From a virus, in the IMG/VR virus record IMGVR_UViG_3300005915_000106, positions 1 to 24,793 of that record: a stretch of 24,793 nt of DNA; one strand, given 5' to 3'. This document shows, piece after piece, positions 1 to 24,793 of the stretch. Every line of letters starts with the position of its first letter. Positions within the stretch are counted from its first letter, which is position 1. The position numbers were made by a program, and so were the translations under genes. The notes beneath the pieces are model-generated. The model made no database searches. It was not told where the DNA came from and saw only the letters and a program-made list of their open reading frames with translations.

Positions 1-3000
1 CCCGTAACGTTTAATGTGATGGTATTGTCATCAACTGCGGCAAGGGATGCCTCTGTATAAAAGCCGTATGAATTAGCGGCAGTCCCGGAATTATCTATAT
101 CATCAATGACGGCCTGTATAATTGCTCCATTCATTCCGTCTATCAGTATCCCGTAAGCCGTTTTTGTTGAGCCGGTGCTTTCTATATCGGTTATCAACAA
201 GGTACCGCCTGCCGTCGCAAAACTTCTTGAAGTGATATATGCCCCGCATGTATTCCCGCTAGTTAACAATCGTGATACCTGTATACCGTTAAAAGTACAA
301 CTTGATTCCACTATACTAATACCATAGAGGTCTGTTGTTTTGCTTTCCGAAAGCCCGTCTATAACACAATCAGTCAACCCCATGTTTTCGCAATAAGTAA
401 AAACCATCCCATAGGTAGCGCCTCCGCCCGTTCCGGTTCCAAATTCATTTACTCGTACATTCGTTACAATCAGGCCGTCGCAATAATTGCCGTATAAACC
501 AGCGGCATAGGCATCGTTTAAAATGACATTTTCAACGGTGGATTTATCTGTATAAGACAGATACACAAGAGAGGACGCGTCGGTGTCGGAGGCGTTTCGC
601 GTTATAGTGCCTCCGGTTATTCTTACATTTGTGAGCTCGGTACCCGACCCGCCAATCGCTTCTATGGCATGATCATTGCAGTTTTTTTCTATAGTCGTGT
701 TGGCATCAAGTGCTAAATGTATGCCCGATTTCATTACTATTACGCCGTCGGTTTTGAATGTTCCCCCGGTAAGCTGTACCGTACCACCACCGAATGCCCC
801 ATTCAAATCACTAATAGCCTTATTGATAACATCCTCTGCACTTGTGTCTCCCTGTGATATGCGATAGGCCGTGCTCCCTCCGGTATAATACTCGGAAGCT
901 ACGGTTACTACCGCGCCGGCGGAGGGTCCGGCAATTGGCACCCCCCGAGCAAAAAAACGAGCAGCAGCATTAGAATCATATTTCCACGCCTCCTGATATT
1001 CCCTGTAGGTTATTTGGGTCATGCCCATTTTATCCGCGTCTGCGGATATTCGTATGCTTGCGGCCTCTACTGTACTGTCGATATATTCCGTCAGCCCCGC
1101 GCCGCCTATTGCGATTCTCATCTCCACCGAAGGACTGATATCATGAATCGCGCCGTTTGAAGTGCAGATATAAATGTGTTTGCGGCGCCCGAAGTCTTTC
1201 CATATGTGGTCTGCGAGGCGGTCAAGCTGCCCATTAGGCAGGCCGTCAATTACGTCCTCGCCGCCAAACTCAATCACGCGCTCGCCGTTCTTTGCTATGT
1301 CTTCGCGGTCGATATAGCTGTCATGAATCCAACCCTCGGCACCTGAAAACTTATAGACAGGCTTGCCGACAATACCCGCGTCAATGAGTACCTTGTCTGC
1401 ACTTTCATCGTTGTAAAGCAGGATCTGCGCTTGTCCTGATCGAGAGGTGATATCAAGCCCCGAAGACAATCGGCCTGCGGTCACATACTCAAAGGCGCCG
1501 TCACCATCGCCGGTATCTGACAGCTTGTGTATCGCCTTCGCGCCCTGGATGCCTACGATTCTATCCCGCTTTGAGGTAATAATTTTAGGCACCGGGGTTC
1601 CACCGGCTATTTTCTTGGTTGGCTGTATAATTATGTTGGCCGTGCTTGGGTCGTGAACGCCGATAGGTACGCGCACAATACGTGTCAATTCATCATCTAT
1701 TGGAAAGTCTGGGATTGCTCCGTACTCTGCCCAATACTCGGCATATACATCGGGGTTAGGCCAGTACGCGCCATCAAGTACTGTCTCGGATAACTGTTGG
1801 TCGCCAAAGTAATCGGTAAAGTTTCCGGCTGCCGAGGCTGTCCATATCAGCCTTTCAACAGTGCTTTCCTCGTACTTGTTTCCCGTGCCGTATAATCTAT
1901 TAGCCCGAATCTGGTCGAGCCTTACTATCAACCCGCCGTGAGTGACGTGGTTCAGATCTGAATTGTTTTCGGTAACGGTATCCGCCGGCACGGCGTCGCT
2001 GAAATCATTGTCAAGTATCGAGCGGTTTATGAGCGTATTGTTTTCGTCGAACCCGCAGTACCGCGCACCGGTTCCCGCGCCTACTGATTTCGTATTTTGC
2101 CATACCGTAGTATTGATTTCCATGCGTCGCCAGGGGTGAGTATAGTCTACGTTCCCGGTATGGATTCCAAACCATGGCCATAGTATCTCAACGCCGAGGT
2201 CCGCGAGCGATACGCCTGCGGCTCCGTCAAGAGCATTAACCGTAAAGTAGTTGACGGCCCGGTCTGATTGTATCAGCATGCCGCCGTCTATGTTTATCGT
2301 GTCGCCCGCATCGGCACCGATAACAACCTGGAGCCTGTCGCTCAAGCTGCTTGTAACGGTATGCGATACCTCGATCTTCATATAGTCTTCGCCGCCCGCC
2401 AAGTCATAAGCGACAGCCGTATTGTCTTTCAGCGATGAAGCTAAATACTCCCGGATACCGATATAGTTTTCTACCGCCGTGGCTGCAGCGGTACTCTTGA
2501 GATAGATAGAAAAGTTATAGGTCTCGCCGACGTTTAGCTTTTTGGTTCCGGTAAACGCGACCGTCTGGTATGCCTGCTCGTTTGCCGCGCCCGGTATCAA
2601 CTCGCCCGAACAGCTACCAAAGAAACCATCAGCGGCATCACGATTCAACGTACCGCCCGCAGTAACCAACCAACTATTCCCAATCGTCGCATTTTCAAAA
2701 CTGTTGTTACTGAGAAATTGTATTTGCTTGCGATACCCACGCTTTGCAATAAGATGGAATAGGCTATGGTCGGTTGCTTCGCTTTCGTCTGCGGGCTGAA
2801 ACTCTATTTGATCGATATAGAATAGTTCGGTATCTGCTGCTGCTGCCGCTATCTGGATTTGCGGATATGCGTATGTGGCCCCGGCGTCGAGCGTATGAGA
2901 TACGCTGATCTCCTGGTATGAGGCATAGACATTTGTGGCAGCTTGCGTGGTCGAGCCTGCCGAGTCCACGATTGCAAGCACAAACTCACTCCCAAGCATC

Positions 3001-4910
3001 GCGCCTGCCGGTAGCTTTACTCTCGCAACCCAGGTGTATTTACTACCCGCGGTCATGCCGTGCATATCACCGGCTCCGGCATTGTCAGTCAGCGCGATGG
3101 TTGCCGCCGTGCCTGCCGCTATTGTCTTTGTACCGATGTACACGTATCGGCCATGATAGGATTCTGCGGTAGTTCTGACAAAGGTAGCATTTACATTTGT
3201 ATTGGTTATCTCGCCTATCATCGCCGGAGGTGTTGAGGATTCACACCCGCCCCGGTCCATCAATGTGTCCTGCCGGCAAAGCATATTCCCAGGAAGTACC
3301 CGCCCGTATTCCTCAAAGGCCCGGTCAAGGTCGCCTACCCCGTCCTCGGTTGACGCACTCACCACCGAGCTGCCCTGCATTTTGCTTTTGCGCGTGAGGC
3401 CGTCCTCGGTTGCCCTGCCGATAAAGCAGTAATCAAAGTCTCCGCTGTACCAGGATTCAAGCATCACGCCGAACCGTTGAGTCATGTATGCCTGCGCAGC
3501 CGTACCATTGTACACGCTATTCGCCGGGTCCCATGCCGCGTATTGATCGTCTGAGAATGCGCTATCGTCGTTTCGTAATCTGAAATTAAACGAATTAGCC
3601 CCGTATGCGTAGTTGTATTTCGAGGTGACGCCCTTGTATAAATCATAATGAGTAAGGCGGTTATTGGCGCCCTTGGTTATGTTGCACCGCGAGCGCCCGG
3701 TACCATGGCCGTCTAAGCTAAAGAATATCTCCTCGTTCTGTACGCTCTTGAAGTCTGCTTGTACCTGTGCGTCAGTAGCTACAAGCCCGGAGAAAAAGCG
3801 TACATAGGCAATGTCAAAAGCTCCCGCCGTGCCGTTGTATGCCCGTATCTGTGCCTTGTTAAACTCGGTAGATTTCGCATCTATGTTTCCGCTCCATGCC
3901 GTATCGTCTTGAGTCTTATTCAGCCAAAGGCTTGAGCCGGTAGTATCGCCCGTGGTCAAATCGATGGCCGCTGTCAAAGTTATTTTCTGATTTATATTTC
4001 TATGAGACGAACCGTCGTCATATTGTGCAGATACCAAGGTTCTTGATGTGCCTCCGTCTTGCCATAACACCCAAAATTGATCACTTGTTATCTCGTATAA
4101 AATACGGAGTCTTTGAGTTGCCGAGACATACCAGCTAAATATAGATTGATTGCTTGCAGTATCAAATGCAAAACGCGGGATGAACCCGAGTTGTATCGTG
4201 AAGGTATCAGGCATCAGTAATAGATGCTCAGTGTATCCGCTTGATAGATAGTGACTGCCGGGTATGTTGTGGGTTGTTAGTTTGTAATCGTCTACATAAT
4301 AATATTCTGTATCTGCCGCAGTAGCCGCGCAAACATTATATACCTGGAATCCTGTTGTGGTACTCGGGAGCGTAACAGTAGTGGTCAACTCTTGCCATGT
4401 ATCTAACGCTGTGGCGTTCAGGGTCGTGGATGTCCATGCCGCGCTGTCATAATACCTAACTATTATGTCAGCTTCGCCGAGAGTAATACCGGATGCAGTG
4501 GGAACATATGCCCATAGCGACACATCATAAGTAGCTCCGGGAATTGTGTCATGCATGTCGGTGGTGCTATTCGCATCTACCAACATGGCGAAACCCTCGG
4601 TACCGGCCGCTACTGTTTTCGTGATCTTGTATGAGTAATCACCGGTATGCGAGAAGTCAGACGAACGTGCAAGGGTAGCATTAGAAGTAACCGGCACCGT
4701 CTCATCTTTCATCATCGGCGCGATGGGCAATTCACAGTTGCCCCGGTCTATCAGGTTGTCCTCGCGTGCCCAGGTATATTGAGCGCTGCCGGTTCCAAGG
4801 CCCGGGTATTCTAATTGACGGAAGTCTGCATACAGTCTTACATCACGGTCAGCAATTGCGCCGGTTCTGTTATCAAGCTTCCAAGCGCTCGGTATCGAGG
4901 TGATAGACAT
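1..4910 (-). CDS. Giant tail fibre/tailspike-like protein (3' end outside window)
   Basis: The reading frame starts at the ATG sharing a base with the tape measure stop (TAATG) and appears open to the left edge, giving at least about 1636 residues; most of it was translated by eye and no stop was met. Three modules resemble CBM4/9-type carbohydrate-binding beta-sandwiches: near residue 54 (motif DRGNCE), near 550 (DRGGCE), and near 735 (SNNSFEN, the usual start of this fold). A LamG-like segment follows the first. Near residue 1365 begins a probable right-handed beta-helix (GGGTVQLTGGTF, then SGIHLAL, the pectate-lyase-3 pattern), which continues to the edge with short repeated turns. Position just after the tape measure gene and the glycan-binding folds suggest a host-surface-binding or glycan-degrading tail protein. 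Baseplate functions may be fused in the middle. No catalytic residues were identified, and the C-terminus is unseen. Confidence 0.8.
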   Translation of the reverse strand, partial: MSITSIPSAWKLDNRTGAIADRDVRLYADFRQLEYPGLGTGSAQYTWAREDNLIDRGNCELPIAPMMKDETVPVTSNATLARSSDFSHTGDYSYKITKTVAAGTEGFAMLVDANSTTDMHDTIPGATYDVSLWAYVPTASGITLGEADIIVRYYDSAAWTSTTLNATALDTWQELTTTVTLPSTTTGFQVYNVCAATAADTEYYYVDDYKLTTHNIPGSHYLSSGYTEHLLLMPDTFTIQLGFIPRFAFDTASNQSIFSWYVSATQRLRILYEITSDQFWVLWQDGGTSRTLVSAQYDDGSSHRNINQKITLTAAIDLTTGDTTGSSLWLNKTQDDTAWSGNIDAKSTEFNKAQIRAYNGTAGAFDIAYVRFFSGLVATDAQVQADFKSVQNEEIFFSLDGHGTGRSRCNITKGANNRLTHYDLYKGVTSKYNYAYGANSFNFRLRNDDSAFSDDQYAAWDPANSVYNGTAAQAYMTQRFGVMLESWYSGDFDYCFIGRATEDGLTRKSKMQGSSVVSASTEDGVGDLDRAFEEYGRVLPGNMLCRQDTLMDRGGCESSTPPAMIGEITNTNVNATFVRTTAESYHGRYVYIGTKTIAAGTAATIALTDNAGAGDMHGMTAGSKYTWVARVKLPAGAMLGSEFVLAIVDSAGSTTQAATNVYASYQEISVSHTLDAGATYAYPQIQIAAAAADTELFYIDQIEFQPADESEATDHSLFHLIAKRGYRKQIQFLSNNSFENATIGNSWLVTAGGTLNRDAADGFFGSCSGELIPGAANEQAYQTVAFTGTKKLNVGETYNFSIYLKSTAAATAVENYIGIREYLASSLKDNTAVAYDLAGGEDYMKIEVSHTVTSSLSDRLQVVIGADAGDTINIDGGMLIQSDRAVNYFTVNALDGAAGVSLADLGVEILWPWFGIHTGNVDYTHPWRRMEINTTVWQNTKSVGAGTGARYCGFDENNTLINRSILDNDFSDAVPADTVTENNSDLNHVTHGGLIVRLDQIRANRLYGTGNKYEESTVERLIWTASAAGNFTDYFGDQQLSETVLDGAYWPNPDVYAEYWAEYGAIPDFPIDDELTRIVRVPIGVHDPSTANIIIQPTKKIAGGTPVPKIITSKRDRIVGIQGAKAIHKLSDTGDGDGAFEYVTAGRLSSGLDITSRSGQAQILLYNDESADKVLIDAGIVGKPVYKFSGAEGWIHDSYIDREDIAKNGERVIEFGGEDVIDGLPNGQLDRLADHIWKDFGRRKHIYICTSNGAIHDISPSVEMRIAIGGAGLTEYIDSTVEAASIRISADADKMGMTQITYREYQEAWKYDSNAAARFFARGVPIAGPSAGAVVTVASEYYTGGSTAYRISQGDTSAEDVINKAISDLNGAFGGGTVQLTGGTFKTDGVIVMKSGIHLALDANTTIEKNCNDHAIEAIGGSGTELTNVRITGGTITRNASDTDASSLVYLSYTDKSTVENVILNDAYAAGLYGNYCDGLIVTNVRVNEFGTGTGGGATYGMVFTYCENMGLTDCVIDGLSESKTTDLYGISIVESSCTFNGIQVSRLLTSGNTCGAYITSRSFATAGGTLLITDIESTGSTKTAYGILIDGMNGAIIQAVIDDIDNSGTAANSYGFYTEASLAAVDDNTITLNVT

Positions 4911-7039
4911 TAGCGATTGCCCGCAGCTGCGGCGTTTGCATTGATTGACATAGACTGAAATTCGTCTTCGGTGAAGATACTGCCGTCGGCGTGTATGTAT
5001 GTGGTGTTACCCTCATAGGTTCGGCCTATTCGTAATGCGTCAGGAGATGGCGTTGAGGAACCGTATCCGCTTGATGCCGAGTTGCTATTATTCCCGGCAT
5101 TTCTCCCGGCGAAATATGACGCGGCAAAGGATGCCAATACCGCCCCAAGCCCTATTGCTATCATGGCCGGATCGCCGGTCTGTATTAGCGCCGTTCCGAC
5201 CGCGAGAAGTATTTGAGGTAGTGCGTTTATGATTGCTGTTTTGAAATCGCCCCACGCATCGGCGGCAGTCTTCACGCCGTCGCCCATTGCTGTTGAGGCT
5301 TCGCCCATGTCGCGCACTAATTGCAGCGCGCTATCTGCAAGTAGGTCAATAAGGTTTTTCTTTAGAGACTCGCCTATGTCTTTTATCTTCTGGTCGAGTT
5401 CCTCTTGCTTCGCTATATATGCATCGGTTGCCGCAACCATAGCGGCCCAATTATTCGCATTGTTCATCATCTCGGTATTCTGAATACTCACCGCGTCGGT
5501 TACTATCCGCGAGCCATTTGCTACATGAGCATAGGCAACGCCGAGATGCCCGAGGCCGAGCGTTAATTTATTTACCAACCCTGCCTGCATTACAAAGGGT
5601 GCGCCGAATGTCATCATTGCCGGGAGCGTTTCATTCTCTGCGACTGCCACTCTGTGAGAGAGGCTATCAAAAGCCAGCGCGAGGGTCCTTTCCCATTCCT
5701 GTATCGGGCCGTCGCCCCTGAGTATCTTAGGTATGCCTACCTCATTCATGATCTTCATGGTTTCGACAAAACCCTCGGCGTGTTTTTGTGCAAGCTTCAT
5801 GCCTATCGAAACGTCCGCGGTTAGATCGGGAATTGGTCTGAGTATATTCGCAAGGGTTCCGTATTTGTCGCCACCCTTGCCGCCGTCACCGCCCGCGCCG
5901 GTGTCCGTCGTATCTGTAGTTCCGAAATGCCCCACCGTCTGCCCGATAGAAGTCATAATCCTTTCTAATGTTGACCTAAATGTCCGGAGGTCCTGTAGTT
6001 TTTGTTCTAGCTGTTGCTTGCTTAATCCACCGGTAAACTTTGTTTCAGTCGCCCGGATACCCCTGTTAGGCTTATCAAGTATTCGCTGTATCTCTTCTTC
6101 GGCAAGCGTCAAGTCAATTAGCCTATCCGTAAGCTCGCCCATATTTGCCGCTGCATCTTTGGTTAAGTCGGGCACTGTTAGAAAGGTTTTGAAAATATCT
6201 TCAAGGTTGCGCTTCTGAGTTCCAAGGTTTATCAACGCGGTTAATTTCTGCACGGCGATAGTAAGGAACGGTATCAGGTCTTCGACAAGCGACTTTCCTA
6301 ATTCCTGTACAGACCCCTTGAGAGTGGACATCGCGCCGTTCAGTGTTTCCGATTGCTTCTCGAGCATCCCCGCGAATTGCCCTTCCCCGGTTGTGAGTGC
6401 GCGCAATGCGTCGTCAACCTCTTTGAATCCAACCTTACCGGCAGAGATAAACTTAAATAGTTCCTCGTTGGTCATGCCGAGATTATCGCCAAGCGCCCTC
6501 ATCAATGGAACACCGGCCTCGGTGAACATATTGATTTCTTCTAAGGATGCGCGGCCTTTCGCCTGTACCTTTCCGTAAGCCCCGACCAGCCTGCCGAGTG
6601 TTTCGCTGTTACCCTGCGCAGCGTTCCCGAGGTTTTTCATGGTATCAACAACGTCCTCGGCAGCAGTGCCGAAAGCTATGAGCCGTTGCGCCGCGGGTGC
6701 GAGTTCTTCAAAAGTGAATGGTGTCTTTACGGAAAAATCCCGGAGGGCCGAAAGTGTTTCTTGTGCCTTATCTGCCGACTTAAGAAGCGCCGTAAATGAT
6801 ACGGTTATCTGTTCAACGGACGCGGCATATCTTATTGAGGACGTGACAGATCCCTTGACAAGTTTAGTCATCAGGAGAATACCCGCCGTAACACTCAGCG
6901 GGCCTATCAGTTTTTTAGCCATATCCTTGAGACTCATGCTTGTATCTTTGCTTGATTTCTTAAACCGGTTGAGTTCGCTGACGGCTTTTTTTGTTTCGGC
7001 CTTGACGAGTATCCTTAGTTCTTCGGCAGTTATCGCCAT
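4910..7039 (-). CDS. Tail tape measure protein
   Basis: A 709-residue protein that would set tail length and occupy the tail tube lumen. The N-terminal 250 residues show the phage tape-measure domain pattern (FTALLKSADKAQETLSALRDF, the PFTFEEL segment, then GRASLEEINMFTEAGVPLM). A long helical and coiled middle follows. Near residues 610-650 there is a hydrophobic, glycine/alanine-rich stretch (LPQILLAVGTALIQTG, then AIGLGAVLASFAASYFAG) that could be membrane-active during DNA ejection. The start has a GAGG-type site 6 nt upstream. It follows the frameshifted chaperone pair and precedes the tail fibre gene, the standard siphovirus order. By the usual rule of about 0.15 nm per residue, the tail would be near 100 nm if the protein is unprocessed. 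Confidence 0.93.
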   Translation of the reverse strand: MAITAEELRILVKAETKKAVSELNRFKKSSKDTSMSLKDMAKKLIGPLSVTAGILLMTKLVKGSVTSSIRYAASVEQITVSFTALLKSADKAQETLSALRDFSVKTPFTFEELAPAAQRLIAFGTAAEDVVDTMKNLGNAAQGNSETLGRLVGAYGKVQAKGRASLEEINMFTEAGVPLMRALGDNLGMTNEELFKFISAGKVGFKEVDDALRALTTGEGQFAGMLEKQSETLNGAMSTLKGSVQELGKSLVEDLIPFLTIAVQKLTALINLGTQKRNLEDIFKTFLTVPDLTKDAAANMGELTDRLIDLTLAEEEIQRILDKPNRGIRATETKFTGGLSKQQLEQKLQDLRTFRSTLERIMTSIGQTVGHFGTTDTTDTGAGGDGGKGGDKYGTLANILRPIPDLTADVSIGMKLAQKHAEGFVETMKIMNEVGIPKILRGDGPIQEWERTLALAFDSLSHRVAVAENETLPAMMTFGAPFVMQAGLVNKLTLGLGHLGVAYAHVANGSRIVTDAVSIQNTEMMNNANNWAAMVAATDAYIAKQEELDQKIKDIGESLKKNLIDLLADSALQLVRDMGEASTAMGDGVKTAADAWGDFKTAIINALPQILLAVGTALIQTGDPAMIAIGLGAVLASFAASYFAGRNAGNNSNSASSGYGSSTPSPDALRIGRTYEGNTTYIHADGSIFTEDEFQSMSINANAAAAGNR

Positions 7040-7050
7040 CGCCTACCTCG

Positions 7051-7347
7051 TTACTTTTCTTTGCTCTTTTTCCATGCGTTGAAAGCGGCGTCAAAGATAT
7101 CAAACATCTGCACCACGTCGGCAGGCATTTCATAATACCCGCCCGAATACGGGAGGGTTGATTTATTCTCCCATATCAGCCAAAGCCGCAAGCACTCATC
7201 AAAGTTTTTCCATCGCATAGACGGAAACTTGTTCCGCTGGATTTTCTCGCCGAATATTACCTCGACTCTCGCATCAGGCATCGCCGACCATTCGGCGTCC
7301 GCTAAATCATAATAGCCTTCAAGCCAGCACCAGAAGGCTACTCGGAG
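7051..7347 (-). CDS. Tail assembly chaperone frameshift extension (gpT-like part of gpGT)
   Basis: This frame is reached by a -1 shift from the upstream chaperone gene: after the AAC codon at 7349-7347, reading continues as LRVAFWCWLEGYYDLADAEW and then the segment beginning MPDARVEV. It encodes 98 residues, so the fusion product would be about 242 residues. An ATG at 7281 could in principle start a 76-residue protein, but it has no good ribosome-binding site, whereas the slippery site and stem explain the longer form. Lambda-type gpGT binds the tape measure protein during tail assembly through the T domain; the neighbouring tape measure gene supports that role. The sequence itself (WLEGYYDLADAEW, tryptophan-rich) also resembles tail chaperone C-terminal extensions. 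Confidence 0.85.
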   Translation of the reverse strand, partial: LRVAFWCWLEGYYDLADAEWSAMPDARVEVIFGEKIQRNKFPSMRWKNFDECLRLWLIWENKSTLPYSGGYYEMPADVVQMFDIFDAAFNAWKKSKEK

Positions 7348-7353
7348 TTTTTT
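7313..7353 (-). promoter_or_regulatory. -1 programmed ribosomal frameshift signal
   Basis: The slippery heptamer A AAA AAC lies at 7353-7347, in the correct X XXY YYZ phase of the upstream frame. The zero-frame stop TAG (7340-7338) follows 6 nt later. A perfect 8-bp stem, TAGCCTTC at 7340-7333 pairing with GAAGGCTA at 7320-7313, encloses a 12-nt loop. The 6-nt spacer between heptamer and stem is optimal for -1 slippage. The stem also sequesters the stop codon. Confidence 0.92.
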
Positions 7354-7778
7354 GGGTCTTTCTCCCGAGCCTGTTTCACAAGGTGAGTACGGATCTCATC
7401 AATGAGCCCGGCTATCTGGTTCTCCGGGGTCTGCGGTATGTCAAGCAATTCAGCCCATGTAGTAATAGGGGTATCATCGTCTTTGGTGAAATTAAGAAAG
7501 CGCGGTTTCATTGCCGCCGCGATCTTCTCATTTTCCTCGTTGTCTACCTTTAACTGAATTGATGCAAACTGCTTGTCAATTTCTTTGTCGAGTTCTTTGT
7601 CAGTCTTCACCTCGATATCTGCTACCGTCATAATCGGTTTTTCCGCAGACTCGTATTTGCGCCGCTCGGTATATGAGAGGTTAGAATACTCTACGACAAG
7701 CTGCTCTGATTCGGGCTCGTCTTTATTACCATTCCATTCAGGAATGAATCGGCCCTCGCGTGAAACATTAACTTTCAT
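7338..7778 (-). CDS. Tail assembly chaperone, unshifted form (gpG-like)
   Basis: A 146-residue acidic/basic soluble protein (MKVNVSREGRFIPEWNGN) between the tail tube gene and the tape measure gene. No family motif is recognised directly; the call rests on position and on the -1 frameshift signal at its 3' end, which is the hallmark of the lambda G/GT arrangement. The start has an AGGGG site spaced 5-6 nt. Most ribosomes should stop at 7338, giving the short form in excess over the fusion, as the assembly chaperone role needs. Confidence 0.85.
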   Translation of the reverse strand: MKVNVSREGRFIPEWNGNKDEPESEQLVVEYSNLSYTERRKYESAEKPIMTVADIEVKTDKELDKEIDKQFASIQLKVDNEENEKIAAAMKPRFLNFTKDDDTPITTWAELLDIPQTPENQIAGLIDEIRTHLVKQAREKDPKNSE

Positions 7779-7787
7779 ACTTCCCCT

Positions 7788-8180
7788 TTATGCTATGTTG
7801 GTTAGCCACTGCTCTGACTGGTCAAAGGTCGCGTCAAACGAAATCAGCCCGGCTGCGTTCGCCGTCTTGCCGACATCGACAAGCGCGTTGCCGTAGTACC
7901 CGCTTCCGCCGGAAACGTACAGATACAGAAACGCTGCGGCAGGAGTCCCGCCAGAGAAATGCTGAGTGAGCAATGCGTTCTGCCCCGCGTCTGTCATGTC
8001 GGAGTTACCCGAGAAACTGCCGGTCGCATCGGTGATAGTGTACTGCCTGCGCTCGCCCGCGTCACCGAATGCGGTAATCACTTCTTTCTTTGTGCTGAAA
8101 TTGCCGGTCCAGTTGTTTATCTCAGCAATCTTTACTGCTCCCACATACACGTTCCCTTCTTTCCCATTGTCTACGCCCAT
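7788..8180 (-). CDS. Major tail (tube) protein
   Basis: A 130-residue protein that should polymerise into the tail tube. Visible features are the N-terminal EGNVYVGAVKIAEINNW segment followed by alternating beta strands, the ATGSFSGNSDMTDAGQNALL region and a C-terminal AAGLISFDATFDQS strand, all typical of phage tail tube beta-sandwiches; the lead 'VYVGxxKIAEI...W' is common in this group. The start overlaps the upstream stop (TAATG). It lies directly before the frameshifting chaperone genes, the expected order. Confidence 0.82.
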   Translation of the reverse strand: MGVDNGKEGNVYVGAVKIAEINNWTGNFSTKKEVITAFGDAGERRQYTITDATGSFSGNSDMTDAGQNALLTQHFSGGTPAAAFLYLYVSGGSGYYGNALVDVGKTANAAGLISFDATFDQSEQWLTNIA

Positions 8181-8422
8181 TAGAACGCCCTCCCGCCCGA
8201 CTCTGCGGGCCGATCCGAAGTATCTTTAACCGGTTTCGTTTCCGGCTTAGTCCCTGTTCCATCATCACCCTCGGCTGCCTTTTCAAATGCGCCATCTGTG
8301 AGCGGCGGTACCAATGCAATGCCCCCGCACCGAACACATATAGCTGATTTGAACGGGCTGTTTACTACATGCCCGCAGCCTGGACACTTAAGAGTATAAC
8401 CACTTTGCTCTTTTTTTGCCAT
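8180..8422 (-). CDS. Small zinc-ribbon protein
   Basis: An 80-residue protein with two CxxC pairs (CPGC at about residues 13-16 and CVRC near 30-33), typical of a rubredoxin-like zinc ribbon, followed by a low-complexity tail rich in Gly, Asp, Lys and Pro. The ATG at 8422 has a GGGGG run 6-8 nt upstream, which overlaps the methyltransferase stop; a TTG at 8437 is a weaker alternative start. Its stop overlaps the tail tube start. Function is unknown. Similar small zinc-ribbon proteins occur in many phage tail regions; it may be a structural or assembly factor or act with the adjacent methyltransferase. Confidence 0.7.
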   Translation of the reverse strand: MAKKEQSGYTLKCPGCGHVVNSPFKSAICVRCGGIALVPPLTDGAFEKAAEGDDGTGTKPETKPVKDTSDRPAESGGRAF

Positions 8423-8426
8423 ACCG

Positions 8427-8864
8427 CTATCCCCCAATTTTTGAAAGTGTAAAAACTGTCTCTTGCCCGTCGATATCCCGGCGCTCTACTTTCCATTTCT
8501 TATCGGTGTACCAGTTGTATTTTTTCCCCGTGCCGGTCGAAGGGTCGCAGTAATCGAATGAGCCCAGCGTAAAAAAATGAAAGTGCGTCGGGTCTTGGTA
8601 TGATTGCTCGGCCCTAAAATATGTAGTTCTAATAAACATCTTGCCGCCCGGCTTTACAATCCGCCAGCACTCATCAAGAAACGGAAACACAAGAATCATG
8701 TGCTCTATAATATCGGTCGCTATCACGTTATCAAATTCATTCTTCTTGAACGGCCACGGCATCACCGTCAAGTCATGCACAACGTCGGCGGCGTCGGTCT
8801 TCCGGAAATCAACATTTACGGCGTCCTTTATTCCCTTGTCTCCGCATCCGAGATTAACATTCAC
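8427..8864 (-). CDS. Class I SAM-dependent methyltransferase
   Basis: A 145-residue, compact Rossmann methyltransferase of the type found near sugar-biosynthesis genes. Motif I is VNLGCGDKG at residues 3-11 and binds SAM; VNVDF follows as the second strand, then FDNVIATDIIEH (motif IV region) and WRIVKPGGKMFI (motif VI). The start is GTG, with AAGGAG 6 nt upstream, and overlaps the glycosyltransferase stop (GTGA). At 145 residues it is shorter than usual (200-250), but the fold core is intact. Substrate unknown. Tight coupling to the glycosyltransferase suggests that they act on the same glycan. Confidence 0.85.
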   Translation of the reverse strand: MNVNLGCGDKGIKDAVNVDFRKTDAADVVHDLTVMPWPFKKNEFDNVIATDIIEHMILVFPFLDECWRIVKPGGKMFIRTTYFRAEQSYQDPTHFHFFTLGSFDYCDPSTGTGKKYNWYTDKKWKVERRDIDGQETVFTLSKIGG

Positions 8865-9865
8865 GCGATGCTCCTTTCTAAAATCTCAATCAGCCTGTCG
8901 GCTGATTTCTCCCAGGTAAAGTGTTCTCTCATTACCCATGCGGCTGTTATCCCTTTTTCAAGAGCCTCATCGTAATGAGTGTATACTTCATACATTCTGT
9001 CAACAACAGATTCTATCTTCGCCGACGGTGCAAAGCACGGCTCAAGGTCGCCGTCGTCAGGATTCATGATGTGTGTCTCAATCATTTCATACTCTACCGG
9101 ATAAGCATAGTCATTAGACGCCGTGTCGTTGGTTCCGCCGTAGGGCGTATAGATGCACGGCAATCCGGTAGCCATTGCCTCGCACAACGGCAGGCCCCAG
9201 CCTTCGCCCATGGTCGGCCATAGGAAGCAATTGGCATAATGGTACAGCGCCGCCATGGTCGGCAGGTCGCAACCCTCGGTCTCTTCGTTTGGCAATATCC
9301 GGTAATCGAGAAAGGCGTTCTTTGTTACTTGTGTGAGCTTAGGCTCTTTCTCATATGAAGTCATCTTCATTACAAGGTGCGCCTTGTCTGACAGTTCCGG
9401 GTATCGTTTGTTCCACAATTCCCACGCCTGCGCAATATGGGTAGTGCCTTTACGCGGGTTGTCGTCGCCGACAAACATGAAAGTAAACGGTTCTTTTTTC
9501 TCTCTCTCGAAATATGGGTATTGAACGGAGTCAACGCCAAGGGGGCATATATCAATCGGCGTATCTGTTGACGCTGAAAAAACCTTCTTGTTATCTGTGC
9601 ACGGCACTATAATCCGGTCCGCTTTGTCAAGAAATTGTTTCCACTGTGCAGGCACCCGGTCAAACTCGAACATCGTAAACAGCACGTTGGTTTTGAATCG
9701 CCATAGGTAGAAGCGAAAAGGAGGCATTGCCTGTAAGCATATCTCTGCACTCGCGTCCAGTTCGACACCGGCATGTATCGCGGCTTTCATCATCTTTCGC
9801 ATGAAAGTTGTATAGCCAAAGCATGAGCCGATCCCGTTGTAACTGAGTGGTACGGATACTTTCAT
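8861..9865 (-). CDS. GT4-family glycosyltransferase
   Basis: A 334-residue GT-B-fold glycosyltransferase. The C-terminal nucleotide-sugar domain shows FMFVGDDNPRKG at residues 129-140 and the retaining GT4 signature EGWGLPLCE (E221 to E229, the EX7E motif), followed by AMATGLPCIYTPYGG. The N-terminal acceptor domain begins with GIGSCFGYTTFMRKM. It would transfer a sugar from a nucleotide donor to an unknown acceptor. It sits between the tail terminator and the tail tube gene, translationally coupled to the methyltransferase, so glycosylation of virion tail proteins is one reasonable idea; modification of host surface glycan or phage DNA is an alternative. RBS GAGGAG lies 6 nt upstream of the ATG. 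Confidence 0.92.
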   Translation of the reverse strand: MKVSVPLSYNGIGSCFGYTTFMRKMMKAAIHAGVELDASAEICLQAMPPFRFYLWRFKTNVLFTMFEFDRVPAQWKQFLDKADRIIVPCTDNKKVFSASTDTPIDICPLGVDSVQYPYFEREKKEPFTFMFVGDDNPRKGTTHIAQAWELWNKRYPELSDKAHLVMKMTSYEKEPKLTQVTKNAFLDYRILPNEETEGCDLPTMAALYHYANCFLWPTMGEGWGLPLCEAMATGLPCIYTPYGGTNDTASNDYAYPVEYEMIETHIMNPDDGDLEPCFAPSAKIESVVDRMYEVYTHYDEALEKGITAAWVMREHFTWEKSADRLIEILERSIA

Positions 9866-10269
9866 TACGGCTCCTCGTAATGCGGAAACGTCTCAACGAT
9901 ACTTGCTATTTTACCGTCGCCAAGCGGGAATGTTTTCGGTCCGCGAATCCAGATTATCTTTACCACGACATCTTCCATGGTTCCTTGATAGTTGGCAAAG
10001 GTATCCATGATTGCATGAGCACCGAGGAAAGCAGAACACGGTGTTTTATCATTCGTCGATATGCAATCCCATTGTAGGGTAGGCTGCGCCATGCGCGACT
10101 TTCCAAACTCTTCGGAGTCGTTCGACGGTGATACGGAGTTAAGGACCGCATAGGGTGGCCTCACGCCTTCCGGTGCCGCGTGTAAAAAAATCTTTTGCCC
10201 AAAGATATCAGTAACGGCGGATTGCTTGAGTGCGTGCGTTATCATTGCGGTTTCAATATAGTCTGCCAT
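9865..10269 (-). CDS. Tail terminator / tail completion protein (DUF3168-like)
   Basis: A 134-residue protein with the pattern of the gpU/gp17-like tail terminators: an N-terminal helix (ALKQSAVTDIFGQKIFL), then PEGVRPPYAVLNSVS, where a proline-rich 'P.YaV' segment is conserved, then TLQWDCIS and a C-terminal beta segment. It would cap the tail tube and join it to the head. The start shares a base with the upstream stop (TAATG). Order after gp10-like protein and before tail tube genes supports the call, although modification genes intervene. Confidence 0.75.
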   Translation of the reverse strand: MADYIETAMITHALKQSAVTDIFGQKIFLHAAPEGVRPPYAVLNSVSPSNDSEEFGKSRMAQPTLQWDCISTNDKTPCSAFLGAHAIMDTFANYQGTMEDVVVKIIWIRGPKTFPLGDGKIASIVETFPHYEEP

Positions 10270-10697
10270 TACTTTCTCGGTGCCTTCTTTCGTTTCTTCG
10301 CATTCCTTACAAGCGCCCTCATCTCTGGTCCAAACCTTGCCTTGACAAGCATGTTGATCGCGGTCTTCAATTTCCTTGACTTCGCGGCCTTACGCATAAA
10401 CGAAAACTTTCCACCGTCTCTGTATTCCAATACCTGCGCCCATTCCACATCGGTCCATACTGACCACGTAGGCGCTATGGTGTTGATAGTTGACCGCGGG
10501 TCAAAGAACCCCTCGCGGTCAACCTCGATACTTGCTTCGGTAACACCGGTTATCCTGTTGATTCTGTCCTGCACTTCCGGCTTAACTATCTTCTTGGCTA
10601 CTTCCTCAACCAGCGTATCAAGCACCTTGAGCGTAATGCCGCCGTAGTCGAGATCGCCGATTCCTTCTATGTCAAAACTAATACCCGGTTTCGCCAT
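10269..10697 (-). CDS. HK97 gp10-like tail completion protein
   Basis: A basic protein of about 142 residues starting at the ATG at 10697, which has GAGG 6 nt upstream; a farther start at 10718 is possible. Residues TLKVLDTLVEEVAKKIVKPEVQ form the early amphipathic helix, and WTDVEWAQVLEYRDGGKFSFM matches the 'YA.yvEfGT' region of gp10-like proteins in altered form. The C-terminus is strongly basic (NAKKRKKAPRK). Position between head closure protein and tail terminator fits the family. It overlaps the upstream gene by 20 nt. Confidence 0.72.
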   Translation of the reverse strand: MAKPGISFDIEGIGDLDYGGITLKVLDTLVEEVAKKIVKPEVQDRINRITGVTEASIEVDREGFFDPRSTINTIAPTWSVWTDVEWAQVLEYRDGGKFSFMRKAAKSRKLKTAINMLVKARFGPEMRALVRNAKKRKKAPRK

Positions 10698-11016
10698 CAG
10701 CTTCCTCGTATGCGTCAATCTCTATTTCGCGGTTGCGCTCGCCTACGTTTCTGATTGCGCGAATCTTAAGCGTTCTGCTTTCAAAAGAGATCCGCATATC
10801 AGGAGTCAGCCCGCGCAGGAATCGAATAGTAATTCGATGGGTGAGCATTGCCTCATCTTTTCGCGTGGTCGAGTTCATGCTCTCGCTTCCGCTCATCGGT
10901 GATACTGCTGCCCACACTGTAGCAAAAGTATGAAAGGTTCGCTCACCGTTTATCCTGCTTGCGTAGTCGTCGGGTTTCTGAATTACGATACGGTTGCGCA
11001 GTTTCCCTGCTCTCAT
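10678..11016 (-). CDS. Head closure / head-tail adaptor protein (SPP1 gp16-like)
   Basis: A protein of about 112 residues in the phage head-tail adaptor family. It begins MRAGKLRNRIVIQKP and continues with FATVWAAVSPMSGSES, HRITIRFLRGLTPDMRI and the LKIRAIRNVGERNREIEI strand; 'VWA.v.p..g.E' and 'H.i.iRy..gi....ri' are the family signature. I prefer the ATG at 11016, which overlaps the connector stop (ATGA); an upstream start at 11061 would add 15 residues inside the connector gene. It closes the portal channel after packaging and receives the tail. Confidence 0.9.
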   Translation of the reverse strand: MRAGKLRNRIVIQKPDDYASRINGERTFHTFATVWAAVSPMSGSESMNSTTRKDEAMLTHRITIRFLRGLTPDMRISFESRTLKIRAIRNVGERNREIEIDAYEEADGETGY

Positions 11017-11960
11017 ATAGGTATAATCCTGTCGTATCCTATCAATCCTTTTACAGCCCACGGCAAGGTCTGGTATATCGTACCTACCAGGCCGTCCTCG
11101 CGGTGCTCATACAGTTCGGCGCCGAGTATCTTGATGGCTTGTTTGTATTCCTCTGGAACTGTTGCCGCTGTCGCGCCGTATCCGCATACATACCTGACGA
11201 TAACTCCATTAACCGTTCTGAGCGTAGTTGACGGCCATGTTTTTGAGTACCCGAGCACAACATGCCCTGGCTCTCCGTAGATATCTACCTCGTAATCATC
11301 AGAGGTAAATGTTGCCTCTGTTCCGTCGGTATCGTAATATTTTACGCTGGTTATTGATTGCAGCGGAGGTGATGGAATCTGCATGTAATTCGCCGACGGA
11401 AACGCATCAAGATATCGATCCCATGTTTGCGTAATCAGACATCGGCCCGAATGCCGCTCGATGAGTCGGCGCGCCGCTTTTATCAGCCCGGTAATATAAT
11501 CATCCTCTATGCTCTGCGGTGCCGAGGTAACAATGTTGACACCAAAACTACATGCCGCTGCCGCGACACTCGCAACCACGCGGATATACTGCTTGATACC
11601 GGTATATGCTTTCTCTTGCGTCGCGTTATCGTTTGCCGTGGTGACTTCGGTAAAGGCGCCGCTTGTGACATCGGTATACGTGACATCATCATCCGACTCT
11701 TGAATCTTTGCGTTTACTGTACCGGTCGCCGCATTGGTTCCGGAAACGAGATATACAACCGTGCCGCTATTGAGGACATCAACGCCGGTACCTTCAAGCG
11801 AATATGCCGCCGCTACTGCGTGGTCTGCCGGCGCAATTGTTTGCGTGGAAGTAAGCGCCGCCGCCGTATCGTTTGACTCAATGCGGAGATGCATTTCCAT
11901 CTCCGCAAGAGTCACGGGTTCAATTGTCGGGGCGGTTATTAGTTTCGTTGTGAGCGGCAT
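11013..11960 (-). CDS. Head-tail connector with inserted beta domain
   Basis: A 315-residue connector of the gp6/phiE125 gp8-like family. Residues 1-31 (APTIEPVTLAEMEMHLRIES) are the standard N-terminus. It resumes at about 151 (EDDYITGLIKAARRLIERHS) and continues with TQTWDRYLDAFP, the YDTDG and DDYEVD strands and the YGATAATVPEEYKQAIKIL helix, as usual. Between about 32 and 150 lies an extra beta-rich domain (VYLVSGTNAATGTVNAKIQE and so on) not normally present between these two elements. The insert ends in a hydrophobic SVAAAACSFGVNIV strand. RBS GGAG is 6 nt upstream and overlaps the previous stop. It would form the ring beneath the portal; the insert may be surface exposed. Confidence 0.85.
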   Translation of the reverse strand: MPLTTKLITAPTIEPVTLAEMEMHLRIESNDTAAALTSTQTIAPADHAVAAAYSLEGTGVDVLNSGTVVYLVSGTNAATGTVNAKIQESDDDVTYTDVTSGAFTEVTTANDNATQEKAYTGIKQYIRVVASVAAAACSFGVNIVTSAPQSIEDDYITGLIKAARRLIERHSGRCLITQTWDRYLDAFPSANYMQIPSPPLQSITSVKYYDTDGTEATFTSDDYEVDIYGEPGHVVLGYSKTWPSTTLRTVNGVIVRYVCGYGATAATVPEEYKQAIKILGAELYEHREDGLVGTIYQTLPWAVKGLIGYDRIIPI

Positions 11961-11961
11961 A

Positions 11962-12273
11962 TTAGCTCCAGATTATTTCTAACCCGTAATCGTTGCCGTT
12001 TGCATTCGGGTACACAATTTTAATCTTGTCACCCCTGAAAAATGGGTGCGGCCTGGTTGGTTGATACACGTAATCGGTGAGTGCGCTCATTGCTTCAACG
12101 TCGAGCACCACGTTATATTCGACGCCCGCTGCGGATACTATACTTGTCGTAAAGTTCTCCGCCGCGCTTGCCGCATCGAGGTGTATCCTCACCGCTTCGA
12201 GATAGCCTGCCCTGGTCGTCGGCTCCACGGTTCTACTGATAGCACCCGCTGCGGTTGATATATCTCTGAACAT
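11962..12273 (-). CDS. Hypothetical head-region protein
   Basis: A 103-residue protein of unknown family with a strong AGGGGG site upstream. It begins MFRDISTAAGAISRTVEPTT, has a helical RAGYLEAVRIHLDAASAAEN segment, a SIVSAAGVEYNVVLD strand, and ends in FRGDKIKIVYPNANGNDYGL, a beta-hairpin-like end. Position between the three beta-sandwich proteins and the connector suggests a minor head or decoration protein. No catalytic motif is visible. Confidence 0.7.
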   Translation of the reverse strand: MFRDISTAAGAISRTVEPTTRAGYLEAVRIHLDAASAAENFTTSIVSAAGVEYNVVLDVEAMSALTDYVYQPTRPHPFFRGDKIKIVYPNANGNDYGLEIIWS

Positions 12274-12283
12274 ATACGCCCCC

Positions 12284-13000
12284 TTAGAGAATCTGTATCG
12301 CGCGCGCCCATTGAATTGTCATGATTTCCGCGCCGTCATCGCCTGCCCTGGTGTCAAAGGTCGGAGTCAATACCTGATCAGCAAGCCCGGTCCCGATCTC
12401 CACGGTCAAGGCATTATCGAAGTACACCGATAAGGTTGCCCCGTCGTAGTACATTTCATAGACGTGGTAATTGACATCGTGCGTCGCGGAAAATGCGGTT
12501 GATCCGATCGCCCCGGCTAACTCGTTGTTAAACTTCATCACGGTTTCATCATTGAGGTGATACCAGTATAGGCCGTCATCCGTTACGGCTACTGCGTGAG
12601 AAGATGCTGCATTCAATGGCGTGGTGTCTACCTCTACCAGGCCAAAAAGATGATCTCCCTTTGATGCGTGGTCTGTCTTCACCTTCGCGCCGAAGTAAAG
12701 CGGGTTGCCAGCGGTAAGCTGGAAAGCCCCGTGGGGAAGCTGTAGGCTGTGGCCGTCATACTCTGCGGTGTCTGAAGTGTTAGCAAGCCCGCCACCCTGA
12801 ACGCCGATATTGAGCACGGTACCTACGTTTGTCTCTGAGTTCAAAAACGTGGTCGGTACAAGCAAGGTATCATCACGCGGTATTCCGGTTCGCTCTAATT
12901 CCCATTTGACAACATCGACTCCAACGGCATCAAGCCAGCGCTCGGTATACCGATCATCGTATGTCACTAAGGCATTGTTTACATATTTCGTTTTTACCAT
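12284..13000 (-). CDS. ConA/LamG-like beta-sandwich virion protein (divergent third copy)
   Basis: A 238-residue protein with the layout of a concanavalin-A-like lectin/LamG sandwich: GNPLYFGAKVKTDHASKGDH, then LFGLVEVDTT, the LYWYHLNDETVMKFN strand, and VYEMYYDGATLSVYFDNA, where 'yei.ydg.tl.vyfDg' is the common back-sheet pattern. The N-terminus (MVKTKYVNNALVTYDD) resembles those of the two preceding 251-residue proteins, and the general strand order matches theirs, so it is probably a distant member of the same set. Likely a capsid-surface decoration protein. RBS AAGGGG upstream. Confidence 0.72.
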   Translation of the reverse strand: MVKTKYVNNALVTYDDRYTERWLDAVGVDVVKWELERTGIPRDDTLLVPTTFLNSETNVGTVLNIGVQGGGLANTSDTAEYDGHSLQLPHGAFQLTAGNPLYFGAKVKTDHASKGDHLFGLVEVDTTPLNAASSHAVAVTDDGLYWYHLNDETVMKFNNELAGAIGSTAFSATHDVNYHVYEMYYDGATLSVYFDNALTVEIGTGLADQVLTPTFDTRAGDDGAEIMTIQWARAIQIL

Positions 13001-13012
13001 TTCTTATTCCCC

Positions 13013-13768
13013 TTACTGGCGATTTTGCCAGATTTTAACATAGTCGATATCGATGAGCGCCGCGGTACTTCCGGCTGTAATGTATCCGCTTATCGTGACA
13101 CATAAATCATCCGTTGTGGTTATTGCAAGCAAGTGCTCCGCAACAAGGGCGCCGTCAATGAAGTATCTGGCGTTTCCTGCCGCGTCAAGTTGTATCCGGT
13201 AGATATGATAGGTTGCCAATACTAAATCAGTACCGGTGTCCGTAGATTGCGGCGTGCCGTTTGCCAGTACGCTGAGTGCGTAGATGTCATCGGTGGTTTC
13301 GGCCCTGACGCCGAACATCGCCGAGTCATCAGATACGCTGTCAACTGTTCCGGTTGCGAGCGAGTCATCAGCCCAGGAAATCTCCCCGGTTCCTTCGGTG
13401 GCTACGTCAGTAAATCCAAAGTTGAAAAATAGTGCGGCGTCAGAGGTCGTAGTCTTTAGCCTGATTTCACACCCGCATGCCTGCGCAGCTTCCCACACAA
13501 GTGCTGTCGATATTTCATTACGGCTGTCTACGTCGGTACCGGTGTTGATCCGGTATACGCCATTTACCGCGGCAGTGATATCCGCGGCTGCGGCAGTTCC
13601 CTCGGTGGCCTCGGTCCAGTCGTTTGTAGCGTCGACCGCAATTCCCAAAAAGTCATCGATGAATATTACCGGGAAGCCAAGCGGAAACAATGTCTCGTAT
13701 GTTTCGCCATCGTAGAAGGCCATATTCCCGGTACCTTGCCAGTTGTAGGTAGATTTAGTTTTTCCCAT
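13013..13768 (-). CDS. ConA/LamG-like beta-sandwich virion protein (copy 2 of duplicated pair)
   Basis: A 251-residue protein, the same length as the next gene upstream and alignable to it end to end without gaps. Shared blocks include DATNDWTEATEGT, NFGFTDVATEG, MFGVRAET, PQSTDTGTDLVLAT, NARYFIDGALVAEHLLA and the identical C-terminus IDIDYVKIWQNRQ. The 'HIYRIQLD..GNARYFIDG' element is the typical LamG/ConA strand pair carrying the 'v.fyiDG' turn. No catalytic residues are visible. Location just after the capsid gene suggests a head decoration protein. RBS AAGGGGG upstream. Confidence 0.8.
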   Translation of the reverse strand: MGKTKSTYNWQGTGNMAFYDGETYETLFPLGFPVIFIDDFLGIAVDATNDWTEATEGTAAAADITAAVNGVYRINTGTDVDSRNEISTALVWEAAQACGCEIRLKTTTSDAALFFNFGFTDVATEGTGEISWADDSLATGTVDSVSDDSAMFGVRAETTDDIYALSVLANGTPQSTDTGTDLVLATYHIYRIQLDAAGNARYFIDGALVAEHLLAITTTDDLCVTISGYITAGSTAALIDIDYVKIWQNRQ

Positions 13769-13779
13769 AATCCACCCCC

Positions 13780-14535
13780 TTACTGTCTGTTCTGCCAGAT
13801 TTTGACGTAATCAATATCAATGAATGCGGCAGTTGATCCGGCGGTAATCAGTCCGGCAAGAGTAAAACAAAGATCGTCGGTCGTGGTAACTGCGAGCAAG
13901 TGTTCTGCTACCAATGCGCCGTCAATGAAATACCGAGCGTTGCCGAGCGAGTCAAGTTGTATCCGGTAGATATGCGAAGTCGCCAAGACAAGATCGGTAC
14001 CGGTGTCTGTTGACTGCGGTACGCCATCGGCGATGGTACTCAGCGCGTATATGTCGTCGGAGGTTTCGGCGCGTACTCCAAACATAACCGCGTCGCTTGC
14101 CCATGCATCAACTGTTCCGGTTGCGAGTGAAGCATCTTTAAATGATATCTTCGCGGCGCCTTCGGTTGCAACGTCGGTAAACCCGAAGTTCATGAAAAGA
14201 CTCGCGTCGGAAGTCTTTGTCTCTACCTTGACTTCACATCCGCAAGATTGGGCGGCCTCCCATGCAAGCGCCGTTGAAATCTCGGTTCTTTTATCCGCCG
14301 CGGTACCAGTATCTATTTCGTAGAAACCGTTCACCCTGGCCGTGATATCCTGCGCGTTCGAGGTTCCCTCGGTTGCTTCCGTCCAATCGTTCGTCGCGTC
14401 GGTCGCGGGTTTCAAAAAGTCATCAAAAAAGACAACTGGAAAACCCATCGGCATAAGTGTCTCGAAAGTATGTCCATCATAAAACACCTGGCGCCCGGTA
14501 TTCTGCCAGTTATAATCTGCTTTTGTTCGTCCCAT
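13780..14535 (-). CDS. ConA/LamG-like beta-sandwich virion protein (copy 1 of duplicated pair)
   Basis: A 251-residue paralogue of the downstream gene. It starts MGRTKADYNWQNTGRQVFYD where the copy reads MGKTKSTYNWQGTGNMAFYD. Divergence is spread over the length, with changes in the first third and around residues 125-145 (FKDASLATGTVDAWASDAVM versus WADDSLATGTVDSVSDDSAM), and a conserved end. This pattern implies an old tandem duplication with selection to keep the fold. Probable lectin-like decoration protein. RBS AAAGGAAGG lies upstream of the ATG. Confidence 0.8.
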   Translation of the reverse strand: MGRTKADYNWQNTGRQVFYDGHTFETLMPMGFPVVFFDDFLKPATDATNDWTEATEGTSNAQDITARVNGFYEIDTGTAADKRTEISTALAWEAAQSCGCEVKVETKTSDASLFMNFGFTDVATEGAAKISFKDASLATGTVDAWASDAVMFGVRAETSDDIYALSTIADGVPQSTDTGTDLVLATSHIYRIQLDSLGNARYFIDGALVAEHLLAVTTTDDLCFTLAGLITAGSTAAFIDIDYVKIWQNRQ

Positions 14536-14598
14536 TCTGCACCTTCCTTTAAGGTACCGCAGCCCGAAGGCCGCGGCACAGATTCTTAATTCTTTATC

Positions 14599-15057
14599 TT
14601 ACGCTAATGCCTGAGGAGGAGCTGCCTGTGCATAACGTGCGCCCGATAGTATCGGGATTATCGTTATCACGTTCGCGCCTGCGGTATCCGTAACCATGGT
14701 CATAAACGGGTAGTCCGCTGTCAGCTCCGAGGCGTCAACCTCGATAACATACATGCTTCCGTTATCGGTCCCGGTTACAAGCCCGGTTGACGCATTTAGC
14801 GTCCGATCACCGGTTACGCCCGCGGTAATCTTGTAGTAGTAAAACGCTATCGCAGTCTTGTTAGAACCGCTCGCGTCGTCACTTTCATACAGGATGATAG
14901 TTGACGAGTTGGTAATTGCACCACTATAAACGATTATCGAAACATGACTATAATTCTCCATGCTCCAATAGTCTGAAGTCTTGGCCCCTCCGCCGATATC
15001 GACGGGTGCCACGCCGGCAACTGCCTTGCCCTGTTCTGCAATATTAAATCCTTTCAT
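14599..15057 (-). CDS. Small beta-rich virion protein (candidate capsid decoration)
   Basis: A 152-residue protein immediately after the major capsid gene. It begins MKGFNIAEQGKAVAGVAPVD and is rich in alternating strands: HVSIIVYSGAITNSSTIILY, AIAFYYYKITAG, SMYVIEVDASEL and ANVITIIPILSG. Tyr, Ser and Thr are abundant and cysteine is absent. Position and composition fit a head decoration or stabilisation protein. The STIILYESDD segment recalls the strand pattern of the domain inserted in the head-tail connector (VNAKIQESDDDVTYTDV). RBS AAGGAATT precedes the ATG. Confidence 0.7.
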   Translation of the reverse strand: MKGFNIAEQGKAVAGVAPVDIGGGAKTSDYWSMENYSHVSIIVYSGAITNSSTIILYESDDASGSNKTAIAFYYYKITAGVTGDRTLNASTGLVTGTDNGSMYVIEVDASELTADYPFMTMVTDTAGANVITIIPILSGARYAQAAPPQALA

Positions 15058-15077
15058 AATTCCTTATCCCCCTTTCC

Positions 15078-16409
15078 TTACGCTCTGGCCGCTATGGCTA
15101 CAAACGGGCTGTATGTCGCGCTCGCTGCACCCTTAAACGGAGTCTTTGCCGCTGCCGGTATGGGCTGACCATCGAGCCGGTAGGTGAACCTGAGCGCGGT
15201 TTCGTCCGTGGTGAAGTTGACGTGAATGCTTGAGGCGGTTTGAATGTCGCCCTTGTCAACGAAAAGGTACTGAGAGAGGTCAACGGCCATGAGGTCGCCA
15301 ACATCGCCAAGCGCCGAAGCCTGTTCGACATACTTGATCGCCCTTCCGAGGATGGTGTCATTCGGTGCGCCGGCTGCGCTGTTCTGAGGAATCCAGACGG
15401 CTGCGCCACCGGTACCGACTGCCCTTTCCATTGCCATCAACTGCGGGAGGATTTCCTCGTTTGCGAGCCATACCATGTTCGCCTTGTCGCGGCAAAAGGT
15501 AAACGCCTTCTCGACGTTTTCCAGAACGATGGTATCCGCAAGCTGTCCGGTTTCCTTGGTAATTGACCGGAGGCATCCGGCGTTGATTATTCCAAGAGGT
15601 TCACCTGCGCCGGTTCCACGCATGATCAGGTCGTCCATCTTGAAGCCCATTTCTTTAGCAAACATCATGCGCACCCAGCCCTCGAGCATTGCGGCGTCCT
15701 GCATGAGTTCGTCGGTGAGATAGGTGAGACCCATCATTTTATTAAGCGCGAGCTCAATCTCTCGAAACTTCGGCTTGGTCGCGGTAACGGCTGCGGCCTC
15801 ATGGGCCATGTACACCTGTACTCCGCCATAACGTGAGCCGGTCGCCCGGGAGGTTTCGTCGATTGCGGGTAGCGCCATTTTGTTGCTTGGCGCGCTCATG
15901 GTCATTTTAGAACAAAGGCTCGGAAGCTGTGCGGTTTCAAACGCATCGGCAAGCAGCGCCGATCCGTAGTCGGTCCCGACAAGAAAGCCACCGTCGGAGG
16001 GTACGCTCTCATTTGACCCGGAAGCCGCGGCCTTTACCGATTTCTGAAAATCGGCAAGTTCGTCTGATACCACGCCGCACTCGAAGCGGCCTATCTTCTC
16101 GCCCATGCGGTCCTTGATACCTGCCGCGATAACGGCCTGGTAAAACTCGCCCATGCTGCGGATGCCGTTGTTGATTCCTGCGGGCATGATCGTCGGTGTA
16201 GGAATAGCGGTACTCGGTTCGGGTTCGGCGTCGGCCATGCGTTCGGCGGTTTCGATCTGCACCTTAACCGCGTCCTGCTCGTCGAGCAACCCTTTGATTT
16301 TAGTATAGTCTTCTGCGGAGAGTTCGCGTTCTGCGGTTTCGGCCTCTGCCTTTACGGTGTCAATCTGATTTTGCAGATCCCCGTATTTAGCTTTCAGTTT
16401 TGTGAGCAT
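15078..16409 (-). CDS. Major capsid protein, HK97 fold
   Basis: A 443-residue capsid protein with a fused scaffold-like N-terminus. Residues 1-60 (LKAKYGDLQNQIDTVKAEAE and on) form a coiled coil equivalent to the HK97 delta domain, followed by a Pro/Thr/Ile linker (PSTAIPTPTIMPAG) where cleavage could occur. The mature part shows SDGGFLVGTDYGSALL, the E-loop/P-domain region, LTYLTDELMQDA, FKMDDLIMRGTGAGEPLGII and the late RFTYRLDGQPIP. The element 'd..l..G.G...p.Gi' is the standard HK97-family marker. It overlaps the protease gene by 23 nt and has an AGGGGG site upstream. Confidence 0.96.
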   Translation of the reverse strand: MLTKLKAKYGDLQNQIDTVKAEAETAERELSAEDYTKIKGLLDEQDAVKVQIETAERMADAEPEPSTAIPTPTIMPAGINNGIRSMGEFYQAVIAAGIKDRMGEKIGRFECGVVSDELADFQKSVKAAASGSNESVPSDGGFLVGTDYGSALLADAFETAQLPSLCSKMTMSAPSNKMALPAIDETSRATGSRYGGVQVYMAHEAAAVTATKPKFREIELALNKMMGLTYLTDELMQDAAMLEGWVRMMFAKEMGFKMDDLIMRGTGAGEPLGIINAGCLRSITKETGQLADTIVLENVEKAFTFCRDKANMVWLANEEILPQLMAMERAVGTGGAAVWIPQNSAAGAPNDTILGRAIKYVEQASALGDVGDLMAVDLSQYLFVDKGDIQTASSIHVNFTTDETALRFTYRLDGQPIPAAAKTPFKGAASATYSPFVAIAARA

Positions 16410-17277
16410 TTTCTGCCCCCTTTAGATAATTTGCGTTTTCTCTCATGCGCACTAAAACACCATACGGTATCTCAGCCTGCACGTCGGTTTCTTCTACGGT
16501 CTCAACAGGCTCTCCCTGTGATTCCTCCGGCTCAGGCTCCCCCTGGTCGGTTTCAAAACCATGTGCCGCGATATCGACAGATTCCTTTTTGCTGAATCCT
16601 GAATCTCTCAGGAGTCCTTCAAAGTCTCTGATTGTCGCGGGCTTTTTATTTCCTTCTGCGCTTCCCTGGAATCTCTCCGGGACGTGCTTATAGGCATATC
16701 GTGAATCGATGGATATGGAAGCAGCAACCGCCTCATGCTCGACTTGCTCATCGGCAAATCCGGCCTCAACGGCCTCGTCGGCAGTAAACCATGTATCTGC
16801 ATCCATGTACTCCTTTATCTCGTCGGCGCTCAAATTAGAATGCGCCTCATATATATTTACTAATTCGCCGCCTATCTTGTCAAGCAGCTCGGCGCTTTGC
16901 CTCATGTCGTCGGCCCCGCCCATGGCAAATGTCCACGGGTTGTGAATCATGAAAAATCCTGCGGTGTCGATTGTGAGAGAAGAACCGGCAAGAGCTATGA
17001 TCGAGGCAGCGGAAGCCGCGAGCGCCATCACTTCGACAGATACCTTTTCGCGTTCGGTTGCAATAATGTTGTATATGGCAATGCCGTCAAACACGTCGCC
17101 GCCGGGTGAGTTGATGAGAATATGTATCGACGCCTTGTCCTTTATTGCGTCAAAGTCTTTCTTGAAATCCGCCGCGGTAACTGAATCGCCCCACCATGAC
17201 GCGCCGATGTCGCCGAATATCGATATCTCCGCGGTGTCTTCTTTCGCCTGAATCTTATACCATTTTTTCGATTTCAC
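16387..17277 (-). CDS. Head maturation protease, ClpP (S14) type
   Basis: A ClpP-like serine protease that should cut the capsid N-terminal scaffold segment. Signature elements are ISIFGDIGASWWGDSV, IHILINSPGGDVFDGIAIYN (the oxyanion-loop NSPGG), MALAASAASIIALAG with the nucleophilic serine in AAS, and GFFMIHNPWTFAMG with the catalytic histidine. The C-terminal 80 residues are Glu/Asp-rich and may be self-processed. I chose the GTG at 17277 because AGGAGG lies 5 nt upstream; an ATG at 17313 lacks a comparable site and would overlap the portal further. Overlap with the portal gene is 23 nt, and with the capsid gene also 23 nt. Confidence 0.94.
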   Translation of the reverse strand: MKSKKWYKIQAKEDTAEISIFGDIGASWWGDSVTAADFKKDFDAIKDKASIHILINSPGGDVFDGIAIYNIIATEREKVSVEVMALAASAASIIALAGSSLTIDTAGFFMIHNPWTFAMGGADDMRQSAELLDKIGGELVNIYEAHSNLSADEIKEYMDADTWFTADEAVEAGFADEQVEHEAVAASISIDSRYAYKHVPERFQGSAEGNKKPATIRDFEGLLRDSGFSKKESVDIAAHGFETDQGEPEPEESQGEPVETVEETDVQAEIPYGVLVRMRENANYLKGAENAHKTES

Positions 17278-18556
17278 TTTCCCCTCCTGCTCCGCCTGCA
17301 TCGCCGCCGCCATTCTTTGCCGCGTCGCTCGCAGCGTCCATCATGTTCGACGGTTGCCAGAATCGTCTACCTATTTCTTCGTCGTCAATCGGATTCATGC
17401 CGATAGCAAAGCGGCCCTCGTCGCCGTTAATGAGTCCGGCAAAGCGGCCTATCCGCTGTGTTTCCATAACCGTTTTCATATCGCCCCGCTGCAGCTGGTT
17501 CATGTCATGCTGCGCAAAACCTTTTTTTCTCTCGATAGGCGTGAGCAGTTGCGTATCAACCGCTTTCTCGAAACGCTCCGCCCATGGTCTCAGCGTGTCG
17601 GTAATCCATTCAATCTGCTGGTGCTCGATATTTGAAAATGTTGCGTTCGTCAAATCTTTGAGCTTGTGAAGCGGCATGTTCAGAATGCGTGCCATTTCGC
17701 TGAGTTGAAAAATCCGGCTTGCGAGATATTCGGCGTCGGCCATAGACATTGAAAACGGCGTGTAGGTCATGCCCTCTTCAAGTACAATCACTTTACCGGC
17801 GTTACTTGATCCGCCATATGCGCTAGCGAAAGATTCCTTTAGGGTTTCCTTTGCCTCGGGAGATAGCGATTCCGGATGTATGAGTGCACCCGAACTATTT
17901 ACGCCCTTATCGATAAAGCTGTTTGAAAAGTTCTGCTGTGATAGCCCGAGCTTGACCGCTTCCCTGTGGAGCGTTATCAACGAGTACCCGGTATATGCAT
18001 CCGGCCCAAACCCGGAAAGGTTAAATATCTCGGTATATGATAATGGGCGCTCTCCGCCTTTCTTCGGGCGGTACAGATATACCGGCTCGCCCGAATCTTT
18101 TACCTCAACCCGCATACGCGCCGGGTCGAGCAAGTATACCGCGGTCGGTCTGCCGTAAGTATCACGCTGAACATATGAATATGAGTTACCCCAGTTGATA
18201 GCCTGCATGAATACTGACTCGCGCCACTTAAGAGAATTGACAAACGGGTTCGCCATGCTGTTCATGACGCCGTAAACTGGATGCTCCGCCCATCGCCTCC
18301 GCTTCATTTCGCCTTCGCGTCTCAGTAATGGGCACGCAACCGACGCGAGTGACTGCGATATCTGCATCACCCCGGAAAAGTAGGCGGTGTATGCCATCGC
18401 GCCGGGATCGTGGCCGGCTTGTGTGGAATCCATCCACCTGCCCATGTCGTCAAGAGATTGCGGAGACCACTGGCCTGATGCGCGGAAGACACTTAAGGCC
18501 GCGCGGAATCGTTGAGTTAAGTTAAGGTTTCGGGAGTTTTGCCTTGCTTTCGCCAA
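17255..18556 (-). CDS. Portal protein, HK97 family
   Basis: A 433-residue portal that would form the dodecameric DNA-packaging channel. Typical elements are HPVYGVMNSMANPF, FMQAINWGNSYSYVQRD, YLLDPARMRVE, EIFNLSGFGPDAYTGYSLI, the stem region NFSNSFIDKGVNSSGAL, and FQLSEMARILNMPLHKLKDL followed by the FSNIEHQQIEWITDTLRPW helix. The C-terminus is Gly/Ala/Asp-rich. The start is TTG with CGGAG 6 nt upstream. Unlike most phages, where the portal directly follows the large terminase, about 1.6 kb of guide-array cassette separates the two. Confidence 0.96.
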   Translation of the reverse strand: MAKARQNSRNLNLTQRFRAALSVFRASGQWSPQSLDDMGRWMDSTQAGHDPGAMAYTAYFSGVMQISQSLASVACPLLRREGEMKRRRWAEHPVYGVMNSMANPFVNSLKWRESVFMQAINWGNSYSYVQRDTYGRPTAVYLLDPARMRVEVKDSGEPVYLYRPKKGGERPLSYTEIFNLSGFGPDAYTGYSLITLHREAVKLGLSQQNFSNSFIDKGVNSSGALIHPESLSPEAKETLKESFASAYGGSSNAGKVIVLEEGMTYTPFSMSMADAEYLASRIFQLSEMARILNMPLHKLKDLTNATFSNIEHQQIEWITDTLRPWAERFEKAVDTQLLTPIERKKGFAQHDMNQLQRGDMKTVMETQRIGRFAGLINGDEGRFAIGMNPIDDEEIGRRFWQPSNMMDAASDAAKNGGGDAGGAGGESEIEKMV

Positions 18557-18592
18557 GTAATACTCCGTTTTATAAGAGAAACACTAAGTAAT

Positions 18593-18634
18593 ATTATATA
18601 AATAGCTCTTTCTGGAAGTTATTGCAAGTGCAAT
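18593..18634 (-). promoter_or_regulatory. Possible promoter and inverted repeat before portal
   Basis: A perfect TATAAT (18598-18593) lies in an AT-rich stretch downstream of the cassette terminator and about 37 nt upstream of the portal start. A plausible -35 is poor (TAACTT at 17-nt spacing). Just upstream lies a perfect inverted repeat ATTGCA-N2-TGCAAT (18621-18634), which could be an operator. The arrangement suggests restart of late transcription for the portal and head genes after the terminator. The evidence is only motif-level. Confidence 0.4.
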
Positions 18635-18640
18635 AGGGAA

Positions 18641-18658
18641 AGCCCCCTTTCGGGGGCT
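18641..18658 (-). terminator. Hairpin terminator at end of second guide array
   Basis: The minus strand reads AGCCCCC-GAAA-GGGGGCT, a perfect 7-bp stem with a GNRA-type tetraloop, followed by TTCCC, so the U-tract is weak. The 5' arm is shared with the last, altered repeat box AAGCGAGCCC (18663-18654). It closes the transcript of the guide-array/tas cassette before the portal gene. Confidence 0.7.
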
Positions 18659-18807
18659 CGCTTTATCTGACTGGGTTCCTTCCGGAATCTGGCTCGCTTC
18701 AGATTTGTGGTTTACTCATATGGGTTGGCTCGCTCCAGCAATCTGGTTTTCTCCCGGGTTTTGGCTCGCTTTTGTCTAATGGTTTTCTTGAAAGCCCTGG
18801 CCCTCTT
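18654..18807 (-). repeat. TIGR-type guide array 2 (four 36-nt units)
   Basis: Read on the minus strand, box 1 (AAGCGAGCCA) begins at 18807, 18771, 18735 and 18699, with a closing copy AAGCGAGCCC at 18663; spacing is exactly 36 nt. Box 2 follows each box 1 after 8 nt: AAGAAAACCA, GAGAAAACCA, GAGTAAACCA, AAGGAACCCA. Box 1 variants are AAGAGGGCCA (first, decayed) and GAGCGAGCCA. The 8-nt variable pairs are GGGCTTTC/TTAGACAA, AAACCCGG/GATTGCTG, ACCCATAT/CAAATCTG and GATTCCGG/GTCAGATA. All pairs differ, as expected for guides and not for structural repeats. The first box begins one base after the stop codon of the tas gene, so array and gene share a transcript. Two conserved and two variable segments per 36 nt match dual-spacer TIGR arrays. 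Confidence 0.88.
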
Positions 18808-18808
18808 T

Positions 18809-19717
18809 CTAAAACACCCAACCTCTTTCAGTCGGGCTTATTATTCCCGTATGTCCTAAATACTCCTCTGCGTATAGCGAGCGTGTCGGGAGTCCTCGAA
18901 TAGTTCTGCCGACAAACCAATAATCTGCAAGTATATGTTTCATAACTGCCCGTAATGCCGCGCCATGTCTGTGGCATGGCTTCGTATCTTTCCAGGCTAC
19001 CTCGACAAGCATTCCTTGCGTGTTCCTGCTCTTTGTTATTTTCTCGCTTATCGCCAGCCGCTCCTTGGTCCTGTCGTACACTTCCCGGTATGCGCCGCGA
19101 GTTTTCATCATTGAATCGGCGGTCCTCCACAGGGCGGTTCTGAGTTTCTTATTCCCGCCACCCGCTTCGCCTTTAGTATATCTTTGATGGCTCGCGGTAT
19201 GCAGTCCGGTGTAACTCCAGGTAGCCGACGCGGTAGTTGCTTTTTCGAGATCGATATAAACCGAGAGATACGCGACGGTCATTTCCCCGAGCCCCTTAAC
19301 GCCCATGGCTGACTTGATAAGTGAATCCTCCTCTTGGTGCTCTTTGATCCACTTAACAATCTGCTTCTCTGCATCAACGAGAATGGGCAAAACCTCATCA
19401 ACCGCGTTTCCGAGATGCTCCTCGGTTTCTTCTCTTGAGTAATCAGTCCTCCGCTTGAAGGCGAGTAGTTGATTATTGATTTTGTTCTTCAGCTTCAACA
19501 TTTGCTCCCGGTCGTCAATCAACGCCTTAAGTTCGTTGTGGTCCTCTTCTCGCAACCGGAGAATGCCATGCTCCTCCATGTGTGCTACCGGGTCAACGAC
19601 TTCATAGTTGTCGGGGTCATACGTCCCGCCTTGCGCCTTCGGTTTCGCCCGGTGCGTGTCGTACTCTGCAAAATCTTTTGTAATTCCTTTCGCCTCTTTC
19701 AGTGCTACTTTTGCCAT
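18809..19717 (-). CDS. tas: TasA-like Nop/IS110-type RNA-guided DNA-binding protein
   Basis: A 302-residue protein flanked on both sides by 36-nt dual-spacer arrays. Residues about 1-55 are a charged N-terminus, 55-130 are helical/coiled (NELKALIDDREQMLKLKNKI and on), and 135-265 resemble the C-terminal domain of IS110-family transposases, which is related to the Nop domain: a helix-hairpin-helix-like GVKGLGEMTVAYLSVYIDLE (139-158), then WSYTGL (167-172) and AGGGNKKLRTALWRTADSMM (185-204), where the IS110 pattern is 'kG...lRraL..aA'. The RuvC-like DEDD half of IS110 proteins is absent, and no HNH motif is seen, so it fits the nuclease-less TasA class and not TasR or TasH. It would bind 36-nt guides and DNA without cutting. 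RBS AAGGAG, 6 nt before the ATG. The alternative reading is a decayed IS110-like transposase, but the arrays argue against it. Confidence 0.85.
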   Translation of the reverse strand: MAKVALKEAKGITKDFAEYDTHRAKPKAQGGTYDPDNYEVVDPVAHMEEHGILRLREEDHNELKALIDDREQMLKLKNKINNQLLAFKRRTDYSREETEEHLGNAVDEVLPILVDAEKQIVKWIKEHQEEDSLIKSAMGVKGLGEMTVAYLSVYIDLEKATTASATWSYTGLHTASHQRYTKGEAGGGNKKLRTALWRTADSMMKTRGAYREVYDRTKERLAISEKITKSRNTQGMLVEVAWKDTKPCHRHGAALRAVMKHILADYWFVGRTIRGLPTRSLYAEEYLGHTGIISPTERGWVF

Positions 19718-19745
19718 TTGTTTCTCCTTATGGCTTTTGGTTTTG

Positions 19746-20043
19746 TGGCTCGCTTTAAAATCTTGGGTTCCTTACGTTGAATGGCTCGCTTAGGTCAATT
19801 GGGTTTCTCGCAGCTTGTAGCTCGCTTGAGCGATTTGGGTGTCTTAATCGATGTGGCTCGCTTGCAATAAATGGGCGTCTCATAGTCTTTGACTCGCTTA
19901 AGCAGCATGGGTGCTTTATCGTAAGTGGCTCGCTTAATGGAAATAGGGATCTCCGCTCGTTTGGCTCGCTTGCGCCCATTGGGGTTCTCTCGTGACGTGG
20001 CTCGCTTAAAAAAAATGGGTGTCTTACTCTGCCTGGCATAAAA
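19746..20043 (-). repeat. TIGR-type guide array 1 (eight 36-nt units)
   Basis: On the minus strand, box 1 (AAGCGAGCCA, with single changes such as AAGCGAGTCA and AAGCGAGCTA) begins at 20007, 19971, 19935, 19899, 19863, 19827, 19791 and a closing copy at 19755; spacing is exactly 36 nt. A decayed box 1 (only GCCA kept) precedes these at 20043. Box 2, consensus RAGNNNCCCA, lies 8 nt after each box 1. The 8-nt variable pairs are GGCAGAGT/TTTTTTTT, CGTCACGA/ATGGGCGC, AACGAGCG/TTTCCATT, CTTACGAT/TGCTGCTT, AAGACTAT/TTTATTGC, CATCGATT/AATCGCTC, CAAGCTGC/ATTGACCT and TTCAACGT/AGATTTTA. Both boxes share the form RAG....CCA, so the unit is an imperfect dimer of 18 nt. The array lies between the cassette promoter/leader and the tas gene. 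Known TIGR guides are about 36 nt with two short spacers, which is the same geometry. Confidence 0.9.
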
Positions 20044-20084
20044 AAAGCCCCTCCATCTTGTGTCCCGTGGTGAGCGGGGTGGCT
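20040..20084 (-). terminator. Terminator-like hairpin / possible attenuator before array 1
   Basis: The minus strand shows AGCC-A-CCCC (20084-20076) pairing with GG-A-GGGGCT (20054-20046), giving eight GC-rich pairs with one bulged A on each side, followed by a run of seven T (20046-20040). The T-run merges into the decayed first box of array 1. As an intrinsic terminator it would cut the leader transcript before the array. It may end a short RNA or limit array expression. Confidence 0.55.
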
Positions 20085-20159
20085 CCGTGAGAAACCAATA
20101 ACACAAGCCTGGAAAGGCCATTTTTCTCACGGAATCTGTATCGCCGGGCACCACCCAGC
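20085..20159 (-). ncRNA. Structured leader RNA of the guide-array cassette
   Basis: Between the promoter and the terminator-like hairpin lies a noncoding stretch of about 75 nt. It contains a perfect 11-bp inverted repeat (20123-20133 with 20084-20094; core CCGTGAGAAA) enclosing a smaller perfect hairpin GCCT-N4-AGGC (20107-20118). Near its 5' end is GGGTGGTGCCC, another short stem. Together with the following hairpin the leader would be strongly folded. The 11-bp and terminator hairpins compete at base 20084. Its function is unknown: an attenuator leader, a separate small RNA or a processing signal for the array are all possible. Confidence 0.5.
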
Positions 20160-20165
20160 ATCATC

Positions 20166-20194
20166 ATTATTGCATATGGCGTGCCCGCTGTCAA
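20166..20194 (-). promoter_or_regulatory. Strong sigma70-type promoter for the guide-array/tas cassette
   Basis: The minus strand reads TTGACA (20194-20189), a 17-nt spacer, and AATAAT (20171-20166). The -35 is the full consensus and the -10 matches TATAAT at five of six positions. It begins 3 nt after the large terminase stop codon. Transcription would start near 20159 and run into the leader and array 1. It is the best promoter I see in the window. Confidence 0.85.
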
Positions 20195-20197
20195 GGG

Positions 20198-21892
20198 TTA
20201 AAACGAAAGCACCTCGACGCCGTGGTCCTCATATACGCTGCGCTTCTTGACATTCCTCACCGCCATTTCCAAAGCCATGAGCTGAGAAAACACCGCGTCT
20301 ATGTGTTTGCTCGATTGTCGTGTCTCGGGTTTGACCGGCCTGATGTTTCCATTCGTGTCGCGCTTTATTTCGGCGTTACTTACTTCCCACGATACCACCG
20401 GGTTAGGCAATACCGATAGGGTTTTGTTAATCACTTTTGTTTCGAGGTTCTTTGCCGCAGGTGATATCAGCTTCCATCCCTGCGAAAACTCGACAAGGTA
20501 TTTCTCCCATCCAAGTTTTTCAAGGTTGGCTACAAACTGCGATGAGTTAAAGGGATCAAAGGCTATCTCTTTGATATCATATAGATCCATATCCTTCTCA
20601 AGTTCCGCCTGGATGAAATCATAATCGATGGTACGCCCCGGCGTGAGTATGCAATGATTATCCTCTGCCATCTTCCGCCACTCGAAACGCTCCTTTTTCT
20701 CGCGCTCCGCTATGCCGTACCCGGGTAGGAATATCTTTGTAAACATTCTAAACCCGCCCTCCCATGCAAACGCGAGCGAATAGGCCGCGGTATCGATCAC
20801 GGTAGCCAGGTCAATCCCGGCACACGCGGGCGCGCCTTTCATTTCCTCTATGTCAAACTGCTTTTCGATCGCCGACCAGTCAGTATCTTTAATCCAGCCG
20901 AAGCGGTTCTTTGTCCAGATATTGAGATTCTTGTTTTTGAATTTGCTTTGCTCGCTCGCCATGTCGAGAGCTTTTTGAAAGTCGCTCTCTATTGCCTTTA
21001 CTTTCTTGCTCACGCCGAGACAGGGATTAGCTTTCAGCCATACGCTCTTGTCGGTCCATTCATCTTTTTCGTCGAGCGTGTAGATAATCCCGAAGTAAGT
21101 TTCATTCGTTGCCTTTTTGCTGAGTACCCGCTGTGCATATTCTTCCTCATCAACACACGGTACGTCCGGGTCAAAGCCTGCGGTAGTGATAATAATAGTC
21201 ATCGGTTGCGCTCGGGACGACATACCATCAGACATAATGCGGTACACACCGTCGGTCTTATGCGCGTGGTATTCGTCGATGATTGCACAATGCACGTTTC
21301 TACCGTCAAGGGAATCCACGTCTGCAGCAACGGCCTTGAATGAGGAGGTTTCTGTATCGGCGTCTGTAAGTGCATGCCTGGAAAGTTTTATAACTTTTTG
21401 TAATTCTTTATTCTTTGCAACCATGGCGCGGGCATAGTCGCTGAAAACGATCCGCGCCTGTTCTTTTGTCGTAGCCGCTGAGTAAACTTCTGCTCCGCCC
21501 TCACCGTCAGCAATCAGCATGTAAAGAGCGATTGCCGCTACCCATGTACTCTTCCCGTTCTTCTTCGCTACCTCGATAAACACCGTCCGGAACCTGCGGT
21601 AATCGTCCCGGTCAAGCCATCCGAAAATAACCCATGTAATGAAAATCTGCCACGGCTGCAGGATAAGCGGCTTCTTGTCGAGCTCCCCTTTCACGTGCAC
21701 GCAGTAATAATGCACAAACTCAATTACATGCTCGGCTCTCGCCTCATCGAAGTGATACGGAAACTGTTCGGTATCCTGTTTTTTCAGATTGTCTTTATGC
21801 CGCTTCGCCGCGAGCTTCACCCACTTGCAGGCTACTACCTCGCCGGATAGAACATCGGTTATATACTTTTCAGCGGTCTGTTTTATGTTCAT
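20198..21892 (-). CDS. terL: Terminase large subunit
   Basis: A 564-residue packaging motor and nuclease of the HK97/P27-partner type (Terminase_1). The ATPase domain has Walker A VAKKNGKST (about residues 108-116) and Walker B AIIDEYH with D206 and E207, plus a C-motif-like IIITTAG. The nuclease domain has the RNase H-like acids GIDLA (D361), AFDPFNS (D446) and HIDAVFSQ (about D530). The start overlaps the PAPS-reductase-like gene (ATGA). The stop is followed at once by the promoter of the guide-array cassette. It cuts and pumps the phage DNA through the portal. Confidence 0.96.
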   Translation of the reverse strand: MNIKQTAEKYITDVLSGEVVACKWVKLAAKRHKDNLKKQDTEQFPYHFDEARAEHVIEFVHYYCVHVKGELDKKPLILQPWQIFITWVIFGWLDRDDYRRFRTVFIEVAKKNGKSTWVAAIALYMLIADGEGGAEVYSAATTKEQARIVFSDYARAMVAKNKELQKVIKLSRHALTDADTETSSFKAVAADVDSLDGRNVHCAIIDEYHAHKTDGVYRIMSDGMSSRAQPMTIIITTAGFDPDVPCVDEEEYAQRVLSKKATNETYFGIIYTLDEKDEWTDKSVWLKANPCLGVSKKVKAIESDFQKALDMASEQSKFKNKNLNIWTKNRFGWIKDTDWSAIEKQFDIEEMKGAPACAGIDLATVIDTAAYSLAFAWEGGFRMFTKIFLPGYGIAEREKKERFEWRKMAEDNHCILTPGRTIDYDFIQAELEKDMDLYDIKEIAFDPFNSSQFVANLEKLGWEKYLVEFSQGWKLISPAAKNLETKVINKTLSVLPNPVVSWEVSNAEIKRDTNGNIRPVKPETRQSSKHIDAVFSQLMALEMAVRNVKKRSVYEDHGVEVLSF

Positions 21893-22671
21893 TCAAATAA
21901 TACTGTCTGGTCTGTTTCTTCTTCTGTGTTGACGCCAAGCCACCACCAGAAAAACGCCTCTCCGCTTGCCCATCTGTCAACGCTGGTGCTTCCGTCTTTC
22001 TTTGGCTTAGATTTCCTGTCTGCCCATAACAACTCAAAGTGCTTGATAAAAGCCTTAGTCATTCTTGGGTATCTCTTTGCTTGCTCTAACCGTTCCTTAC
22101 CGGCATTAGGGCAGAACAGGCACCCGATACGCTTCCAACCTTCATCGTAAAGCGAACAGTACGGAAGCTCTCTTTCTTTGATAAACTCCCAAACATCATC
22201 ATCGCTCCAATTGATAATAGGATTTATGTATATCTTGCCGGTGTCCTTGTAGCACGGCTCTATGGCCCGCCTCCCTGCTCTTTTAGCAGACTCTGCAGCC
22301 CTGATACCCGTAATAACTCGCCTACCAGCTCCGCCATTCTCTTTGTACTTGGCGCAACACCAACGTGCTTGACGTAACGGCGCACCCTGAATAACAAGCT
22401 GTTTGAGTAGGGGCTTTTCGGGATGCTCAAAGATAACGTCTTTGTGATGTTGCTTGATGAACCGTACCAATTCGGGAGGGTCAATCGTGGTTACTGAGTA
22501 GTGAGAGTCATGTTTAACGCCTGCCATTTTCGCCAATTCTTTGATGCATATAGAATCCTTACCCCCACTGAACGCAAGATAGTACCCCTCGGGCGGTTCA
22601 TGGTCCTGCAAGAACTGCAGCGACTCGGCCACCTTGTCTATCACGCCGAATAGTCCGTTTTCTCTAAGCAT
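21889..22671 (-). CDS. PAPS-reductase-family (PP-loop) protein
   Basis: A 260-residue member of the adenosine-phosphosulfate reductase/DndC-like group. Visible motifs are the PP-loop SGGKDS (residues 35-40), WCCAKYK (104-110), GIRAAESAKRAGR (122-134), and PIINWSDDDVWEFIKERELPYC followed by GCLFCP (C184, C187). The Cys pair at 105/106 and the CxxC resemble the iron-sulfur cysteines of this family. Possible roles are sulfur transfer to nucleic acid, modulation of host sulfate assimilation or phosphorothioation-like modification. It is unusual to find it between the two terminase subunits. RBS GGGAGAGG lies 3-4 nt before the ATG; the stop overlaps terL (ATGA). Confidence 0.9.
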   Translation of the reverse strand: MLRENGLFGVIDKVAESLQFLQDHEPPEGYYLAFSGGKDSICIKELAKMAGVKHDSHYSVTTIDPPELVRFIKQHHKDVIFEHPEKPLLKQLVIQGAPLRQARWCCAKYKENGGAGRRVITGIRAAESAKRAGRRAIEPCYKDTGKIYINPIINWSDDDVWEFIKERELPYCSLYDEGWKRIGCLFCPNAGKERLEQAKRYPRMTKAFIKHFELLWADRKSKPKKDGSTSVDRWASGEAFFWWWLGVNTEEETDQTVLFE

Positions 22672-22681
22672 TACCCTCTCC

Positions 22682-22948
22682 CTAAAATAAATCCGGCATC
22701 AAGAGTTCCACTTGATTACGATTGCGATACTCACCATAGGCTTTCCGCTTATCGCTGGCGGGGGCGGAGGTCCCGGCAAGCAACGCATGCCGGTAACTTG
22801 TTCCCTCAACAGATTGGTACTGCTCACTGTCGCCACCGGAAAAATCATCCTCCGACAAACTTTCTAATATCTTGTTTCTCTTTCGCGCTCGCCTTTGGTC
22901 GCTCGCCTTTCTTGGTCGGCGCACTGCGGCGTTGCCCGAGAGAGTCAA
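22682..22948 (-). CDS. Small hypothetical ORF between terS and PAPS-reductase-like gene
   Basis: The frame could encode up to 88 residues and ends NQVELLMPDLF with its stop inside the RBS of the next gene, as real genes in this operon do. However, the longest start is a TTG with no ribosome-binding site and 104 nt of overlap with terS; an internal TTG at the terS end is more likely, giving about 60 residues. A second frame with ATG overlapping the terS stop (ATGATT, about 49 residues, Pro-rich) competes. No family recognised. Confidence 0.45.
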   Translation of the reverse strand: MTLSGNAAVRRPRKASDQRRARKRNKILESLSEDDFSGGDSEQYQSVEGTSYRHALLAGTSAPASDKRKAYGEYRNRNQVELLMPDLF

Positions 22949-23342
22949 ACCCGAAGTCGGTATACAGTGCTTTCATAAGCAATTCTTGCTGATGCATAAC
23001 TAAGTATTCGGGCCTTGGCCGATCCACCGCCCCGCTCTTTGTCACCACGGTATACACATAACCCCACTTGTTGCAGTACATGCGCATGGTGTCATAAAGC
23101 CCGTAGGTCTCGCAAAGAAGGATAAAGCCTTGCGTGCTCTGAACCGATAGCCAGTTTTCATCCCATAGCCGCCGCGCCCAATGTTTCCAAAACCATTTCG
23201 AGGAACCCTTGAGGCGGGCCGGGCAGTTCGGTAGCTTGTCGCCTTCGCGTTTAGGTATGCCGGGATCGGTACGGTCTTTCCTGTCGGTGCCACGTGCTTT
23301 TTTTATTTCGTCTGGTACTCTTGGCCTTCCTGCGTTTCCCAT
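22845..23342 (-). CDS. terS: Terminase small subunit, P27-like
   Basis: A 165-residue protein with the P27-family opening GRPRVPDEIKKARGTDRKDR and a following PGIPKREGDKLPNCPARLKG region, where 'P.P.. l' precedes the helical SKWFWKHWARRLWDENW core. The C-terminal part has PRPEYLVMHQQELLMKALYTDFG, a helix typical of this family. It should bind the packaging site and regulate the large subunit. RBS AAGGAG is 7 nt upstream and overlaps the stop of the radical SAM gene. Confidence 0.88.
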   Translation of the reverse strand: MGNAGRPRVPDEIKKARGTDRKDRTDPGIPKREGDKLPNCPARLKGSSKWFWKHWARRLWDENWLSVQSTQGFILLCETYGLYDTMRMYCNKWGYVYTVVTKSGAVDRPRPEYLVMHQQELLMKALYTDFGFDSLGQRRSAPTKKGERPKASAKEKQDIRKFVGG

Positions 23343-23353
23343 TATGTAGCTCC

Positions 23354-24727
23354 TTAAAACGTTCGTAATATTCCGTTACAGTCTTTCATATATTCAAACC
23401 CCGCCGTACCGGGTTCAATTTTCTCATAGTACCTGCTCGGTATTTTGCTCCGGACATATTCGGATAGCCGTGACTGAGATACGTTTGCCGTCTTGCTGTT
23501 GAACACAATACCCTTATAGTCTACGTCTCCAGCATATCTATTTACCAGCATACGCTTTATGACTGCATATCCTGCGGTTATTCCCGGACGTATTGTCAGG
23601 CGGATAGAGTCGCCATCATAAAGCGTACCGGGACTGATGTAATCAGTATAGCTGTATTCACAAGACGGTTTTTCATACTGCATCGGCGTGCACATTTCGG
23701 CGGAAAACGGGTTGAGTTTTAACGCGATGTATAGTTTAGCATCAGCCTTTCTGTCTAACTCAGAAACCATTTTTGTCAGCGCCGCGATATCGCGCATAAC
23801 CGTATCCGGTGTTTCCCACGGAAAACCTATAATACAATTGCAGATAAGCGCGACGCCGCCCGATACGGTATCAAGTATTTCCGCTATGGTGTTTTTTACA
23901 TCCGCATCCTTGAGCGGTCGGTTTACCCGATGCCGCGTTTCTTCCGTAAGGCCATCGAATGCGCTTATGTACATCCCCGGCTTTTTAATGTCTAAGTAAT
24001 TCCAAAAATCTTCTACGTGCTTCCCGCCCTGTGCTGTATAGTGCTGATTGGTTTTCCGTGTCCAGGTATACTGACAGTAAGCACACCGCATCTTGCAGCC
24101 GCAGGCCGATTCTCCCGGCATCAGATATTTATATTTTCCATATTCATATTCTCCCTCGATATCCGGGTCTTTGCTCTTCCTCCACACGTTCGGGAAGTCT
24201 GCCCCGGCGAGGATAAAGTTAATCTGCCCCTCGGCCCTGCCCCACACCGCAACGTCGATATAGTCCTTTACTACCTTGATGTTATGCACTCCCGCTCCGC
24301 CGATGATTATCTCTGCGTTTCTACTTTCCGGTGCCCTTGTTTCGAGAGAAAAAATGAGGTTTTCGATATCATACACCGACGTGATCGGTACAAGGATATT
24401 GTCATATTGATTTATTTGTTCAGGAAAGCAGAAGTCATAGGGCCGGTTTATCTCGCCAAGGATTCCGCGCAACCCGAGGTATGGCAAATCTCCGAATGTC
24501 TTGCCGCCTATCTTTCGGCGCTGCGTAAAGTCTGACAGCATGAGCACGGCGGTATCTGCGCGATTGCGCTTTACAAGGAGGTTGGGAATAAACTTAAATG
24601 ATAAATCTTTCCCGCGGCTCACGGCGGTCCTGCACTCCCGGCACGCCCCCTCGTATATGCCGCGATCCTTTCTGTAGTAAAATGCTGACAGAGGCTTTAG
24701 CTGTTTGCACTTCGTACACTTTTTCAT
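23354..24727 (-). CDS. Radical SAM protein with N-terminal zinc ribbon and B12-binding-like region
   Basis: About 457 residues from the ATG at 24727; an open frame extends to 24790, but GGGGG 13 nt upstream of the ATG and the zinc ribbon right after it favour the shorter form. Residues 4-32 hold CTKC...CREC, a ribbon common in phage DNA-associated enzymes. At 140-170 IIIGGAGVHNIKVVKDYIDV and VWGRAEGQ resemble the 'GG......d.vv.GegE' part of B12-binding radical SAM proteins. The cluster motif is CKMRCAYC (C211, C215, C218; CX3CX2C), followed by ISAFDGLTEETRHRVNRPL and CNCIIGFPWETP, typical for the radical SAM barrel. Substrate unknown; methylation or another C-H modification is plausible. It lies directly upstream of the packaging genes. 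Confidence 0.85.
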   Translation of the reverse strand: MKKCTKCKQLKPLSAFYYRKDRGIYEGACRECRTAVSRGKDLSFKFIPNLLVKRNRADTAVLMLSDFTQRRKIGGKTFGDLPYLGLRGILGEINRPYDFCFPEQINQYDNILVPITSVYDIENLIFSLETRAPESRNAEIIIGGAGVHNIKVVKDYIDVAVWGRAEGQINFILAGADFPNVWRKSKDPDIEGEYEYGKYKYLMPGESACGCKMRCAYCQYTWTRKTNQHYTAQGGKHVEDFWNYLDIKKPGMYISAFDGLTEETRHRVNRPLKDADVKNTIAEILDTVSGGVALICNCIIGFPWETPDTVMRDIAALTKMVSELDRKADAKLYIALKLNPFSAEMCTPMQYEKPSCEYSYTDYISPGTLYDGDSIRLTIRPGITAGYAVIKRMLVNRYAGDVDYKGIVFNSKTANVSQSRLSEYVRSKIPSRYYEKIEPGTAGFEYMKDCNGILRTF

Positions 24728-24793
24728 ACGATTATCATAACCCCCTACAAAATAACTTTCTAATCTGCAATTTTGACCGCGTGCACGCAAGCC

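What the first reader, a model, noticed from the sequence alone, without database searches (positions are those of the whole stretch)
18641..20194. Phage-borne TIGR-Tas-like RNA-guided cassette between large terminase and portal
Seen: a near-consensus promoter, exact 36-nt repeats with two fixed and two variable segments on both sides of one gene, and a hairpin terminator. The gene product resembles the C-terminal IS110/Nop-type domain. Established: TIGR-Tas systems use arrays of about 36-nt dual-spacer guides and Nop-domain Tas proteins and have been reported in phages. Inference: this is such a system, carried as a late-operon morphon. Its role could be regulation, competition with other phages or plasmids, or host targeting.
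Basis: partly seen in the sequence, partly recalled or inferred. Interest (0 to 1): 0.97.

Follow-up and report, generated by a model that had tools for sequence, protein, structure and literature searches.

The report
Phage TIGR-TasH dual-guide nuclease cassette
This phage carries, between two of its virion-assembly genes, a complete copy of the recently described TIGR-TasH system, a small DNA-cutting protein flanked by twelve encoded two-part guide RNAs; the system is already known, and what the guides aim at remains unknown here as elsewhere.

Summary
ORF 18809-19717 (minus strand, 302 aa) is a TasH. It passes the NCBIfam TIGR-Tas model, matches the solved TasH at E 6.5e-108, and its predicted model superposes on a TasH-tigRNA-DNA cryo-EM structure at Z 28.5. 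[quoted passage not shown] The edge/loop motif gives 19 hits in the window and 0 in 580 kb of control phage DNA. Fifteen related TasH loci, all viral, carry such arrays; none turned up in 84,980 cellular genomes or in plasmids. The cassette has its own promoter and sits between TerL and portal, as in one unrelated phage; other relatives sit elsewhere. Guides do not match their own phage or relatives above control, and four whole-IMG/VR target scans gave chance-like hits. Most likely it is an RNA-guided endonuclease used against competing mobile DNA; mechanism is inferred from published homologues, role unproven. New member of a known kind. Relatives' arrays show unit duplication with point divergence, bearing on how guides arise.

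The parts
20166..20194 (-). sigma70-type promoter, TTGACA-17-AATAAT with TG before the second hexamer
   Evidence: 11 of 12 consensus, only such site in the window
20043..20158 (-). leader with hairpin CCGTGAGAAA/TTTCTCACGG and a GGGGC-T7 terminator-like end before the first guide; possible attenuator
   Evidence: sequence; fold z = -2.07; no Rfam match; function inferred only
19746..20042 (-). upstream TIGR array: 8 guides (A/B): GGCAGAGTA/TTTTTTTTA, CGTCACGAG/ATGGGCGCA, AACGAGCGG/TTTCCATTA, CTTACGATA/TGCTGCTTA, AAGACTATG/TTTATTGCA, CATCGATTA/AATCGCTCA, CAAGCTGCG/ATTGACCTA, TTCAACGTA/AGATTTTAA
18809..19717 (-). tasH, 302 aa
   Evidence: NCBIfam NF052498 118.3 bits, cut-off 100; PDB TasH E 6.5e-108; AlphaFold2 model against 9w04_B Z 28.5
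19565..19675 (-). HNH (beta-beta-alpha metal finger) region, residues 15-51: D20, H22, R23, N37, H46, H50
   Evidence: colicin E7/E9 alignment; D20, R23, N37 invariant and H46, H50 at least 90% in 16 TasH; predicted E20-23, E38-41, H43-49
18812..19546 (-). Nop-type domain: coiled coil (residues 58-127) and IS110-like C-terminal RNA-binding region
18654..18806 (-). downstream TIGR array: 4 guides (A/B): GGGCTTTCA/TTAGACAAA, AAACCCGGG/GATTGCTGG, ACCCATATG/CAAATCTGA, GATTCCGGA/GTCAGATAA; starts straight after the tasH stop
18641..18658 (-). hairpin fused to the last (truncated) edge repeat; terminator-like but only a short U-run on the transcribed strand
20198..21892 (-). flanking gene: terminase large subunit
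   Evidence: Pfam TerL_ATPase and TerL_nuclease
17255..18556 (-). flanking gene: portal protein
   Evidence: Pfam Phage_portal 2.9e-79

Best explanation
A complete TIGR-TasH cassette carried by a tailed phage. One transcript (promoter - leader - 8 guides - tasH - 4 guides - hairpin) would yield twelve 36-nt tigRNAs, each carrying spacers A and B of 9 nt (effectively 8 plus a purine). A TasH dimer would bind one tigRNA by the box D (AG) and box C (CCA) motifs present in both the edge and loop repeats. It would open an approximately 18-bp DNA site reading 5'-A-rc(B)-3', pairing A to one strand and B to the other, and its two HNH domains would cut both strands. Anatomy and homology are shown here. 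RNA processing, pairing geometry and cleavage are taken from published work on CGphi29 TasH and on TasR. The role I think most likely, cutting DNA of competing mobile elements in the shared host, is inference, at about 50%.
For: NCBIfam TIGR_Tas_endo above cut-off. Alignment over residues 20-301 with solved TasH, E 6.5e-108; Foldseek to TasH-tigRNA-dsDNA E 1.5e-28 and Z 28.5 over 300 residues. HNH residues conserved, including against the CGphi29 protein, whose HNH-dependent, tigRNA-guided cleavage was shown (PMC12045711). Arrays have the defining layout of 9-nt blocks, and the motif is absent from 580 kb of control DNA. All 15 further TasH loci and the distant Tas L020 have such arrays beside the gene. 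The guides match neither their own contig nor relatives above control, as expected for guides against foreign DNA. TasH of this clade was found only in viral sequence.
Against: No natural target was found. Published tests with TasR showed no block of phage infection or conjugation, only plasmid loss. Expression, processing and cleavage by this cassette are untested. H22 is D in some TasH, including CGphi29, so the exact catalytic set differs slightly. The window is a 24.8-kb fragment, so self-targets elsewhere in the genome cannot be excluded.
Confidence: 0.88

Rival explanations
1. Self-regulation or genome handling: guides direct TasH to the phage's own DNA, for example to control late genes or concatemers.
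For: Cassette lies in the virion-assembly gene cluster with the same orientation as its neighbours; a second, unrelated TasH phage (L018) has it between TerL and portal too.
Against: No exact guide match in the window or in relatives' loci; 1-mismatch counts are like those of re-paired guides. Position varies widely among relatives, including replication modules.
Confidence: 0.1
2. RNA-guided counterpart of a homing HNH endonuclease: it cuts cassette-less relatives to spread itself or exclude their alleles.
For: HNH nuclease gene with own promoter at module boundaries, at different sites in different phages; such places are typical of free-standing HNH genes (own knowledge).
Against: No close cassette-less relative exists in the collection, so neither an empty site nor guide matches to one could be tested. 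Many different guides per array do not look like one homing site.
Confidence: 0.2
3. Host takeover or counter-defence: guides cut host chromosome or defence islands.
For: Faure et al. list counter-defence as a possible role.
Against: No host is known; TasH of this clade was not found in cellular genomes, so no host could be inferred.
Confidence: 0.15
4. An IS110-type transposase remnant with chance repeats.
For: Pfam gives only a sub-threshold Transposase_20 hit and PHROGs labels the family 'transposase'.
Against: IS110 model far below its cut-off (23 against 140 bits); HNH instead of a DEDD/RuvC N-terminus; arrays conserved across TasH relatives.
Confidence: 0.01

Closest known systems
SpTIGR-TasH of Salicola phage CGphi29 (PMC12045711); solved TasH in PDB 9w04, 9vzx, 9w02, 9w03, 21kl
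   Same: N-terminal HNH plus Nop domain, about 57-59% identity over 281 residues; edge repeat AGCGAGCCA shared; 36-nt units; in a tailed phage's head/packaging genes.
   Different: Gene between two arrays here, one downstream array in CGphi29; loop repeat AGNNN[AC]CCA against AGACAACCA; guides all different; TerL/portal site against a site after the major head protein; H22 where CGphi29 has D; N-terminus about 15 residues shorter.
TIGR-TasR (PDB 9mty)
   Same: Nop domain and coiled coil (Z 19.0), dual-spacer 36-nt guides.
   Different: RuvC nuclease instead of HNH; UG/CCA boxes; about 20% identity.
IS110-family recombinases IS621 and ISCro4 (8wt6, 9t56)
   Same: C-terminal RNA-binding fold (Z about 16) and two-part guide logic.
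   Different: DEDD/RuvC-like domain, a single bridge RNA, transposition; curated IS110 model not met.
Box C/D snoRNP Nop5 (1nt2)
   Same: Weak fold resemblance (Z 7.7).
   Different: RNA modification, K-turn RNAs, no nuclease.

Membership tests
TIGR-Tas | Nop-domain Tas protein | tested here: met
   NF052498 118.3 bits over cut-off 100; Foldseek and VIA matches to TasH and TasR
TIGR-Tas | array of two alternating 8-12-nt repeats with 9-nt spacers next to tas | tested here: met
   9/9/9/9 layout in 12 units; motif 0 hits in 580 kb of control DNA
[quoted passage not shown]
   AG...CCA in both repeats
TIGR-Tas | 5'-truncated first edge repeat; 3'-truncated last edge followed by a terminator | tested here: inconclusive
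   first units truncated in both arrays and last downstream edge fused to a hairpin; that hairpin has a short U-run and the upstream array ends in a full edge repeat
TIGR-Tas | array processed to 36-nt tigRNAs bound by Tas | not testable with these tools
   needs small-RNA sequencing
TIGR-Tas | tandem-spacer DNA targeting | not testable with these tools
   needs biochemistry; natural-target searches were negative
TasH subtype | N-terminal HNH nuclease with conserved active-site residues | tested here: met
   colicin HNH alignment; conserved D20, R23, N37, H46, H50; predicted beta-beta-alpha
IS110 transposase | full IS110 family model (DEDD plus Transposase_20) | tested here: not met
   NF033542 23.2 bits against cut-off 140; only the C-terminal part aligns
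CRISPR-Cas | single-type repeats of 25-36 nt with cas genes | tested here: not met
   repeats are two alternating 9-nt blocks; no cas gene among the annotated neighbours

The most novel reading that the evidence does not exclude
TIGR-TasH is a mobile, phage-only RNA-guided weapon cassette whose guides are made by duplicating array units in register and letting copies drift by point mutation or recombination, rather than by capture from invaders. It would thus track escape variants of competitor phages sharing the host.
Probability: 0.2. Interest if true: 0.75.

Novelty: new member of a known kind. Interest (0 to 1): 0.42.

Why it matters
It adds a well-preserved, intact TasH locus of independent lineage to a system whose natural targets and guide origins are open questions (PMC12045711). 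The comparison of its loci gives two testable handles. First, spacers within an array are related to each other in register (A to A, B to B), which points to growth by unit duplication. Second, the 9th spacer base is strongly biased, mostly to a purine, so the effective guide is probably 8+8 nt plus a box D purine, and target searches should be built that way.

Tried and rejected
Self- and relative-targeting: 203 guides against all Tas loci in both orientations, gaps 0-4, up to 2 mismatches; no excess over re-paired guides. IMG/VR scan for guide CGTCACGAG/ATGGGCGCA: 66 hits in unrelated genes, spread over gap lengths (27/17/22), no co-occurring second guide. Three further window guides: 7, 2 and 1 hits, no shared target gene apart from near-identical contigs. 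A variant guide pair of L015 hit two homologous DNA-methyltransferase genes exactly, but other L015 guides were not enriched in those genomes: dropped as chance. Host inference: no TasH in cellular genomes or plasmids, no close phage. Rfam: nothing. PADLOC: no Tas match. Pfam alone would have missed the family.

Full report
OBSERVATION. The minus-strand ORF 18809-19717 (302 aa) lies between a terminase large subunit and a portal gene. Both sides carry 36-nt units: edge AGCGAGCCA, 9-nt spacer A, loop AGNNN[AC]CCA, 9-nt spacer B. There are 8 guides upstream and 4 downstream. Column information is 1.2-2 bits in the edge blocks and about 0.7-2 bits in the loop blocks, and low in the spacer columns except the last spacer base, which is always a purine here. 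A search for edge-N9-loop or loop-N9-edge finds 19 places in the window, all in the two arrays, and none in 580 kb of other phage DNA. Self-match at lag 36 (0.58) exceeds all 200 shuffles (at most 0.44). The promoter (TTGACA-17-AATAAT, with TG before the second hexamer) is the only site in the window with 11 of 12 matches.

WHAT IT IS. The protein passes the NCBIfam TIGR_Tas_endo model (118.3 bits, cut-off 100) and fails the IS110 model (23 of 140 bits). It aligns over residues 20-301 with the TasH in the PDB (E 6.5e-108). An AlphaFold2 model made from 15 sequences (pLDDT 85.6) matches TasH-tigRNA-dsDNA 9w04 (Foldseek E 1.5e-28; Z 28.5 over 300 residues), then TasR (Z 19.0) and IS621/ISCro4 (Z about 16). 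The N-terminal beta-beta-alpha element (E20-23, E38-41, H43-49) aligns with colicin HNH domains; D20, R23 and N37 are invariant and H46 and H50 nearly so in 16 TasH.

RELATIVES. IMG/VR yielded 16 contigs that encode a TasH relative (two, L001 and L003, are this same phage with 100% DNA identity) and one distant Tas (L020); INPHARED yielded CGphi29. Arrays with lag 36 lie beside tas in every one. L002, at 74% TasH identity, uses the same repeats but entirely different guides. Two pattern-based scans of 84,980 bacterial and archaeal genomes found no relative, nor did plasmids; the genome scans use short peptide patterns and can miss divergent members. Sites differ: TerL|portal (window, L018), minor head|major head (L002), after major head (CGphi29), near replication, helicase, primase or DNA polymerase genes (L009, L010, L012, L014, L015), baseplate hub (L013), upstream of TerL (L019). 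So the cassette behaves as a self-contained insert, not as part of one module. L011 has two further arrays, about 0.9 kb upstream and 5.2 kb downstream of the arrays that flank its tas gene, so arrays can lie away from the gene.

HOW IT PROBABLY WORKS. From Faure et al. (PMC12045711): Tas proteins copurify with 36-nt tigRNAs; spacers A and B pair with opposite strands; TasH cuts in an HNH- and guide-dependent way; TasR drove plasmid loss but did not block infection or conjugation. From the published 3' overhang and C-5 rule I infer a target strand 5'-A-(0-2 nt)-rc(B)-3'. I expect this cassette to do the same. Its purpose is inference; competition with other mobile DNA fits best with phage-only occurrence, guides that do not match self, and the plasmid-loss data.

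TARGETS. With 203 guides from 17 contigs I found no excess of paired matches in their own or related loci over re-paired guides. Four IMG/VR scans for window guides gave hits that look like chance: unrelated genes, no second guide site in the same contig at up to 1 mismatch for the first scan, none with fewer than 2 mismatches for the other three. Chance expectation could be estimated only roughly because the size of the collection is not given to me.

GUIDE ORIGIN (relatives, not the window). Within arrays, spacer pairs with at most 1 difference in 8 nt number 8 (A-A) and 10 (B-B), against about 1 each in column-shuffled arrays, while A-B pairs (2) match the control (1.5). Whole guides with at most 3 differences number 5 against 0.75 expected. 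This is what unit duplication in register followed by drift, or selection for variant targets, would leave. The paper says the origin of spacers is unknown. The window's own arrays hold no such pair.

VERDICT. Real, correctly identified, and a new member of a known kind. Interest is moderate: it confirms an intact TasH cassette, and the comparison gives leads on guide design and array growth, but no target.

Noticed in passing
window 20043-20158 (minus strand): Structured leader between the cassette's promoter and its first guide: a 10-bp hairpin (CCGTGAGAAA/TTTCTCACGG) and a GGGGC-T7 terminator-like end. It could be an attenuator or yield a short separate RNA; fold z = -2.07, no Rfam match.
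   Followed up: partly
L004, L005, L010, L011, L012, L014, L015, L016, L019, L020 arrays: Near-identical spacers within arrays, in register (A-A and B-B, not A-B), about eightfold above shuffles: guides seem to arise by unit duplication plus drift.
   Followed up: partly
all TasH arrays; L017, L020: The 9th base of both spacers is strongly biased (mostly A; G in L017 and L020), as if it belonged to box D and the guide proper were 8 nt.
   Followed up: partly
L011 8740-8900 and 16500-16650: Two extra TIGR arrays lying about 0.9 kb and 5.2 kb away from the tas-flanking arrays, the latter followed by a terminator-like hairpin.
   Followed up: partly
L004 11030-11048, L005 3614-3704: Spacer AGTAATATA is shared by arrays of two different phages with different partner spacers.
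   Followed up: no
L087-L090: Guide CGCCAGATA/ATGATGGCA of L015 matches exactly the MMAYLA codons of what looks like a conserved DNA N6-methyltransferase in two phage contigs (gene name from memory of the motif); not above chance when the array's other guides are tested.
   Followed up: yes
window 21889-22671: PAPS-reductase-like gene (Pfam 1.2e-23; also PADLOC BrxP 2e-21) between the small and large terminase genes.
   Followed up: no
window 13013-14535: Two tandem paralogous proteins (251 aa each, 75% identical), downstream of the major capsid gene; the one scanned has no Pfam match.
   Followed up: no
window 8427-9865: Methyltransferase and group 1 glycosyltransferase genes inside the tail gene region.
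   Followed up: no
window 23354-24790: ORF of 478 aa with a weak radical-SAM-like match.
   Followed up: no

What the first reader, a model, noticed from the sequence alone, without database searches (positions are those of the whole stretch)
19746..20043. The 36-nt unit is an imperfect dimer of an 18-nt unit with two 8-nt spacers
Both boxes follow RAG....CCA and alternate every 18 nt, with box 1 nearly invariant and box 2 variable in the middle. This two-fold symmetry recalls the C/D and C'/D' box arrangement bound by Nop proteins, and suggests a guide with two pseudo-equivalent binding faces, each holding one spacer. The boxes do not look self-complementary, so recognition is likely by protein contacts to kinked boxes and not simple stems.
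Basis: partly seen in the sequence, partly recalled or inferred. Interest (0 to 1): 0.8.

Follow-up and report, generated by a model that had tools for sequence, protein, structure and literature searches.

The report
Phage TIGR-TasH two-spacer guide array
This phage carries a close relative of a published RNA-guided DNA-cutting system (TIGR-TasH), whose 36-base guides really are built from two near-symmetric 18-base halves, each holding one 8-base spacer; it is a good new example of a known kind, and what it targets is still unknown.

Summary
On the minus strand, array 1 (19746-20043) alternates an edge repeat (AAGCGAGCCA) and a loop repeat (RAGNNMCCCA) every 18 nt, with 8-nt unconserved spacers. 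Lag-36 identity is z = 10 and lag-18 z = 4.9 against shuffles; neighbouring lags are at background. A second array of four units (18664-18807) lies on the other side of the 302-aa gene at 18809-19717. That protein passes NCBIfam's TIGR-Tas endonuclease cutoff. It is 59% identical to TasH of Salicola phage CGphi29, the published SpTIGR system with solved TasH-tigRNA structures. The CGphi29 edge repeat is identical and its spacers are also 8+8. One correction: the boxes do pair. Across 17 related loci, G3 of one edge half pairs with Y8 of the preceding edge half (97% of 192 units), with covariation across the cut edge and not within one uncut edge; the loop repeat keeps the same single pair. No unit folds clearly better than shuffles. 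I found no natural target. Verdict: new member of a known kind, modest interest.

The parts
18809..19717 (-). tasH gene, 302 aa: N-terminal HNH domain (about 1-52), long coiled-coil helices (58-127), C-terminal Nop/IS110-like RNA-binding domain (about 132-300)
   Evidence: NCBIfam NF052498 TIGR_Tas_endo 118.3 bits, cutoff 100; phmmer to PDB TasH E 6.5e-108; AF2 model pLDDT 86.6, TM 0.85 to 9w04; D20, R23, G30, G31, N37 invariant and H46, H50 nearly invariant in an alignment of 14
19746..20043 (-). TIGR array 1 (upstream of tasH): truncated first edge TGCCA at 20038-20034, then 8 spacer pairs separated by loop and edge repeats, last edge at 19755-19746 next to the tasH ribosome-binding site
18664..18807 (-). 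TIGR array 2 (downstream of tasH): 4 units, first edge AAGAGGGCCA
18641..18663 (-). last edge repeat of array 2 (AAGCGAGCC) merged into a GC-rich hairpin GAGCCCCCGAAAGGGGGCTTTCCC, probable end of the transcript (U tract weak on this strand)
   Evidence: sequence; same fusion of last edge and hairpin in CGphi29, where a T run follows; hairpin stem found (T run scored on the + strand only)
20166..20194 (-). promoter-like site TTGACA-17-AATAAT with TG before the -10, just after the terminase stop codon; would drive array 1, tasH and array 2
   Evidence: 11 of 12 matches; an 11 of 12 site also lies about 160 nt before tasH of CGphi29
20031..20158 (-). strongly structured leader between the promoter and array 1, with a U7 run next to the first unit; possible attenuator
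   Evidence: fold -48.4 kcal/mol, z -2.44

Best explanation
The region is a TIGR-TasH system carried by a tailed phage, between its terminase and portal genes. Shown by sequence: a TasH gene with two arrays of 36-nt units on its coding strand. Inferred from close homology to the characterised SpTIGR-TasH: the arrays are transcribed with tasH as pre-tigRNA, a TasH dimer binds each unit, and a host RNase cuts in the middle of the edge repeats to give 36-nt tigRNAs. Each tigRNA is pseudo-symmetric. One TasH protomer holds the edge boxes (the 3' half of one edge repeat and the 5' half of the next, joined by a G3-Y8/C4-G7 clamp); the other holds the loop boxes. Spacer A then pairs with one DNA strand and spacer B with the other, so the expected target is 16 bp reading spacer A followed by the reverse complement of spacer B. 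The two HNH domains cut one strand each. By the published C-5 rule I expect 6-nt 3' overhangs with 8-nt spacers (inference). The biological role is probably removal or handicapping of rival mobile DNA, but that part is not shown.
For: Protein family membership above the curated cutoff, 59% identity to SpTasH, fold match to solved TasH complexes with tigRNA, pre-tigRNA and DNA. Edge repeat identical to that of CGphi29 and same 8+8 spacer lengths, as reported for SpTIGR (16 nt in all). 192 of 195 parsed units in 17 related loci have 8+8 spacers. The edge clamp pairs in 97% of 192 units and covaries across the two half-edges of one guide (5 clashes, 8.6 expected, p 0.007) but not within one uncut edge repeat (7 against 5.4). 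C-G to U-A switches at 4-7 follow locus lineages and probably occurred more than once on the Tas tree.
Against: No expression, processing or cleavage data for this phage. The covariation p-value rests on a few variable loci, and rises to 0.056 if only internal units are kept. No natural target was found, so the role is open. The published TasR work saw no protection against phage or conjugation in E. coli.
Confidence: 0.94

Rival explanations
1. The array is a protein-coding tandem repeat: 36 nt is 12 codons, and two overlapping minus-strand ORFs (94 and 119 aa) run through it, so it could encode a 12-residue repeat protein.
For: ORFs 19755-20039 and 19795-20154 are open across the array.
Against: Two frames are open at once, as expected of a stop-poor 36-nt repeat; the 16 spacer positions are near random between units; relatives keep the boxes but contain frame-shifting length changes (L021, L025); CGphi29 has the same boxes as a proven guide array.
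Confidence: 0.02
2. It is an IS110-type element with bridge-like RNA rather than a nuclease guide system.
For: Pfam Transposase_20 weak hit and PHROG 'transposase' names; structural relation to IS621 and ISCro4.
Against: N-terminal HNH in place of the DEDD transposase domain; fold much closer to TasH (TM 0.85) than IS621 (0.47); multi-unit array instead of one bridge RNA; IS110 NCBIfam score 23 against a cutoff of 140.
Confidence: 0.02
3. The guide works as described, but its natural use is homing or self-spread of the phage locus instead of attack on rivals.
For: Free-standing HNH endonucleases near phage terminase genes are often homing or packaging enzymes (general knowledge); the locus sits between terminase and portal.
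Against: Eight plus four different spacer pairs would be excessive for one homing site; no spacer pair matches exactly in the window or in the TIGR-bearing relatives held.
Confidence: 0.12

Closest known systems
SpTIGR-TasH of Salicola phage CGphi29 (Faure et al. 2025, PMC12045711; PDB 9w04, 9w03, 9w02, 9vzx, 21kl)
   Same: Same effector domain order, 59% identity; identical edge repeat AAGCGAGCCA; 8+8-nt spacers in a 36-nt unit; array in the late gene region of a tailed phage; last edge merged with a hairpin
   Different: Loop repeat RAGNNMCCCA against AAGACAACCA; arrays on both sides of the gene against one downstream; all spacers differ; gene between terminase and portal against after the major head gene
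TaTIGR-TasR
   Same: Nop dimer, edge and loop repeats ending in CCA, one spacer per strand
   Different: RuvC instead of HNH, 9-nt spacers, repeats begin with UG instead of RAG; model TM only 0.54-0.55
Box C/D snoRNP (Nop5/58)
   Same: Two-fold arrangement of box pairs on a Nop dimer
   Different: K-turns with L7Ae, methylation of RNA, mostly not in regular arrays
IS110/IS621 bridge RNA recombinase
   Same: Nop-like RNA-binding domain, two-part guide
   Different: Transposase domain, single two-loop RNA; TM 0.45-0.48

Membership tests
TIGR-Tas (TasH) | Tas protein with a Nop domain | tested here: met
   NCBIfam TIGR_Tas_endo above cutoff; Foldseek to TasH and TasR
TIGR-Tas (TasH) | N-terminal HNH domain with conserved residues | tested here: met
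   Alignment to SpTasH; D20, R23, GG30-31, N37 invariant, H46, H50 nearly so; activity not tested
TIGR-Tas (TasH) | Array of two alternating 8-12-nt repeats with short spacers beside the gene | tested here: met
   10-nt repeats, 8-nt spacers, two arrays
TIGR-Tas (TasH) | Shared box C (CCA) and box D motifs in edge and loop repeats | tested here: met
   Positions 2, 3, 8, 9, 10 shared; A2, G3, Y8, C9, A10 in 192 units
TIGR-Tas (TasH) | Box pairing between half-edges of a processed tigRNA, with covariation | tested here: met
   modest statistics
TIGR-Tas (TasH) | Array starts and ends with truncated edge repeats, terminator after the end | tested here: met
   TGCCA at the start; last edge merged into a hairpin at 18641-18663; the U tract is weak
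TIGR-Tas (TasH) | Processing to 36-nt RNA and tigRNA-guided DNA cleavage | not testable with these tools
   needs RNA sequencing and biochemistry
Box C/D snoRNP | K-turn and L7Ae, fibrillarin partner | tested here: not met
   No stable stem in the 11 units folded; no Rfam snoRNA match, only one unrelated sub-threshold hit; no fibrillarin gene among the window ORFs examined
IS110 element | DEDD transposase domain with single bridge RNA | tested here: not met
   IS110 NCBIfam 23 bits against 140

The most novel reading that the evidence does not exclude
In this TasH clade, arrays grow by copying whole units, after which the spacers change by point substitution, so guides drift or track target variants without an acquisition machinery. 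Four loci related to this one contain unit pairs differing at 1-2 of 16 spacer bases, where essentially none is expected. The window's own arrays do not show such pairs.
Probability: 0.35. Interest if true: 0.6.

Novelty: new member of a known kind. Interest (0 to 1): 0.3.

Why it matters
It adds a phage TasH locus with an edge repeat identical to that of the biochemically studied TasH system. It also gives a set of 17 related loci (192 guide units) in which the box pairing seen in solved structures can be checked by covariation. The larger open questions, what these guides target and how arrays gain spacers, stay open; the near-duplicate units are a handle on the second.

Tried and rejected
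Natural targets. Three spacer pairs of the window (A + rc(B), gaps 0-2) were scanned against all viral contigs. Independent hits were 33, 22 and 39 for gaps 0, 1 and 2, so there is no excess at the expected spacing. All 192 pairs against 640 kb of TIGR-bearing phage contigs gave no exact match, and one-mismatch counts (12) like those of four wrong-orientation controls (7-15). Self-targeting in the window: no exact match. Hairpin per unit: rejected, z-scores from -1.3 to +1.3 in 11 units. Pairing within one uncut edge repeat: rejected against pairing across half-edges. Known RNA family: none at gathering strength. PADLOC: no model matches. Terminase-based search for sister phages found only the same phage in another sample and one 35% relative, so a direct test on close TIGR-less relatives was not possible. 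Tandem Repeats Finder did not see the array, because spacers make up 44% of the unit.

Full report
What is there. The window is an IMG/VR virus record holding the late genes of a tailed phage on the minus strand: small terminase, PAPS-reductase-like gene, large terminase, then the region in question, then portal, head protease, major head protein and tail genes. Between terminase (stop at 20198) and portal (start 18556) lie array 1 (20043-19746), a 302-aa gene (19717-18809) and array 2 (18807 to about 18664).

Observation. In array 1 the unit is 10+8+10+8 = 36 nt throughout. Lag-36 identity is 0.546 (z 10.0) and lag-18 0.401 (z 4.9), with flanking lags at background; array 2 gives z 6.7 and 3.9. 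Edge boxes are 92% identical to each other, loop boxes 72%, spacers near chance. Edge and loop share A2, G3, C8, C9, A10 and differ at 4, 5 and 7.

Identity of the protein. Pfam gives only a weak Transposase_20 hit, but NCBIfam NF052498 (TIGR-Tas RNA-guided endonuclease) scores 118 against a cutoff of 100, and IS110 scores 23 against 140. The best phage relative is Salicola phage CGphi29, 59% over 93%, whose protein has eight solved PDB entries named TasH or putative HNH nuclease. An AlphaFold2 model (pLDDT 86.6) matches the TasH-tigRNA-dsDNA complex 9w04 at TM 0.85, TasR at 0.55 and IS621 at 0.47. HNH-domain residues D20, R23 and N37 are invariant and H46 and H50 nearly so.

Identity of the array. 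CGphi29 has edge AAGCGAGCCA, loop AAGACAACCA and 8-nt spacers; Faure et al. report 16 spacer nt for SpTIGR. The window's edge repeat is identical. Viral contigs gave further TasH loci, each with a 36-nt-period array. Of 195 units parsed in 17 loci, 192 have 8+8 spacers; the spacers carry almost no positional information (0.00-0.10 bit). My parser asked for the box pattern, so box frequencies are somewhat circular; spacer statistics and the within-locus covariation test are not.

Symmetry and pairing. Published TasR structures show edge boxes on one protomer and loop boxes on the other, in a pseudo-C2 figure of eight, with Watson-Crick pairing between box C and box D in both repeats and an additional pair in the edge, formed between two different edge repeats of the processed RNA. 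I tested this here. Folding 11 window units gave no structure beyond shuffles. But position 3 of the following edge pairs with position 8 of the preceding edge in 97% of 192 units (GC 111, GU 50, AU 26, AC 5), and 4-7 in 89% (CG 130, UA 41). Within-locus permutation gives 5 clashes against 8.6 expected (p 0.007) across half-edges, while within one uncut edge repeat there are 7 against 5.4. A single case shows it well: in L022 the edge at 9071 carries G7 (instead of A) and the next edge, 9107, carries C4 (instead of T), a compensating pair across two different edge repeats. C-G to U-A switches need two changes on the best Tas tree, though one origin is not excluded by well-supported branches.

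Expression. A TTGACA-17-AATAAT site with TG lies at 20194-20166 (11 of 12), followed by a strongly folded leader (z -2.44) that ends in U7 beside array 1. CGphi29 has an 11 of 12 site at a similar distance from tasH. So the module probably has its own promoter within the late region. This rests on sequence only.

Targets. Expected targets are A + rc(B), deduced from the published 8-nt 3' overhangs and C-5 rule. No natural target was found. One spacer pair (GATTCCGG/GTCAGATA) exactly matches a conserved stretch, encoding VIPVSDP, in a set of phage contigs and also a prophage family, but the number of independent hits is what chance gives.

Array growth. Within loci, four unit pairs differ at 2 or fewer of 16 spacer bases, with none expected from between-locus pairs; exact spacer-A repeats are 5 against 0.14 expected, and spacer B 0. 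This suggests unit duplication followed by substitution.

Verdict. Correct and well-read observation; the mechanism is published; this is a new member of the TIGR-TasH kind.

Noticed in passing
L014, L015, L016, L021 arrays: Pairs of units whose 16 spacer bases differ at only 1-2 positions, and exact repeats of spacer A with a different spacer B: array growth by unit duplication followed by substitution.
   Followed up: partly
L018:2980-3933: TasH with HNH histidines replaced (PRPRMKKQG where others have PVAHMEEHG) but an intact, regular TIGR array: a naturally inactivated TasH candidate.
   Followed up: no
L017:6756-9380 and 14484-14663: Four separate TIGR arrays, two of them flanking a 219-aa ORF (starting at 6894) of unknown function next to tasH, and one about 5 kb away.
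   Followed up: no
L026:7491-9860: TasA-like gene followed by a ParB-like gene with three arrays before, between and after: the published tasParB arrangement.
   Followed up: no
L008:2950-4019 (Microcystis phage Mvi-JY20): Distant Tas relative (29%) next to an unannotated array with edge ATGCGAGCCA and loop ACGAAACCCA and slightly variable spacer lengths.
   Followed up: no
window 20031-20158, minus strand: Very stable leader hairpin with a U7 run between the promoter-like site and array 1, possibly an attenuator.
   Followed up: partly
window 18658-18693, minus strand; L034, L035, L038, L051, L052, L057, L058: Spacer pair GATTCCGG/GTCAGATA matches a conserved stretch encoding VIPVSDP in several phage contigs, portal-like by my recollection; not above chance.
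   Followed up: partly
window 23354-24790, minus strand: 478-aa protein with an N-terminal zinc-ribbon or HNH-like stretch and a CxxxCxxC motif typical of radical SAM enzymes; unusual beside a terminase.
   Followed up: no
window 8427-9865, minus strand: A glycosyltransferase-like and a methyltransferase-like ORF inside the tail gene block, by eye from the translations.
   Followed up: no
L002/L009 and L004/L013: The same TasH gene in two other contigs from different samples; array 2 is identical in both and array 1 in the one that holds it, so no array change between these samples.
   Followed up: yes

Follow-up and report, generated by a model that had tools for sequence, protein, structure and literature searches.

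A self-contained leader transcription unit, composed of a promoter, a structured leader and a terminator-like stem, appears to precede the TIGR-TasH module in the phage DNA analysed here (the window, 24,793 nucleotides). We see about an even chance that this unit works as an attenuator which also yields a discrete small RNA. The leader itself is probably a real and undescribed RNA control element, because the same layout recurs in unrelated TIGR-Tas phages.

The window is a phage late cluster, with terS, a PAPS-reductase-like gene, terL, and the portal, protease, capsid and tail genes all on the (-) strand. The TIGR-Tas module sits on the same strand between the end of terL (20198) and the start of the portal gene (18556), with the following features in the order of transcription:

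20198..21892, (-), terL, the upstream neighbour of the leader, with its stop codon at 20198-20200
20166..20194, (-), sigma70-type promoter TTGACA-17-AATAAT with extended TG, 11/12
20143..20159, (-), 5′ hairpin GCUGGGU/GCCCGGC, 7 bp, beginning at the predicted +1
20123..20133, (-), 5′ arm of stem 1, UCCGUGAGAAA, a perfect 11-bp stem with a nested hairpin
20101..20119, (-), 5′ arm of stem 2, GGCCUUUCCA followed by CUUGUGU, in the loop of the 11-bp stem 1
20084..20094, (-), 3′ arm of stem 1, UUUCUCACGGA, inside the loop of stem 2
20064..20078, (-), hairpin CCCG/CGGG enclosed by stem 2
20046..20063, (-), 3′ arm of stem 2, ACACAAG followed by UGGAGGGGCU, ending at the U-run
20040..20046, (-), T-run of seven, predicted to be the tail of an intrinsic terminator, ~3 nt ahead of unit 1 of the array
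19757..20044, (-), TIGR array 1, 8 units of 36 nt with edge AAGCGAGCC and loop ..AACCCA, upstream of tasH
18809..19717, (-), tasH, TIGR-associated Nop-domain protein with N-terminal HNH, a 302-aa ORF assigned by phmmer to PDB TasH
18664..18807, (-), TIGR array 2, 4 units, downstream of tasH
18641..18663, (-), end of array 2, a 3′ truncated edge repeat and the hairpin AGCCCCCGAAAGGGGGCT
17255..18556, (-), portal gene, the downstream neighbour of the TIGR module

The guide array that the preliminary description had placed behind the leader is genuine, as it is the TIGR array of a TasH-type system. The encoded protein carries a Nop domain and an N-terminal HNH, matches PDB TasH 21kl over residues 20-301 (phmmer, E 6.5e-108), and has residues D20, R23, N37, H46 and H50 that are invariant across relatives. 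Beside its gene lie dual-repeat arrays of 36 nt with a truncated 5′ edge at the start, where the edge of the first unit of array 1 is shortened to ..GCC and overlaps the leader T-run, and with a 3′ truncated edge and terminator at the end, where array 2 terminates in AAGCGAGCC-CCCGAAAGGGGGCT and its hairpin is followed by just three T. Dual-repeat 36-nt TIGR arrays, the TasH protein, truncated edges and a terminator 3′ of the array are described in the consulted parts of PMC12045711 (Faure et al. 2025), and, judged by its letters, the module of the window is of this architecture. In TasH of the window and of its relative L002, the N-terminal segment QNGKC..L preceding the HNH core is missing, while it is present in most other TasH proteins. 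Open frames running over leader and array (e.g. 19795-20154), considered as a possible leader peptide, follow from the unit length of 36 nt, which equals 12 codons, and no frame matching that of the window was seen in the leader of L009. Elsewhere in the window, the ORF at 23354-24790 (-) joins an N-terminal endonuclease VII/HNH-like segment to an apparent radical-SAM-type protein (CKMRCAYCQY), with PHROG matches spanning its first ~60 residues alone, and methyltransferase-like and glycosyltransferase-like ORFs were noticed by eye within the tail cluster at 8427-9865 (-).

The promoter directly behind terL was found as previously claimed. Its full-consensus -35 element TTGACA (20194-20189) begins 3 nt after terL and is separated by a spacer of 17 from a strong extended -10 element, TG-C-AATAAT (-10 hexamer at 20171-20166). 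With 11 of 12 matching positions, it is the sole site in the window reaching at least 11/12, where 0.275 are expected per 24.8 kb on both strands. The structured leader between the promoter and the seven T is ~119 nt long, and its fold is more stable than that of 200 dinucleotide shuffles (z -3.8, 0/200). The perfect 11-bp stem with a nested hairpin (20133-20123 with 20094-20084), the GC-rich hairpin followed by seven T before the first unit (20046-20040) and the base common to both stems (A 20084) were likewise all recovered. On the other hand, the idea that two local hairpins sharing this base are the alternatives did not hold. The fold containing both of them, obtained by forcing stem 1, is suboptimal (-42.2 kcal/mol), and the true competitor is a long-range terminator stem of 17 bp, stem 2 (20119-20101 with 20063-20046), which gives the best full-length fold (-48.7 kcal/mol). 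Neither this stem nor the 7-bp hairpin, whose first base coincides with the predicted start at 20159, is mentioned in the preliminary description. In the predicted fold stems 1 and 2 interleave, so they either compete or form a pseudoknot. Stem 1 gives the best fold as long as the transcript measures 80-105 nt, and by ~110 nt stem 2 has become dominant. Since a hairpin remains in front of the seven T in the stem-1 as well as in the stem-2 fold, the two folds need not amount to a clean on/off switch.

In the window, no promoter site of at least 9/12 was found between the seven T and tasH, the best reaching 8/12. Transcription of array and tasH would then have to pass the terminator-like stem by read-through. 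In L024 and L065, two of the related loci presented below, a weak 9/12 site lies between leader and tasH, and in L005, L009, L012 and L019 the ~20-nt gap is too short for a promoter. The positions of promoter and stems, the folding order by free energy, the recurrence of the layout, the covariation within a sister class and the finding that the window has no convincing promoter further downstream are computed results, and they can be combined into the following scheme. Polymerase would start at ~20159 and make a compact RNA of ~119 nt, with the 5′ hairpin followed by the pair of interleaved stems. The first to fold would be the 11-bp stem 1, and once the T-run is reached, its loop would pair with the freshly made RNA, forming stem 2 as an intrinsic terminator. 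The majority of transcripts would end there as a discrete small RNA, while array, tasH and the second array would be reached solely by the read-through fraction or by late transcripts from upstream. As a consequence, the leader would set, and may regulate, the amount of guide RNA and nuclease. The start site, the termination efficiency, the extent of read-through and any signal altering it are what we infer here.

The layout is not confined to the window. Searches with TasH returned about 28 distinct loci, and promoter, leader and terminator were found in this arrangement at 8 of them, distributed over three TasH clades. Besides the window, it stands upstream of the array or of tas in L005, L009 (Salicola phage CGphi29), L012, L019, L024, L065 and L076. 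About 20 of the 28 loci have no leader, including L002, the closest relative of the window TasH, so that TIGR function does not require the leader. The order in L024 is the same as in the window (terL, terminator, promoter, leader, array, tasH, portal), and a separate terminator lies ahead of the leader promoter in both L009 and L024. In L076 the upstream genes are on the opposite strand, so the module there needs a promoter of its own. The leader can also lie between array and tasH (L012, L019) or between promoter and tasH (L009, L005), and in L065 a short open frame separates it from the array.

A blind scan covered both strands of 801 kb of loci and asked for a stem that runs into at least five T and has a pseudoknot partner upstream. 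Its best 8 matches were all leaders, with scores of 47-71 (L012, L019, L028, L029, L009, window, L076 and L024), whereas shuffled DNA of equal size gave 5 matches, the best scoring 45; the thresholds were set after examples had been seen, and the remaining sequence and the shuffles serve as the control. The leader of L065, where the scan stem absorbs the stem-1 arm and the T-run is short, was assigned by eye, and that of L005, also with a short T-run, was found solely by a relaxed scan. A near-perfect inverted repeat of 23 bp with a short T-run at L018:900-960 likewise scored high solely when short T-runs were allowed. Furthermore, a promoter of at least 9/12 with its -10 element 6-8 nt before the first helix is present in the window, L009, L012 and L029, and at 0.7% of random spots. 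Chance hairpins, or a degenerate array terminator without a regulatory role, would therefore be a most improbable explanation: other TIGR arrays end in an edge and a terminator (PMC12045711), so terminators are common in such modules, but the element described here follows a promoter on the 5′ side of the array, and both the blind scan and the covariation presented below go beyond chance.

By sequence, the leaders fall into three classes that have the layout in common and nothing else. These map to TasH clades: class A (100/99), class B (99/98, with some members leaderless) and the class of the window, whose nearest relative L002 is leaderless. As the classes follow separate clades, the layout was either gained more than once or has diverged past sequence recognition. 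A scan with a class B motif returned already known loci and no new ones. In L091 (11268-11313) and L092 (13435-13480, (-)), another hairpin-terminator leader, CCGTGAGAAAC/GTTTCTCACGGGC with eight T, sits just ahead of where a BRO/KilA-N-like gene starts, and its stem letters are common with stem 1 of the window, perhaps by chance.

Class A comprises five members, L009, L012, L019, L028 and L029, the last two on contigs without a Tas gene. These two elements, obtained by a pattern scan, lie in phage head-gene clusters between the minor head and protease genes, and a divergent element in a head-gene cluster of L027, again with no Tas on the contig, was matched by the class A covariance model R1 (E 3.8e-5). 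Leaders are thus not exclusive to guide arrays; they are also found where tasH alone follows, and in clusters of head genes whose contigs carry no Tas gene. Just 3′ of the class A element of L028, at 2000-2105, there is a second small promoter-like and terminator unit with GGCTGACAGAAACCATCTGAGGCC. Pattern matches in genome contigs (L036-L059), considered as prophage copies, all looked like chance, as did the blastn matches in PaMx25 and Serbin, which are within coding sequence. A search with R1 gave no match in 398 Pseudomonadota genomes, a set without a positive control.

In the class A alignment A3, based on five sequences, 99.4% of cells are paired, 11 of the 32 pairs are doubly substituted and none of 500 shuffles was as good, while slid structures reach at most 46% paired. 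In L028 and L029 most positions of P1 and PK1 were dictated by the search pattern, and support for these two helices comes from L009, L012 and L019 alone; the pattern left stem 2, P3 and PK2 free. The second pseudoknot, PK2, formed between the linker and the P3 loop, covaries as well: its summed length is 34, while 2000 shuffles averaged 18.8 and did not exceed 28, and mismatched partners reached at most 26. In this class, both of the interleaved stems can be formed at once, as a pseudoknot. The conservation and covariation earlier proposed as a check are therefore found in related leaders of other phages, while the window leader itself is represented solely by identical sequences (L001 and L003, 100% identical to the window). 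For terL of the window, the close relatives found were just an identical contig and a second at 35%, and R1 does not match the window leader, which has the same layout but belongs to a different sequence class. No Rfam 15 family, whether riboswitch, ribozyme or phage RNA, was matched at gathering or permissive thresholds, either by the window leader or by the class A leaders. A Pistol-like ribozyme was considered for its similar-looking order of elements, and Rfam gave no pistol match.

The main rival to the attenuator reading is a trans-acting small RNA. Such an independent phage gene (an RNA "moron") would consist of a promoter, a pseudoknotted RNA of ~105-119 nt and a terminator, would act in trans or bind a protein, and would have TIGR merely downstream, expressed with the late genes. 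The promoter start, the first helix and the U-run fit the RNA ends exactly, the tertiary contacts (two pseudoknots) are conserved, and class A occurs in head-gene clusters without Tas (L027-L029). However, most members have the U-run right next to the first array unit or ~20 nt ahead of a start codon, as in a cis leader, no trans target is known, and the three sequence classes are alike in layout alone; we hold this rival to be rather doubtful. Alternatively, binding of a ligand, Tas or tigRNA could stabilise stem 1 or the pseudoknot and alter termination, a switch that we consider unlikely. The mutual competition of the stems in the window and the strong conservation of class A (GGCUGU..CAGGCC, an A-rich linker and AACUG..ACCGG, in L028 and L029 partly imposed by the search pattern) speak for it, but class A is also found away from tas genes, and neither an Rfam match nor a ligand or binding site was identified.

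Returning to the attenuator, a broader and more tentative possibility is that phage TIGR-Tas modules have repeatedly recruited undescribed pseudoknotted, terminator-ended leaders which gate guide and nuclease by a signal such as the Tas protein, tigRNA or infection stage, with the same RNA class controlling other genes of head clusters. Published TIGR work, as far as the consulted parts go, relied on heterologous expression; a promoter, leader and terminator before array and tas would be a concrete, testable control point for native TIGR expression. A double-pseudoknot phage RNA that is absent from Rfam and occurs both beside TIGR and away from it would add a new family of structured RNAs, open to assays of termination control or of ligand binding.

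In regard to known systems, the late leader pR'-tR' of lambda (6S RNA) has a strong promoter, a short structured RNA and an intrinsic terminator, with downstream genes expressed by read-through, and it needs the Q protein at the promoter. By sequence, the window leader resembles it in having a promoter, a short RNA, an intrinsic terminator and no later promoter, but it differs in position, and we know of no interleaved stems in lambda 6S RNA. Among the window genes examined, on a contig that is a fragment, no Q-like gene was identified. In type III toxin-antitoxin systems (ToxIN), RNA repeats of ~36 nt and an intrinsic terminator lie between promoter and protein gene; there the repeats themselves are pseudoknots and the terminator follows them, while in the window it is ahead of the array.

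The put RNA of HK022, composed of two stem-loops (PMC9378689), is also a phage RNA that is structured, lies close to a promoter and governs termination. A put-like element making polymerase terminator-resistant, and thereby shielding the untranslated array, would accord with a promoter-proximal structured RNA followed by such an array, and putL is also located just after its promoter (PMC9378689). Yet put has no terminator of its own and acts on distant ones, whereas the window leader, in place of two adjacent stem-loops without a terminator, has interleaved stems ending in seven T, making this origin very unlikely. Finally, the TasH-type TIGR-Tas systems of PMC12045711 have the same 36-nt dual-repeat arrays, TasH and a terminator after the array. 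Truncated edges and a 3′ terminator are described in the consulted parts of that paper, where no promoter, leader and terminator before array or tas are described and the authors report that no accessory RNA was found. Its SpTIGR locus is that of Salicola phage CGphi29, in which a class A leader was found in the present analysis.
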